A stretch of DNA of 64,000 nucleotides. Source: Desulfarculus sp. Its GTDB lineage: Bacteria; Desulfobacterota; Desulfarculia; Desulfarculales; Desulfarculaceae. Under the pieces are notes generated by a model that did no database searches, was not told the DNA's origin, and saw only the letters and a program-made list of their open reading frames with translations. Positions 1-64,000 of this stretch are shown piece after piece; position 1 is the first letter of the stretch, and each line of letters starts with the position of its first letter. Made by a program: the position numbers and the translations under genes. The stretch covers positions 26,961 to 90,960 of the forward strand of contig QZKP01000075.1 in the NCBI GenBank assembly GCA_003605055.1, read 5' to 3'.

Positions 1-18
1 GTTGAAAGCGAGACCAGA

Positions 19-549
19 ATGGGCCTGACACAGGACGATGTGCTTAACATTATGAAGATGCTTGAGAATTCAAGCTTTAACGAGCTGCACCTGGAAATGG
101 GCGGCTTTAGGTTGTTCCTGAGTAAAAAAGGCTGCTCCTCCGCGGCGCGCCTGCCGGATCAGGGCGCCGGCGTCCCGGTGCGGTCCGTTATGCAGGGGAC
201 CAACGCGGGTAACGCCCCCCAGGCGCCGGCGGCCGCCGCTGCGCCGGATTCTGCGGAGAATGATCCGGCCATCCCCGAGGGCCAGATCCCCATCAAGTCA
301 CCCATGCTGGGCGTGTTCTACCGGGCCTCCGAGCCGGGCGCGCGGCCCTTTGTGGAGGAAGGTTCTTTAGTGGACAAGGGCGACACCCTCTGCATCATCG
401 AGGTCATGAAGCTCTACAGCACCATCACCGCCGAGGTCAGCGGCCGCATAGCCAAGGTCTGCGCGCAAGACGGACAGATGGTGGAATACGGCCAGACCCT
501 GTTCCTGATCGAGCCCGGGGTGGACGCGGACGGCGCGCAGTTGTCATGA
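19..549 (+). CDS. accB: Biotin carboxyl carrier protein (AccB-like)
   Basis: N-terminal BCCP-like segment, Ala/Pro linker, C-terminal biotinyl domain with EVMKLYS motif; overlaps accC start. Confidence 0.9.
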   Translation: MGLTQDDVLNIMKMLENSSFNELHLEMGGFRLFLSKKGCSSAARLPDQGAGVPVRSVMQGTNAGNAPQAPAAAAAPDSAENDPAIPEGQIPIKSPMLGVFYRASEPGARPFVEEGSLVDKGDTLCIIEVMKLYSTITAEVSGRIAKVCAQDGQMVEYGQTLFLIEPGVDADGAQLS

Positions 550-1901
550 GCCCCCTCGCCCGGGTGTTCATAGCCAATCGAGGGGAGATAGCCGTACGCA
601 TAATCAGGGCCTGCCGGGAGCTGGGCCTGGAGACGGTGGCCGCCGTTTCCGCCGCGGACCAGGACAGCCTGCCGGCCAAAATGGCCGAGCGGGCGGTGTG
701 CATAGGGCCCCACGCTCCCGCCCAGAGCTATCTGAACATCGGGGCCATCGTCACCGCGGCCCTGGGCACCGGCTGCGACGCGGTGCATCCCGGCTACGGT
801 TTTTTGGCCGAGCGGCCGGAATTGGGCCGGGCCTGCGCCAAGCACGGCCTGGTCCTGATCGGCCCCAAGCCGGAGCAGATCGCCTGGATGGGCGACAAGC
901 TGTCCGCCCGTCAGACGGCCCGCGAGTTGGGGATACCGCTGATACCCGGGTCGAGCATGGTCAGAGACGTCGCCGAGGCCCTGTCGGCCGCGGAGAGCGT
1001 GGGCTATCCGGTCCTGCTCAAGGCGGCGGCGGGCGGCGGCGGCAAGGGCATGAAAACAGTCATGGCGCCCGAGAATCTCCAGACCGTATTTTTAGAGGCC
1101 ACGGGCGAGGCCCGCGCCGCCTTTGCCGACGGCCGGCTGTACCTGGAGCGCTTTATACCCAACGCCCGGCACATAGAGGTGCAGATCCTGGCCGACGCCC
1201 ATGGCCAGGCCGTCCACCTCTTCGAGCGGGACTGCTCGGTGCAGCGCCGCTACCAGAAGATGATCGAGGAGGCCCCCTCGCCGGTGGTCAGCCCGGGATT
1301 GCGCGCGGAGGTGTGCCAGGCGGCCTTGCGGATAGCCCGCCACATCGGCTATGAGAGCGCCGGCACCGTGGAGTTCGTGCTGGACCAGGACCGCGGTGAG
1401 TTCTACTTCCTGGAGATGAACACCCGCATCCAGGTGGAGCACCCGGTCACCGAGATGATCACCGGCCTGGACCTGGTGCAGGAGCAGATCCGCATAGCCG
1501 CCGGCGAGCCCTTGGGCCTCAGCCAGGAGCAGGTGACCATCTCCGGGCACGCCATCGAATGCCGCGTCAACGCCGAGCTGGCCGAGGCCGGCTTTCGACC
1601 CTCGCCAGGCAGGATAGGGCAGTGGCGGCCGCCGGAGATGGAGGGGGTGCGCGTGGACACTCATTGCCTCCCCGGCTACACAGTGCCGCCCTTCTACGAC
1701 TCCCTGCTGGCCAAGGTCATCGCCGTGGGGCGTGACCGCGAGGGGGCCCTGGCGCGCATGCAAGAGGCCCTGCACCGATTCCAGGTGGAGGGGATCGACA
1801 CCACCATCCCCTTTCTGTCCTCAGTGTTGAGCCACCCGGATTTCCTGGCGGGGAAGATCAGCACCCGCTGGCTGGAAAACGTGTTTTGCGCCGGTGATTA
1901 A
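546..1901 (+). CDS. accC: Acetyl-CoA carboxylase-type biotin carboxylase
   Basis: FIANRGEIAVRIIRACRELG, AAAGGGGKGMK, FLEMNTRIQVEHPVTE motifs. Confidence 0.95.
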   Translation: MSPLARVFIANRGEIAVRIIRACRELGLETVAAVSAADQDSLPAKMAERAVCIGPHAPAQSYLNIGAIVTAALGTGCDAVHPGYGFLAERPELGRACAKHGLVLIGPKPEQIAWMGDKLSARQTARELGIPLIPGSSMVRDVAEALSAAESVGYPVLLKAAAGGGGKGMKTVMAPENLQTVFLEATGEARAAFADGRLYLERFIPNARHIEVQILADAHGQAVHLFERDCSVQRRYQKMIEEAPSPVVSPGLRAEVCQAALRIARHIGYESAGTVEFVLDQDRGEFYFLEMNTRIQVEHPVTEMITGLDLVQEQIRIAAGEPLGLSQEQVTISGHAIECRVNAELAEAGFRPSPGRIGQWRPPEMEGVRVDTHCLPGYTVPPFYDSLLAKVIAVGRDREGALARMQEALHRFQVEGIDTTIPFLSSVLSHPDFLAGKISTRWLENVFCAGD

Positions 1902-1910
1902 GGACCTTCT

Positions 1911-3356
1911 ATGAAGAAAGCTTACTTTGTGGATACCTCCCTGCGCGACGGGCCCCAGAGCCTGTGGAACGGCCGGATCACCACGGCCATGATGCTGCCC
2001 ATCGCGCCGGTCATAGATCAGGTGGGGTTCGAGGCCCTGGACTTTATGGCCCTGATCAGCATGGACTGGTGCGTGCGCAACCTGGGCGAGAACCCCTGGC
2101 AGAGGATACGCCTGATGGCCCAGGCCATGCCCAACACCCCCCTGATCGTGGGCGGGGTCTTGCGCAACTTCGGCAATGTCCCGGACTCGGTCACCGAGTA
2201 CTGGACCCTGAAGATCGCCGAGGCGGGCGCGCGCCGCATCCGCATCAACGACCCCTGTCATGACCTGGGCCAGATTAAAAAGGCCATCAGGTGGTCCCAG
2301 GCCGCGGGCCTGACCACCATGGTGGCGCTCATCTTCTCGCACAGCCCGGCGCACACCGATGAATACTACGCCCGCAAGGCCCGGCAGATGGTCCTGGCCG
2401 GGGCGGAGCGGATTTTCATCAAGGACGTGGACGGCCTGCTGACGCCGGAGCGGACCCGCAGCCTGATAACGGCGGTGGCGAGCCAGATGCAGGGCATCCC
2501 CCTGGAGATACACGGCCACTGCACCACGGGCCTGGAGCCCCTCTGCTACCTGGAGGCGCTCAAGCTGGGGGTGGAAACCGTGCACACCGCCGTGGCGCCC
2601 CTGGCCAACGGCCCCTCCCAGCCCTCGGTGGACAACATCCTGCGCAACGCCAGGATGATGGGCTTTTCCTGCGACCTGAACGAAAAGGCCCTGGCCGAGA
2701 TGACCGACCACTTCCGCTACATCGCCCAGCGCGAGGGCTTCGCCCTGGGCGCGCCGGTGGAGTTCGATCTGTTCCAGTACGAGCACCAGTTGCCCGGCGG
2801 GATGATGTCCAATTACCAGACCGAGCTGGCCAAGCGGGGGCTGGCCGACAAGCTGGCGGAGCTGTTGCAGGAGATAGCCCTCATCCGGCGGGAGTTGGGC
2901 TATCCCATCATGGTCACCCCCCTGTCCCAATACGTGGGCGCCCAGGCCATACTCAACTTCACCTTGGGCGAGCGCTACAAGATCGTGACCGATGAAATTA
3001 TAAAATACACCCTGGGGCACTTCGGCGAGCTGGCGGCCCCGGTGGAAAAACAGGTCATGGACAGGATCAAGAAGCTGCCCCGCGCCAAGGAATTGGCGAA
3101 CTGGCAGCCGCGGGAGAGGTCCCTGGCGGAGCTGCGGCGGGAATTCGGGCCGGAGCTGTCCGGCGAGGAGTTCCTGCTGCGCGTGTTGTCCTCCAACCAG
3201 GAGGCGGTGGACAGGGTCCTGGCCCGCGGACCCCAGGGCGGCCAATATCCCAGAGGAGACAAGCCGGTGCTGGCCCTGATCCAGGAGCTGACCACGCAGA
3301 GTGACGCGACCTACGTTCACATCGAGAAAGAGGGGCTGTCCCTGACGCTAAGCTAG
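1911..3356 (+). CDS. HMGL-like carboxyltransferase subunit (pyruvate carboxylase B / oxaloacetate decarboxylase alpha / transcarboxylase 5S family), no biotin domain
   Basis: DTSLRDGPQSLWNGR, IHGHCTTGLEPLCYLEA, MVTPLSQYVGAQA. Confidence 0.85.
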   Translation: MKKAYFVDTSLRDGPQSLWNGRITTAMMLPIAPVIDQVGFEALDFMALISMDWCVRNLGENPWQRIRLMAQAMPNTPLIVGGVLRNFGNVPDSVTEYWTLKIAEAGARRIRINDPCHDLGQIKKAIRWSQAAGLTTMVALIFSHSPAHTDEYYARKARQMVLAGAERIFIKDVDGLLTPERTRSLITAVASQMQGIPLEIHGHCTTGLEPLCYLEALKLGVETVHTAVAPLANGPSQPSVDNILRNARMMGFSCDLNEKALAEMTDHFRYIAQREGFALGAPVEFDLFQYEHQLPGGMMSNYQTELAKRGLADKLAELLQEIALIRRELGYPIMVTPLSQYVGAQAILNFTLGERYKIVTDEIIKYTLGHFGELAAPVEKQVMDRIKKLPRAKELANWQPRERSLAELRREFGPELSGEEFLLRVLSSNQEAVDRVLARGPQGGQYPRGDKPVLALIQELTTQSDATYVHIEKEGLSLTLS

Positions 3357-3393
3357 GGCAGGGCCCCCAGGCCAGACCCCGAAGGGCGAGTGC

Positions 3394-4254
3394 ATGTCCC
3401 AAAACGAGCGGAAAATCGCCAACCCGGCCCACAAGCTGATCATCACCGCCGCCATCACCGGCAGCCGCAACCTGCGCGATATATCGCCTTACATCCCCTA
3501 CAGCCCGGCGGAGATAGTGCAGTCGTCCCTGGAGTGCTGGCGGGCCGGGGCCTCGCTGGTGCACATCCACGTGCGCGACCCCCAGACCGGCCTGGGCACC
3601 CAGGAGGCGGATCTGTTCCGCCAGGTGGTGGAGCCCCTGCGGGCCCAGACCGACCTGGTGCTGTGCCTGACCACCTCCGGCATCGCCGGCCGCAACCTGC
3701 CGGTGCAGGACCGGCTGGCCTCCCTGGAGCTGGAGCCGGATCTGGCCTCCTTTGACGCCGGCTCCATCAACCTGGGCAAAGGGGTGTTCAGCAACCCGCC
3801 CGATTTTCTGGATCAGGCCGCGGCCCAGATGCTGGCCAAAGGGGTCAAGCCCGAGATCGAGATCTTCGACTCGGGCATGATCGTCACCGCCCTGCGCATG
3901 CGGGATCAGGGCAAGCTGCGGGAGCCTTTGTATTTCCAGTTCGTGCTGGGCACACCCTGGGGTGCGCCGGCCACGCCCAAATCCCTCCTGCATCTCTACG
4001 ATATGATTCCCGATGACGCAGCCTGGTCCGTCATCGGCGTCGGCAAGGGCCACCTGCCCATGTCAATCATGGCCCTGGCCATGGGTGGGCACATCCGGGT
4101 GGGCCTGGAGGACAACATCTATTACCAGCAGGGAGTGCTGGCCCAAAGCAACGCCCAGTTCGTGGAGCGCATAGTCCGCCTGTCCCAAGAGTACGGGCGG
4201 GAGATCGCCTCCCCCCAGGAGGCCAGGGAGATTCTGGGCCTGCGGAAGATATAG
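3394..4254 (+). CDS. BKACE family 3-keto acid cleavage enzyme (DUF849)
   Basis: KLIITAAITGS, GASLVHIHVRDPQTG, GGHIRVGLEDNIYY. Confidence 0.9.
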   Translation: MSQNERKIANPAHKLIITAAITGSRNLRDISPYIPYSPAEIVQSSLECWRAGASLVHIHVRDPQTGLGTQEADLFRQVVEPLRAQTDLVLCLTTSGIAGRNLPVQDRLASLELEPDLASFDAGSINLGKGVFSNPPDFLDQAAAQMLAKGVKPEIEIFDSGMIVTALRMRDQGKLREPLYFQFVLGTPWGAPATPKSLLHLYDMIPDDAAWSVIGVGKGHLPMSIMALAMGGHIRVGLEDNIYYQQGVLAQSNAQFVERIVRLSQEYGREIASPQEAREILGLRKI

Positions 4255-4323
4255 GCGATTCAGGAGCAACAATCTCTAAGTAGGGAGGCAAGGCAGATGC
4301 GGATCGCTCTGGAAGTTGCGCAG

Positions 4324-5178
4324 ATGGAAAAACTGATCGTCACCGTGGCCCAGACCGGCGGCATCCACGGCAAGGACATCAACCCCGCCCTGCCGGAGCA
4401 GCCCGACGAGATAGCCCAGTCCGCCCTAGACTGCTACAACGCCGGCGCCTCGGTCTGCCATATCCACGCCCGCGACAAAAAGGGCCACACCACCGGCGAC
4501 CTGAACGTCTACACCGAGATCATCAGCCAGATAAAGGCCAAGTGCCCCATCATCACCCAGGTGGGCAACGGCATCGGCGGCGTCCCCCAGCCGGACGGGA
4601 CCCTGCGGGCGGCCACCCTGGAGGAGCGTATGGAGCTGGTGAACATCCAGCCCAAGCCGGACATGCTCACGGTCAACATGGGCACCTTTGAGTTCGGCTA
4701 CCTGGACACCTTCGAGAACCCCTTGGCCTGGAACGCGGAGTTCATCAAACGGAGCTATGAGAGAGACATCCCCATCGAGTGCGAATGCTATGACATGAGC
4801 CACATCTTCAACGCCCTGGAGCTGTTGCGCCGGGGGGTCCTGCGCCAGCCGGTGCACTTCAGCCTGGTGCTGGGCATCAAGGGCGGCATGCCCTTCTCGC
4901 CCAAGCTGCTGGCCATGATGGTGGACCACATCCCCGAGGGCTCCACCTGGCAGGTCATCACCATCAGCAAGTTCCAATTGTCGGCCACGGTGATGGCCAT
5001 GTGCCAGGGGGCCAACATCCGGACTGGCCTGGAGGACAACATCTACTACGCCAAAAACGAGTTGGCCAAGAGCAACGCGCAGATGGTGGAGAGGATGGTG
5101 CGCATCGCCCGGGAGGTAGGGCGCGAAATAGCCACCGTGGAAGAGGCCATGCAGATATTGGGGGTCAAGCGGGATTGA
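4324..5178 (+). CDS. BKACE family 3-keto acid cleavage enzyme (DUF849), second copy
   Basis: KLIVTVAQTGG, GASVCHIHARDKKG, GANIRTGLEDNIYY; ORF track starts at 4297, ATG at 4324 preferred. Confidence 0.9.
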   Translation: MEKLIVTVAQTGGIHGKDINPALPEQPDEIAQSALDCYNAGASVCHIHARDKKGHTTGDLNVYTEIISQIKAKCPIITQVGNGIGGVPQPDGTLRAATLEERMELVNIQPKPDMLTVNMGTFEFGYLDTFENPLAWNAEFIKRSYERDIPIECECYDMSHIFNALELLRRGVLRQPVHFSLVLGIKGGMPFSPKLLAMMVDHIPEGSTWQVITISKFQLSATVMAMCQGANIRTGLEDNIYYAKNELAKSNAQMVERMVRIAREVGREIATVEEAMQILGVKRD

Positions 5179-5240
5179 TATCAAAGGGCGAGGTTACAGA
5201 GCAATCATATAAACCGAGGCCTTTATAAGGGAGGAGCGAG

Positions 5241-6320
5241 ATGAAACTCATTAAACTGGCGACGCTGATCGCGGCGGGCTGTCTCCTGTGGTCCATGTCC
5301 GCCCTGACAGACGCGAGCGCGGCCGAGGTGATCGAACTGAAGGTCGGCGTATGGCAGCCGCCCATGCACCCGGTGGTGCAGCAGGTCTATCTCCCCTGGG
5401 GCAAGATGATCGAGGAGCGCACCAAGGGCCGGGTGAAATTCAAATGGTTCCTGGGCGGCACCCTGGTCAAGAACGAACAGGGCCTCAGCGCCGTGAAAAG
5501 CGGCCTGGCCGACATCGTGATGCCCCTGAGCGTCTGGGCTTTCAACAAGCAGTTCCCGGTCACCTCGGCCATGTTCCTGCCCTTCCAGTTGGAGAGCGAG
5601 CTGCATGCCTCCCAGTCTTATTACGAGGGCTTTAAGCATCTGCCGGCCCTGGCCGCCGAGTACAAGGGCATGAAGGTCCTGGGCTTCTTTTCTTCGGGCA
5701 TAGCCAACTTCCATATGAAGACCGTGCTCATAAAAAAGATCGCGGACATGAAGAATGAGAAGATATGGGCCGCCAACACCATGGGCGTCACCTGCTTTAA
5801 GATTTGGGGAGCCTCTCCCCGGGTGGTGAAGATGGCCGATATCTACATGTCTCTGCAGAGGGGCGCCCTGGACGGCGTGCTGTTCCCCACCCCACCCCTG
5901 CACTCCTTCCGTTTCACCGACCTGCTGAACAAGCACACCATCAGCGGATTCGTCCCCGGCGCCCAGATCGCGGCCATGAACCTGAAGAAGTGGAACTCCC
6001 TGCCGCCGGACATCCAGAAAGCCTTCAATGACCTGAACCTCTCCCTGAGCATCGCGGTGGGCGCCAAGTTCATGGAGATGAACCAGTTCATCCTGGCGCA
6101 GTTGAAAAAGCGCGGCGACCAAATTTACGTCGTGCCCCAGAAGCAGAGAGAGAAGTGGAAGGCGACTCTCAAGCCGGTCTATGATGACCACATCAAGGAC
6201 ATGGACAAGGCGGGCCTGAAGGGCAAGGCGCTCATGGCCAAGATCGAGGCCGTCGTGCAGAAGGCCTCCGCTCATCCTCTGAAGCGGGACGCGTTCTGGA
6301 AGCCCCTGGGCGCCAAATAA
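5241..6320 (+). CDS. TRAP transporter solute-binding protein (DctP family)
   Basis: Signal peptide and DctP-like body (KMIEERTKGRVKFKWFLGGTL); adjacent fused DctQM. Confidence 0.85.
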   Translation: MKLIKLATLIAAGCLLWSMSALTDASAAEVIELKVGVWQPPMHPVVQQVYLPWGKMIEERTKGRVKFKWFLGGTLVKNEQGLSAVKSGLADIVMPLSVWAFNKQFPVTSAMFLPFQLESELHASQSYYEGFKHLPALAAEYKGMKVLGFFSSGIANFHMKTVLIKKIADMKNEKIWAANTMGVTCFKIWGASPRVVKMADIYMSLQRGALDGVLFPTPPLHSFRFTDLLNKHTISGFVPGAQIAAMNLKKWNSLPPDIQKAFNDLNLSLSIAVGAKFMEMNQFILAQLKKRGDQIYVVPQKQREKWKATLKPVYDDHIKDMDKAGLKGKALMAKIEAVVQKASAHPLKRDAFWKPLGAK

Positions 6321-6339
6321 GTCATCTACGCTTTAAGCT

Positions 6340-6381
6340 GCCCGTGGGCCGGTCGCGTGCTTAAGCGGCCGGTCCACGGGC
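6340..6381 (+). promoter_or_regulatory. Intercistronic 17-bp hairpin between dctP-like and dctQM-like genes
   Basis: GCCCGTGGGCCGGTCGC-GTGCTTAA-GCGGCCGGTCCACGGGC; all 17 positions pair (2 G-U). Confidence 0.75.
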
Positions 6382-6478
6382 TAGGCACATGCCCATGGCC
6401 GGCATGAGTCATGGCTAGGTGGAAGACACCGAGGGTCGCCTGAGTGCCTTGTCGTATCCTGATGGGGCGGAGAGGCCT

Positions 6479-8434
6479 ATGAGCAGCCAAGAGTCAACCG
6501 TCATTCGGGCCAGCGGCCGGCTGCTGAGTTGGGCGGCGGCCCTGGACAAATGGGTGGGCTACCTCAGCCGGAAGTGCACCTCCTTGAGCGCCATTCTGGC
6601 CCTGGTCATGGCCCTGACCATCATCGTTGACTTGGCTCTGCGGAATTTCCTCGGGGTGGTCTTCGACTTCATTATCGAGGGCGAGACCTTTTTATTGATC
6701 ATAGTCACCTTCCTTAGCCTGGCCGAGACCCAGAGAAACGGTCGGCATATTTCAGTCGATATCCTGACCAACAAATTGCCCACCAAGACACGCCTCTTCC
6801 TGGAGATTATATTTTCCCTCTGCGGACTCTATCTTTTTTTGATCATCACCTGGCAGCTATATCGAAGGGGAATGCTGGAGTACGCCGAGGGCAAGATCAC
6901 CATGGTATCCGAGATCCCCTTCGCGCCTTTCACCTTCCTGGCCGCGCTCGGCTGTCTGCTGATGTGCGCAGTGCTTTTTCAGCAACTGCTGGCCAGCCTG
7001 GGCCGGGTGTTGGCCGAGTATAAAAAGCCCCTGCCTTTCTTATTGTTGGCGCTGGCCATCGCGGCCGCATTTATCAGCCTACCCTTTGCGTATCAGGCGG
7101 CGGGAATCGCGCTCAACAAGACCGCCCTGGCCTTGCTGATGCTGGGGCTGGCGCTCGGGTTCATGTTTTTGGGCTTCCCGGTGGCCTTCGCCATGGGCTT
7201 TATCGGCATCCTGGGGACCTGGTGCCTAACGGGCGCGGAGATCACCCTGGGCTCGGTGCGGCTGGCGGCCTATGACAGCGTGGCCGAATATTTCCTCTGC
7301 GTCATCCCTTTCTTCATCCTCATGGGACTGTTTTGTCTGCATTCGGGCATCAGCAAGAACTTGTTCAGGGCCGCCCACACCTGGCTGGCCAGGATGCCCG
7401 GCGGCCTGGCCATAGCCACCATCCTGGGCTGCGGGGGGTTCGCGGCCATCTGCGGCGACAGCATGGCCAACGCCGCCACCATGGGCTCGGTGGCCCTGCC
7501 CGAGATGAAAAAATACAAATACCAGGACTCCCTGGCCACCGGGTCCGTGGCCGCCGGGGGCACCCTGGGCATCCTCATACCGCCCAGCATCGGCTTCATC
7601 GCCTACGGCATCATCACCGAGCAATCGGTGGGCAAGCTTTTCATGGCCGGGATTCTCCCCGGCATGTTGATGATTTTGCTGTTCTCGGCGATCATCTTTA
7701 TCCGCTGCCGATTGAACCCATCCCTGGGGCCCACCACCGCGGGCTCGACCTGGCTGGAAAAGATATCGTCCCTCAGGGGGACCTGGCAGGTCGTGGTGCT
7801 CTTCGTCTTGGTCATGGGCGGAATTTATTCCGGGATAGTGACCCCCACCGAGGCCGGGGGGGTGGGCGTGATCGGCGCCCTGGTCCTGGCGGCCTTTTCT
7901 CCTGAGTTCACCTGGAAGACGCTCTTTGAATCCCTGACCCTGGGGATCCAAATGTCGGCCATGATCATAACCATGCTGATCGGGGTGGCCCTGCTGGGCA
8001 ACTTCATCACCCTTACCGAGCTGCCCCTGAGCCTGTCCACCTGGCTCCAATCCCTGAACCTGTCCCCCTATGTCTTTTTCGTCTGCATTCTTATCCTTTA
8101 TCTCTTCTTGGGCATGGTCATGAACATTATCCCCATGATAATGGTCACCCTGCCCATTGTTTACCCCTCCATCCTGGCCCTGGGCTTTGACCCCATCTGG
8201 TTCGGCGTGGTCATGGTCATCATGATGGAGATGGGACAGGTCTCGCCGCCGGTGGGCATAAACGTGTTTGTCATCCACGCCACGGCGGGCAATGTATCCA
8301 TGATGACGATATTCCGGGGCATAACCCCCTTCGTCGCCATGCAGGTCGTTACAATAATATTGCTTACTCTATTCCCAATTATCGCCCTGTACCTGCCCAA
8401 CCTAATGGCGGTGCTGCCTTCCATCGGCAAGTGA
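6479..8434 (+). CDS. TRAP transporter fused small/large permease (DctQ-DctM)
   Basis: Multi-TM; DctQ N-terminus followed by DctM motifs (CGDSMANAATMGSVALPEM, GGTLGILIPPSI); ATG at 6479 preferred over the 6419 start. Confidence 0.85.
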   Translation: MSSQESTVIRASGRLLSWAAALDKWVGYLSRKCTSLSAILALVMALTIIVDLALRNFLGVVFDFIIEGETFLLIIVTFLSLAETQRNGRHISVDILTNKLPTKTRLFLEIIFSLCGLYLFLIITWQLYRRGMLEYAEGKITMVSEIPFAPFTFLAALGCLLMCAVLFQQLLASLGRVLAEYKKPLPFLLLALAIAAAFISLPFAYQAAGIALNKTALALLMLGLALGFMFLGFPVAFAMGFIGILGTWCLTGAEITLGSVRLAAYDSVAEYFLCVIPFFILMGLFCLHSGISKNLFRAAHTWLARMPGGLAIATILGCGGFAAICGDSMANAATMGSVALPEMKKYKYQDSLATGSVAAGGTLGILIPPSIGFIAYGIITEQSVGKLFMAGILPGMLMILLFSAIIFIRCRLNPSLGPTTAGSTWLEKISSLRGTWQVVVLFVLVMGGIYSGIVTPTEAGGVGVIGALVLAAFSPEFTWKTLFESLTLGIQMSAMIITMLIGVALLGNFITLTELPLSLSTWLQSLNLSPYVFFVCILILYLFLGMVMNIIPMIMVTLPIVYPSILALGFDPIWFGVVMVIMMEMGQVSPPVGINVFVIHATAGNVSMMTIFRGITPFVAMQVVTIILLTLFPIIALYLPNLMAVLPSIGK

Positions 8435-8520
8435 GGCGGGGCGTCTGGTGCGCTGGTGAGCTTGCAATCTCTTTCGCGCGGCGCGGTGTAAGGCCGGTTC
8501 TTTAAAGGAGACGGGAGTTA

Positions 8521-9444
8521 ATGGCTGAGAAAATCGAAAAAGTGGCGGTGGTGGGCATGGGCATTTTGGGTGCCCAGATAGCCGTGCAGGCCGCCTGCTA
8601 CGGCTACCAGGTCTGCGGCTTTGACCAGGTGGAGGGCTCCTTTGCCAAGGCCAGTCAGGGCCTGTTGCAGGCCCTGGCCGCCGGGGGAGGCAAGGGGCCC
8701 GTGATGGGCCTGGCCGCCTGGAAAGAGGGCCTCAAGAAGGTGAAGCTGACCAGTTCCCTGGAGCAGGCCGTGGCTGATGCGGACCTGGTGATCGAGGCCG
8801 TGCCCGAGAATCTGGAGTTGAAGCGCAAGGTCTTCGCCCAGATTGACGCCCTGGCCCCGGCCCCGGCCATCCTGGCCACCAACAGCTCCTCCATCCCCAT
8901 CTCCAAGATAGAAGGCGCCACCCAAAGGCCGCAGCAGTGTCTTAACCTGCACTTCTATTTCCCGATCATGGGCATGAACTTGATAGACGTGATGGGCGGG
9001 AGCCAGACCAGCGAACAGACCATGCAGGCCGGCATCGCCTGGACGCGATCCATTGGCTGCATACCGCTGCTGGTGAAAAAGGAGATCTTCGGGTTCTGCT
9101 TCAACCGCATCTGGCGGGCGGTCAAGCGGGAGGTCCTGCACATGTGGGCCGATGGGTTCGTTGATTTAGAGGACGTGGACCGGGCCTGGATGGTGTTCAC
9201 CGGCATGCCCTACGGCCCCTTCGGCCTGATGGATCAGGTGGGCCTGGACGTGATCTACAACGTGGAGCTGAGCTATTTCGGCGATTCGCAGGACCCCAGG
9301 GACCGGCCGCCGGAGGCCCTCCAGGCCATGGTGGAAAGGGGCCACCTGGGCTTCAAGACCGGCAAGGGGTTTTACGACTACCCCAACCCCGCCTATAAGG
9401 ACCCCGGGTTTTTGCCCCCCGCGGGCCCGGCAGCCTCGGATTAG
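8521..9444 (+). CDS. 3-hydroxyacyl-CoA dehydrogenase family protein
   Basis: Rossmann VAVVGMGILGAQIA; ATNSSSIPIS; GHLGFKTGKGFYDYP. Confidence 0.88.
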   Translation: MAEKIEKVAVVGMGILGAQIAVQAACYGYQVCGFDQVEGSFAKASQGLLQALAAGGGKGPVMGLAAWKEGLKKVKLTSSLEQAVADADLVIEAVPENLELKRKVFAQIDALAPAPAILATNSSSIPISKIEGATQRPQQCLNLHFYFPIMGMNLIDVMGGSQTSEQTMQAGIAWTRSIGCIPLLVKKEIFGFCFNRIWRAVKREVLHMWADGFVDLEDVDRAWMVFTGMPYGPFGLMDQVGLDVIYNVELSYFGDSQDPRDRPPEALQAMVERGHLGFKTGKGFYDYPNPAYKDPGFLPPAGPAASD

Positions 9445-9541
9445 CCCGGACCGGCATCAGGCCCGCTGAAGCCTGCTTGCTTGGGGGTGTCGGCGGCCCT
9501 GATTTCCTGTGGCCGGCCGGAGCGCGCCCCGCCGCATTGGC

Positions 9542-10990
9542 TCAGTTCAGGGAGTACCGCTCCATCTTGTTGTAGAGGGAGGAGCGGGATATGCCCAGCA
9601 TCTTGGCCGCCCGGCTCTTGTTGCCCCGGCAGAAGCTCAGGGCCCGCTTTATCAGCAGCACCTCGTCGTCGCTGAACTTGCGCTTCATGTCCAATTGCTC
9701 AGCGGCGTCGTCAGTCTGATCGGGATTGTTCAACCGGTTGAGGGAAGCGGCGGTGATGTGCCCGGGCAGCTCGTCGAGGTCTATGACATTGCCGTGCTGG
9801 GCCAGGCAGACCGCGCGATCCAGGGCGTTCTTTAGTTCGCGCACGTTGCCAGGCCAGGAATAGGTCATCAGGGCCCGCAAGGCCCGGTCGGTTATCTCCA
9901 CGGGGCGGGTGGAAATCTGTTTCAGGAAATGCTGGCTCAGGATCAGGATGTCTTCCCTTCTCTCCCGCAGGGGCGGGATGTGCAGGGTCAGGCCGGACAA
10001 ACGGAAGTACAGGTCCTGGCGAAATTTGCCCTCGTCCAGCAGAAAATCCATGTTCCGGTTGGTGGCCGCCACCAGCCGGAAATCCACCTCCTCGGGGATG
10101 ACGGCGCCCACCTTTTCCACCCTTTTTTCCTCCAGGACGCGCAGCAGCTTGGCCTGGGCGATCAGGGGCAGCTCGCCTATTTCGTCCAGGAAAAGGGTGC
10201 CGCCCCGGGCCATCTCGATCTTGCCGGTCTTGCCTTTGTTGTGGGCGCCGGTGAAGGCCCCGGCCGTATAGCCGAATAGCTCCGACTCCAGCAGCTCGCT
10301 GGGAATGGAGGCGCAGTTCAGGCAGACAAAGGGGCCGCGGCGGCCATTGCTGGCGTTATGTATGGAGTGGGCCAGCAGCTCCTTGCCGGTTCCGGTTTCC
10401 CCGGTGATTAAAATGGGGCTTTCGGCCTGGGCGTACCGGCGGGCCATGTCCTTGACGTGATTGAGGCCCTCGCTCACCCCCAGGATGTCCCGGAAGGTGT
10501 ATTTGGGCTTGAGCAGGTCCGACAACTGGGCCTTGTAGGTGTGGACCTTTTCCCTGAGCAGGTCCAGGCTGCGGGCCATGTCCTTGAGCTCGGATATGTC
10601 CCGGAAGATGCACTGGGTCAGGGCCCCGATCATCTTTTCGTCCCGCAAGATGGGGATGCGGTTCACCACCAGGGTTGTGCCGCCCGGGTAATGGTATTTC
10701 CAGCCCATCTCCGCCTTGCCGGTCTGGATGACCACGGGCAGGCGAGAGTCAGGGAAGTACTCGGTTATGTGCTTGCCGTAGGTGGCATCCCTGTCCACCC
10801 CGATCAACTCTTCGTACTGCTTGTTCATGAAGCGGATTATGCCTTCAGTATCCACGAATACCAGGCCCAGGTAGGCCTGATCCAGTATCAACTCCAGCGT
10901 GCTCAGAAAGTCGCGCAGCTCCCGGTAATCAGCCTTTTGATCAGGATTTAAGGACACCGCGCACATGCTCTTTTTACTCGGGGCCGCCAT
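9542..10990 (-). CDS. PAS domain sigma-54-dependent transcriptional activator
   Basis: PAS segment; [28 protein letters not shown], Fis-type HTH. Confidence 0.93.
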   Translation of the reverse strand: MAAPSKKSMCAVSLNPDQKADYRELRDFLSTLELILDQAYLGLVFVDTEGIIRFMNKQYEELIGVDRDATYGKHITEYFPDSRLPVVIQTGKAEMGWKYHYPGGTTLVVNRIPILRDEKMIGALTQCIFRDISELKDMARSLDLLREKVHTYKAQLSDLLKPKYTFRDILGVSEGLNHVKDMARRYAQAESPILITGETGTGKELLAHSIHNASNGRRGPFVCLNCASIPSELLESELFGYTAGAFTGAHNKGKTGKIEMARGGTLFLDEIGELPLIAQAKLLRVLEEKRVEKVGAVIPEEVDFRLVAATNRNMDFLLDEGKFRQDLYFRLSGLTLHIPPLRERREDILILSQHFLKQISTRPVEITDRALRALMTYSWPGNVRELKNALDRAVCLAQHGNVIDLDELPGHITAASLNRLNNPDQTDDAAEQLDMKRKFSDDEVLLIKRALSFCRGNKSRAAKMLGISRSSLYNKMERYSLN

Positions 10991-11245
10991 GATCGGTTAC
11001 CTCAAATACAGGCAGCCGGACCAAGCCGTTAACCGGACAACGCTTACTAAGCGCGAACCGATTTCCAGGAGCGCCTGGGAATCTCTAGGTTCGGCAAAAA
11101 CTATCAGATCGTAATTTCTAATAAAAATCAACTTGTATAGATACAATACACATATGGACCCCAAAATGTCCAAACAAAAGACAACTAGGTCGTTTGGTTT
11201 GAGTTGTTAACTCCCAACTAGCGGGTTTTAGATATAATTTTTCCG

Positions 11246-11261
11246 TGGCCTGGTTTTTGCT
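11246..11261 (+). promoter_or_regulatory. Sigma-54 -24/-12 promoter upstream of the AcnX operon
   Basis: TGGCCTGGTTTTTGCT, GG-N10-GC spacing; next to a sigma-54 activator gene. Confidence 0.75.
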
Positions 11262-11347
11262 AAAAATTATGACAGGTTCTTTGGTTATCATCAGGGAGCA
11301 CCGACCTGTATTTCATAGCCAGAAATTACCCCAAACCTTTCCCGGGG

Positions 11348-11401
11348 CCTGAAGACGGGCCGCGGGCGCGGCCGTTGGTACGTGACCAAATCTTCAGGAG
11401 G
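11348..11401 (+). promoter_or_regulatory. Three-way-junction leader overlapping the Shine-Dalgarno of the AcnX operon
   Basis: P1 CCTGAAGA/TCTTCAGG, P2 GGCCGC-GGGC-GCGGCC, P3 TTGGT-ACGTG-ACCAA; SD AGGAGG starts within the P1 3' strand. Confidence 0.6.
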
Positions 11402-11406
11402 TAGCC

Positions 11407-11844
11407 ATGGCGGCAAAGAAAGTTTTGAAAGGCATCACCCGCTCTAAAGGCCACGCGGCGGGAGAAGCCCTGGTCAGCGAACAGCCTCTGAGCTGGGCCC
11501 CTTTCACCATACCCAACGAAACCGGCATCATCAGCATCTTCGGGCACAAGCTCTCCGGCCAGAGCGTCAAGGACAAGATAGTGGTCTATCCCACGGTGAG
11601 CGGCTCCACCACGGGCTCCATCGGGCTTTTCTTCAAGGTCAAGGAATCCAAGGTCGGGCCCAAGGCCATCGTCTGCCGCCAGGTGCACCCCATAGACCTG
11701 GGCGGGGCCATCGCGGCCGAGATTCCGGCCGTGGACGGCCTGGACAAAGACCCCATCCAGGAGATCCAGACCGGAGATTGGGTCGAGATTCAGGCGGCGG
11801 AGGTGGGCCAGGAGGCCGTCGTCACCATCAGCCGCAAGGCATAG
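11407..11844 (+). CDS. Aconitase X swivel domain / small subunit (DUF126 family)
   Basis: GITRSKGHAAGEALVSEQPLSWAPF, VVYPTVSGSTTGSIGLF; directly precedes the catalytic subunit. Confidence 0.85.
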   Translation: MAAKKVLKGITRSKGHAAGEALVSEQPLSWAPFTIPNETGIISIFGHKLSGQSVKDKIVVYPTVSGSTTGSIGLFFKVKESKVGPKAIVCRQVHPIDLGGAIAAEIPAVDGLDKDPIQEIQTGDWVEIQAAEVGQEAVVTISRKA

Positions 11845-11892
11845 CCGCGCACCTGTTCAAACCCAGCACCATATCCCGGAGGAGGGGTTCCC

Positions 11893-13218
11893 ATGAAACT
11901 GACCAGGCACGAGCAGGAGATGCTCGCTGGCAAGCAGGGCGAGGCCAAACGCGTCGCCATGGAGAAGCTGGTGGATTTCGGCGTGGCGGTGGGCGCGGAA
12001 GAGATGGCGACCCTGTCCAACGTGCACTACGGCACCTGTTTGATTATGCCGCGCTCCACGCCCGGATACTCCAAGTATGAGTTGGGGCAATCTTCGATAA
12101 TGAGGGAATTCATCGAAATGGGGGCCAAGGTCACCGACGATCCGAACTGCATCTGCTCCACGGACCCCCTGTTCCTGCAACTGGATAAGTACGAAGAGGA
12201 AGGCTATCCCTGGAACCATAAGCACTACAAGATGCCCAGGGTCATCTATGAGGCGGTGGTCAAGGGCTACGAGGAGTGCAAGAAGATGGGCATGGTGCTG
12301 CCCCAGTCCTGCACGCCGCACTTCAACACGGTCATCCCCAAGAAGGACGAATACGTGGTCTCGGTGGAGTCCAGCTACGCGGCCTACATCAACAGCATTC
12401 TGGGCGCTCGCGCCAACCGGGAGAACACCGTGACCCTGATCTACGCCGCGTTCACCGGCGTGCACCCCAAGTACGGCACCATGCTGGACGAGAACCGCCG
12501 CGCCCAGATGGTCTTTGAGCTCACCGACGAGGTCAGGGACAACCTGGTCTATTCGGCCGACTGGGCCGCCCTGGGCGCCGCCGTGGCCATGAAGGCCAAC
12601 AACCGGGTGCCGGCCATCCTCAACCTGCCCAAGCCCATGAGCAACGAGGGCGCCAAGCTTCTCACCGGCTGCGCCTCCCCGGGCATGAACGATCCCATGC
12701 TGCACTTCATCGGCATCAGTCCCGAGTCCCCCACCCTGGCGGCTGCCTTTGGCGGCAAGGTGCCCAAGGACGTGGAGCGCATCACCGTCACCTTGTCCGA
12801 CCTCAAGCAAATCTACCAGGCGCTCTGCTCGGCCAAGAGCGACAAGGTGGATATCGTCCACGTGGGCTGCCCCCACCTGACCTACTACGAGATACGCCAG
12901 ATCGCCAAGCTGATCGAGGGCCGCAAGGTCAGCGACAACGTTTACTTCTGGGTGCAGACCGACACCCCCACCTACTATATGGCCCATCACCACGGCGAGG
13001 CCCAGGTCATCGAGAAGGCCGGCGGCAAGATTTACCACTCCACCTGTTTCGGCCTGCTGCCCATACGCGACTGGGGCAATGACCTGAACATCGCCACCAA
13101 CAGCTTCAAGGGCGTCAAGCTCTTCGGCGGCCAGGGCCAGGGCTGGATGTTCGGGGCCATGCCCGATCTCATTAACGCGGCCGTGACCGGCAAGTTCGCC
13201 TCCACCCGCTGGTCCTAG
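11893..13218 (+). CDS. Aconitase X catalytic subunit (DUF521 family)
   Basis: LTRHEQEMLAGKQGEAKRVAMEKLVDFG; AcnX-like body; follows the swivel subunit. Confidence 0.88.
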   Translation: MKLTRHEQEMLAGKQGEAKRVAMEKLVDFGVAVGAEEMATLSNVHYGTCLIMPRSTPGYSKYELGQSSIMREFIEMGAKVTDDPNCICSTDPLFLQLDKYEEEGYPWNHKHYKMPRVIYEAVVKGYEECKKMGMVLPQSCTPHFNTVIPKKDEYVVSVESSYAAYINSILGARANRENTVTLIYAAFTGVHPKYGTMLDENRRAQMVFELTDEVRDNLVYSADWAALGAAVAMKANNRVPAILNLPKPMSNEGAKLLTGCASPGMNDPMLHFIGISPESPTLAAAFGGKVPKDVERITVTLSDLKQIYQALCSAKSDKVDIVHVGCPHLTYYEIRQIAKLIEGRKVSDNVYFWVQTDTPTYYMAHHHGEAQVIEKAGGKIYHSTCFGLLPIRDWGNDLNIATNSFKGVKLFGGQGQGWMFGAMPDLINAAVTGKFASTRWS

Positions 13219-13331
13219 GCGGCGAGGCGTAATATGGGCGGCCTCCCGGCGTGGTTCCCAGGCCAGGGCGCCCCGGGCCCCGCCGGGCGCGGGGACCGGA
13301 TTCACGGGGGAGTGCAGAGGAGGTTCAACCG

Positions 13332-14462
13332 ATGAAGGCTTTGGATACCTTGATCCAGTACGGCCAGAGCAACCCCAGCGCTGCGGTGCAAGAGTGGAAG
13401 GCCGCGGGCGGCAAGGTGCTGGGCTATTGGTGCTCCTACATCCCCATAGAGTTGATATACGCCGCCGGCGCGCTGCCCTACCGCGTGCGGGGCGCCGGAG
13501 CCACGGGCACGGACCAGGCCGATCACGACATGTCCCCGGTGTGCAACTGCTCCTTCCCCCGCGCCGTCCTGGACCTGGCCCACCGGGGGGTATATGACTT
13601 CCTGGACGGCATCATCGGCATGAACGAGTGCGACCACGGCCGCCGGGCCTTCGAGCTGTGGGTGGAGAGGCTGCACCCCCCGTACCATCACTTCGTTTAC
13701 GTCCCCCGCACCCGCAAACAGGCCTCTATAAGGCAGTATGCGGTGGAGCTGGAGAAGCTCAAGGCCAGCCTGGAGCAGCACCTGGGCACTGAGATCACGC
13801 CCCAGGCCCTGCAAGAGTCGGTGAGCCTGTGCAATGAAAACCGGGCCCTCTTGAAGCAACTGCAAGAGGTGTTTCAGGAGGACCACCCGCCCCTCACGGG
13901 CACCCAGCGCCACCACATAGTCAACGCCTCGGTGAGCATCCCGCCCGAGACCTTGAACAAGCTGCTGCGCGAGCTGCTGGCGGAGGTTAAGCAGATGCCC
14001 CGCCTGGACGGGCAGCGGGTGCGGGTCATGATCGCCGGCTGGGTGGGCGACGACACCCTGGTGCACCGGGCCATAGAGGATTCCGGCGGGCTGGTGGTGG
14101 TTGACAACTGCTGCTTCGGGGCCCGGTCTTATTGGGACCCGATCAACTTCGATCCCCTGGACCCCCTGGGCTCCCTGGCCCTGTCCTACCTGAGCCGGCT
14201 GGGCTGCCCGCGCATGTTCGCCACCTTCGGCGACCGCTTCGCCATGCTGGAGCAGGCGGCCCGGGACTACCGGGTGGACGGGATCGTGCACACCCGCTTG
14301 CAGTTCTGCGACCTGCACGGCCTGGAGAACGTTTTTTTGACCAGGCGCAAACAGCAACTGGAGGTCCCGGTCAGCGCCACCCTGGTGCTGGACTACATCG
14401 GACAGGACGAAGGCCGCGTCCGGACCCGCATGGAGGCATTTATCGAGCAACTGGGCAAGTAG
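13332..14462 (+). CDS. 2-hydroxyacyl-CoA dehydratase / benzoyl-CoA reductase family subunit
   Basis: GKVLGYWCSYIPIELIYAAGALPYRVRG; ORF track starts at 13251, ATG at 13332 with SD preferred. Confidence 0.85.
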   Translation: MKALDTLIQYGQSNPSAAVQEWKAAGGKVLGYWCSYIPIELIYAAGALPYRVRGAGATGTDQADHDMSPVCNCSFPRAVLDLAHRGVYDFLDGIIGMNECDHGRRAFELWVERLHPPYHHFVYVPRTRKQASIRQYAVELEKLKASLEQHLGTEITPQALQESVSLCNENRALLKQLQEVFQEDHPPLTGTQRHHIVNASVSIPPETLNKLLRELLAEVKQMPRLDGQRVRVMIAGWVGDDTLVHRAIEDSGGLVVVDNCCFGARSYWDPINFDPLDPLGSLALSYLSRLGCPRMFATFGDRFAMLEQAARDYRVDGIVHTRLQFCDLHGLENVFLTRRKQQLEVPVSATLVLDYIGQDEGRVRTRMEAFIEQLGK

Positions 14463-14492
14463 GCGCGTCGCTGCTTACCACAGGAGAGAGTG

Positions 14493-15827
14493 ATGCCTAA
14501 TCTCAAGGGATTTCAGTTCAAGACCTACGATTTTTCCAAGCGTCTGGACACCAAGGTCGATCTCATAGAGGTCATCAATAACACGGTGGCGAAGGCCTTC
14601 AGGAACCAGCCCGAGCCGGTGCGCTGGATTTTCGAACCCCTCCTGCAATACATAGACGAGCTCAACTACTGCCGGGAACACCCGGACAAGGTGGTGTACC
14701 GCCACTTCACCTTCGCGCCGGAAATGGTCTATGCCATGGACTGCGTGTCCTTCGTGCCCGAGGCGCTGACCTTCATCATGCCCACGGAGTATTTGTGCGC
14801 CCTGGTGGACGAGGGGCGGGAGATGGGCATGCCGGATCACTGGTGCGGGTTCCTGGGCGGGGTGCTGGCCCCCATAATGTACGGCCGCCTGCCCCAGCCC
14901 AAGGCCATCCTGCACTGCAACCAGCCCTGCGACAACAGCGTGGCCCAGGGCACGGTCTTGGCCGAAAGCTACCCGGACACGGAGATGTTCATACTGGACA
15001 ACCCCTACACCGACGACGAGGCGGGGGTGCAGTTCTGCGCCGAGCAGCTCCGGGAGGGCTTTAAATACCTGGAGCGCATGACCGGCCAGAAGCTGGACCT
15101 GGACCGGTTCCGGCAGGTGATGAAGAACTCGGCCCGGGCCTACGAGCTGATCTACCAGATCAACGAATACAAGAAGGCGGTTCCCTGCCCCATTCCCACC
15201 AGCGTCATCCTGCGCACCACCAGCGGGGCCTTTTACGGGCTCACGGGCACGGGGGGTCTGGTGCAGTGGCTGGAGAAGCACCTGGCCGACGCCAAGATGC
15301 GCTACGAGAAGGGCATCGGCGGCTTCCGCCAGGAAAAGCTGCGGGTGGTGTGGAACCTGTCCTGGCCGGTTTTCGATTACAGCGTGTACGATTGGATGGA
15401 GGAGGCCTTCGGCGCCATCGCCGTGGCCTACCACTCGGCGGAGCCGTTCTACCAGCCGCCGCCGGATTTAGATTACAGCAAGGCCTCCTTCGAGGTGCTG
15501 CTGCGCGAGCTGGCGCTACGCAACAACAACCACGCCATGGGCCGGCAGGGCCGCGGGCACATGATGACCTTCGTGGACGACTCGCTGAAGTGGTGCCGCG
15601 AGTTCAAGGCCGACGCCGGCATCTTCGCCGGCCACTGGCAGTGCCAGGCCAACTGGGCCGCGGCCCAGCTCACCAAGGAGAAGCTCATGGAGGAGCTGGG
15701 CATCCCCATGCTGGTGATGGTGGTGGACCAGTTGGACCCCCGCGTGGTCTCCGCCGAGCAGATGGCCTCGCGCATGGAGCCTTTCCTGGAGATGGTGACC
15801 GCCAAGAAGGAAGGTAGTGTCCAATAG
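14493..15827 (+). CDS. 2-hydroxyacyl-CoA dehydratase / benzoyl-CoA reductase family subunit
   Basis: LHCNQPCDNSVAQG, GIPMLVMVVDQLDPRVVSAEQMASRMEPFLEM; paired with the upstream subunit and an activase. Confidence 0.82.
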   Translation: MPNLKGFQFKTYDFSKRLDTKVDLIEVINNTVAKAFRNQPEPVRWIFEPLLQYIDELNYCREHPDKVVYRHFTFAPEMVYAMDCVSFVPEALTFIMPTEYLCALVDEGREMGMPDHWCGFLGGVLAPIMYGRLPQPKAILHCNQPCDNSVAQGTVLAESYPDTEMFILDNPYTDDEAGVQFCAEQLREGFKYLERMTGQKLDLDRFRQVMKNSARAYELIYQINEYKKAVPCPIPTSVILRTTSGAFYGLTGTGGLVQWLEKHLADAKMRYEKGIGGFRQEKLRVVWNLSWPVFDYSVYDWMEEAFGAIAVAYHSAEPFYQPPPDLDYSKASFEVLLRELALRNNNHAMGRQGRGHMMTFVDDSLKWCREFKADAGIFAGHWQCQANWAAAQLTKEKLMEELGIPMLVMVVDQLDPRVVSAEQMASRMEPFLEMVTAKKEGSVQ

Positions 15828-15912
15828 GGACAGGCCGGTTAGCGCCCTGGAGTATTGCTTAAGGCCGCCAGGCCGCGGGCGGCGTGGTTTGCGGAAAGGA
15901 CGTTGGGCGGGC

Positions 15913-16710
15913 ATGGCCATAGTGGCGGGATGCGACATCGGCTCGGTCTCCGGCAAGGCGGTCCTCTTTGACGGCCAGCGCATACTGGCCAGCGCGGTCA
16001 TACCCTCCCGGCCCCTGCCGGCCGTAACCGCGGAGGAGGTGCTGGGCCTGGCCGCCGGACAGGCCGGCGTGTCCCCCGGAGACATCGCCTACCTGGTGGG
16101 CACGGGCTACGGCCGGGTGAAGGTGCCGGGCGCCCAGAAAACAGTGTCGGAGATCACCTGCCACGCCCGGGGGGCGGCCTTTTACAACCGCGACGCGGCC
16201 ACCCTGATTGACGTGGGCGGGCAGGACTCCAAGGTCATCTCCCTGTCGCCGGAAGGCAGCGGCCAGGTCCTGGAATTCTCCATGAACGACAAGTGCGCGG
16301 CGGGCACCGGGCGCTTCCTGGAGGTGATGGCCAAGGTCTTTGAAATGCCCATCGAGCGCTTCGGGGGCGCGGCTCTGCGGGCCCGGCGCTGCCTGGCCAT
16401 CTCCAGCCAGTGCACCGTTTTCGCCGAAAGCGAAGTGGTCTGCCTCATCGGCCAGGAAAAGGACATGAACGAGATCATCGCCGGCATCTGCGACGCGGTG
16501 GCCGCGCGGGTGGCGACCCTGGTGGGCCGCGTCACCCTGCGGGAAAAGGTCTATATGTCCGGCGGGGTGGCCAAGAACCAGGGGGTGAGGCAGAGGCTGG
16601 AAAGCCGGCTCGGCGTCAAGATATGGGAGTTGGCCGGCGACCCTCTCATCGCCGGCGCCCTGGGGGCCGCCTTGATCGCCATGGACGCCCTCAACAAACA
16701 ACGTCCGTAA
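15913..16710 (+). CDS. Acyl-CoA dehydratase activase (BcrAD/BadFG/HgdC family)
   Basis: GCDIGSVSGKAVLFD, DVGGQDSKVISL, MNDKCAAGTGRFLEVMA, MSGGVAKNQGV. Confidence 0.93.
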   Translation: MAIVAGCDIGSVSGKAVLFDGQRILASAVIPSRPLPAVTAEEVLGLAAGQAGVSPGDIAYLVGTGYGRVKVPGAQKTVSEITCHARGAAFYNRDAATLIDVGGQDSKVISLSPEGSGQVLEFSMNDKCAAGTGRFLEVMAKVFEMPIERFGGAALRARRCLAISSQCTVFAESEVVCLIGQEKDMNEIIAGICDAVAARVATLVGRVTLREKVYMSGGVAKNQGVRQRLESRLGVKIWELAGDPLIAGALGAALIAMDALNKQRP

Positions 16711-16732
16711 GTCAGGCTGGCTGGAAGATGCA

Positions 16733-17533
16733 ATGACCGTATCAGAGGCGGAAGAAAACTTTTTCCCGGGGTGCAGGTTCCGGCTGGCGGTCACCGGCAA
16801 GGGCGGCGTGGGCAAGACCATCATCGCCGCCCTGATCGGACGCCGCCTCAAGGAACAAGGCAAGAGGGTCCTGCTGGTGGACGGGGACCCGGCCATGGGG
16901 CTGGCCTATGTCTTCGGCGCCGACACCAGCAAGACCATCGGCGGGTTCCGCGACCAGTTGCGCAAGAACCCAAAGTTGAAGCGGGAGGCCGAAACGGCCC
17001 CCATCAAGGAAATGCTGGTGCGGGAGGGCCTGATCCATCTGGATGAACAGACCAGCATGCTCATCATGGGCAAGGACGAGAGCGACGACTGCTTCTGCGG
17101 GGTCAACAGCCTGCTCAAATACGGAATCGGGAGCATCGCCAGGGACTATGAGGCCATGGTCATTGACTGCGAGGCAGGCCTGGAGCAGGTCAGGCGGCGG
17201 GTCCTCAACACGGTCAACGTCCTGCTGGTGGTATCGGATATGAGCGCCCGGGGCACCTGGACCGCCCGCCAGATAGCCGGGGTTCTCGCCCGCCAGGAAG
17301 CAGACGTGGTGTTGCCGGCAAGAGCCGGCTTGGTCATCAACCGGTACCAGGGGAATCAGGCTTTCCTGGGGCGGGCCCAAGAACAGACCGGCCTGGAGCT
17401 TCTGGCCGCGATCCCCGAGGATGGCTGGGTCTCCGAGTTGGACCTGAGCGGCAGAACCATCAACGAGCTGCCCGCCGAGGCCCCCAGCTATGCCAGCGTG
17501 CAGGCTATGCTGGAGCGGCTGCGGCTTTCTTAG
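16733..17533 (+). CDS. CooC/MinD-type P-loop ATPase
   Basis: Deviant Walker A GKGGVGKT; CFCG motif; VDGDPAMGLAYVFG. Confidence 0.85.
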   Translation: MTVSEAEENFFPGCRFRLAVTGKGGVGKTIIAALIGRRLKEQGKRVLLVDGDPAMGLAYVFGADTSKTIGGFRDQLRKNPKLKREAETAPIKEMLVREGLIHLDEQTSMLIMGKDESDDCFCGVNSLLKYGIGSIARDYEAMVIDCEAGLEQVRRRVLNTVNVLLVVSDMSARGTWTARQIAGVLARQEADVVLPARAGLVINRYQGNQAFLGRAQEQTGLELLAAIPEDGWVSELDLSGRTINELPAEAPSYASVQAMLERLRLS

Positions 17534-17550
17534 GGTACGGGAGGAACACA

Positions 17551-18627
17551 ATGGACGTTTACCAGCGCCTGGCCCAGAAGCTCGATCAGTTGCCCGAGGG
17601 CTTTCCGGCCACCGGTAGCGGCGTGGAACTCCGTATTCTGCGCCAGATATTCGAGCCCGCGGAAGCGGAGATGGCCTTGCAAATGAGCCCCCTGCCCGAG
17701 ACGGCCGAGGCCATCGCGGAGCGCTTGGGCAGGCCCGTGCCGGAGATGCGGGCCACCCTGGAGGACATGGCCCGCAAGGGGCAGATCGCCAGCTTCAAGA
17801 TGGGCGGGCAGCAGATGTACAGGATGGCTCCCTTCGTGGTGGGCATATATGAATTTCAGCGGCGGGAGCGGCTGACCAAGGAGCTGGCCGAGCTGGTCGA
17901 AGAATACATGCCCTCGCTCAGCCAGAAGGTGGGCGGCTTCGGGCCGCATCTGACCCGGGTGATCCCGGTCAACGCGCCGCTCAAGGCGGACCTGAACATC
18001 CTGCCCCGCGACGACATCCGCCAGATCATCGCCAAGGCCAAGTCCTTCCGGGTGCAGGACTGCGTCTGCCGCCGGGAGCAGGGCCTGCTGGACAACCGCT
18101 GCCAGCACACCCTGCACTGCTGCCTGCAGTATTCCATGGAGGAGGACGCCTACGCCTATTTCAACCTGGACGGCGAGGTGGTCAGCCGGGAGGAGGCCCT
18201 GCGCATCGTGGAGGCGGCCGAGCAGGAGGGCCTGGTGCACTCCACCTACAACGTGGAGGAGGCGCCGGGCGGCTTTCTGTGCAACTGCTGCCCCTGTTGC
18301 TGCGGGCTGCTGCGCAGCCTGAAAGAGTTCGATTCGCCCTACGTGCTGGCCCGAAGCAGCTACCTGGCCAGCATTGATCAAGACACCTGCCAGGCCTGCG
18401 GCCTGTGCAAGGACGAGCGCTGCCCCATGGACGCCATCAGCGAAGAAGACGGCGTCTACCGCGTGCTGGCCGAACGCTGCCTGGGCTGCGGGGTTTGCGC
18501 GGTCACCTGCCCTTCGGATTCAATCACCCTGCTTGCGCGGCCCCAGGCGGACCGCGTCGACATCGCCAAGAATATGATTGACTGGGCCCAGAGGCGCTTA
18601 GCGCAAAGGGAGCAGGGTCAAGGCTGA
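17551..18627 (+). CDS. 4Fe-4S ferredoxin domain protein with an additional Cys-rich region
   Basis: CQACGLCKDERCP and CLGCGVCAVTCP; upstream CVCRREQ and CNCCPCCCG clusters. Confidence 0.85.
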   Translation: MDVYQRLAQKLDQLPEGFPATGSGVELRILRQIFEPAEAEMALQMSPLPETAEAIAERLGRPVPEMRATLEDMARKGQIASFKMGGQQMYRMAPFVVGIYEFQRRERLTKELAELVEEYMPSLSQKVGGFGPHLTRVIPVNAPLKADLNILPRDDIRQIIAKAKSFRVQDCVCRREQGLLDNRCQHTLHCCLQYSMEEDAYAYFNLDGEVVSREEALRIVEAAEQEGLVHSTYNVEEAPGGFLCNCCPCCCGLLRSLKEFDSPYVLARSSYLASIDQDTCQACGLCKDERCPMDAISEEDGVYRVLAERCLGCGVCAVTCPSDSITLLARPQADRVDIAKNMIDWAQRRLAQREQGQG

Positions 18628-18691
18628 CGACCCCAAGCAGGGGGTCTTGAAGGCAGGAACTCAGGCCAGGGCGGGCATGGCCTGGACCAGG

Positions 18692-18730
18692 CGAAAAAAC
18701 AGAGGGGTTGGCCCAGCGGCCAACCCCTTT
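18692..18730 (-). terminator. Intrinsic terminator downstream of tRNA-Arg
   Basis: 11-bp stem AGGGGTTGGCC-CAGC-GGCCAACCCCT followed on - strand by a T run. Confidence 0.75.
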
Positions 18731-18736
18731 ATTGCC

Positions 18737-18813
<77 letters not shown>

Positions 18814-18976
18814 GTGTTTTCGTTGGGTTTATCTACCACAGCTCCGATTGCTTGTCCACAGCCCAAACCCCGCCGCGGCCCTCCTGGCCGGAGAAAAAAG
18901 TGCCGATTTCCCTTTGCCGGGGATGCGCTATAATGGTCCCGAGAATGTTACCTTTTTCGCGCGCAAGGAGTTAGCC

Positions 18977-19465
18977 ATGCAAGATTGCCAAGTTGCCATC
19001 AAGAAGGTCATTGCCGCCCTGGACCTGAGCGGCTATTCGGAGATCACCTTCGTCCACGCCCTGGACCAGGCCAAGACTCATGGCGCAGAACTGATTATCG
19101 TCAACGTAATCAATGACAAGGGCCTGGAGGCCCTGGACAAGCTGCAGGTGGAGGGCTACGATGTGCTGGGCCGCGACGGCTTCATCCGCACCGTCACCGA
19201 GCAGCGCACCGAGGAGTTCCAGCGGGACTACCTGAGCCGCACCGGCGACGTGCCCACCCGCCTCATTTTCCGAGTGGGCACCCCCTACCACGAGTTGGTG
19301 GAGGTGGTCAAGCAGGAGGGCGCGGAAATTATCGTCACCGGCACCAAGGGCCGCAGCAACCTGGCCGGCACCCTGTTCGGCTCCACGGCCGAGAAGGTGT
19401 TCCGCCGGGCGCCCTGCCTGGTGCTGTCGGTGCGCGGCCCCGAGCACTGCCGCATGCCCAGCTAG
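18977..19465 (+). CDS. Universal stress protein (UspA family)
   Basis: KKVIAALDLSGYSE, IIVTGTKGRSNLAGTLFGSTAEKVFRRAPCLVLSVR; ORF track start 18848, ATG 18977 preferred. Confidence 0.88.
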   Translation: MQDCQVAIKKVIAALDLSGYSEITFVHALDQAKTHGAELIIVNVINDKGLEALDKLQVEGYDVLGRDGFIRTVTEQRTEEFQRDYLSRTGDVPTRLIFRVGTPYHELVEVVKQEGAEIIVTGTKGRSNLAGTLFGSTAEKVFRRAPCLVLSVRGPEHCRMPS

Positions 19466-19767
19466 GGCAGGTCAGTGCCCTCGTCAATCTGACAGGCGCC
19501 CTCCGGGCAGAACAGGCTCAGCCACAGGCCCCGGCCGCCCTGGTCGCGGGCCATCTTGAACAGGGGCTTGCCGGTCTCGGCCTCGCTGAGGCACGACTCG
19601 TCCGGACAGAAAACCTTCAACCATAAGCCCTGAGTGTCCTTGACCCCCGGAGCTTGCCTGAGCTCCGGGGGCAGGCCGGCCAGCTCCTCCTCGGTGAGGC
19701 AGCGGGCCTCGGGGCAATATACGTTCAGCCAGGCCCCCTTGACCTTGGGTCGCTTCTCCTGGGACAT
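19462..19767 (-). CDS. Small protein with three W-L-x-x-[YF]-C-P-x4-C repeats, unknown function
   Basis: GAWLNVYCPEARCLTEEE / GLWLKVFCPDESCLSEAE / GLWLSLFCPEGACQIDEG. Confidence 0.65.
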   Translation of the reverse strand: MSQEKRPKVKGAWLNVYCPEARCLTEEELAGLPPELRQAPGVKDTQGLWLKVFCPDESCLSEAETGKPLFKMARDQGGRGLWLSLFCPEGACQIDEGTDLP

Positions 19768-19854
19768 CTTCGCCTCCGGGTGATGGGTTACGCCTTGCGT
19801 GCGGCGTTTACCTTTAATGATAAGACATAACCTAGCTCCCGCCTAGGCGGGGCG

Positions 19855-19886
19855 CAAAAAACACCGGCCCCCACGGGGGCCGGTGT
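19855..19886 (-). terminator. Intrinsic terminator of the dsrMKJOP operon
   Basis: - strand ACACCGGCCCCCGTGGGGGCCGGTGT followed by a T run, just after the dsrP stop. Confidence 0.88.
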
Positions 19887-19914
19887 GGTTGCCGGATGCG
19901 GCGGCTGGAGGGGG

Positions 19915-21075
19915 CTAGAGCGCCTCCTCCTCTTGCTTTACGCCGATGGCCACCTTGTAGAGGATGGTCAGGATTAAGAGGCCGGTGGCGTACACGCCGA
20001 AGGTGATCATCAGCTCCAGGCCGGTGGGGGCGTACTCGGTGATCTCGTGCAGGGGGTTGGGCACGAAGCCGCCGGCGATCATGCCCATGCCCTTGTCGAT
20101 CCAGGTGCAGACGAACACCAGCACGCAGGCGACACCCAGCACGGCGGGGTTCTGCCGGGTGCGCGGGTTGACCAGCAGGATGATGGCGACCACGCCGGAG
20201 GCCAGGGCCGTCCAGACCCAGGGCACCAGCATGCTGTAGCCATGGTAGCCGAAGTAGAGGTACTCCAGGTGGGTCATGTGGCTGGGGATGGCGCTGTAGC
20301 CGACCGTGAACACCTCCAGTAGGAAGAAGAAGATGTGCAGGATGATGGCGTAGGTGACGATCTTGGCCAGGGTCTCGAAGGCCTCCTTGCCTGCGTCGAA
20401 GCGGGTGAGCTTCTTGACCAGGTAGCCCAGGAGGATCAGCACCGCCGGGCCCGCGGCGAAGGCCGAGGCCAGAAAGCGCGGGGCCATGATGGCGGTGAGC
20501 CAGTAGCCGCGGCCGGGCAGGCCGGCGTAGAGGAAGGCCGTGACCGTGTGGATGGACACCGCCCAGGGGATGGACAGATAGATGATGGGCTTGATCCACC
20601 CCGGCGGCGCCACCTGCTTGCGCTCGGCCTCCAGGGTCACCCAGCCAGCCACCAGGTTGATGATCAGGTAGCCGTTGAGCACGACCATGTCCCAGAACAG
20701 CACCGAGTTGGGCGTGGGGTGCAGCATCACGTTCAGGATGCGGGTGGGCTTGCCGAGGTCCACGGTGATGAACAGGATGCACATGATCACCGAGGCTATG
20801 GCCAGAAACTCGCCCAGGATGGTGATGCGGCCGAAGGTCTTGTAGTGGTGCAGGTAGTAGGGCAGCACCAGCATCACCGCGGAGGCGGCCACGCCCACCA
20901 GGAAGGTGAACTGGGCGATGTAGAAGCCCCAGGACACGTCCCGGCTCATGCCGGTGATGACCAGACCTTTGTTGTACTGCACCAGGTAGGAGCCGAAACC
21001 GGCGGCGATGACCACCACCAGGGCGATGAGCCAGGCCCAGTACAGCTTGCTTCCGCTTAATGCCTTCTCAAGCAT
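19915..21075 (-). CDS. dsrP: Sulfite reduction-associated membrane protein DsrP (NrfD family)
   Basis: Polytopic NrfD-type protein, last gene of the DsrMKJOP order. Confidence 0.9.
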   Translation of the reverse strand: MLEKALSGSKLYWAWLIALVVVIAAGFGSYLVQYNKGLVITGMSRDVSWGFYIAQFTFLVGVAASAVMLVLPYYLHHYKTFGRITILGEFLAIASVIMCILFITVDLGKPTRILNVMLHPTPNSVLFWDMVVLNGYLIINLVAGWVTLEAERKQVAPPGWIKPIIYLSIPWAVSIHTVTAFLYAGLPGRGYWLTAIMAPRFLASAFAAGPAVLILLGYLVKKLTRFDAGKEAFETLAKIVTYAIILHIFFFLLEVFTVGYSAIPSHMTHLEYLYFGYHGYSMLVPWVWTALASGVVAIILLVNPRTRQNPAVLGVACVLVFVCTWIDKGMGMIAGGFVPNPLHEITEYAPTGLELMITFGVYATGLLILTILYKVAIGVKQEEEAL

Positions 21076-21083
21076 GACTACCT

Positions 21084-21854
21084 CTACACCAGGTAATAGA
21101 CCTGGGGATCGGTGCCCAGGTTGGGTTTACGCCGAATGCTGTAGCGCCCCCGCAGCATTTTGCGCAGCTCGCTGCCGGCGTTGTCCACGTCGCCGAAGAC
21201 CATGGCCCCGCCGGAGGCCTCGGCGCAGTAGGGCAGCTCGCCCACCGCCAGGCGCTCGGCGCAGAAGTTGCACTTCTCCACCACGCCGCGGGAGCGGGTG
21301 GGGAAGTTGGGGCTCTCCTTCTTGATGAAGGGCCGCGGGTCCTGGAAGTTGAAGCTGCGCGAGCCGTAGGGGCAGCCGGCCATGCAGAAGCGGCAGCCGA
21401 TGCAGCGGTGGAAGTCCATCATCACCACGCCGTCGGCGCGCTGGAAGGTGGCTTTGGTGGGGCACACCCGCACGCAGGGCGGATTGTTACAGTGGTTGCA
21501 CATGGTGATGTACTGCAGGCTGGCGTACTCGCCGGCCTGGGGGTTGTCCGTCTCCGGGAAGACGTTGGCGTAAGGCGCCAGCCAGATCCACTTGACGTTC
21601 TGCTTGGTGGGGATCAGGGGGACGTTGTGGTAGTAGTGGCAGGCTTCGATGGCCGCCCGGGCCGTGGCCGGGGTGAACTTCTTCATGTCGATGGCCATGC
21701 CCCAGCGCTGCCCCTTGAGGGCGCGGGGGTTGGGCCCCTCCTGGGCGGCGTCCAGGTGGCCCGGCCGCAGGAGCTGGAAGCCCACGCCGCCGCCCACGCC
21801 AAGGGCGACGGAGATTCCGGCGATTTTTAAGAAATCTCTCCTGTCGACGCCCAT
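21084..21854 (-). CDS. dsrO: Sulfite reduction-associated ferredoxin DsrO
   Basis: Tat signal MGVDRRDFLKIAG; Fe-S motifs CNHCNNPPCVRVCP and CIGCRFCMAGCP. Confidence 0.92.
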   Translation of the reverse strand: MGVDRRDFLKIAGISVALGVGGGVGFQLLRPGHLDAAQEGPNPRALKGQRWGMAIDMKKFTPATARAAIEACHYYHNVPLIPTKQNVKWIWLAPYANVFPETDNPQAGEYASLQYITMCNHCNNPPCVRVCPTKATFQRADGVVMMDFHRCIGCRFCMAGCPYGSRSFNFQDPRPFIKKESPNFPTRSRGVVEKCNFCAERLAVGELPYCAEASGGAMVFGDVDNAGSELRKMLRGRYSIRRKPNLGTDPQVYYLV

Positions 21855-22243
21855 CACTTTTTCTCCTTCGGCACCAGATGGCATTCCCAGCAGAACGGCG
21901 CCACGGCCAGGTAGTTGTGACACTGGTCGCAGAACTTTTCCTTGCTGTCGTGGCAGCTCAGACAGGTGTTGGTCAGGCTCATGTTGAAGTGCTTGCCGTC
22001 GTCGGCGACGTACACGCGCAGGCCGTCGCGCACCACCGCGTCCCGCCAGTCGTTGAGTAGCTTCATGTGGCTGGCGCGCATGTAAGGCGTGGCGGTCACG
22101 CACTGTTTGGCCACGGTCTTGGCCGGCAGCACCAGTTTGGGCGTGGGCGCCGCCTTGCCCAGGCTGCTCCAGAAGGGGAAGGTGAAGATGAGCAGGAAGA
22201 TGACCAGGCCTGTGATGATCTTGCCTCCATCGTAGAGCTTCAT
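21854..22243 (-). CDS. dsrJ: Triheme cytochrome DsrJ
   Basis: N-terminal TM; CLSCH, CDQCH, CWECH. Confidence 0.92.
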   Translation of the reverse strand: MKLYDGGKIITGLVIFLLIFTFPFWSSLGKAAPTPKLVLPAKTVAKQCVTATPYMRASHMKLLNDWRDAVVRDGLRVYVADDGKHFNMSLTNTCLSCHDSKEKFCDQCHNYLAVAPFCWECHLVPKEKK

Positions 22244-23898
22244 TACTCAGCTCCCTCCTCTCCGGCCTCTGCGGGGGCCTCCTCGTCGGCGGGGGGCTTG
22301 TAGGAGAGGTTCTCCTCGCCGCGCAGGTTGTACTCGCGGGGGCCTTGGCCTTCCATGACCAGGGCGTTGGCCACCAGCTCGGTCACCCCGCAGACGCCCA
22401 CGCCGGGCACCCAGTAGTCCATCAGGGGCGGCAGCACCGCGCGGTCAATGGCGCAGACGCAGGCCAGCATGTTCACGCCTTTGTCCTCGTGCACCCTGTG
22501 CACCGCGTTGGCCCGGGGCAGGCCGCCGCGCAGGCGCATCTCCAGGTACTCGCCGGCGTTCAGGCCCGAGCCCGAGCCGCAGCAGAAGGTGTTCTCCCGC
22601 GTCGCCTGGGGCGCCATGTCCACGAAGTTGTTGCACACGTTATTGATCACGTAGCGCGGCTCCTCCAGCAGGCCCATGCCGCGGGAGGTGTTGCAGGAGT
22701 CGTGGAAGGTGACCGTCAGGTGGTCGTTCTGGCTGGGGTCCAGCTTGAGCTTGTCGTTCTTGATCAGGTCGGCGGTGAACTCGGTGATGTGCACCATTTT
22801 GGTGGCGGCGGCGTTATTAAACACCGTGCCGGTGATGGGGCTGGCCGGCTTCTCCAGGAAGTCCGCCGGACCGTTCATGGTGTCCATGTACTGGTGCACC
22901 ACCCGCCACATGTGGCCGCACTCGCCGCCCAGGATCCACTTGACCCCCAGGCGCTTGGCCTCGGCGTACATCTTGGCGTTGAGGCGCTTCATCATCTCGT
23001 GGGAGGTGAAGAAGCCGAAGTTGCCGCCTTCGGAGGCATAGGTGGACCAGGTGTAGTCCAGGCCGATGTGATCAAAGAGCATCAGGTAGCCCATGAAGGT
23101 GAAGATGCCCGGCTCGGCGAAGATGTCGCCGCTGGGGGTGACGAAGAGTATCTCGGCCCCCTTGCGGTTGAAGGTGGGCTCGATGCGCACCCCCACGTAC
23201 TCCTCGATGTCGTCCAGGAGGAACTCGGCGTTCTCCTTGAAGGTGTGGGGTTGCAGGCCCAGGTGGTTGCCGTTGTGGAAGCAGTTGTTCACCGGGCCGG
23301 CGATCCAGTCAATGTTGCAGCCCAGCAGGTTCAGGAGCTCGCGGGCGATGATGGTGACCTCGGCGGTGTCTATGCCGTAGGGGCAGAACACGCTGCAGCG
23401 CCGGCACTCGGTGCACTGGAAGAAGTAGTAGAACCACTCCTTGATGACGTCCTCGGTGAGCTTGCGCCCGCCGGCCAGCTTGCCCAGTATCTTGCCCGCG
23501 GTCTTGAACTCGCCGCGGTAGACGCTGCGCAGCAGCTCAGCGCGCAGCACCGGCATGTTCTTGGGGTCGCCGGTGCCGATGAAGAAGTGGCACTTGTCGG
23601 CGCAGGCCCCGCAGCGCACGCAGATGTCCATGAACAGCTTGAAGCTGCGGAAGCGGGTCAGGCGCTCGGCTATGCCCTCGCGCACCGTGCCCTGCCAGTC
23701 GGCGGGCAGCTTCCAGTCGTCATCGGCGGGCGACCACTCCCGGGGGTTGGGCAGGCCCACGCCCTCCAGGTTGCCCGGCTGGGCGCCGTAGAGATAGCTG
23801 CCCGGCTTGAACTCGGGCTTGGTGTCCATCCACTTCTGGCGCGGCGGATGGTGGTCTATCTGGGAGACTACTTGCGGACTAGGAGTCTTGACTGCCAT
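22243..23898 (-). CDS. dsrK: Sulfite reduction-associated HdrD-like protein DsrK
   Basis: CVRCGACADKCH, CTECRRCSVFCP, HdrD-type Cys-rich domain. Confidence 0.95.
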   Translation of the reverse strand: MAVKTPSPQVVSQIDHHPPRQKWMDTKPEFKPGSYLYGAQPGNLEGVGLPNPREWSPADDDWKLPADWQGTVREGIAERLTRFRSFKLFMDICVRCGACADKCHFFIGTGDPKNMPVLRAELLRSVYRGEFKTAGKILGKLAGGRKLTEDVIKEWFYYFFQCTECRRCSVFCPYGIDTAEVTIIARELLNLLGCNIDWIAGPVNNCFHNGNHLGLQPHTFKENAEFLLDDIEEYVGVRIEPTFNRKGAEILFVTPSGDIFAEPGIFTFMGYLMLFDHIGLDYTWSTYASEGGNFGFFTSHEMMKRLNAKMYAEAKRLGVKWILGGECGHMWRVVHQYMDTMNGPADFLEKPASPITGTVFNNAAATKMVHITEFTADLIKNDKLKLDPSQNDHLTVTFHDSCNTSRGMGLLEEPRYVINNVCNNFVDMAPQATRENTFCCGSGSGLNAGEYLEMRLRGGLPRANAVHRVHEDKGVNMLACVCAIDRAVLPPLMDYWVPGVGVCGVTELVANALVMEGQGPREYNLRGEENLSYKPPADEEAPAEAGEEGAE

Positions 23899-23899
23899 G

Positions 23900-24967
23900 T
23901 TACTCTTCCTTCTTCCCCTCAGCCGCCGGAGCCGCGGGCTCCTCGGCCGCCGTCTCTCTCTCCACCGGTATGCCGGCCCCGATCATCTTCTCGCGGAAGT
24001 CGTCCTCGTACTCGTGGTAGTCGTGGGTCTTGACCGGGTAGTTCCAGGGGTTGACGTGGCGCACGCTTCGGCTGTTGTTGGCCAGGTTGCGGGTGGGGCT
24101 CAGGAACACCCCGCCCAGGTGCATCAGCTTGCTGAAGGGGAAGTAGGCGAACAGCACGCAGACCAGGAACAGGTGGACATAGAACCACGCGCTCACGCCC
24201 TGGGGCACCACCGGGTGGAAGGTGGCCAGGCCCATGGCCAGCTCCTTGATGGAAACCACGTCCACCCTGACCACGTAGCGCATCAGGATGCCGGTGAGGC
24301 CGATGGCGGTGATCAAAAACAGGGGGAACCAATCCGCGGCCAGGGATATGTAGCGCACCTGGGGGATGACTATGCGCCTGAGCAACAACAGGCTCACCCC
24401 GCCCAGGAGCACCAGGCCGCTGAGCTGCACGGTGGGCAGGCCGATGCCTACGGCGGCCAGGTTGAACTCCAGGAAGCCGTCCACGGCCTCCAGGGCGGCC
24501 AGCAGCTTGGGCACCGGCTCCAGGAAGAAGCGGGCGTGCCGGATCAGCACCACCAGGAAGGCGTAGTGGAACATGATGGCGAACAGCCAGAGGAACTTCT
24601 CGGAGCTGTAGCGGATCTTGGGCCCCTGGCGGTAGTCCAGCTTCATGTTGCGGAACAGGCTGCGGAAGGTGAGGATCTCGAGGGCCATGCGCAAGAGGAC
24701 CGCACCGCCGCTGGCGGGGTTGTCTATCTTGTTGCGCTTGATCCAGGGGAGTGATTTCTCCTGGCCGCAGGTGGTGGGGATGCGGAACGGCACCGGGGAG
24801 CGCGACCAGTCCAGGACCTTATAGACCATGCCCGCGAAGAAGGTGATTAGCGCCGCGTAGGGGACAATCACCCCGAACAAGATTCTCAGGTCCAGCCCCC
24901 AGACACCCACCACAGCTATCCCCACGAGTACCAGCACTGCGACTATGCTCAAAAGGAAACCAATCAT
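23900..24967 (-). CDS. dsrM: Sulfite reduction-associated membrane protein DsrM
   Basis: Polytopic NarI-like protein directly upstream of dsrK. Confidence 0.92.
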   Translation of the reverse strand: MIGFLLSIVAVLVLVGIAVVGVWGLDLRILFGVIVPYAALITFFAGMVYKVLDWSRSPVPFRIPTTCGQEKSLPWIKRNKIDNPASGGAVLLRMALEILTFRSLFRNMKLDYRQGPKIRYSSEKFLWLFAIMFHYAFLVVLIRHARFFLEPVPKLLAALEAVDGFLEFNLAAVGIGLPTVQLSGLVLLGGVSLLLLRRIVIPQVRYISLAADWFPLFLITAIGLTGILMRYVVRVDVVSIKELAMGLATFHPVVPQGVSAWFYVHLFLVCVLFAYFPFSKLMHLGGVFLSPTRNLANNSRSVRHVNPWNYPVKTHDYHEYEDDFREKMIGAGIPVERETAAEEPAAPAAEGKKEE

Positions 24968-24987
24968 GGACTGCTACCTCGTTTTGG

Positions 24988-25536
24988 TTAGCCTCGCCGG
25001 TTGGCGTCGTTATCTTGCCGGCCTGGGCCGGGTTTTTCCACCAGTATTTCGGCCCGCCGCAGCAGCAGATAGGCGTTCTGCTGCACCTCCTTGGCCTTGA
25101 GCTCGTAGACCTTCTCCCGGCAGGCCATGTAGACTTCAAAGGCCATCAGGGCCATCATGTCTATGCTGGCCTCCAGGTCCACCAGCTCCTGCTCCAGGGC
25201 CTCGCTGTCTATCTCCTGGCCGATCTCCTCGCGGATGATGTACTTCAGGGCGAAGACGAAGTACAGGGCCTGGGAAGGCGTGAAATCCTGGATGGCCCGC
25301 ACCCGGATGATGCGGTCCAAGAAGGGAGTCACCTTCGCTCGGTCCAGGCCTTCCAGGAGATGCTGGAACAGATTCTCGGTCTCGGCCAGGATGGTGTGAC
25401 CCACCGGGTTGTGGTACTGGTCCCTCTTGCTGCGCAGGAACTGGGCCGTCTCCGGCGGGTAGGTCTCCACGATGGAGTCCACCCACCGCCTGAGAATGGC
25501 GGGCCTGTGCTTGGCCAATATGGTGAAAATTTTCAT
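24988..25536 (-). CDS. RsbRD N-terminal domain-like protein upstream of dsrM
   Basis: LAKHRPAILRRWVDSIVETYPPETAQFLRS; upstream of and co-directional with dsrM. Confidence 0.75.
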   Translation of the reverse strand: MKIFTILAKHRPAILRRWVDSIVETYPPETAQFLRSKRDQYHNPVGHTILAETENLFQHLLEGLDRAKVTPFLDRIIRVRAIQDFTPSQALYFVFALKYIIREEIGQEIDSEALEQELVDLEASIDMMALMAFEVYMACREKVYELKAKEVQQNAYLLLRRAEILVEKPGPGRQDNDANRRG

Positions 25537-25849
25537 AAGCGTACTGCCTTCGGTGGCGGCTCCCCTATTGGCCGCGGCACCCGCGTGAAGCAAAATCCTG
25601 GCCTTCCAGCGCGGGGAACTATAGGCAATTATTAGTACAATAGAATAGTTAGCGCCGGAATGTCAGTGGAAATACTTATCACAAGCCCCAATGGGCAGTC
25701 AAGCTTTAACGCTAGGGGTACAAGCAGTTTATGGGGCCTGGGCCCGGGCCGGGGCCGCCGGGCCTGGCCAGGAGCCAGCGCGGTCTTTACAATGAAAAGC
25801 AAGGGGGCCGCCGACCGGCCCGTTTCCCTTCACAGCCAGGGAGCGAGAC

Positions 25850-26479
25850 ATGGTGCGATACAAAGGCGTCAACCACCTGGCCCTGGCCACCGGCGACATG
25901 CAGGCCACCATCCGCTTCTGGCGGGATCTGCTGGGCCTGCGCCTGGTGGTGGGGCTGGGCAAGCCGGGCTACCGCCACTACTTTTTCGAGCTGGGCCCGC
26001 ACGACTTCATAGCCTTTTTCGAGTGGCCCCAGGTGGGGGCCATAGAAGAAAAGGACCACGGCGTGCCCGTGCAGGGTCCGTTCGTGTTCGACCACGTGTC
26101 CCTGGGCGTGGAGCGGCGCCAAGACCTGTGGGAGATCAAGGACCGGCTGGAGGCGGCCGGGTTCTGGGCCAGTGAGGCCATAGACCACGGCTTCATCCAC
26201 TCCATCTACTCCTTTGACCCCAACGGCATCGCCATCGAGTTCTCCTGGGACGTGCCAGAGTTGGACCTGCGCCGGCAACCGGTGATGGCCGACCACCACC
26301 CCGTGGCCGCGGCCCTGGAGGGACCGGAGCCCCAGCCCGGCCGCTGGCCGCCGGTGAGCCGGCCCACGGCCCAGGAGGACCGGGCGGTCTACCCCGGCGA
26401 GGGCGGCGTGGTGCGCGACCCCAGCCGCAACCATTGGGCCGGGCCCAGCCAGGCCGAAAAAGCTGAAGGCGATTCATAG
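25850..26479 (+). CDS. VOC/glyoxalase superfamily protein
   Basis: NHLALATGDMQATIRFWRDLLGLRLV; FDPNGIAIEFSWD. Confidence 0.85.
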   Translation: MVRYKGVNHLALATGDMQATIRFWRDLLGLRLVVGLGKPGYRHYFFELGPHDFIAFFEWPQVGAIEEKDHGVPVQGPFVFDHVSLGVERRQDLWEIKDRLEAAGFWASEAIDHGFIHSIYSFDPNGIAIEFSWDVPELDLRRQPVMADHHPVAAALEGPEPQPGRWPPVSRPTAQEDRAVYPGEGGVVRDPSRNHWAGPSQAEKAEGDS

Positions 26480-26480
26480 G

Positions 26481-26509
26481 TTGACACCGCTGCGGCCCAA
26501 TCCTATACT
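26481..26509 (+). promoter_or_regulatory. Sigma-70-type promoter of the second dehydratase operon
   Basis: TTGACA-17 bp-TATACT, about 45 bp upstream of the first start codon. Confidence 0.75.
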
Positions 26510-26553
26510 GCCGGGAATCCCGCAGAGTTAAGCCCCCCGCCCTTGAGGTGAAA

Positions 26554-27651
26554 ATGACCGCGCAACCCCTGGCCATACCCAGCCGCAGCCACTACCTGAC
26601 CGCGCAGAAAGAGCGGGGCCGCAAGGTGCTGGGCGTGTTCCCGGCCCAGTACCCCCGGGAGATCCTCTGGGCCCACGACATCGCGCCCATGGAGATATGG
26701 GACCCGCCCCTGGAGCCGGGCTCGGCACCGGCCCACTTGCAGCCCTACATCTGCGCGGTGGTGCGCCAGGGCCTGGAGCTGGTGCTGCGCGGCGGGGCGG
26801 CGCGGCTGGACGGGCTGCTGGTGCCCCACACCTGCGACTCCCTGCAGAACCTGGCCTCGCTGCTCAACGACTACCTGGAGCTGCCGGTGCCGGTGCTGTT
26901 CTTCTACCACCCCAAGGAGCCCTTCCGGGATTCGGCCCGCGCCTACTACCGCCGGCAGCTCACCATACTGGACCAGAAGCTGGCCGCCCGCTTCGGCCCG
27001 CGCCGAGAGGGCGCCCTGGAGCAGGCGGTGGCCTGGGGGCAAAGGGTGGCTGAGCTGGCCGGCCGGACCTACGACCTGCGCGCCCGGGGCCAGTTGAGCG
27101 CCCCGGCCCTGGAGTTCTACCGGGTGCTCCGGGCCGGCGAGTTCCTGCACCCCGAGGACCACATCCCGCTGCTGGAGGAGTTCCTGGCCGTGCACCAGGG
27201 CCCGGCCCCGGCCGGGCCGGTGGTGCTGCTCTCGGGGGTGCTGCCCAACCCCAAGGAGCTGCTCAGCCTTCTGGACCAGCAGGGCGCCCGGGTGGGGCAC
27301 GACGACTTCCTGGGCCTCAGCCGGCGGCTGCTCTTCCCGGCCAGCCAGGCCGCCGATCCCTTTGACGCCCTCTGCGAGCAGTACTTCGCCCTGCCGCCCT
27401 GCTCCACGCGGGGCTCGGCCCTGTCCCAGCGCCTGGACTGGCTGAAGGGCCTGGCCCAGGCCAGCGGCGCGCGGGGGGTGATATTTTACGTGGTGAAGTT
27501 CTGCGAGCCGGAGCTATTTGACGTGCCGCCCTTGATGGCCGGGCTCAAGGAGCAGGGCCTGGCCACCATGTCCCTGGAGGTGGAGCTTAACCAGGGGGTC
27601 AGCGGCCAGATCGCCACCCGGGTGGAGGCCTTTTTGGAGATGCTGTCATGA
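26554..27651 (+). CDS. 2-hydroxyacyl-CoA dehydratase / benzoyl-CoA reductase family subunit
   Basis: KVLGVFPAQYPREILWAHDIAPMEIW; VPHTCDSLQN; VEAFLEML end. Confidence 0.83.
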   Translation: MTAQPLAIPSRSHYLTAQKERGRKVLGVFPAQYPREILWAHDIAPMEIWDPPLEPGSAPAHLQPYICAVVRQGLELVLRGGAARLDGLLVPHTCDSLQNLASLLNDYLELPVPVLFFYHPKEPFRDSARAYYRRQLTILDQKLAARFGPRREGALEQAVAWGQRVAELAGRTYDLRARGQLSAPALEFYRVLRAGEFLHPEDHIPLLEEFLAVHQGPAPAGPVVLLSGVLPNPKELLSLLDQQGARVGHDDFLGLSRRLLFPASQAADPFDALCEQYFALPPCSTRGSALSQRLDWLKGLAQASGARGVIFYVVKFCEPELFDVPPLMAGLKEQGLATMSLEVELNQGVSGQIATRVEAFLEMLS

Positions 27652-28970
27652 GTCTGGCCGGCAAAGCGCGCTTTCAGTTCATGAAGGATGTGGGCGCCCC
27701 GGCCCTGTTCGCCCTGAACAAGTCCGCGGCCCGCAAGAAACGCCGCCCCCGGCCGGCCAACCCGGACTTCGGCCCGCCCCTGGCCTGCGCCGGCCGCCTC
27801 AAGGAGATCATGGCCCGGCACTACTACCTGGCCCGCTTCGCCAAGGGCGCCCGGCCCGTGGCCTGGGTCACCAGCGGGGCGCCGGTGGAGCTGCTCAGGG
27901 CCTTCGGCTACTACACCATCTACCCGGAGAACCACGGCGCCCTCTGCGGGGCCCAGAAGATGGGGCCCGAGCTGTGCCAGGCCGCCGAGGAGCAAGGCTT
28001 CAGCCCGGACCTGTGCTCCTACGCCCGGGTGGACCTGGGCCACTTCTTCAGCCGCAAGACCCCGGCCGGCCGCCTGCCCCGGCCGGACCTCTTGTTCTGC
28101 TCCAACAACATCTGCCAGACGGTGGTGTACTGGTACAAGGTGCTGGCCCACTACCTGAAGGTGCCCCTGGTGATGTTCGACACCCCCTTCCACTTCGAGG
28201 AGTTCACGGAGGCCGACCTGGACTACATGGCCCGGCAGATACAGGAGATGATCCCGGAGCTGGAGCGGCACTCGGGCCGTCGCTTCGACGAGGCCTATTT
28301 CCGCAGCGTCACCCAGCTCTCCCGCGACACCTCCCTGCTCTGGGGCCAGTGCCTGGCCACCATGAAGGCCCGGCCCGCGCCCATGACCATCTTCGACGCC
28401 TTCGTGCACCTGGCGCCGGTGGTCTCCCTGCGCGGCCTGCCCGTGGCCCAGGAGTACTACAAGATTCTGCTGGCGGAGCTAGAGGAGCGGGCGGCCAAGG
28501 GCGTCGGGGCGCTCAGGCAGGAGAAGAAGCGCCTGATGTGGGACAACATCGCCATTTGGTACAAGGTGCGCGACTTCTCCAACCTCTTCGCCAGCCGGGG
28601 CATGAACTTCGTGGTGGCCACCTACACCAACGCCTGGGCCGAGACCATCCAATACCTGAACCTGGACGACCCCTTTAAGTCCGTGGCCCAGACCTACGGC
28701 CTGGTGATACTGAACAACAACCTGGAGCACCGGCTCCAGCTCATGTCCCAGATGGTCAAGGACTACGCCGTGGACGGCCTGGTGCTGCACTCGGCCCGCT
28801 CCTGCAAGCCCTACTCCGTGGGCCAGTACGACCTCAAGCGGCTGATCAGCCAGCGCCTGGGCATCCCGGCGGTGGTGATCGAGGCCGACATAACCGATTA
28901 CCGCATGTTCTCCGAGGAGCAGGCGGCCACCCGGCTGGAGGCCTTCTTCGAGGCCCTGGAGGCGGCCTGA
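27648..28970 (+). CDS. 2-hydroxyacyl-CoA dehydratase / benzoyl-CoA reductase family subunit
   Basis: PVAWVTSGAPVELLRAFGYYTIYPEN; LHSARSCKPYSVGQYD; ATGA coupling with upstream gene. Confidence 0.85.
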   Translation: MSLAGKARFQFMKDVGAPALFALNKSAARKKRRPRPANPDFGPPLACAGRLKEIMARHYYLARFAKGARPVAWVTSGAPVELLRAFGYYTIYPENHGALCGAQKMGPELCQAAEEQGFSPDLCSYARVDLGHFFSRKTPAGRLPRPDLLFCSNNICQTVVYWYKVLAHYLKVPLVMFDTPFHFEEFTEADLDYMARQIQEMIPELERHSGRRFDEAYFRSVTQLSRDTSLLWGQCLATMKARPAPMTIFDAFVHLAPVVSLRGLPVAQEYYKILLAELEERAAKGVGALRQEKKRLMWDNIAIWYKVRDFSNLFASRGMNFVVATYTNAWAETIQYLNLDDPFKSVAQTYGLVILNNNLEHRLQLMSQMVKDYAVDGLVLHSARSCKPYSVGQYDLKRLISQRLGIPAVVIEADITDYRMFSEEQAATRLEAFFEALEAA

Positions 28971-28993
28971 GCCCGCAAGCAAAGGAGTCAGCG

Positions 28994-29530
28994 ATGCCCC
29001 TGATAAATGTAGTGCCGCCGGAGCAGGCCCAGGGCAAGGTCAAGCAGGGCTACGCCCTGTTCGAGCGCCTGGGCATGGTGCCGGCCCCCTTCCAGATGTT
29101 CAGCTCCTCGCCGGAGCTGGTGGACCTGCGCCGCCAGACCATCACCTACTTCATGAGCCACCCCAGCCTGAGCCTGGCCCTGCTGGCCCTGATCCGCATG
29201 CTGGTGGCCGAGGAGCTGAAATACTACTACTGTATCTCTCTGAACCGCGAGATACTCAAGACCGTGGGCATCCTGGACGAGGACGCCGCGGCCAGGGTCC
29301 TGGCCGACCCGGCCAGCGCGCCTTTGGGCGACAAGGACAAGGCCATGCTCTTGTTCGTGCGCAAGGCCATCAAGACCCCGGAGGAAGTGGCGGCCGGGGA
29401 CGTGGCCAAGTTGCGGGACCTGGGCTGGAGCGACCGGGACATCCTGGATGCCACCGCCCACGGCGCGGGCATGGTCAGCGACGGCATCCTGTTCAAGGCC
29501 TTCCAGATGGAGCAGGCTCCGGCCTGCTGA
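28994..29530 (+). CDS. AhpD/carboxymuconolactone decarboxylase-like protein
   Basis: AhpD-like helical pattern; only one Cys in the usual CxxC region (ELKYYYCISLNREIL). Confidence 0.6.
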   Translation: MPLINVVPPEQAQGKVKQGYALFERLGMVPAPFQMFSSSPELVDLRRQTITYFMSHPSLSLALLALIRMLVAEELKYYYCISLNREILKTVGILDEDAAARVLADPASAPLGDKDKAMLLFVRKAIKTPEEVAAGDVAKLRDLGWSDRDILDATAHGAGMVSDGILFKAFQMEQAPAC

Positions 29531-29542
29531 CGAGGACAGCCC

Positions 29543-30322
29543 TTGCCCTTCTACGCCGGCATAGACGTGGGCTCGCTGTCCAGCGACGCGGTGATCATAG
29601 ACCAGGAAGGCCGCATGCTGGGCAGCGCCATCACCGAGACCGGGGCCCACTCCACCCAGGCCGCCGAAAAGGCCCTGGACCTGGCCCTGGCCCAGGCCGG
29701 CCTGAGCCGCGGCGACCTGGCCTTTTCCGTGGCCACCGGCTACGGCCGGGTCTCGGTGCCCATGGCCCAAAAGACCATCACCGAGATTTCCTGCCACGGC
29801 CTGGGGGCGCACGCCATCTTCCCCAACACCCGCACGGTGATAGACATCGGCGGCCAGGACTCCAAGGCCATCAGCCTGGACGAGAGGGGCAAGGTGGTGG
29901 ATTTCGTCATGAACGACAAGTGCGCCGCCGGCACCGGCCGCTTTCTGGAGGTGATGGCCGGCAAGCTGGGGCTGACCCTGGACGACCTGGGCCGCCTGTC
30001 CCTGGCCGCCGCGGGCGAGGTGAGCATCTCCAGCGTGTGCACTGTCTTCGCCGAGAGCGAGGTGGTCTCCCTGGTGGCCCGCAACCACCCCCGGGAGCAG
30101 ATCGTCCGGGGCCTGCACCGGGCCATCGTCAACCGGGTGGCGGCCATGGTGGGCGGCCTGGGGGTCAAGGAGGCGGTGACCATGAGCGGGGGGGTGGCCA
30201 AGAACGCCGGCGTGGTGGCCCTGATGGCCGAGCGCCTGGGGATCAATATCCAGGTGCCGCCCGAGCCCCAGATCGTGGGCGCCCTGGGCGCGGCGCTCTT
30301 GGCCCGGCGGCAGGCGGGGTAG
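29543..30322 (+). CDS. Acyl-CoA dehydratase activase (BcrAD/BadFG/HgdC family), second copy
   Basis: TTG start; GIDVGSLSSDAVIID, DIGGQDSKAISL, MNDKCAAGTGRFLEVMA. Confidence 0.93.
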   Translation: MPFYAGIDVGSLSSDAVIIDQEGRMLGSAITETGAHSTQAAEKALDLALAQAGLSRGDLAFSVATGYGRVSVPMAQKTITEISCHGLGAHAIFPNTRTVIDIGGQDSKAISLDERGKVVDFVMNDKCAAGTGRFLEVMAGKLGLTLDDLGRLSLAAAGEVSISSVCTVFAESEVVSLVARNHPREQIVRGLHRAIVNRVAAMVGGLGVKEAVTMSGGVAKNAGVVALMAERLGINIQVPPEPQIVGALGAALLARRQAG

Positions 30323-30388
30323 GGCGGGCGCGGGGCGGACCGTGGACCGCGGCGCGGGGCTGGATCATCAGCAAGTACGGAGCCAGGC

Positions 30389-31420
30389 ATGCAACAGCGC
30401 CGGCTGGGCAACACCGGCCTCACGGTCACCGAGGTGGGCTTCGGCGGCATCCCCCTCACCCGCCTGGGGCTGGAGGAGGGCGCGGAGTTAGTGCGCCAGG
30501 CCGTTGGCCTGGGCTTCCGGTACTTTGACACCGCCAACCTCTACGGCGACTCCGAGGTCAAGATGGGCCTGGGGCTCATGGGCCTGCGCGAGCAGGTGGC
30601 GCTGGCCACCAAGACCCGGGCCCGCGACGGCGACACCGCGGCCCGGCACCTGGAAAAGAGCCTGCAGGACCTGCGCACCGACTGGATAGACCTGTACCAA
30701 CTGCACAACCTCTCCGAGGCCGGCGGCCTGGAGCGCGTGCTCGCTCCGGACGGGGCCTGGCCAATGCTGGAGCGGGCGCGAGAGCAGGGGATGATCCGGG
30801 CCCTGGGCTTCAGCTCCCACAACCCGGACCAGGCCCGGGCCGCCATCAACAGCGGCCTGTTCGCCAGCGTGCAGTTCGCCTTCAACTTCGTGGAGCACGA
30901 CTCCTACCAGCGGGTGTTTTCCGCGGGCCTGGCGCGGGGCATGGGCCTGATCGCCATGAAGCCCCTGGGCGGCGGACTGTTGCAGCGGGCCGATTTGTGC
31001 TTCCGCTTTTTGCAGGCCCACCCCGAGGTGGTGCCCATTCCGGGCATCCAGAGCCTGGCCGAGGCCCAGGAGATACGGGACCTGTACGAAAACCGCCGCC
31101 CCCTGAGCCAGCAGGACCAGCAGGACATGCGGGCCATACGCGCCGAGCTGGGCGAGCGCTTTTGCCACCGCTGCGAGTACTGCCTGCCCTGCGAGCAGGG
31201 GGTGGCCATCCCCAACGTGATGCTGTTCCAGACCCAGCAGCGCCGCTTCTCGCCGGAGATGATCAAGAACATCTCCAGCCGGGCCATGGCCACGGTGGAA
31301 AACTGCATCGAGTGCGGCCAGTGCGCGGAGCGCTGTCCCTACGACCTGCCCATCCCCCAGATGATGCGGGAGCTTTACCAGCAGTACGAGCAGTTCCTGG
31401 CGCAGCACGGCCTGAGCTGA
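30389..31420 (+). CDS. Aldo/keto reductase with C-terminal 4Fe-4S domain
   Basis: AKR barrel start; C-terminal CHRCEYCLPC and CIECGQCAERCPYDLP. Confidence 0.9.
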   Translation: MQQRRLGNTGLTVTEVGFGGIPLTRLGLEEGAELVRQAVGLGFRYFDTANLYGDSEVKMGLGLMGLREQVALATKTRARDGDTAARHLEKSLQDLRTDWIDLYQLHNLSEAGGLERVLAPDGAWPMLERAREQGMIRALGFSSHNPDQARAAINSGLFASVQFAFNFVEHDSYQRVFSAGLARGMGLIAMKPLGGGLLQRADLCFRFLQAHPEVVPIPGIQSLAEAQEIRDLYENRRPLSQQDQQDMRAIRAELGERFCHRCEYCLPCEQGVAIPNVMLFQTQQRRFSPEMIKNISSRAMATVENCIECGQCAERCPYDLPIPQMMRELYQQYEQFLAQHGLS

Positions 31421-31432
31421 GGCGGGCCCAAG

Positions 31433-31457
31433 AAAAAGGGGCCCGCGCGGGGCCCCT
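31433..31457 (-). terminator. Intrinsic terminator between convergent genes
   Basis: AGGGGCCC-GCGCG-GGGCCCCT stem with a T run on - strand. Confidence 0.65.
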
Positions 31458-31483
31458 GGTCAAGTTGCCTGGTTGGTTCAGGG

Positions 31484-31846
31484 CTAGGCGACGACCCACT
31501 TCCAGGCCGCGTCCTCCTGGCCGGCCGCGAAGGTCTTGATCTCCCCGGACATGAAGTGGCCGCCCACCTTGGCCCCCCAGTTGACCCAGCTGGGGGCGCC
31601 CACCACCGCCAGCTTGGCGCAGTCCTTGCGGTGCTTCAGGCCGAAGGCGGCGTCGTCCCAGGCCGCCTTGGCCTCCCATCCCCGGAAGTCCATGGCGAAG
31701 ATGAGCATGACCTTGACCCGGCCATGCTGCTTGATGAGCGCCTCCAGGCGGGGGATGAACACCTTCTGATAATCCGCGTCCGTGAGCTTGCCGCTGGCCC
31801 GCACGGCCAGGGCCGCGCCCGCACTCTGGGTCAACACCTCCAGCAT
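31484..31846 (-). CDS. SpoIIAA/STAS-like protein
   Basis: SGKLTDADYQKVFIPRLEALI, GHRKDCAKLAVVG-like pattern. Confidence 0.75.
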   Translation of the reverse strand: MLEVLTQSAGAALAVRASGKLTDADYQKVFIPRLEALIKQHGRVKVMLIFAMDFRGWEAKAAWDDAAFGLKHRKDCAKLAVVGAPSWVNWGAKVGGHFMSGEIKTFAAGQEDAAWKWVVA

Positions 31847-31915
31847 GTCGCGCCTCCTTAGGCCTCGGTCAGCCGGCCGGCCAAGGGCGCCGCGGACGGC
31901 GGGCGGCCGCTCTGC

Positions 31916-32989
31916 CTACTCCGCCGCCTCCTCCGGCGGCCGCACCCTTTGGGCGGCGCCGGCCTTGCCTCCCTTGGGCAGGGCCTTGACCTCGAAAATC
32001 ACCTCCTGGCCCTCGTCCAGGTTCTCGAAGGCCAGGCCTCCCTCCAGGTCGGTCAGGTGGAAGAAGAAGCTGACGCCGTCGTCGGTGGTGATGAAGCCGT
32101 AGCCCTTGTCCTCCTTCTTGAAGTCCACCACCCCGCCCAGGGTCTCGCCGAGGCCGGGCATGCCCTCCTGGGGCGGGTAGTCCTCGTAGTCTTCGCCCGC
32201 ATCCTGTTGCTGGCCGCCGTTGCGGCGCTCGGCGTAGGCCTGGCGGCAGGCGTCGCAGTAGACCGGCTCGCCCCGGCGGGGGCGGTAGGTGGTCCAGAAG
32301 TGGCGGTCGCCCTGGTGGTCCGGCGACTGGCACTCCAGCTCCTGGGGCTCGTATCTCAGCTCCAGCTCATCCAGCAGGTCGTCCATCCAGATGACCCCGA
32401 AGTCCTTGACCCCGGCTTGGTCGTGGGGCTCGGCCAGCTCCTGAGCGCAGGAGGAGCGCACGCTGACGATGGCCACCCGCTTGCCCAGGCGGCGGGCGGT
32501 GTTCAGCATGGGGATGAAGTCCCGGTCGCCCAGCACCACCACCGCGATGTCCATGGCCGAGGGCAGGGCGGCGTAGAACAAAAGCTGGGAGGCCAGAGCG
32601 ATGTCCACGCACTTTTCCCGCGGCTGGAAGGTGTCCTCCGGGTTGCGGTCGCCGTGGCGCACCCGCCGGCCCCGGAAGTCGATGGCGAATATCTCGGTCT
32701 GGTAGTGGTAGTCCTCCTTGAGCAGCCGGTAGAATTCCTCCTGACGGGTGATGAGCTGGGCGTCCTGGGGGTCGTAGTTGGTGGGCAGGCTGGCGAAGAG
32801 ATGGTTGCGCACCACGTCCACCCCCAGGGCGCCCACCCCCAGGTACTCGCCCAGCTCCCGGGCGATCACCTTGGGCAGGATCCCATAGTCCACTTTGAAC
32901 TCCTGCTTGCCGCAGGACTCGGCCAGGCGGGGCAGGGTGCGGTAGAGCCAGGTGCCATCGATGAAAATCATAATCTTATACATATTCAC
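31916..32989 (-). CDS. NYN (LabA-like) nuclease-type protein fused to a Cys-rich linker and cold-shock domain
   Basis: IFIDGTWLYRTLPRLAE, VVVLGDRDFIPMLNTARRLGKRVAIVSV, C-terminal GGVVDFKKEDKGYGFITTDDGVSFFFHLTDL. Confidence 0.85.
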   Translation of the reverse strand: MNMYKIMIFIDGTWLYRTLPRLAESCGKQEFKVDYGILPKVIARELGEYLGVGALGVDVVRNHLFASLPTNYDPQDAQLITRQEEFYRLLKEDYHYQTEIFAIDFRGRRVRHGDRNPEDTFQPREKCVDIALASQLLFYAALPSAMDIAVVVLGDRDFIPMLNTARRLGKRVAIVSVRSSCAQELAEPHDQAGVKDFGVIWMDDLLDELELRYEPQELECQSPDHQGDRHFWTTYRPRRGEPVYCDACRQAYAERRNGGQQQDAGEDYEDYPPQEGMPGLGETLGGVVDFKKEDKGYGFITTDDGVSFFFHLTDLEGGLAFENLDEGQEVIFEVKALPKGGKAGAAQRVRPPEEAAE

Positions 32990-33247
32990 CTCTCAGTTTT
33001 GAATCTTGGCCGGCCGCAGAATAGCCGGCCCATCAGCGCGGCGGGGGACAATGGCAACACCATGCTGCACAACCCTGGGCAGGCTTCGCCCCGCCGCCAG
33101 GACAGACGGCTAAAGTAAACATCATGCCCGCCTTTTAGTCAAACGATGCCGGCAGGCGCCCGAGGTCCGTCCATTTCCCCGGGCAGGGTGCAACGCACGG
33201 GAAAACCATATGGCCGGCCCCGGCCGCGGGCCAGGAAGGCAGCGCAC

Positions 33248-33345
33248 AAAAAAACCCCGGCCGGTGCGGCCGGGGTTAAGTGAGGGAGGGATGCCCTCGG
33301 CAGTGAAGGGAGGGGTCTGCCGAATGCCATTAGTGATCTGCAAAC
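33248..33345 (-). ncRNA. Candidate trans-acting sRNA with two CCCUCCC motifs and an intrinsic terminator
   Basis: TCGGCAG-13 nt C-rich loop-CTGCCGA hairpin, linker CATCCCTCCCTCACTT, then 11-bp GC hairpin with T run; 5' end not determined. Confidence 0.45.
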
Positions 33346-33608
33346 CCCTTGCCAGGAGGGCCGGCTGGCGGCCTGTTTTTAATTTCGCCAATTAATTGAA
33401 GATCATGGCCCGTGGAGTGCGCGCCGGTTGGCCCATCCGCGGCCGGCCTTCCTACGGGCAGGTAGCCTTTGGCGGGGAAAAGTTACAATTTGGTAGGCGC
33501 CTGGCGCGGCCCAGAATGGCCAGGGGCTTAATTATCAACCGTTACCTAAGGTTATAAATATGGACTCAACCCGAGCCCCGAGGCACGGATTTTGCTGCGT
33601 TCCATGGC

Positions 33609-35087
33609 ATGTCCGCCGCCTGGAGCGATAAAGAGCGCCTGCTGCTCACCGAGATGGCCCTGTTGGTGGACCAGGCCCTGGACCTGCCCCAGGTGCTGGA
33701 CCGGGTGCTGGCCGTGCTGTCCCGGGCCCTGCCCGGCCGTTGGGCGGAGGTGGCCTGGCTGGACCCGGCCCGGGGCCAGTTGCTGCGCCGGGCCCTGGAC
33801 GGCCCGGCCGCGCCGGAGCCGGGGCCGGACCCCGCCGCGGAGCTCTACGCCCGGGTGATGCACGGCGGGCGGCCCTTCCTGGCCGCCGGCCCCCTGTGGG
33901 CCGTGCCCCTGTTTCTGCACGGCAGCGCGGCCGGGGTGCTGGCCGTGGAGGCCCAGGGCCAGGAGGCAGCCCCGGAGCAGCGGCGGGTGCTGGGCGCGGC
34001 CGGGGAGATGCTCAGCCGACTGCTGCACCTGCACCGGCGCATCCAGGCCCGCCTGGCCCCCTTGCAGGGCCCGCCCGGCGAGCCCTCCGGCCAGGAGGCG
34101 GCCGAGGCCAGCCACCTGCTCCTGGAGGGCCAGAGCCAGGCCATGGCCCAGGTGCAGGAGCTCTTGCACAAGGTGGCGCCCAGCGAGGCCTCGGTGCTGC
34201 TGCTGGGTCCCCTGGGCAGCGGCAAGGCCCAGGCCGCCGGGCTCATCCACCGGCTCAGCCCCCGGGCGGACCGGCCCCTGCTGCGCCTGGACTGCGCCTT
34301 TGTCAGCCAGGAGGTCTCGGAGCGCCGCCTGTTCGGCTACGAGAAGGGCGCCTTTTCCGGGGCCACCGAGCCCCGGGCGGGCCTCTTGGAGCGGGCTCAG
34401 GGCGGCTCGCTGTTCATGACCGACATCACCAGCCTGGGGCCGCCCCTGCAGGCCAAGCTGCTGCGCGTGCTGCAGGAGCGCCAGTACGAGCGCCTGGGCG
34501 GCAGCCAGACCCGCAGCTCCCAGGCCCGCATCCTGGCCGCCAGCCGCCAGGACCTGGCCGCGGCCGTGGAGCAGGGGCAGTTCCGCCAGGACCTGTACTA
34601 CCGCCTCAACGTCTTCCCCATCACCCTGCCGCCGCTGGCCCGCCGCCGGGAGGACATACCGCTGTTGGTCCGCTTCTTTCTGGAAAGGGCCGCGGCCGCG
34701 GTCGGCCGCCGCCTGTCCCTGAACCAGCAGGCCCTGGACGTGCTCACCCACTATGCCTGGCCGGGCAACGTGGCCGAACTGGAAAACCTCTGCCAGCGCC
34801 TGGCCCTGCTCACCCAAGGCGATGCGGTGACCCTGGCGGACCTGCCCTCTTTCGTGTTCCAGCGCGAGGCCAAGGAGCCCAGCCAGCGGGCCGGGGCCCT
34901 CTCCCGCCTGGAGGAGATGGAGCGGCGGGCGGTGGTGGCGGCCCTGGAGCGCAACCAATGGGTGCAGTCCCACGCCGCGGCCGAGCTGGGCCTGACCCTG
35001 AGGCAGATCGGCTACCGCATCAAGAAGTTCGGCCTGGAGGGGGCCATTCGCCGCGGCCGGGGGCAGGCCCCCGAGGCCAGAACCTGA
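33609..35087 (+). CDS. NifA-like sigma-54 activator with degenerate ATPase motifs
   Basis: [23 protein letters not shown], NifA-type C-terminal [19 protein letters not shown]. Confidence 0.85.
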
Positions 35088-35150
35088 GGCGGGCGGCCCC
35101 CTGATTCCGCCCCCGCCGGCGGCTGAGGGCCTGAAAAGGGGAGGCGGCGT

Positions 35151-35549
35151 TCAGTCCTCTGGCTGGACCGGCGGGCCCAGCAGGGGCCGCAGCACCTCGC
35201 ACTGCCGGCAGACCTTCATCTTTTCCTGCCAGTCGCGGTACACCACGCCCTCGCAGATGGTGCCGTTGACGAACCAGCACAGGCCGCCCACCTGAAACTC
35301 CCAGGCCGGACAGCGCCGTCTGGTCTCCGGTGGGCAATGCTTGACCTTCCAGCAGGCGGCCAGCCTGCCCTCCCGGTTGCGCTGGCAGGCCAGCAGAAAC
35401 AGCATCTGCCGCTCCACGTGCCCCGGCACCTTGCGCCAGCCCTGCTCATAGCTGTGCACCGCCTTGAGCGAGGTGCCCAGGAGTTGGGCCATCTCGTTCT
35501 GGGTCTTGCTCAACTCGGCGCGCAGGCGCTTGAATTCCTGGCTGTCCAT
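35151..35549 (-). CDS. XRE-type HTH regulator with Cys-rich C-terminus
   Basis: FKRLRAELSKTQNEMAQLLGTSLKAVHSYEQGWRKVP; C-terminal C/W-rich segment; alternative GTG start at 35588. Confidence 0.75.
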   Translation of the reverse strand: MDSQEFKRLRAELSKTQNEMAQLLGTSLKAVHSYEQGWRKVPGHVERQMLFLLACQRNREGRLAACWKVKHCPPETRRRCPAWEFQVGGLCWFVNGTICEGVVYRDWQEKMKVCRQCEVLRPLLGPPVQPED

Positions 35550-35589
35550 GGCCCCGTAACGCTGAGAGTTGACCCCGATACTATTCACT

Positions 35590-35606
35590 ATGCCACAGAG
35601 TGGTAT
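35590..35606. promoter_or_regulatory. Operator-like inverted repeat, copy 1
   Basis: ATGCCAC-AGA-GTGGTAT. Confidence 0.65.
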
Positions 35607-35709
35607 TAGTTTTCAATTCCACCCGCGGGCCCTTCCGGGAAAACATCTAAATACCGCTACATCAACGGCTTAGCTTCAAAATGCAGGCCCAATGGGTCAG
35701 GGAAAAAAT

Positions 35710-35726
35710 ATACCACAAAAGGGTAT
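35710..35726. promoter_or_regulatory. Operator-like inverted repeat, copy 2
   Basis: ATACCAC-AAA-AGGGTAT. Confidence 0.6.
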
Positions 35727-35743
35727 TTTTCAGTAGACGACGC

Positions 35744-35760
35744 ATACCACAATGTGGTAT
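35744..35760. promoter_or_regulatory. Operator-like inverted repeat, copy 3 (perfect)
   Basis: ATACCAC-AAT-GTGGTAT. Confidence 0.7.
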
Positions 35761-35914
35761 AAAATTCTTATACGAGGGGGCGGCGCAGCCGGGGCCCGGT
35801 CCCTGCCTAGGGCGCCAGAGCGGCGCCGCGCTCCGGCCGATCCGGGTTTCCGGCGCGGCCGCCGGCCGCGAACGCCGGAGCAGTTCCGGCCGGCCGGAGA
35901 AAAGGAGGATTCAC

Positions 35915-36481
35915 ATGAAGGCGGTGAGGGTTTTGTGGTTGCTGGCCCTGGGCCTGGCCCTTTCCCTGGGCGCGGCCCAGGCCAAGGTTTCGCCTCCGCC
36001 CCAGGCGGACGCCGTCACCATCAAGCCTTACGTGCAAAGGTCCCTGCTGGAGGCCTGCCAGGCCGCCGTACGCATGGGCCACCTGAACGAGGTGCCCCAA
36101 CTAGACTTCCAGGCCGTGGTCCAGTTGCTCTATGGCAACTGCCCCGACGTGCGGCCCATCGCAGCCTACTCCCTGGGCGAGATCGGCGACCCGCAGGCCT
36201 ATGGGGCCCTGGTGGGCCAGCTCAAGCACCAGGACGGCCACCTGCGCGCCGCCGCGGCCCGGGCCCTGGGCAAGATCGGCGACCCGCGGGCCGTGCCTTA
36301 CCTGGCCAACCTGGTGCTGGACCAGTCCCAGCCCACCTATGTCCGCTGTGATGCAGCCGCCGCCCTGGGCATGATCGGCGGCCAAGGGGCCGCGGCGCCT
36401 TTGCGCCAGGTGGCCTCCGGCGAGAAGGGTCAACTGCAAAGGGACGCGGCCCGCTCCCTGGCCCGTCTGTCCCCGCTATAG
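35915..36481 (+). CDS. Secreted HEAT-repeat protein
   Basis: Signal peptide MKAVRVLWLLALGLALSLGAAQA; HEAT repeats IAAYSLGEIGDPQAYGALVGQL / AAARALGKIGDPRAVPYLANL; SD AAAGGAGG. Confidence 0.8.
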   Translation: MKAVRVLWLLALGLALSLGAAQAKVSPPPQADAVTIKPYVQRSLLEACQAAVRMGHLNEVPQLDFQAVVQLLYGNCPDVRPIAAYSLGEIGDPQAYGALVGQLKHQDGHLRAAAARALGKIGDPRAVPYLANLVLDQSQPTYVRCDAAAALGMIGGQGAAAPLRQVASGEKGQLQRDAARSLARLSPL

Positions 36482-36566
36482 CTCCCCCCAGCTCCGCGGG
36501 CGGGCGCCGCGCCGTCCCGGAACGCCGTCCGAAGGGCGTTGCTTCCCGGCCGCGAGCTGACCTCCT

Positions 36567-36609
36567 GCCACCCCTCCGCCCGCGCCCATGGCCCGGGCGG
36601 AGGGGTGGC
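36567..36609. terminator. 16-bp hairpin between convergent genes, possible bidirectional terminator
   Basis: GCCACCCCTCCGCCCG-11 nt-CGGGCGGAGGGGTGGC; no clear T run. Confidence 0.5.
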
Positions 36610-36629
36610 CTCTCTTGGCCTCCAGCGGC

Positions 36630-37220
36630 CTACTCCGGCTGACCGTTGAACAGGCGGTAGGACGACAGCACCCGCTGGGCCACCTGCACCAGCCGCTGGT
36701 TGGTGTTGCGGGCGTGCTTCTGCAGGCGCTGCATGGCCTCGGCCTCACTGATCTGCAGGCTGGCCATGAGCACGCTCTTGGCCCGCTCGATCACCTCCCG
36801 TTCGGCCAACTGCTGCTCCAGGGAGGCCTGCTCGGCCAGCAGCCGGCAGGCCCGCTCCTGGCCGGCCCGGGCCAGGTCCAGCACCAGGGCCGCGGCCTGG
36901 GCCGGGAGATCGGCGGTGACCAGGCCCAGGGCGCCTAGGCGCAGGGCCAGGGCAACCAGCTCGGGCTCCATCTGAGCCAGGGCCAGCACCACCCCCACCG
37001 AGGGCGGCGCCAGCTCCGGCTCCCAGGCCTGGCGCTCCGCGGCGCTGAAGCCCCACAGGTCCCAGATCACCAGCAGGCCCTCCTGGGAGGCCGCCGGCAA
37101 CAGGGGGGGCGCCTGGGTCTGCAGCAGGGGATGCTCCAGGACCTGGGCCGCGGCCTCGGCGATGACCGGGGCCAGGGGGGAGCCGCTCTTTTCAAGCAGG
37201 ACAACATGGATGTCGGACAC
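36630..37220 (-). CDS. ANTAR-domain response regulator with degenerate receiver
   Basis: REVIERAKSVLMASLQISEAEAMQRLQKHARNTNQRL; GTG start VSDIHVVLLEK. Confidence 0.78.
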   Translation of the reverse strand: MSDIHVVLLEKSGSPLAPVIAEAAAQVLEHPLLQTQAPPLLPAASQEGLLVIWDLWGFSAAERQAWEPELAPPSVGVVLALAQMEPELVALALRLGALGLVTADLPAQAAALVLDLARAGQERACRLLAEQASLEQQLAEREVIERAKSVLMASLQISEAEAMQRLQKHARNTNQRLVQVAQRVLSSYRLFNGQPE

Positions 37221-37221
37221 G

Positions 37222-37241
37222 GGCCGCCTCCTTTGGCGGCC
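37222..37241 (-). promoter_or_regulatory. Hexaloop hairpin overlapping the SD of the ANTAR gene
   Basis: - strand GGCCGCC-AAAGGA-GGCGGCC, 1 nt before the GTG start. Confidence 0.5.
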
Positions 37242-37383
37242 GGTGCCTTGCAAACCCCCCTCCAAGGGGGCGAGGGAAAATTGTCCCGTAATAAAGGCTG
37301 GTTGACTTTGGGGGCCTGCTTGCCCTTCAGCCCGGGTTTCGGCAAGAGGCCTGCTGAACTACCGTAGTTGAGCGCAGAAGGGA

Positions 37384-38415
37384 TCAGGTGCGGCGGGTGA
37401 CCACGTAGGGGGCCAGCTCCAGCAGGGTCTCCATCTCCGGGGCGGGTTCGCCGGGGCCCAGCAGGGGGATCAGGGCCTGCTGGGCGGCCAGGGCATGGGC
37501 CCGGGCCTGGGCAAAGGTGTGCTCCACCCCGCCGCGAGCCCGCACCAGCTCCTTGGCCTGGGGGATCACCCCGGGGTCCTGGGGTATGGCCCGGGCCAGC
37601 TCCAGCAGGCGGTGGCGCACCTCGGCCGGGGCCTGGTCGCGCACCTCTATGAAGGGCAGGGTGATCTTGCCCTCGGCCAGGTCGTGGCCCACCGGCTTGC
37701 CGAACTCGTGCTCGCTGCCCACGTAGTCCAGGGCGTCGTCCACCATCTGGAAGGCGATGCCCAGCGCCAGGCCGTAGTCGTAAAGGCTCTTGACCGTCTT
37801 TTGGTCCGCGCCCGCGTAGATGGCCCCCATCTGGCAGGCGGCGGCGATGAGCACCGCGGTCTTGGAGACGATGATCTCCTGGTAGCGGGCCGGGCTCAGC
37901 TCCAGGTCGCCGGTGTGCAAAAGCTCCAGCACCTGGCCCTCGGCCATGATGGTGGTGCAGTCGGTGAGTGCGCTGACGAAGCGGTGGTCGGCCACCTCGG
38001 CGGCCAGGGAGTAGCTCTTGGAGAACAGGAAGTCCCCCACCAGGATCACTGCGTCGTTGCCGTAGCGGGTGCGGGCCGCGGGCCGGCCCCGTCGGCGGCC
38101 GGCCTCGTCCACCACGTCGTCGTGCAGCAGGGTGGCCGCGTGCAGGAACTCGAAGATGGCCGCGTGGCGTGGCCGGCCCTGGCCCCCGGCGGCCGCGGCG
38201 GCCAGCAGATACAGCACCGGCCGCAGGCGCTTGCCGCCGCTGAAGATGATGTAGTCGCTCACCTCTTCTATGAAGGGCACATGGCTGCGCAGGGTCTGCT
38301 CCAGGGCCTGGTCCGCCGGACCGGCCAGGGACAGCACCCGCTCTTTGAGCTCCTCGGCGCTCAGGCGGCTGACCAGCGCCTCGGGGCCGGGCGCAGGGGG
38401 TTGCGGCGAACTCAT
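37384..38415 (-). CDS. Polyprenyl synthetase family protein (IspB-like)
   Basis: LLHDDVVDEAGRRRGRPAA and VDDALDYVGSEHEFGKPVGHDLAEGK. Confidence 0.93.
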   Translation of the reverse strand: MSSPQPPAPGPEALVSRLSAEELKERVLSLAGPADQALEQTLRSHVPFIEEVSDYIIFSGGKRLRPVLYLLAAAAAGGQGRPRHAAIFEFLHAATLLHDDVVDEAGRRRGRPAARTRYGNDAVILVGDFLFSKSYSLAAEVADHRFVSALTDCTTIMAEGQVLELLHTGDLELSPARYQEIIVSKTAVLIAAACQMGAIYAGADQKTVKSLYDYGLALGIAFQMVDDALDYVGSEHEFGKPVGHDLAEGKITLPFIEVRDQAPAEVRHRLLELARAIPQDPGVIPQAKELVRARGGVEHTFAQARAHALAAQQALIPLLGPGEPAPEMETLLELAPYVVTRRT

Positions 38416-38561
38416 GGGCCTTCCTCTTCCTGCCGATGGCGGCTGGGAGTCGAATACCGCAACGCCAGGGCCCTGTCAATGGCCCGGGCGCGGCCTACCC
38501 CCGGACCGCAAAGGATGATATATATGGTCCGCGCCCTGGTTTAAGGGGGCGCCTGGCCAAC

Positions 38562-38649
38562 GCCTGGGTGGTGGAACAGGTAGACACAGGGGACTTAAAA
38601 TCCCCAGGGTGAATAGCCCGTGCGGGTTCGAATCCCGCCCCAGGCACCA
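38562..38649 (+). tRNA. tRNA-Leu (anticodon TAA)
   Basis: GCCTGGG...GGGGA-CTTAAAA-TCCCC, long variable arm, GGTTCGAATCC, CCCAGGC-ACCA. Confidence 0.95.
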
Positions 38650-38831
38650 AAGAATGTAACTTAATCAAATTATTTTTAGGCGCGATTATTAGCCCGCCCG
38701 GCGCGGACCCTCAGCAGGCTATCAGCATCCAGACAGCATCCGTTGGAGATTCTGGTGCTTGGGTTGAGCTTGTCTTGGCTCAGCCCCCTCCGCGTGCTGG
38801 GATCCCGCCATGCCGGCCCTGGGCCCCGGCC

Positions 38832-39713
38832 CTAGCCCCGCCCGCGCAGCCAGGCGGCCACGGCCCGGCCGATCTCATCAGGCGAGTCCTCTTGCAGGTA
38901 GTGGATGCCCGGCACCGTGATTTCTTGCTGGTGGGGCCAGGAGCGGCAGAACTCCCGCTGGGGGCCGATGAGGATGCCGCCGGGCTCGGCGTTGATGAAC
39001 AGCTTGGGCACGGGGCTTTGGCTCATGAATTCGGCGTAGGCTGCGGCGAGGGCCGCCACCTCAGCCGGCTGGCCCTCGATGGGAATCTGGCGGGGCCAGG
39101 TGAGGGTGGGACGGCGGTCCTCGCCGGGCTCGCGGAAAGGGCGGCGGTACTCGTCCATCTCCGCCGGGCTGAGCCGGCGCAGGATGGAGGCGGGCAGGAT
39201 GCCCTCCACGAACAGGTTTTTCCTTAGGATGATCTCCTCGCCCTGCTCGCTGCGGATGTTGGCGATGATGGCCCGGGCGGCCGGAGGCCACTCCTGCCAG
39301 GTGACCGGCCGCACGATGGCCTCCAGGTAGGCGATGCCCTTGACGGCCTGCGGGTGGCGGCGGGCCCAGTCAAAACCCAGGGCCGAGCCCCAGTCGTGGA
39401 TCACCAGGGTAACTCGTTCGCTTACGCCCAATAGATCCAGCAGCCGGTCCAGATAGCGGCGGTGCTCCAGGAAGGTGTAGCGTCCCGGGCCGCTGGGGCT
39501 GAGCTTGTCCGAGTCGCCCATGCCGATGAGGTCCGGGGCCAGGCAGCGGCCCAGGCCCTCCAGGTGCGGGATCACGTTGCGCCACAGATAGGACGAGGCC
39601 GGGTTGCCGTGCAGAAGGACGATGGGGTCCCCGGCCCCGGTCTGCACGTAGGCCATGTGGCTGCCCAGCACCGAGGCCTTTTGCTTGGCGTAGCTCATCT
39701 TGGCTTCCATCAC
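38832..39713 (-). CDS. Haloalkane dehalogenase-like alpha/beta hydrolase
   Basis: LLHGNPASSYLWRNVIPHLE, VIHDWGSALGFDWARRHP, catalytic-His-like GIHYLQEDSPDEIG. Confidence 0.8.
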   Translation of the reverse strand: MMEAKMSYAKQKASVLGSHMAYVQTGAGDPIVLLHGNPASSYLWRNVIPHLEGLGRCLAPDLIGMGDSDKLSPSGPGRYTFLEHRRYLDRLLDLLGVSERVTLVIHDWGSALGFDWARRHPQAVKGIAYLEAIVRPVTWQEWPPAARAIIANIRSEQGEEIILRKNLFVEGILPASILRRLSPAEMDEYRRPFREPGEDRRPTLTWPRQIPIEGQPAEVAALAAAYAEFMSQSPVPKLFINAEPGGILIGPQREFCRSWPHQQEITVPGIHYLQEDSPDEIGRAVAAWLRGRG

Positions 39714-39727
39714 GGTGCGACTCTCCG

Positions 39728-40780
39728 CTATGGCGCCGGGGCCGCCAGATGGCGGGCGGCTATGTCCCGGGACAGGATCCCGGTCAGCTCCCAGGCCCGC
39801 AGGGCCTCGGTCTCGGACAGGGTGGAGGGGGTGCAGCAGGGGGTGATGAAGGCCCGCTGCACCAGATAGTAAACGCCCCGGCCCACGGCCCGGGCCACAA
39901 TGGCCAGGGCCTCTTCCAGGCGCCTGAGCAGGCTGGCCTGGTCCTCGCCGGCCAGCCGGTCGGGGTTGACCGGGACTATGCCCCAGGCCAGGAGGCCGCC
40001 CCGCTCCAGGTATTCCCGCAGCGGGGAGGCGTACAGGGCCAGCTTGTCCGCGTACTGAAAGGCGTCGAAGTTGATGACCCCTACCCCGGCTTTCATCAAC
40101 AGGGACCAGTCCATGTTGGAGCAGCAGTGCACGCAGCGCAGGCCCTGCACGCCGGCCAGGACCTCGGACAGGTTGGCCACCACCTCCTCGGCGGACATGG
40201 AGCCGTAGGCGCTCTGCACCATGCCCAGGGAGGGCTCGCCCAGGGTGACCATGGCGCCCACCCCGGGCAGGACCCGCTGCACCTCGCGCTCCTGCCAGCG
40301 GGCCTTCATGCTCAGGGCCTTGACCAGCACCTCGCGCATGGTGGCGTCGTACCAGCCGGCCCGGCCGCTGCGGCTGTCCACCAGGCTCAGGCCCCAGGTC
40401 ACCGGCCCGGGCAGCTCCAGGTGCACCAGGGCCAGCCCCGGCGGCGGCGCGGCGGCCAGCATCTCCAGCAGCCGGTAGAAGCCCGGCGCGTGGCGCGGGT
40501 CCAGGGCGAAGTGGTCCAGGTCGTCATCCAGGCAGGCCTGGTAGAAGCGCGCCAGCTCCTCGGTGCGCTCCAGGTCAAACAGGAGGCGGCGCTTGGCCTT
40601 GTCCACCACCAGGCAGGGCAGGCCGTCCATGTACATGCGCACCGACAGGCTCAGGCGGGGCACGCTGGGGGCCTGGGGGAACAGGGCCAGCATGTGCTTA
40701 CAGGCCAGCTCCACGTCGCGGAAGGGCAGGATGTGCAGGGTGGCGGCCATGCCGCCGGGCAAGAACGCACCCATGCCCAT
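39728..40780 (-). CDS. MetE/UROD-like methyltransferase superfamily protein
   Basis: LELPGPVTWGLSLVD, CVHCCSNMDWSLLMKAGVGVINFDAFQY, TPCCTPSTLSE. Confidence 0.65.
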   Translation of the reverse strand: MGMGAFLPGGMAATLHILPFRDVELACKHMLALFPQAPSVPRLSLSVRMYMDGLPCLVVDKAKRRLLFDLERTEELARFYQACLDDDLDHFALDPRHAPGFYRLLEMLAAAPPPGLALVHLELPGPVTWGLSLVDSRSGRAGWYDATMREVLVKALSMKARWQEREVQRVLPGVGAMVTLGEPSLGMVQSAYGSMSAEEVVANLSEVLAGVQGLRCVHCCSNMDWSLLMKAGVGVINFDAFQYADKLALYASPLREYLERGGLLAWGIVPVNPDRLAGEDQASLLRRLEEALAIVARAVGRGVYYLVQRAFITPCCTPSTLSETEALRAWELTGILSRDIAARHLAAPAP

Positions 40781-40807
40781 CGCCGCTCCTCCCGCCTCCG
40801 CCCCGGC

Positions 40808-42016
<1,209 letters not shown>

Positions 42017-42046
42017 GTGCTTCCTCCTTGATCCGGCGGCCGGCGC

Positions 42047-43546
42047 CTACTTCTTGGCGCCTTTGGCAACGGCGGGGTTCCTGGCGTCGTCAATGCCCGC
42101 CAGGCGTTTGACCATCTCCTTGCGGCGGTTGATGTCGTACTGGCTGGTGATGGCGATCTTCTCCATGATGGGCGAGCCGCCGCCGTGCACCGCGGCCACG
42201 GCCATGACTCCGCCGTAGGCCGAGCAGAGGATGTCGCCCACGTGGCGCCAGAGGCGCTGCTGGTTGTCCGGGGCCACGCCTGGGTTGCGGCGGCTGTATT
42301 TCTCCAACAGTCCGGTGATCTCGGGGTTGGCCCAGTCCTCCTCGTAGGGAATGGTGCTGGGGACCCCGCCGGAGATGTCGGCCAGGGTCTCCAACTCGTG
42401 GTAGTAGGCCTCGCCGGACAGGCAGCGGCCAACGTTGCAGTAGATGGAGTCCGGGATGTAGGTGCCCGGGCCGTAGGGCACCAGGCCCTGGCCGGGCATG
42501 AAAACCTGGGGCGCGCCCTTTTCCGAGGCGGTGAAGCCCGCGGCATAGCCCAGCTCGGCCACCAGGATCATGTGGGCCAGCTTGTCGCGCACGTGCCGCT
42601 CGCGTTCCACCCCGTTGTACTCCGCGGCCAGGGCCACGGTGCCCATCATCAGCTCCGAGACCGCCGGCTTGCAGCCGGAGTAGCTGTGCCGGTGGTACAG
42701 GGCGAACAACAGGGCCAGCACGCCGCCGTGCTGCGCCTCGCCGCAGAGGAACACCCGCTCCCAGGGGATGAAGGCGTCCTCGAAGATGACCATGGCCTCG
42801 GTGGTGCCCTGCAGGAAGCCCTTGGGGTAGTGCTGCCGGGGCCGCTGGTTGGTGGCCCGCACCACCAGCTTGACCCCCTCCCAGTCGCCGGGCACCGCAA
42901 AGGACACCGCCCAGTCTTTTTCTGTGGGCAGCAGGGCGCGGGTGGGCACCACCAGGATCTCGTCGGCCTGGGGGGCCACGGTGATGTGGATCTTGCAGCC
43001 CCGCACCACGATGCCGTCCTTGTTCTTTTCCACCACCCGCAGATACAGGTCCGGGTCGTCCTGCTGGCTTGGGCGCTTGGTGCGGTCGCCCTTGACGTCG
43101 GTCTGGGCGCAGCAGCCCACCAGGTCCTGGCGCTGGAAGCGGTCCAGCCACTGGAGGAAGTTCTGGTAGTACTGGGTGGCGCCCTTATTGTCCTTGTCCG
43201 CCTCGTAGCTGGCGCAGCTTATGGCGTTGAGCGCGTCGGTGCCCATGCAGCGCTGGGTGCAGCCGCCCACGTTCTGGCAGAGCAGGCGGGTCATGTCCTG
43301 CTTCTTGTGCAGGTCCTCCCGGCTCTGGTGCACGTGGCAGAAGCGGTTGATCCTCTCTCCGCTCAGGTGGGAGATGGCGGTCATCACCTCGGCGTGCTCG
43401 GGCATCTGGGCGAAGTCAAAGGTGGCGCCGATGGTGTTGAGGGGCCCGATCATGCTCTCGTCGTCGCGGTCCACCTTGTCGCCGTGCAGGTAGACGTTGC
43501 GGCGCATCTTGCGCAGGCCCTCTATCCACTGCTGCTTGGCTCTCAT
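42047..43546 (-). CDS. 4-hydroxybutyryl-CoA dehydratase / vinylacetyl-CoA isomerase family protein (AbfD-like)
   Basis: Cluster-ligand-like motifs CTQRC and HRHSYSGC; 4-hydroxyphenylacetate-3-hydroxylase superfamily fold. Confidence 0.83.
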   Translation of the reverse strand: MRAKQQWIEGLRKMRRNVYLHGDKVDRDDESMIGPLNTIGATFDFAQMPEHAEVMTAISHLSGERINRFCHVHQSREDLHKKQDMTRLLCQNVGGCTQRCMGTDALNAISCASYEADKDNKGATQYYQNFLQWLDRFQRQDLVGCCAQTDVKGDRTKRPSQQDDPDLYLRVVEKNKDGIVVRGCKIHITVAPQADEILVVPTRALLPTEKDWAVSFAVPGDWEGVKLVVRATNQRPRQHYPKGFLQGTTEAMVIFEDAFIPWERVFLCGEAQHGGVLALLFALYHRHSYSGCKPAVSELMMGTVALAAEYNGVERERHVRDKLAHMILVAELGYAAGFTASEKGAPQVFMPGQGLVPYGPGTYIPDSIYCNVGRCLSGEAYYHELETLADISGGVPSTIPYEEDWANPEITGLLEKYSRRNPGVAPDNQQRLWRHVGDILCSAYGGVMAVAAVHGGGSPIMEKIAITSQYDINRRKEMVKRLAGIDDARNPAVAKGAKK

Positions 43547-43585
43547 GACACTAACCTCCGGTTGGGAGCGCGCCAGGCGGCCGGC

Positions 43586-44407
43586 TCAGGCGGCGCCGCG
43601 CTGGCCGCACTCCTTGATGATCTCTCCGCCGTCCACGATCAGGCACTGGCCGGTGATGAAGGAGCCGGCCGGCGACAAGAGCAGCAGCGCCGCGCCGGCC
43701 AGGTCCTGCGGCCGGCCCACCCGGGGCAGGGGGTTGCTCTGGATGCGCCGCCGGCCCTCGGGGCTCTCCCACAGGGCCTGGCTGAAGCTGGTCTGCACCA
43801 GCCCCGGCGCGATGGCGTTGACCCGCACCCCCTGGGGCCCCCACTCGCTGGCCAGACAGGCGGTCAGGTGGTTCAGCGCCGCCTTGGTCACGCTGTAGGC
43901 GTTGATGCGGGCCGTGGGCACATAGGCGGCCAGGGAGGAGACGTTCAGGATGGCCCCGCCGTGCTGGGCCATCCAGGCGCGGTAGGCCAACTGGCTGAGG
44001 AAGAGGCTGGCCTTGAGGTTGACCGCGAAGACCTTGTCCCAGGCCGCCTCCTGTACCTCGGCCAGGGGCCCGTAGCTGGGATTGGCCCCGGCGTTGTTCA
44101 CCAGGATGTCCAGGCGGCTGGCCCAGGCCAGGGCCCGCTCCACCAAACGCCGCCGGTCCTGGTCGCGGCTGACGTTGGCCGCCACGGCCAGCACCCGGCC
44201 GCCTGCGGCGGCCAGCTCGGCGGCGGCCGCCTCCAGCCCCGGAGCCTTGCGCGCGGCCATGACCACCGCGGCCCCGGCCTGAGTCAGGGCCCGGGCGATG
44301 GCCAGGCCGATGCCCCGGCTGGCCCCGGTGACCAGGGCCGCCTGGCCGGCCAGGGACAGACTCTGCCTCACGTCCGCTGGGCTTTCGCTCACGGCGCCCT
44401 CGCTCAC
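43586..44407 (-). CDS. SDR family oxidoreductase
   Basis: ALVTGASRGIGLAIARAL, NNAGANP, YSVTKAAL; GTG start overlaps upstream stop; the longer ORF-track start is off-frame with the PaaK-like gene. Confidence 0.88.
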   Translation of the reverse strand: MSEGAVSESPADVRQSLSLAGQAALVTGASRGIGLAIARALTQAGAAVVMAARKAPGLEAAAAELAAAGGRVLAVAANVSRDQDRRRLVERALAWASRLDILVNNAGANPSYGPLAEVQEAAWDKVFAVNLKASLFLSQLAYRAWMAQHGGAILNVSSLAAYVPTARINAYSVTKAALNHLTACLASEWGPQGVRVNAIAPGLVQTSFSQALWESPEGRRRIQSNPLPRVGRPQDLAGAALLLLSPAGSFITGQCLIVDGGEIIKECGQRGAA

Positions 44408-45711
44408 AGCTTGCGGGTGTCCACCAGGCGCTTGGCCTTGTGGGAGAAGCGGGGCAGGCTGCCCACCGGCACCAGCTCCACCTTGAGGTTGGAGCCCAGG
44501 AAGGCCCGCGAGAACGCCGCCTTGAGCTTGGCCGCCAGCTCCGGTCCGGGCTGGGCCGCCTCCACCTTCACGGTCAGGGAGTCCACCGCGGCCTGGGAGC
44601 GGTCCACCAGCATCTGGAACTCGCTGTCCTTGACCTCCTCCACCCCGCGGATCACCGCCTCCACCTGGGAGGGGAAGATGTTGACCCCCTTGACCTTGAC
44701 CATGTCGTCGGTGCGCCCCATGATGCGCCGCACGCGCAGGTGGCTGCGACCGCAGGAGCAGGGGGAGTCCTCCAGCACGGTGATGTCCTTGGTCTGGTAG
44801 CGCAGCAGGGGCATGGCCTGCTTCATCAGGCAGGTGAGCACCAGCATGCCCTTTTGGCCCGGCGGGAGCTGCTGGCCGGTATCCGGGTCTATGATCTCGG
44901 CCAGGAAGGATTCTTCGTTGATGTGCAGGCCCTGGTGGTGCGGGCACTCCACGCAGAAGTGCGGGCCCAGCTCGCACATGCCGTAGATGTCGCTGTAGAT
45001 GGGCGCGTTGAAGGCCTGGGCGATCTTGACCCGGGTCTCCTCGGAACTGGGCTCGGCGCCGGTGACGATCTTCTGCACGCCCAGCTCGGCGATGGGCACG
45101 CCCTGCTCCCGGGCCACCTCCGCGATGTGCAGCAGGAAAGAAGGCGTGGCCGCCAGCACCGTGGGCCGGAACTCCTGCATGATGTCCAACTGGGTGGCGC
45201 TGGGCAGGGCCGCCCCGGCCGGGATCACCGCCGCGCCCAGCATCCGCTCCCAGGCCGGGTGGCAGATCACCGAGCCGGCGAACAGGCCGTAGCCGAACAT
45301 GAGCTGGGCCAGGTCGCCGGGCCCCACGCCGGCCGCGGCCCCGCAGCGGGCCAGGGCCTCCTCGGCGCGGAACACGTCGTCCCGGGTCAGGGGGCTGATG
45401 GTGGGCTTGCCGGTGGTGCCGGTGGTCATGTGATAGCGCTGCACCTCCTCCCGCGGCACGGCCAGGAGCCCCTTAAGGGGATAGCGGCTGCGCAGGTCCT
45501 CCTTGGTGGTGAAGGGCAGCCGGGGCAGGTCCTCCACGGAGCGCACGTCATCCGGCTTGAGCCCCAGCTGATCGAACTTCTCCCGGTACATGCCCATGTT
45601 CTGGTAGCAGCGCTGCACCACCGCCCGCAGCCGCGCGTCCTGCACCCGGCGCAGGCGCTCGCGGGGCATGGCCTCCACCGCGGGGTCCAACATGTATGGC
45701 TGGCCTGGCAT
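44404..45711 (-). CDS. Phenylacetate-CoA ligase family protein (PaaK-like)
   Basis: RYHMTTGTTGKPTISPLTRDD, GRTDDMVKVKGVNIFPSQVEAVI. Confidence 0.92.
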   Translation of the reverse strand: MPGQPYMLDPAVEAMPRERLRRVQDARLRAVVQRCYQNMGMYREKFDQLGLKPDDVRSVEDLPRLPFTTKEDLRSRYPLKGLLAVPREEVQRYHMTTGTTGKPTISPLTRDDVFRAEEALARCGAAAGVGPGDLAQLMFGYGLFAGSVICHPAWERMLGAAVIPAGAALPSATQLDIMQEFRPTVLAATPSFLLHIAEVAREQGVPIAELGVQKIVTGAEPSSEETRVKIAQAFNAPIYSDIYGMCELGPHFCVECPHHQGLHINEESFLAEIIDPDTGQQLPPGQKGMLVLTCLMKQAMPLLRYQTKDITVLEDSPCSCGRSHLRVRRIMGRTDDMVKVKGVNIFPSQVEAVIRGVEEVKDSEFQMLVDRSQAAVDSLTVKVEAAQPGPELAAKLKAAFSRAFLGSNLKVELVPVGSLPRFSHKAKRLVDTRKL

Positions 45712-45733
45712 GAGAATTTCCTCGCGAGGTTGA

Positions 45734-45762
45734 GGGCCGGGGAGAACGCCCCTCCCCGGCCC
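45734..45762 (-). promoter_or_regulatory. Intercistronic 11-bp hairpin
   Basis: GGGCCGGGGAG-7 nt-CTCCCCGGCCC between VOC and PaaK-like genes. Confidence 0.5.
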
Positions 45763-45771
45763 GTGGCGGAT

Positions 45772-46302
45772 CTACTTCTTCTTGGGTTGCAGGGTGATGC
45801 CCGGCTTGGCGTCTATCATCACCGGGTCCTGGTACCGGATGCTGGCCAGGGTGCACAGCACGCCGTTGGCGTCCTTGGGGGAGACGTAGTTCTCGGTCCA
45901 GGACTCCAGGCCCAGGCCCTGCATGTGCTCGGCCAGCCACTGCTTCTGCTGGCCGCCCCAGGCCGGCTTCAGGCCGGTGTCCTTGATCTCCTGGGCCACC
46001 TCGTCGGCGGTGCCCTCGGTCTCCAGGGTGATCATGTACAGGCCCTCGCCGCGCTCCCTGATGAACTTGCCCAGCAGCAACTCACCGTTGGGGTCGTCCA
46101 GGGGCGAGAGGAACTCGATGGTCATCTCGCCGTCGCCGCGGGTGTCGCCGATCTGGAAGGCCACGTAGTGGTAGCGGTCCTCAGGCTCCTTGCCGTACTG
46201 GAAGGGCTTTACGCCAAAGAGCTTCTGCCAGTTCTTCACCGCCTGGTCCAGGTCCTTGACCGCCACCGCGATCCTCTTTACTCTCTTGATCCTGATCATC
46301 AC
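45772..46302 (-). CDS. VOC family protein (methylmalonyl-CoA epimerase-like)
   Basis: KRIAVAVKDLDQAVKNWQKLFGVKPFQ. Confidence 0.78.
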   Translation of the reverse strand: MMIRIKRVKRIAVAVKDLDQAVKNWQKLFGVKPFQYGKEPEDRYHYVAFQIGDTRGDGEMTIEFLSPLDDPNGELLLGKFIRERGEGLYMITLETEGTADEVAQEIKDTGLKPAWGGQQKQWLAEHMQGLGLESWTENYVSPKDANGVLCTLASIRYQDPVMIDAKPGITLQPKKK

Positions 46303-46431
46303 TAGCCTCCAAGTAATAACTACGGTTAACAGGGGCAGCGGATTGTCTCCGCGTTTGGTCGTGGATGGTCTCTAGCCTTGCCCTATCCGGTTGCTTGCAC
46401 CTCCTCCCGGCTGGGCCGGCTCCCGGCCGCC

Positions 46432-47145
46432 TCAGGCCAGCCCCAGGTAGGCTTCCTTCACATGGGGGTCGGCCAACAGGCTCTCAGTGGAGCCGGCGAT
46501 GTTAATCCGTCCGTTCTCGAGCACATAGGCTTTCTCCACCGCTTCGAAAGCCAGCTTGGTGTCCTGCTCGGACAATAAAATGGTCAGACCCCGCCGCCGG
46601 ATGTGCAGCAGGGTCTGCATGATGGCCTTCTTGACCAGGGGGGCCAGGCCGAAGGAGGGCTCATCCAGCATCAACAGCTCGGGCCGGGACATCAGGGAGC
46701 GGGCCACGGCCAGCATCTGTTGCTCGCCGCCGCTCATGGTGCCGGCCTGGTTGTGCAGCCGCCGACCCAGGGCCGGGAACAGCTCCAGCACCTCCTCCAG
46801 GTCGCGGCGGATCTCCGCCTTGTCCCGGCGCAGGTAGGCGCCCATCTCCAGGTTGCGGCGCACGCTCATCTCCGGGAACAGGCGGCGCCGCTCCGGGCAG
46901 AGGATCACCCGCCGGCGCACGATGCGGTGGGCGGGCAGGCTGTTTATCCTCTCACCGGCGTAGCGGATGTCGCCCTCGCTGGGGGTCAGCCCGGCGATGG
47001 CCCGCAGCAGGGTGGTCTTGCCCGCGCCGTTGGGGCCTATGACGCCCACCACCTCGCCTTTTTCCAGGGCCAGGGACACTCCCTTGAGGATGGCCGCCTT
47101 GCCGTAGGCCACCCGCAAGTCCTGTATTTCCAACAGCGGCGCCAA
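46432..47145 (-). CDS. livF: Branched-chain amino acid-type ABC transporter ATP-binding protein (LivF family)
   Basis: GPNGAGKTTLLRA, MSGGEQQMLAVARSLMSRPELLMLDEPSFGLAP. Confidence 0.92.
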   Translation of the reverse strand: MAPLLEIQDLRVAYGKAAILKGVSLALEKGEVVGVIGPNGAGKTTLLRAIAGLTPSEGDIRYAGERINSLPAHRIVRRRVILCPERRRLFPEMSVRRNLEMGAYLRRDKAEIRRDLEEVLELFPALGRRLHNQAGTMSGGEQQMLAVARSLMSRPELLMLDEPSFGLAPLVKKAIMQTLLHIRRRGLTILLSEQDTKLAFEAVEKAYVLENGRINIAGSTESLLADPHVKEAYLGLA

Positions 47146-47146
47146 C

Positions 47147-47878
47147 TCAGTCTCCGGTCCCCAGATAGGCTTCGATGACCCGGGGGTGGCTGGTGATCTC
47201 CTGGGGCGTGCCCTCGGCGATCTTTTCCCCGAAGTCCAGGGCCACCACCCGCTGCACGATGCGCATCAGCTCGCGCAGGCGGTGCTCCACGATGATCATG
47301 GTCACGCCCCGGCCGTGCACCTGCTCTATCAACTGGCTGATGCCGGCGATCTCGGCGTTGGTCAGGCCGGCGAAGGGCTCGTCCAGAAGCAAGAGATGGG
47401 GCGAGGTGGCCAGGGCCCGGGCGATCTCCAGCTTCTTCAGGTCGCCCTGGGTCAGCGCCTCGGGCAGCATGCCCTCCTTGTCCGCCAGGCCGGTGGTCTC
47501 CAGGATCAGGCGGCTGCGGCGCAGCATCTCCGGGTCGTGCCGCCGGGCCAGGCCCGTCTTGGCCACCATAGACACGGCCACGTTTTCCAGGCAGTTCAGG
47601 GAGCCGAAGGGCTTGGGTATCTGGAAGGTGCGGGTGACCCCCCGGGCCACGATCTTGTGCGGCTTGAGCCCCGCTAGGCGGCGGCCCTGGAAGTAGATCT
47701 CCCCCAGGTTGGGGCGCAGAAAGCCGGTGATCAGGTTGAAAAGGGTGGTCTTGCCCGCGCCGTTGGGGCCGATCAGGCCCAGGATCTCGCCGGTGCTCAG
47801 GGCGAAGCTGAGCTCGGATATGGCGGCCACTCCGCCGAAGAACCGCGAGATGTTGGCCACCTTAAGTATCGGAGGCAT
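47147..47878 (-). CDS. livG: Branched-chain amino acid-type ABC transporter ATP-binding protein (LivG family)
   Basis: GPNGAGKTTLFNLITGFLRP, LLLDEPFAGL, IVEHRLRELM. Confidence 0.92.
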   Translation of the reverse strand: MPPILKVANISRFFGGVAAISELSFALSTGEILGLIGPNGAGKTTLFNLITGFLRPNLGEIYFQGRRLAGLKPHKIVARGVTRTFQIPKPFGSLNCLENVAVSMVAKTGLARRHDPEMLRRSRLILETTGLADKEGMLPEALTQGDLKKLEIARALATSPHLLLLDEPFAGLTNAEIAGISQLIEQVHGRGVTMIIVEHRLRELMRIVQRVVALDFGEKIAEGTPQEITSHPRVIEAYLGTGD

Positions 47879-48860
47879 CGCCCAGGCCTCCTTTCCAGCC
47901 GCGCCGCCGGCGCGGGGTGAGTCGCCGCAAGACGCGGTGGAGCAGGTTCAGCAGCGGCGGCATGACTCCCTTGGGCAGGGCCAGCATGATCACCACCGTG
48001 ATCACCGTGTAGATGAGCAGGCGGGCCTCGCCCACCTCGCGCAGGGCCTCGTTGAGGATGATGAGCAGATAGCTGGCCCCGATGGAGCCGGTGATGGTGC
48101 CCAGGCCGCCCACGATGGCGATCATGATGATGGTCAGGGCGATGTGCAGGCCGAACATGTTGGGGCCTACGTGCATGGTGTAGTGGCCCAGGAAGCCGCC
48201 GCCCACGCCGCCCAGAAAGCTGGCCAGCACGAAGGCCAGCAGCTTGTAGCGGGTGGTGTCAATGCCCACCGCCTCGGCCGCCTCCTGGTTGTCCTTGATG
48301 GAGTTGAGCACCAGCCCCACCTTGGAGCGCACCACCATCAACAGGGCCGCGGTGCCGGCGGCCATCACCAGCAGGGACAGGTAGTAGTCCAGCAGGGGGT
48401 GGGAGGAGATGGGGTCCAGGCCCGAGAGGCCCTCGTGCCCGTTGGTGAGGTCGTAGAAGACGATCACCACCTTCTCGCAGATGGCCGCGGCGGCGAAGGA
48501 GGCCAGGGCCAGGTACAGGCCCTTGAGGCGCAGGCAGGACAGGCCCAGGAGCAGCCCGAACACCGCCCCCCCCAGGCCGGCCAGGGGGACGGTCAGCCAG
48601 GGAGGCAGGCCGAAGCTCAAATTCAACAAGGCCGCCAGATAGGCGCCCACCCCCACGAACAGGCCGTAGCCGATCACCGGCAGGCCGGCGTAGCCCAGGA
48701 GGATGTCGAAGCCGGCGGCCAGAAAGGCGTAGAGGTTGGCCATCACCAGGATGCCCCAGATATAGGGGTCGGGCACCACCGCCGGCAGGAGCAGCATGGC
48801 GCCCAGGCCCAGCAGGCCCGGCAGGTGGTTGTACAGGCTGCGCGCTTCGCCCATCTGCAT
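47862..48860 (-). CDS. livM: Branched-chain amino acid-type ABC transporter permease (LivM family)
   Basis: Polytopic; GFDILLGYAGLPVIGYGLFVGVGAY, GGLGTITGSIGASYLLI. Confidence 0.9.
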   Translation of the reverse strand: MQMGEARSLYNHLPGLLGLGAMLLLPAVVPDPYIWGILVMANLYAFLAAGFDILLGYAGLPVIGYGLFVGVGAYLAALLNLSFGLPPWLTVPLAGLGGAVFGLLLGLSCLRLKGLYLALASFAAAAICEKVVIVFYDLTNGHEGLSGLDPISSHPLLDYYLSLLVMAAGTAALLMVVRSKVGLVLNSIKDNQEAAEAVGIDTTRYKLLAFVLASFLGGVGGGFLGHYTMHVGPNMFGLHIALTIIMIAIVGGLGTITGSIGASYLLIILNEALREVGEARLLIYTVITVVIMLALPKGVMPPLLNLLHRVLRRLTPRRRRGWKGGLGDASDT

Positions 48861-48869
48861 CCGGGCCCC

Positions 48870-49727
48870 CTAATTGCCCACCCGGCTGCCCATCAGGCCG
48901 GAGGGGCGCAGGATGATCACCAGGAACAAAATGGCCAGAGCCACCAGCTCGGTCAGCCGCGAGGAGAGGGCGAAGGAGACGATGGTTTCGCTGAAACCCA
49001 GGATGACCGCGGCCAGGATGCTGCCCCATATGCTGCCCAGTCCGCCCAGGATGACGATGGTGAAGGCCTTGACCAGCGGCCAGAGCCACATGCCCGGGTT
49101 GGTGCTCAGGAAGGGCGAGACCAGGATGCCGGCGGTGGCCGCCAGAAAGGCGGCCAGGAAATGGATCAGGAGGGTGATGCGGCCGCTGTCCACGCCCATC
49201 AGGGCCGCGGCCTCGGGGTCCTGGGCCACGGCCAGGATGGCCCCGCCCACGCGGGTGCGGGCGATGAACAGCCACAGGCCCAGGATCACCCCCAGGGCCA
49301 CGGCCACCACCAGCAGGCGCTGGTCGGGCACGCTGACCCCGAAGATGAGCAGCCGGCCGTCTATGAAATAGGGCACCGGCCGGGGCCGGGGGCCGAAGAT
49401 GAGCTGGATGACCTCCTCGAACATCAGGGCCAGGATGAGGGTCATCACCAGCATGGCGTCTATGTTGCCCTTGAGCGGCCGCAGGCAGATGCGGTTCAGG
49501 GCCACCGCGATGCAGCCCACCGCGGACACCGAAAGGGCGAAGGCCGCGGCCAGGGGCAGCCCCAGCACCACCGCGCCGGTGAAGACGCCGTAGGCCCCCA
49601 GCATGTAGAAGGTGCCGTGGGCCAGGTTCATGACCCGGGCGATGCCGATCATCAGGCTCAGGCCGATGGCCAGCATGGCGTACACCGCGCTGGCCACCGA
49701 GCCGTATATGAGTATCTCAATCAGCAC
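48870..49727 (-). CDS. livH: Branched-chain amino acid-type ABC transporter permease (LivH family)
   Basis: Polytopic; MIGIARVMNLAHGTFYMLGAY, GGLGSIWGSILAAVILG; GTG start. Confidence 0.9.
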   Translation of the reverse strand: MLIEILIYGSVASAVYAMLAIGLSLMIGIARVMNLAHGTFYMLGAYGVFTGAVVLGLPLAAAFALSVSAVGCIAVALNRICLRPLKGNIDAMLVMTLILALMFEEVIQLIFGPRPRPVPYFIDGRLLIFGVSVPDQRLLVVAVALGVILGLWLFIARTRVGGAILAVAQDPEAAALMGVDSGRITLLIHFLAAFLAATAGILVSPFLSTNPGMWLWPLVKAFTIVILGGLGSIWGSILAAVILGFSETIVSFALSSRLTELVALAILFLVIILRPSGLMGSRVGN

Positions 49728-49747
49728 GCTGCGGGCTCCCGGGGTGG

Positions 49748-49779
49748 GGCGTTCCGGCCGCGGCCGCGGCCGGAACGCC
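49748..49779 (-). promoter_or_regulatory. 32-nt perfect palindromic hairpin between solute-binding protein gene and livH
   Basis: GGCGTTCCGGCCGC-GGCC-GCGGCCGGAACGCC. Confidence 0.75.
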
Positions 49780-49796
49780 ATGGAGTGCCTGAACCT

Positions 49797-51062
49797 CTAC
49801 TTCTTCAGCCAGGGGGGATTCTGGAACTGGCTGGTGGCGAAACGCGCGGGCACCAGGATGGCCCACTTGCCACCCGCCTGCCACTGGGTGATCAGGAAGG
49901 GGATGAAGTCGGGCGAGTACTTGGCGTCGTGGGTCTTTTTGTCGAACACCACCCGCCCGGCGGTGCCGATGTAGTCCGTGCCCTCCAGGGCCACGACCAG
50001 GGCGTCGGTTTTGAAGCCCTTGGCCCGCTTGGCCGCGTCGGCCAGGACCATCACGCCGTCATAGGTGGTGCTGGCGCAGCCGTGGGGCGCGCCCTTGAAC
50101 TGCTTGCGGTACTGATCGAAGAAGGGGACGGTCTTGTCCGTGATCTTGGAGCGGATCAAGGCGCCCCAGGCCACGTTGACCTCGCCCACGGCCGCCCCGC
50201 CGGTCTTTTCCCAGAACTCGGCGTGCAGGCCGGGGTTGTTGAAGCCGGCCAGCCGGAAGGGCGCCTTCATGGCGTTGTACTGCTTGAAGAAGCTCACGGC
50301 GTCGGTGTGGGCCAGCAGAGGCACGGCCACCTGGGCGCCGCTGGCGGCGATCTTGGAGAAGATGGGGGCGAAGTCCGCGGTGGCGGGGTCGAACTTCTCG
50401 GTGGCCACCACCTGGCCGCCCACGCTGGGGATGTTCTTCTGCAGGAAGCCCACCAGGCCGCGGTTCCAGGCCGCGTCCTCGGCCAGTACGGCGAACTTGG
50501 TGTAGCCGTGCTTGACCATCAGGGCCAGCTCATCCTTGATGATGGCGTTGGCCAGGTTCAAGGCGTTGATGGTGGTGCGGAACTGGTACTTGTACTTGTT
50601 GTAGTCCTTGGCCACCTTGCCGCCGATCATGGGCGAGGACACGCCGGTGGACATGAAGATTATGTTGTAGCGCTTGAGGTAGTCCATGGCCGCCAAGACC
50701 ACCCCGCTCATGGCCCCGCCGGCCAGGATGTGCACCTTGTCCTTCTCCACCAGCCGCTTGAGGGCGGTGATGCCCTTCTCGGGGTTGCTCTCCGAGTCGG
50801 CCACGAAGATCTTCACCTTGCGGCCCAGCACGCCGCCCTGGGCGTTGAGCTCCTTGGCGGCCATGTTGGCCGCGTTGATGGAGGCCTGGCCGCACTCCAT
50901 CTTAAAGGAGGTCAACAGGCCGATGCGCAGCTCCTTCTCCGCCGCCTGGGCTGGCTGGGGGGCCAGGACCAACACGCCCAGGGCCAGCGCCAGCAGGCAA
51001 CTCAGCCCCATGACCATCAACGCCTTGCCGGATCTGTGTTTCTTTAGGATCGTGCCAATCAT
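49797..51062 (-). CDS. ABC transporter substrate-binding protein (LivK-like)
   Basis: Signal peptide; LRIGLLTSFKMECGQASINAANMAAKELNAQGGVLGRKVKIFVADSESNP. Confidence 0.9.
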   Translation of the reverse strand: MIGTILKKHRSGKALMVMGLSCLLALALGVLVLAPQPAQAAEKELRIGLLTSFKMECGQASINAANMAAKELNAQGGVLGRKVKIFVADSESNPEKGITALKRLVEKDKVHILAGGAMSGVVLAAMDYLKRYNIIFMSTGVSSPMIGGKVAKDYNKYKYQFRTTINALNLANAIIKDELALMVKHGYTKFAVLAEDAAWNRGLVGFLQKNIPSVGGQVVATEKFDPATADFAPIFSKIAASGAQVAVPLLAHTDAVSFFKQYNAMKAPFRLAGFNNPGLHAEFWEKTGGAAVGEVNVAWGALIRSKITDKTVPFFDQYRKQFKGAPHGCASTTYDGVMVLADAAKRAKGFKTDALVVALEGTDYIGTAGRVVFDKKTHDAKYSPDFIPFLITQWQAGGKWAILVPARFATSQFQNPPWLKK

Positions 51063-51343
51063 CGCTCTCTCCCTTTTCCTTGGGGCCTTGCCCGGGATCC
51101 GCAGTGGGCGGCGGCGCGCATTTGTTAAGCGGTGGTGTGCGCAGAGCCACATCTGGTCGTAGAGCGGCAGGCTGATCATGTGCCCTGGGGCCCGAACTAT
51201 CTCTAGGTCCCCGTCCTGCTCCGCCCGCAGCCGATCCCAGGATGGGGCGGGTGCGACACCGGCGCCCCTTAAATTGGAATCAGGCCTTTGCTCAATCCCG
51301 GTTTCTTATGTGGAAAGCCCATGGGCTCTTGCATCCTAAGCTG

Positions 51344-51359
51344 AGCAAGACGAGTGCCA
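51344..51359 (-). promoter_or_regulatory. Consensus sigma-54 -24/-12 promoter of the liv/catabolic operon
   Basis: - strand TGGCACTCGTCTTGCT (GG-N10-GC). Confidence 0.85.
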
Positions 51360-51469
51360 ACCCATTATTTATAATTTAAGCTGTGATAACAATATGTTTG
51401 CTGGTTGGGCCCACCCGCGCGGGAAAAACCGGAACCGAATGCTGAGCATAAAAAACCAATATTAGTGCT

Positions 51470-51483
51470 TGGTGTTGACACCA
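51470..51483. promoter_or_regulatory. Candidate activator binding site (UAS)
   Basis: TGGTGT-TG-ACACCA inverted repeat about 110 bp upstream of the sigma-54 promoter. Confidence 0.4.
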
Positions 51484-51606
51484 TATGGTTCCCCGGGTAA
51501 CAGTAAAAGAGAAACTCTTGGTCGCATCTCTGCCCGCCCGGCGGGCGCGCGGCTGGGCCGCGCGGGGGCCCGGGTCGGTTTTTCTTAGTAACGGCCATGC
51601 CTTGAG

Positions 51607-54788
<3,182 letters not shown>

Positions 54789-54792
<4 letters not shown>

Positions 54793-55034
54793 AGCCGGTG
54801 GTGGGAGGAGAGGCTGATGTCCTGCACCTGGGGCAGTATCCGCTTGAGGAACTGACGCGCCTCGCGGCTGAGGTGGGTCACGCCCCCCATTTCCAGGCGG
54901 ATCCGGCGGTGGCCCAGGTGGCGGCCGCAGACCTCTTCCAGGACCTGGAGGGCCTCTGTATCCAATACCCCCTCCACCTGGATGCGCACGGTGCCGGGAT
55001 CGGGGAAGCTCTCTTGCAGATATATGGTGGCCAT
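54789..55034 (-). CDS. Small STAS-like domain protein
   Basis: [51 protein letters not shown]. Confidence 0.65.
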
Positions 55035-55275
55035 GGCAGTACGTACCCATGCTTGCGAAGCAGACCAGTTCCCTGGAAAAGCATAGCAATGCCCGTGCCT
55101 GATTGGCCGTGGAGAACATAGTGATATTGTTTTATTAATTTGTTGGAGCCGGTGAAGAGGGCCGAATTGCACCATATTTTGTTGGCGATAAAACCAATAA
55201 TGGTGCACAGAATCGCCCGCATTAGGGGGCCTGCCCTTAGCGCGGTCCATCTGGCGCCACTCGCTTAAATGACTT

Positions 55276-55380
55276 CTGCGGGGCCCCCAGCTTTTTTGCA
55301 GCCAGGGCGTGCTGGGCTTCGGGGTGGGCAACCTGGACGGAACCTATCCCTGGTTCGGCATCCCCCAGATACGCTTTTGA
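55276..55380 (+). pseudogene. Possible C-terminal gene remnant (outer-membrane-type ending)
   Basis: Open frame ...QGVLGFGVGNLDGTYPWFGIPQIRF-stop with no plausible start; TGA upstream at 55270. Confidence 0.25.
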
Positions 55381-55428
55381 CCAAGCAGGGCCTGCGGCGG
55401 CCTTAGCTTACCTAGGTAATGCAGGAGA

Positions 55429-55779
55429 CTATTCCGAGTCCTGTTGGGCCGCCAGCAGGGCCCCCCGCAGCAGGCCCTCAGGCGGCAGCTTGGTCAGCCG
55501 GCCGTCCTGGCCGGCGTAGGTCCTTCAGCCCAGACCGAAGTTCAGGGCCCTGTCAGCCTCCGGCTCCAGGTCCAGGCCGTTGATGCGCACCGTGGGCGAG
55601 CCGGGGAACCTGAGTTCCTGGGCCCTCTCCGGCGTGTCCACCACCGTGGTCAGGAAAGAGGCCTCCGGAGCCAGCTCATTTAGCAACTCGCTCAGCCTTC
55701 CCTCTAGGGGCTCGCGGCTGGCGCAGCCTGGAACCACCAGAAGCTCCACCCGCAGAGGCCTCTTCCCCTCGGTTTTCAC
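55429..55779 (-). CDS. Thioredoxin-like selenoprotein with in-frame UGA (Sec) at 55525..55527
   Basis: GTG start overlaps upstream stop; VELLVVPGCASREPLE...FPGSPTVRINGLDLEP...NFGLG-U-RTYAGQDGRLTKLPPEGLLRGALLAAQQDSE-TAG; the ORF track stops at the UGA. Confidence 0.8.
55497..55515 (-). promoter_or_regulatory. Bacterial SECIS-like hairpin
   Basis: GCCGGCC-AGGAC-GGCCGGC, stem begins 10 nt after the UGA. Confidence 0.7.
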
Positions 55780-56042
55780 AGCGGCTGGCCCACCCCGGCG
55801 GCCCTGAGCGCCGCCTGGTCCAGCCTCTGGCCCATGCAGCAAGGGGCCAGCCGGCCGTCAACGGCCACCGCGGGCACCTGGGTCACGCCCAGCTCCCTGG
55901 CCCGCGCGGCCGCATCCGGGTCGCGCATGTCGCGCATTGTCACCTGGCAGTGCTCGCAGGCCAGGCCGCGCACCATCTCCTCGGCCTCCTGGCACAGGAC
56001 GCAGCCTGCGCTGAAGATTTCAATCTGACGTTTGGCTTCCAT
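55776..56042 (-). CDS. Thioredoxin/glutaredoxin-like small protein
   Basis: IEIFSAGCVLCQEAEEMVRGLACEHC; VTQVPAVAVDGRLAPCCMG. Confidence 0.82.
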   Translation of the reverse strand: MEAKRQIEIFSAGCVLCQEAEEMVRGLACEHCQVTMRDMRDPDAAARARELGVTQVPAVAVDGRLAPCCMGQRLDQAALRAAGVGQPL

Positions 56043-56062
56043 GCTGCTTGCTCCTTTCTGTC

Positions 56063-56467
56063 CTATTCCTCGGCGTCCAGCGCCTCCAGGATGGGGCAGG
56101 CGCTGGTGGGGCCCCGGCCCCGGCATTGGGCGGCCAACCTGGCCAGGGCCTGTCTCATCTGGCGCAGAGCAACGACCTTCCGGTCTATGTCGGCGATCTT
56201 GGCCTGGGTCTGGGCCTTGACCTGCTGGCAGGTGCTCCGCGGGTCCACCCGCAGACAGAGCAGCTCGGCGATCTCCCGCAGGGAAAAACCCAGGGACTGG
56301 GCCCGCCTGATGAAGCGGATGCGGCCCGCCTCTTCGGCGGGATACAGGCGATAGCCGCCTGGGCTGCGGGGCGGCGCGGGCAGCAGGCCCCGCCGCTCGT
56401 AGTAGCGCACCGTCTCCACCTTGACGCCCGCCCGCGCGGCGAGTTGTCCTATGGTCAGGTTGGCCAT
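56063..56467 (-). CDS. MerR-family regulator, Hg(II)-type Cys pattern
   Basis: LTIGQLAARAGVKVETVRYYERRGLL; STCQQV, and C-RGRGPTSA-C spacing matching the MerR metal-site Cys arrangement. Confidence 0.88.
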   Translation of the reverse strand: MANLTIGQLAARAGVKVETVRYYERRGLLPAPPRSPGGYRLYPAEEAGRIRFIRRAQSLGFSLREIAELLCLRVDPRSTCQQVKAQTQAKIADIDRKVVALRQMRQALARLAAQCRGRGPTSACPILEALDAEE

Positions 56468-56486
56468 GCTCTCACCTCTGCTTGCA

Positions 56487-56518
56487 GCCTACCCCCTGTA
56501 CCTAGGTGCAGGGTCAAG
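56487..56518 (-). promoter_or_regulatory. MerR-type promoter/operator
   Basis: - strand TTGACC-20 bp-TAGGCT with CCCTG.ACCTAGGT.CAGGG palindrome in the spacer. Confidence 0.8.
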
Positions 56519-56580
56519 GCCTTTTTAGCAGGGCGGGCGCCAAGGTGGCTTGACCGGGTTGCGGGTGTCCAGGGCCTTCC

Positions 56581-57024
56581 TTAGCGCCAGCCGTTGCCCC
56601 AGCGGCCGGAGTTGGGGTAGTTGTCGCAGATGCCGTCGCCGTTGTTGTCATACCAGGGCCCCTGGTGGTATTGGCTCCAGAGGGAGGGGCTCTGGGCGTA
56701 GTCCGCGATGCCGTCGTGGTTGGCGTCCATCCAGGCCGGGCCCATGTTGCCCATGCCTCCCCAGCCGCGCATGGGGGCCGCAAAGGCCGGCCGCGGCCCC
56801 CACAGCCCGTCCACGGAGGAGGCGGCGGAGCGGAAGCCGTTCATCTGGCTCCAGGTGGACTGATTCTGGTAGGCGTCATAGACGCCGTCGTTGTTGGCGT
56901 CCACCCAGTCGCCCCGCAGCAGGTTGCCGGTGGCGCTGCCGCCGCCGGAGCCTCCCCCGCCGCTGCAGGCCACGGCCAGGGTCAACAGGGCGCTTACGAT
57001 CAATATCCTGCGAAGCTTGCTCAT
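56581..57024 (-). CDS. Putative lipoprotein with three EF-hand-like D-x-N-x-D-G-x-x-D motifs
   Basis: Lipobox-like LTLAVACSGGG; WVDANNDGVYDAY, WMDANHDGIADYA, WYDNNGDGICDNY. Confidence 0.8.
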   Translation of the reverse strand: MSKLRRILIVSALLTLAVACSGGGGSGGGSATGNLLRGDWVDANNDGVYDAYQNQSTWSQMNGFRSAASSVDGLWGPRPAFAAPMRGWGGMGNMGPAWMDANHDGIADYAQSPSLWSQYHQGPWYDNNGDGICDNYPNSGRWGNGWR

Positions 57025-57062
57025 GATGTCTTCCTTTCTGGGCGGGGCCGGTGGCCCCGTTT

Positions 57063-57890
57063 TCAGTCCAACGGCCCCGGGGCGGGGCTGGCGCCCGGGC
57101 CGGCGTGAGTCTTGCGCCAGGGCCAGGGCAGGTCCCGGATCTGGCCCGGGGTCTGTATCTCGCTGAGGGCCCGCAGGGCCTCTTGCAGCACGGCCCGCTG
57201 CTGGGCCGCGTCGCCCGGCCGGCCCAGGGGGTGGCCGAAGGGCCAGTCCAGGAACACGGTGCGCGGCGGCCGCACCTTCTCGCTGAGGGCCCGCACGATG
57301 GAGATGCCCACGGTGGGTATGCCGCGGCGCTCGATCTCCCGCTGGATCAGCCCCACGGACTGATTGCACAGGCCTCAGCCCGGGGTGAGCAGCACGGCCT
57401 GGGCCCCGTCCGCGGCCAGGCGGCGGGCCGCCTCCGGCGCGGTCTGGTCCAAGAGGGTGGGCAGGTGGCGGCCGGTGATGTGGCCCATGAAGCCGTAGTG
57501 GCGGGGGGCCACGCCGCCGATGACCCCCTCCCGGGCCAGCTCGTGCAGGCGCTGCAGGGGAAAGACGATGTTCAGGTCCTGGTCCGCGTCGCGGTGGTCG
57601 TAGTAGTCGTGGGTGATCATCAGCCGGCTCAGGGGGCCGTCCGGGATGACTCTGTAGCTGGGGTCGCCCTCGGGGTCGGCCATGTCAAAGGGCGCCTGGT
57701 CCCGCGGGTGCACGCCGGCGGTGGTGACCAGGGCCAGGGTGCACTCACTCAGGGGCCGGGCCAAGGGCGTCCAGGGCACCTCCCGGCTCTCCAGCGAGGC
57801 CCAGCGGCCGGCCGCGGCCTTGCCCAGGCCCGGCCAGCGGGTGAGCAGCCTGGCCAGCAGTTTGTTCTTGGCCCGGGCCAGGGAGGGCAT
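57063..57890 (-). CDS. Selenoprotein B-type (GrdB family) protein with in-frame UGA (Sec) at 57375..57377
   Basis: PWTPLARPLSECTLALVTTAGVH...THDYYDHRDADQDLNIVFPLQRL...AVLLTPG-U-GLCNQSVGLIQREIERRGIPTVGIS. Confidence 0.9.
57346..57364 (-). promoter_or_regulatory. Bacterial SECIS-like hairpin
   Basis: ATCAGTCC-GTG-GGGCTGAT (one G-U), stem begins 11 nt after the UGA. Confidence 0.75.
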
Positions 57891-58567
57891 CAGCGCGTCT
57901 CCCCGGCCGCCCCGGTCGGGGCCGGCTCGGGCGCCCTCCCGCCTCCCCGGGGCCGCGCCTCGAGCAGCCAGACAATGCCGCCGGCCAGGTTCTCCGCCCG
58001 TTGAAGCTCCCAGCCGGCGGCCTCCAGGTTTTCCCGGGTGCGGCGGTTGATGTTGGCCCCGGTAAGGCGCACGGCCGGGGGGTTGAGCCGGTCAAAGAGC
58101 CAGCCCAGTAAGCGGCCGGCCGGCCGCAGGTGCTCCAGCAGCAGCAGCCGGCCCGCGGGCCGGCAGACCCGCCGCAACTCCCTGAGGCCCTGCACCGGGT
58201 CGGGCACCGAGCAGAAGACAAAGGTGGCGAACACGGTGTCGAAGCTCTGGTCCGGAAAATCCAGGGCCTGCACGTCCATCTCCAGCAGGGTCACGGAGGC
58301 GGCCAAGCGGGCGGCTCTCTGGCGGGCCCGGGCCAGCATGCGGGGGCTCAGGTCAAGGGCCGTGATCTCCACCCCCGGCGGGTAGTAGGGGAGGTTCTTG
58401 CCGGTGCCCGCGCCTGCTTCCAGGGCCCGGGGGCCCTGCAGGCGGGCCAGGAGCCGGCGGCGCCAGGCGGCCAGGCGCAGCCCCTCCAGGGGAGCTTCCA
58501 GGAGGTCGAAAAAGGGGGCCAGGCGGTCGTAGCGGCGCCGGGTGAGCTGGGTCTGCGCGTCGGTCAT
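57890..58567 (-). CDS. Class I SAM-dependent methyltransferase
   Basis: ALEAGAGTGKNLPYYPPGVEITALDLSPRML; FDTVFATFVFCSVPDP. Confidence 0.88.
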   Translation of the reverse strand: MTDAQTQLTRRRYDRLAPFFDLLEAPLEGLRLAAWRRRLLARLQGPRALEAGAGTGKNLPYYPPGVEITALDLSPRMLARARQRAARLAASVTLLEMDVQALDFPDQSFDTVFATFVFCSVPDPVQGLRELRRVCRPAGRLLLLEHLRPAGRLLGWLFDRLNPPAVRLTGANINRRTRENLEAAGWELQRAENLAGGIVWLLEARPRGGGRAPEPAPTGAAGETR

Positions 58568-58593
58568 GCCTCCCGCCGTTGCGCCCCGCATCC

Positions 58594-61047
58594 CTATATG
58601 CGCCTGCGGCCCAAGCGCAGGCTGTTGAGCACCACCGAGACGCTGGAAAAGGCCATGGCCGCGGCGGCCATGACCGGGTGCAGGTCGCGGATGAACAGGG
58701 GCACCCAGATCACGCTGTGCAGCACGCCGGCGGCCACCGGCACCAGGCCTGCGTTGTAGAAGAAGGCCCAGAACAGGTTCTGCTTGATGGTGCGCATGGT
58801 GGCCTTGGACAGGCGGATGGCCCGGGCCACGCCCGCCAGCTCGCCGCCCACCAGGGTCACGTCGCTGGCCTCCATGGCCACGTCGGTGCCGGTGCCGATG
58901 GCCACGCCCACGTCGGCCCGGGCCAGGGCCGGCGAGTCGTTGATGCCGTCGCCCACCATGGCCACCACGCCGCCCTCCTCCTGGGCCTGGCGCACCACCC
59001 GCTCCTTGTCCTCGGGCAGCACCTCGGCCTTCACCCGCTCTATGCCCACCTGGCTGGCGATGGCCTGGGCCGCGCGCTGGTTGTCGCCGGTGAGCATCAC
59101 CGGGGTGATGCCCATCTGCTTGAGGTCCGCCACCGCCTCGGCCGCGCCCTCCTTCTTGCCGTCGGCCACGGCCAGCACCCCGGCCAGCTCGCCGTCCAGC
59201 TCGGCCAGCATCACGGTCTTGCCCTGGGCCGAGAGCTCCTCCACCAGGCGGGCGGCCCGCTCGGGCAGGGGCTTGCTTTCGGCGAACCAGGCCGGCTTGC
59301 CCACCCGCACCCGGCGGCCGTCCACCCGGGCCGACACCCCGAAGCCGCTGGCCGCCTGGAAATCCTGCACCGGCGGGACGCTCAGGCCCCGCTGGCGGGC
59401 GCCGGCCACCACGGCCTGGGCCAGGGGGTGTTCGCTGCCCGCCTCGGCGCCGGCCACCAGGGCCAGGGCCTGCTCGCCGTCGTGGTCCAGGGCCTGCCAG
59501 TCGGTGAGGGACGGCTGGCCCTTGGTGATGGTGCCGGTCTTGTCAAAGAGCACCGTGGTCAGCTTGTGGGCGGTCTCCAGGGCCTCGCTGTTCTTGAACA
59601 GGATGCCCATGCCCGCGCCCTTGCCGGTGCCCACCATGATGGCCGTGGGCGTGGCCAGGCCCAGGGCGCAGGGGCAGGCGATGACCAGCACCGCCACCAT
59701 GCGGATCATGCCCGGCACGAAATCGCCCTCGATGTACCACCACAGGCCCAAGGTGAAGAAGGCGACGACGATGATGATGGGCACGAAGTAGGCCGAGACC
59801 TGGTCGGCCAGGCGCTGGATGGGGGCCTTGGAGCCCTGGGCCTGGCGCACCAGGCGGATGATCTGGGCCAGGGCCGTGTCCGCGCCCACGCCGGTGGCCT
59901 TGATCTTCAGGAGCCCCTGCTGGTTCACGGTGGCCCCGAAGACCGAGTCGCCGGGGGTCTTGTCCACGGGTATGGACTCGCCGGTCATCATGGACTCGTC
60001 CACCGCCGAAGAGCCCTCCAGCACCTGGCCGTCAATGGGGATGCGCTCGCCGGGTCGCACCACCACCACCTGGCCGGGCCGCACCGAGCTGGCCGGCACC
60101 TCCCGCTCCTGGCCGCTGTCGTCCAGCACCTGGGCCATCTTGGGGGCCAGGTCCATGAGCTTTCTGATGGCCGCCGAGGCCTGGCCCTTGGCCGCGGCCT
60201 CCAGGAGCTTGCCCAGCTTGATCAGGGTGATGATCACCGCCGCGGTCTCGAAGTAGGTATGATGGCCCACGCCGGGCAATACCATCACCGCCAGGGAGTA
60301 GAAGTAGGCGGCCGAGGAGCCCATGGCCACCAGCACGTCCATGTTGGCCGAGCCGTTTCTAACGCTCTTCCAGCCGCCGGTGTAGAAGCCCCAGCCGGTG
60401 TAGAACTGCACGGGCGTGGCCAGGATGAAGAAGAGCCAGTTCACCCAGGCGGCCTCAATCCAGGGGCCGGCCAGGCTGAAGTCCCGCAGCATGGAGAGCA
60501 CGAACAGGGGCAGGGTGAAGGCCACGCCCACCCAGAAGTAGCGCTTCTGGGCGGCCAGCTCCCGGTCCCGGGCGGCCTGCTCCTCGTCCCCGGCCGCCGC
60601 CCCTTCCCGGGGCAGCACCAGCTCGTAGCCCGCGGCCTTGACCGCCCGGGCCATGTCCTCCAGGGTGGCCTGGGAGGGGTCGTAGTCCACGCTGGCGGTC
60701 TCGCTGCCGAAGTTGACGGTGGCTGCGATGACCCCGGGCACCTTCTTGTTCAAGGTGCGCTCCACGGTGGCCGCGCAGTTGGCGCAGGTCATGCCCACGA
60801 TGGGCAGCTCCACGTGCTTCTTGGCCTCGGGCACGATCAGGGTGTAGCCGGCCTTGGCCACCGCCGCGGCCATGTCCTGGGGCGAGGTCTGCTCCGGGTC
60901 GTACTCCACGGTGGCCGACTCGGTGCCGAAGTTGACGCTGGCCGCGGTGACGCCGGGCACCTTCTTGTTCAGGGTGCGCTCCACGGTGGCCGCGCAGTTG
61001 GCGCAGGTCATGCCCACGATGGGCAGCTCTATCTTGCGGGTAGCCAT
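58594..61047 (-). CDS. copA: Copper-translocating P1B-type ATPase with two HMA domains
   Basis: Two [22 protein letters not shown] domains; [40 protein letters not shown]. Confidence 0.93.
60734..60810 (-). repeat. 77-bp near-identical direct repeat (second HMA domain)
   Basis: Differs from 60953..61029 at one base. Confidence 0.9.
60953..61029 (-). repeat. 77-bp near-identical direct repeat (first HMA domain)
   Basis: Differs from 60734..60810 at one base. Confidence 0.9.
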
Positions 61048-61162
61048 GCCTCTCCTCCTGGGGGTTGGCGGGGGCGGGGGGCCCGCCCGCGGCGGGCGCC
61101 GTGTCTGTTAATTTAATCCTACACGGCAGCGGAAAATTCCGCCGGCCCCGGCTCCGCCGGCC

Positions 61163-61579
61163 TTACTTCTTCAGCTCCCAGGCGAAGCTGCGCTGGGCGG
61201 CCGTTCCGATGCCCCGCAGGGTCAGGGTGACCCGCGCGGCCTTGCTGCTCAAGGGCGGGAAGGTCAGGGTGCCGCTGCGGTGGTGTCCGCCCGGCGGGGA
61301 TCCCTGCCAGGAACGGGGCCGGTACTGGTTGCCCGCATCGTCGCTCAGGGCGGCGACCTTGGTCAGGTCCTGGCTCAGCTCCACGGAGTGGGTGCTCAGG
61401 CGCAACTGGAACACCGCCGGCTGGCCCGGGGCCAGCTTGCTGGGCTGCACCTCCACATTCACCGCGGCCTGGCGGTCCGTCTGGCGGTCATAGGCCAGGG
61501 AGGCCCCGGTCAGGGAAAAGACCAGGACCAGGGCGGCCAACAGGGCCGGCCCCGCTTGCTTTAGGTATGCCAGCTTCAT
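61163..61579 (-). CDS. Secreted protein of unknown function between metal-transport genes
   Basis: Signal peptide MKLAYLKQAGPALLAALVLVFSLTGASLA; beta-rich body. Confidence 0.65.
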   Translation of the reverse strand: MKLAYLKQAGPALLAALVLVFSLTGASLAYDRQTDRQAAVNVEVQPSKLAPGQPAVFQLRLSTHSVELSQDLTKVAALSDDAGNQYRPRSWQGSPPGGHHRSGTLTFPPLSSKAARVTLTLRGIGTAAQRSFAWELKK

Positions 61580-61594
61580 TTCAACCTTGCTCCT

Positions 61595-62476
61595 TTAGTG
61601 ACCGGCCCTGCCCATTCCCAGAGGCAGGCGGAAGAAGATGGAACTTTCCTTGAACATGCCGTGGCTGGCCATCATGCGCAGCATGATCCAGACGCCCAAC
61701 AGGTTGCTGAGCACGCCCGCCAGGAAAAACTCGTGCTGATACTGCTCCAGGGCCGCGGCCGCGCCGGAGAGGAAGGGCAGGCCTATGGCCGGCAGAAAGG
61801 CAGCCAGGTAATGGGAGCAGCAGGCGGCCATGGCCAGGCCCGAGACCCCGCCCGAGGCGGCCAGAGAGGCCCGGGCCGAGCGCCGGGCCCGGTCCTTCAA
61901 GGTGGCCCGGAACAGGGTGTAGAGGGCGGCCTGCAGGCCCAACCCCAGGGCCAAGGCCAGCAGCCACCACCTGTACTCGGCGAACTGGCTGCGGGCGGAC
62001 TGCCAGTCCGAGGTCAGGGTGACCAGCCCCAGGTAGAAACTCAGCACGGCCAGGGCCGCGGCCAGGCCGATCAGATAGGGCCGCCAGCCGTGGGTCAGGC
62101 CGGGCCCGCCGGGCAGGGCGCAGCAGTCCAAGGCGGGGCTGGCCACCTCGGCGTCCCAAAACCGGTAGCCGGCCTTGTCCACCGCCGCCCGCAGGGCGTC
62201 CAGGTCCGCGCCGGGGCGCAGAAGCCTCACCGTGGCCTTGGCCCGGGCCAAATCCACCTCCACGCCTTGCACGCCGGGCACCTGGCGCAGGGCCTTTTCC
62301 ACGCGCCGGGCGCAGGAGGCGCAGGTCATGCCCTGGACCCCGAAGGTGAGGGTCAGGCTGTCGGCCTGCGCCGGGGCCTCCCGGGGCGCCGGAGCATCCC
62401 CGCCGGCCGCTTCCCCGCAGCAGGCCGAAGGCGCCGGGGCCGGGTCCTGCTCATAATTGGCCTGGGTATCGCTCAT
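61595..62476 (-). CDS. HMA-domain membrane protein
   Basis: VQGMTCASCARRVEKALRQVPGVQGVEVD followed by several TM segments. Confidence 0.8.
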   Translation of the reverse strand: MSDTQANYEQDPAPAPSACCGEAAGGDAPAPREAPAQADSLTLTFGVQGMTCASCARRVEKALRQVPGVQGVEVDLARAKATVRLLRPGADLDALRAAVDKAGYRFWDAEVASPALDCCALPGGPGLTHGWRPYLIGLAAALAVLSFYLGLVTLTSDWQSARSQFAEYRWWLLALALGLGLQAALYTLFRATLKDRARRSARASLAASGGVSGLAMAACCSHYLAAFLPAIGLPFLSGAAAALEQYQHEFFLAGVLSNLLGVWIMLRMMASHGMFKESSIFFRLPLGMGRAGH

Positions 62477-62635
62477 CAGAAGACCTCCGCCATGACATAA
62501 TCCTAGTTTCCGTCTTGGTATTATTGTAGAGCAACAAGCTTGCCATCTGGGTCAAATCCGGTTAGGCTCCATAATTACTATGATAACAGTATGCATTATC
62601 CCGGATCGCTCCAGCCATTGGTGCGAAGACATTAC

Positions 62636-63310
62636 TCATGGCTGCGGCTGTTCGTATAAATTATTCCCGCCCGGCCGCGCACGGCCCAGGCGGGGCAGGA
62701 AGGCCGGCGTCTGGGCTGCGTAGCGGTCGTAGGCCTCGCCGAAGCGGGCCCGGGTCTCCCTCTCTTCGCGCCGGGCCAGGCGCACGTAAATCCACACCAG
62801 AATCGGGAACATCACCAGGGTAGGCAGGGTGGGCCACTGGAGCAAAAAGCCCAGCATTATCAGAATGAAGCCCAGGTACTGGGGGTGGCGCAGGCGCGCA
62901 TAGGGACCGCGCACGGCCAGTTCGCCCTGGCGCTGGGCCCGGTGCAGCACCCGCCAGGCCCAGGCCAGGAGCACGAAACCCCCCAGGATCAGAAAATAAC
63001 TGATGAGGTGCAGGGGGTCGGAATGGGCGTCGCCTTGCCAGCCCAGCAGGGTGTGCCAAAGATGGCCCGCGTTGTGCGAGAGCAGGTCCAACTGGGGGAA
63101 GCGGCTGCCCAGCCAGCCAGCCAGCAGGTAGATGGTCAGGGGGAAGCCGTACATCTCGGTGAACAGGGCCACGATGAAGGCGGCGAAGGCGCCGAAGCTG
63201 CGCCAGTCCCGCTTGCTCTGGGGCCTGAAGAAGCTGAAGGCGAAGATCAGTATCACCAAGGAGTTGACGACCACCAACTGCCACAGCCCGTAGTCCGCCA
63301 GGTTATCCAT
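62636..63310 (-). CDS. Isoprenylcysteine carboxyl methyltransferase (ICMT)-like membrane protein
   Basis: Polytopic; LAVRGPYARLRHPQYLGFILIMLG ... RREERETRARFGEAYDRYAAQTPAFLP. Confidence 0.8.
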   Translation of the reverse strand: MDNLADYGLWQLVVVNSLVILIFAFSFFRPQSKRDWRSFGAFAAFIVALFTEMYGFPLTIYLLAGWLGSRFPQLDLLSHNAGHLWHTLLGWQGDAHSDPLHLISYFLILGGFVLLAWAWRVLHRAQRQGELAVRGPYARLRHPQYLGFILIMLGFLLQWPTLPTLVMFPILVWIYVRLARREERETRARFGEAYDRYAAQTPAFLPRLGRARPGGNNLYEQPQP

Positions 63311-63569
63311 GGGACTTCTCGCCGGTCTGGTCTGTCTTGTCCTGGGCCTGAGAGTGGGACCCGCAGCCATGTCCGCCCTTATGGTCCCGGTGCATGAAAA
63401 GGTGCATCAGGGGGCAGAGCAGGAATATGGCAAAGGGCGCCAGACTCCACAACCGCTCGCCGCCCCAGTAGATCAGCAGGCCGCCGCCCAGCACGGCCAG
63501 GACCAGCCAGGGCAGGCGGTTGGGGGCCAAAAGGCGGTTAAGCCAGGCCGGCAGGGTAATTTGGTCCAT
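63303..63569 (-). CDS. DUF2933-like small membrane protein
   Basis: LAPFAIFLLCPLMHLFMHRDHKGGHGCGSH. Confidence 0.75.
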   Translation of the reverse strand: MDQITLPAWLNRLLAPNRLPWLVLAVLGGGLLIYWGGERLWSLAPFAIFLLCPLMHLFMHRDHKGGHGCGSHSQAQDKTDQTGEKSHG

Positions 63570-63768
63570 GAAGGCCTCCTTGGGTTGGATTGCTTTGCCA
63601 CCCAGGTCTTGCACAAAAAGTGCCAGCATTTTAGTATGATATTAACTAGATGTTAATAGTGACTATTTAGGCTTAAACCATCAGGTGGACGCCTGAATGA
63701 GGTGGGAATAATTTATGCGTGCCGGCCGCGGTCCCGGGCGCCTGCAGCGGCCTGGGGGCCTGGCCCCC

Positions 63769-64000
63769 TCAGTGGCGGCCAGGAGCGGGCTTGGCAACGG
63801 TTTTGTCTGACGGGGCCTGCTTGGGCAGGAAAACGGTGAACACCGAGCCTGCGCCCACCTCGCTGGTGACCATGACCCTGCCGCCGTGCCCGGTGACGAT
63901 AGCCTCCACGCCGGCCAGGCCCAGGCCGTGGCCGCGGCTCTTGCCCTGGGAGCGCCCCCGGTAGAACATGTCGAAGATATAGGGTAGATCTTCGGTGGCG
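63769..64000 (-). CDS. Histidine kinase C-terminus (partial, runs off window)
   Basis: FYRGRSQGKSRGHGLGLAGVEAIVTGHGGRVMVTSEVGAGSVFTVFLP G-box motifs. Confidence 0.85.
   Translation of the reverse strand, partial: ATEDLPYIFDMFYRGRSQGKSRGHGLGLAGVEAIVTGHGGRVMVTSEVGAGSVFTVFLPKQAPSDKTVAKPAPGRH

Follow-up and report, generated by a model that had tools for sequence, protein, structure and literature searches.

We studied the upstream region of an acnX operon within a window of 64,000 nucleotides, i.e., the whole stretch of DNA that was analysed, to which all positions refer. The promoter, the first two genes of the operon and the neighbouring regulator gene are located as follows.

9542-10990, minus strand: divergent regulator with PAS, sigma-54-activator and Fis-type HTH domains (PF00158, PF02954, PAS families)
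11246-11261, plus strand: sigma-54 (-24/-12) promoter TGGCCTGGTTTTTGCT (pattern match, 0 mismatches)
11407-11844, plus strand: AcnX swivel (small) subunit, gene 1 of the operon (PF01989, E 6e-21)
11893-13218, plus strand: AcnX large subunit (PF04412, E 4.5e-96)

Further downstream, the operon encodes two 2-hydroxyacyl-CoA dehydratase subunits and their activase-type ATPase, followed by an ATPase that resembles CooC and a protein with a ferredoxin domain (the last two named from weak family matches and the sequence read by eye). The promoter shows the GG of the -24 and the GC of the -12 element at their fixed spacing with an activator gene nearby. Its geometry predicts a transcription start at about 11272. 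Sigma-54 elements also precede acnX in two relatives (G003 and G007) and a decayed acnX copy in G003. This supports the promoter; the sigma-54 start that the earlier note had placed at the 5' hairpin of the leader agrees with the +1 of about 11272.

The divergent regulator is the probable activator of the acnX promoter; in G007, the regulator is likewise divergent from acnX. Upstream of the promoter (11130-11185), the inverted repeats TTGTAT-AG-ATACAA and TGGAC-N8-GTCCA are found, and the words TGTACT, TGGAC, TGTCTA and GTCCA precede the sigma-54 promoters of G007, of G003 and of the G003 remnant. Judged by their sequence, these repeats and the related words are probable activator binding sites. 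On/off control of the operon is probably transcriptional, via sigma-54 and the divergent activator.

Between the predicted start site and the acnX start codon, the following elements can be read directly from the sequence.

11272-11309, plus strand: 5' hairpin ACAGGT (11272-11277) / ACCTGT (11304-11309)
11348-11355, plus strand: P1 5' strand CCTGAAGA (exact)
11358-11373, plus strand: P2 hairpin GGCCGC-GGGC-GCGGCC (exact)
11375-11389, plus strand: P3 hairpin TTGGT-ACGTG-ACCAA (exact)
11391-11398, plus strand: P1 3' strand TCTTCAGG, pairs with CCTGAAGA and contains the AGG of the Shine-Dalgarno sequence
11396-11401, plus strand: Shine-Dalgarno sequence (SD) AGGAGG, 5-nt gap to the ATG at 11407

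The arms that the earlier note had drawn as a compact three-way junction, as well as its 5' hairpin, are thus present letter for letter at the positions it had given. P1, P2 and P3 are perfectly paired by Watson-Crick base pairs only, and the count of unpaired junction bases (C11356, G11357, G11374 and A11390) confirms that there are almost none. Also as proposed, the SD begins within the P1 3' strand, which ends inside AGGAGG, 9 nt 5' of the acnX ATG. The proposed masking of the ribosome-binding site holds in part: the stem overlaps the SD, but only 3/6 of the SD bases lie within P1, and since the other three lie outside of it, masking by P1 is partial.

We then assessed whether the fold exceeds chance expectation. 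In isolation, the 51-nt core (11348-11398) folds into the drawn three-way junction with -25.7 kcal/mol (z = -3.6), and none of 200 shuffled sequences was equally stable. Within 464 kb of its own genome, a perfect 8/6/5 Watson-Crick junction with no more than 5 bases between the helices is found at this locus only, and relaxing the scan to 7/5/5 adds one further place. These two results argue against a functionless fold that arose by chance from a short GC-rich segment (11340-11389 has 74% GC, while the remaining leader is AU-rich and the genome has 66% GC). P1 by itself is less unusual. A helix as strong as P1 at the same spot, i.e., overlapping the SD, is observed for 4.1% of the gene starts of the own genome (the background of each genome comprises about 145-237 gene starts), and an 8-bp inverted repeat occurs in 3.8% of shuffled leaders. 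The full window leader yields z = -1.07, and the relatives' leaders yield -0.54 and +0.95; therefore, the leaders as wholes are not clearly more structured than their shuffles.

The 5' hairpin is not special. It is stable on its own (-11.1), but a 6-bp inverted repeat like that of the hairpin is held by 46% of shuffled leaders, and its probability within the longer leader is only about 0.01-0.05, as other pairings displace it. No counterpart was seen in the relatives G003 and G007.

The predicted structure depends on how much of the transcript is considered. For 11340-11415, the MFE structure is not the junction (-27.0 kcal/mol) but a rival fold (-36.7 kcal/mol), referred to as fold B, with two main elements.

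11341-11366, plus strand: fold B hairpin CCCG.GGCCTG-AAGA-CGGGCC.CGGG (MFE of 11340-11415), which uses the P1 and P2 5' strands
11371-11411, plus strand: fold B pairing of GCCGT (11371-11375) with ATGGC (11407-11411), predicted to mask the start codon

For transcripts starting at 11272, the predicted P1 probability is 0.94-0.99 if they end between 11398 and 11409, 0.35 if they end at 11412, and about 0.01-0.05 if they end at 11415 or beyond. P1 is predicted to lose its dominance past about 11409 because fold B claims its 5' strand along with that of P2 and pairs the AUG, whose bases are then predicted to be unpaired with a probability of ~0.01-0.11 (transcripts from 11272 to 11415 or beyond). 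A transcript starting at 11345 retains the junction (predicted P1 probability of 0.996), since fold B requires the upstream CCCG. That is, two mutually exclusive folds are predicted, of which the junction would touch the SD and fold B would mask the AUG; the competition between them is computed from energy parameters only.

Among the genomes searched, only two acnX orthologues with at least 75% identity were found, namely those of G003 and G007, both from the same genus; the next-nearest orthologue has 52% identity and a different gene context. The three orthologous leaders, all from this one genus, share no sequence block downstream of the promoter. An alignment of these short leaders by MAFFT did not place the stems, such that we replaced the counting of covariation by gene-start backgrounds and shuffles. 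At the position of P1, a stem is found in both relatives, i.e., CCGGCACC/GGCGCCGG in G007 (one mismatch, loop of 26) and TTTCTATT/AATAGAAG in G003 (one G-U pair, loop of 30). The loop of P1 in the window measures 35, and its stem sequence is unlike those of G003 and G007. Relative to the gene starts of the respective own genome, the stems rank at 0.021 (G007), 0.23 (G003) and 0.041 (window). The probability that a random pair of gene starts matches the stems of G003 and G007 is p = 0.016, and p = 0.002 applies to a random trio matching all three stems. Shuffling only the upstream part gives p = 0.12 for G007, p = 0.04 for G003 and p = 0.001 for the window. These p-values are lenient because the geometry was picked after the stems had been seen, and they support a recurring stem only weakly; with a relaxed stem geometry, p = 0.28 results for each of the two relatives.

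The region enclosed by the stem is unfolded in G007 (MFE of 0) and forms only two 3-bp stems in G003. P2 and P3 are thus absent or negligible in the relatives and the three-way junction is not conserved. The structural conservation on which the earlier note had made its reading depend therefore fails for the junction in both G003 and G007. Both inner arms are specific to this species, and at most the SD-proximal stem is common to the relatives.

A degree of complementarity to the SD is seen for the more distant acnX genes of G329 and G270, whose gene neighbourhoods differ from that of the window (p of 0.003-0.02, with the G270 start taken one base off the ATG). Searches of the orders of G329 and G270 returned no more usable orthologues. 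In G270 (L037:7507-7555), TTTCTCCTC lies opposite GAGGAGAGG at the SD of the distant acnX gene; by its sequence, this is a possible strong SD-masking stem.

A search against Rfam 15 returned no match at gathering scores for the window leader or those of the relatives, and the permissive mode gave chance-level hits only. None of the literature searched describes a leader RNA of acnX. The best-known junction among the three-way-junction translational riboswitches is that of the purine class. The leader resembles this group in that three helices meet at a tight junction close to the site of initiation. It differs in that its four unpaired junction bases come without the conserved junction and loop nucleotides of an aptamer, in the missing Rfam match and in arms that are not kept in relatives. 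A likeness also exists to leader hairpins that occlude the SD, given that the 3' strand of the stem holds part of the SD and ends 9 nt before the start codon. Compared to such hairpins, P1 pairs no more than half of the SD, and the remaining shape is not conserved.

Two further candidates were rejected. The hammerhead core consists of CUGANGA and GAAA around three stems; CUGAAGA at 11349-11355 fits the first half within a three-way junction, but no GAAA follows the subsequent stem, the core bases are part of a helix and there is no Rfam match. A 27-codon leader ORF (ATG at 11269, TGA at 11350-11352, by eye) has neither an SD nor a counterpart in the relatives. It opens with an ATG that lies 3 nt before the predicted transcription start and closes with a TGA within the 5' strand of P1; judging from the sequence, it is probably a chance ORF.

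Given these data, we consider a species-specific structured 5' UTR of a sigma-54-driven operon, with local structure near its 3' end and a passive tuning effect, to be the best explanation, to which we give about an even chance. Here, the ~135-nt 5' UTR of the acnX operon would fold locally near its 3' end. In the emerging RNA, P1, P2 and P3 would form first, with P1 pairing the 5' half of the SD. After the first codons have been transcribed, competition would come from the GC-rich rival fold, in which the start codon is paired. Either fold would lower and set the rate at which translation of the AcnX small subunit is initiated. Passive tuning without a ligand is the probable outcome, where the structure may act as a brake or may insulate the initiation site from the AU-rich RNA further upstream. 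The sequence, the predicted folds, the conserved promoter and the lack of conserved arms are shown, while the transcription start, in-cell folding and an influence on translation are inferred, and the effect of the stem on translation may be nil. Since the relatives keep a simple stem at most, ordinary local tuning is favoured over a demonstrated riboswitch.

A close second to passive tuning is a junction that has arisen by chance and is without function, i.e., an unselected fold that is melted by the ribosome. We regard this as a serious, albeit the less probable, possibility. It would account for the lack of conservation of P2 and P3, for the full-leader z of only -1.07, for the share of gene starts with an equally strong SD-overlapping helix, for the success of competing folds in longer contexts and for the abundance of P2-like words in the genome. 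It is at odds with the uniqueness of the compact perfect junction, with the core z-score and with the stem that recurs at the corresponding place in G003 and G007.

A regulated translational switch that senses a metabolite or protein, in which a signal of the AcnX pathway picks either the junction, which would cover half of the SD and leave the AUG free, or fold B with its masked AUG, appears unlikely. The two folds share strands, are mutually exclusive and emerge in an order that favours the junction first, and acnX is the first gene of a catabolic operon, which is all consistent with such a switch. However, an aptamer is expected to be the most conserved part, while the leaders of three species of the same genus share no conserved nucleotides; P2 and P3 are missing in the relatives, Rfam gives no match, rival folds are easily found in GC-rich RNA, and with the divergent sigma-54 activator a plausible transcriptional switch is already present. 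We rate as slightly more improbable still a lineage-specific variant, where the two exclusive folds would respond to a metabolite or protein of the aconitase-X pathway, compensatory changes would keep the SD-proximal stem and the arms would evolve freely. From the riboswitch or protein-binding leader suggested in the earlier note, what remains is a structured leader whose stem overlaps the SD; conserved sequence or shape and an Rfam match are missing, and the junction is predicted to lose to fold B once the first codons are included.

A REP-like small palindromic repeat that landed in the leader is very improbable. The GC-rich nested palindrome within an AU-rich intergenic region would fit, but at the sensitivity of the search the element is a single copy, with no further DNA copies in the own genome or the genus (other matches are short and at chance level). 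The 17-mer of P2 occurs exactly twice and about 270 times with at most 2 mismatches in the genome, and all inspected near-copies (19/19) are located within long open frames. P2 is therefore rejected as a repeat family and reflects GC-rich words in open frames. Most remote is CsrA as a post-transcriptional regulator that would bind the SD at its GGA, next to the stem: GGA motifs are present at about 11295-11297 and 11397-11399, but CsrA (PF02599) was not found in G000, G003 and G007 (assemblies 82-96% complete) by a search that detects the E. coli, B. subtilis and T. maritima copies.

If it is true that P1 sets acnX translation, passive tuning would add a post-transcriptional layer to a sigma-54-controlled anaerobic catabolic operon. 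As matters stand, the acnX leader is one more structured leader, and since the junction is not conserved, a riboswitch search at this locus is unwarranted on present data.

The relatives also differ in the arrangement of the operon. G003 (L035:6601-7153) has a second sigma-54 promoter, AGGCACGAAATTTGCT, divergent from its sigma-54 regulator and with upstream words as in G007, which is followed by a decayed acnX, i.e., pieces of the large subunit, with the ferredoxin gene after it. About 8 kb from the decayed acnX, beside 3HCDH, G003 has its intact acnX-dehydratase operon. By its sequence, this arrangement suggests that a second copy of the operon is replacing an older acnX-ferredoxin locus. 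In G007 (L034), acnX is directly followed by the ferredoxin gene and the dehydratase/activase/CooC cassette is absent, whereas the cassette is placed between acnX and ferredoxin in both the window (13251-17533) and G003; the difference seems to reflect a later insertion, or a loss. In G329 (L036, 6062-10700), a 52%-identical AcnX pair adjoins an 837-aa protein that, by eye, reads like a glycyl radical enzyme, which would make it a further dehydratase of the radical type to partner split AcnX in a bacterium.
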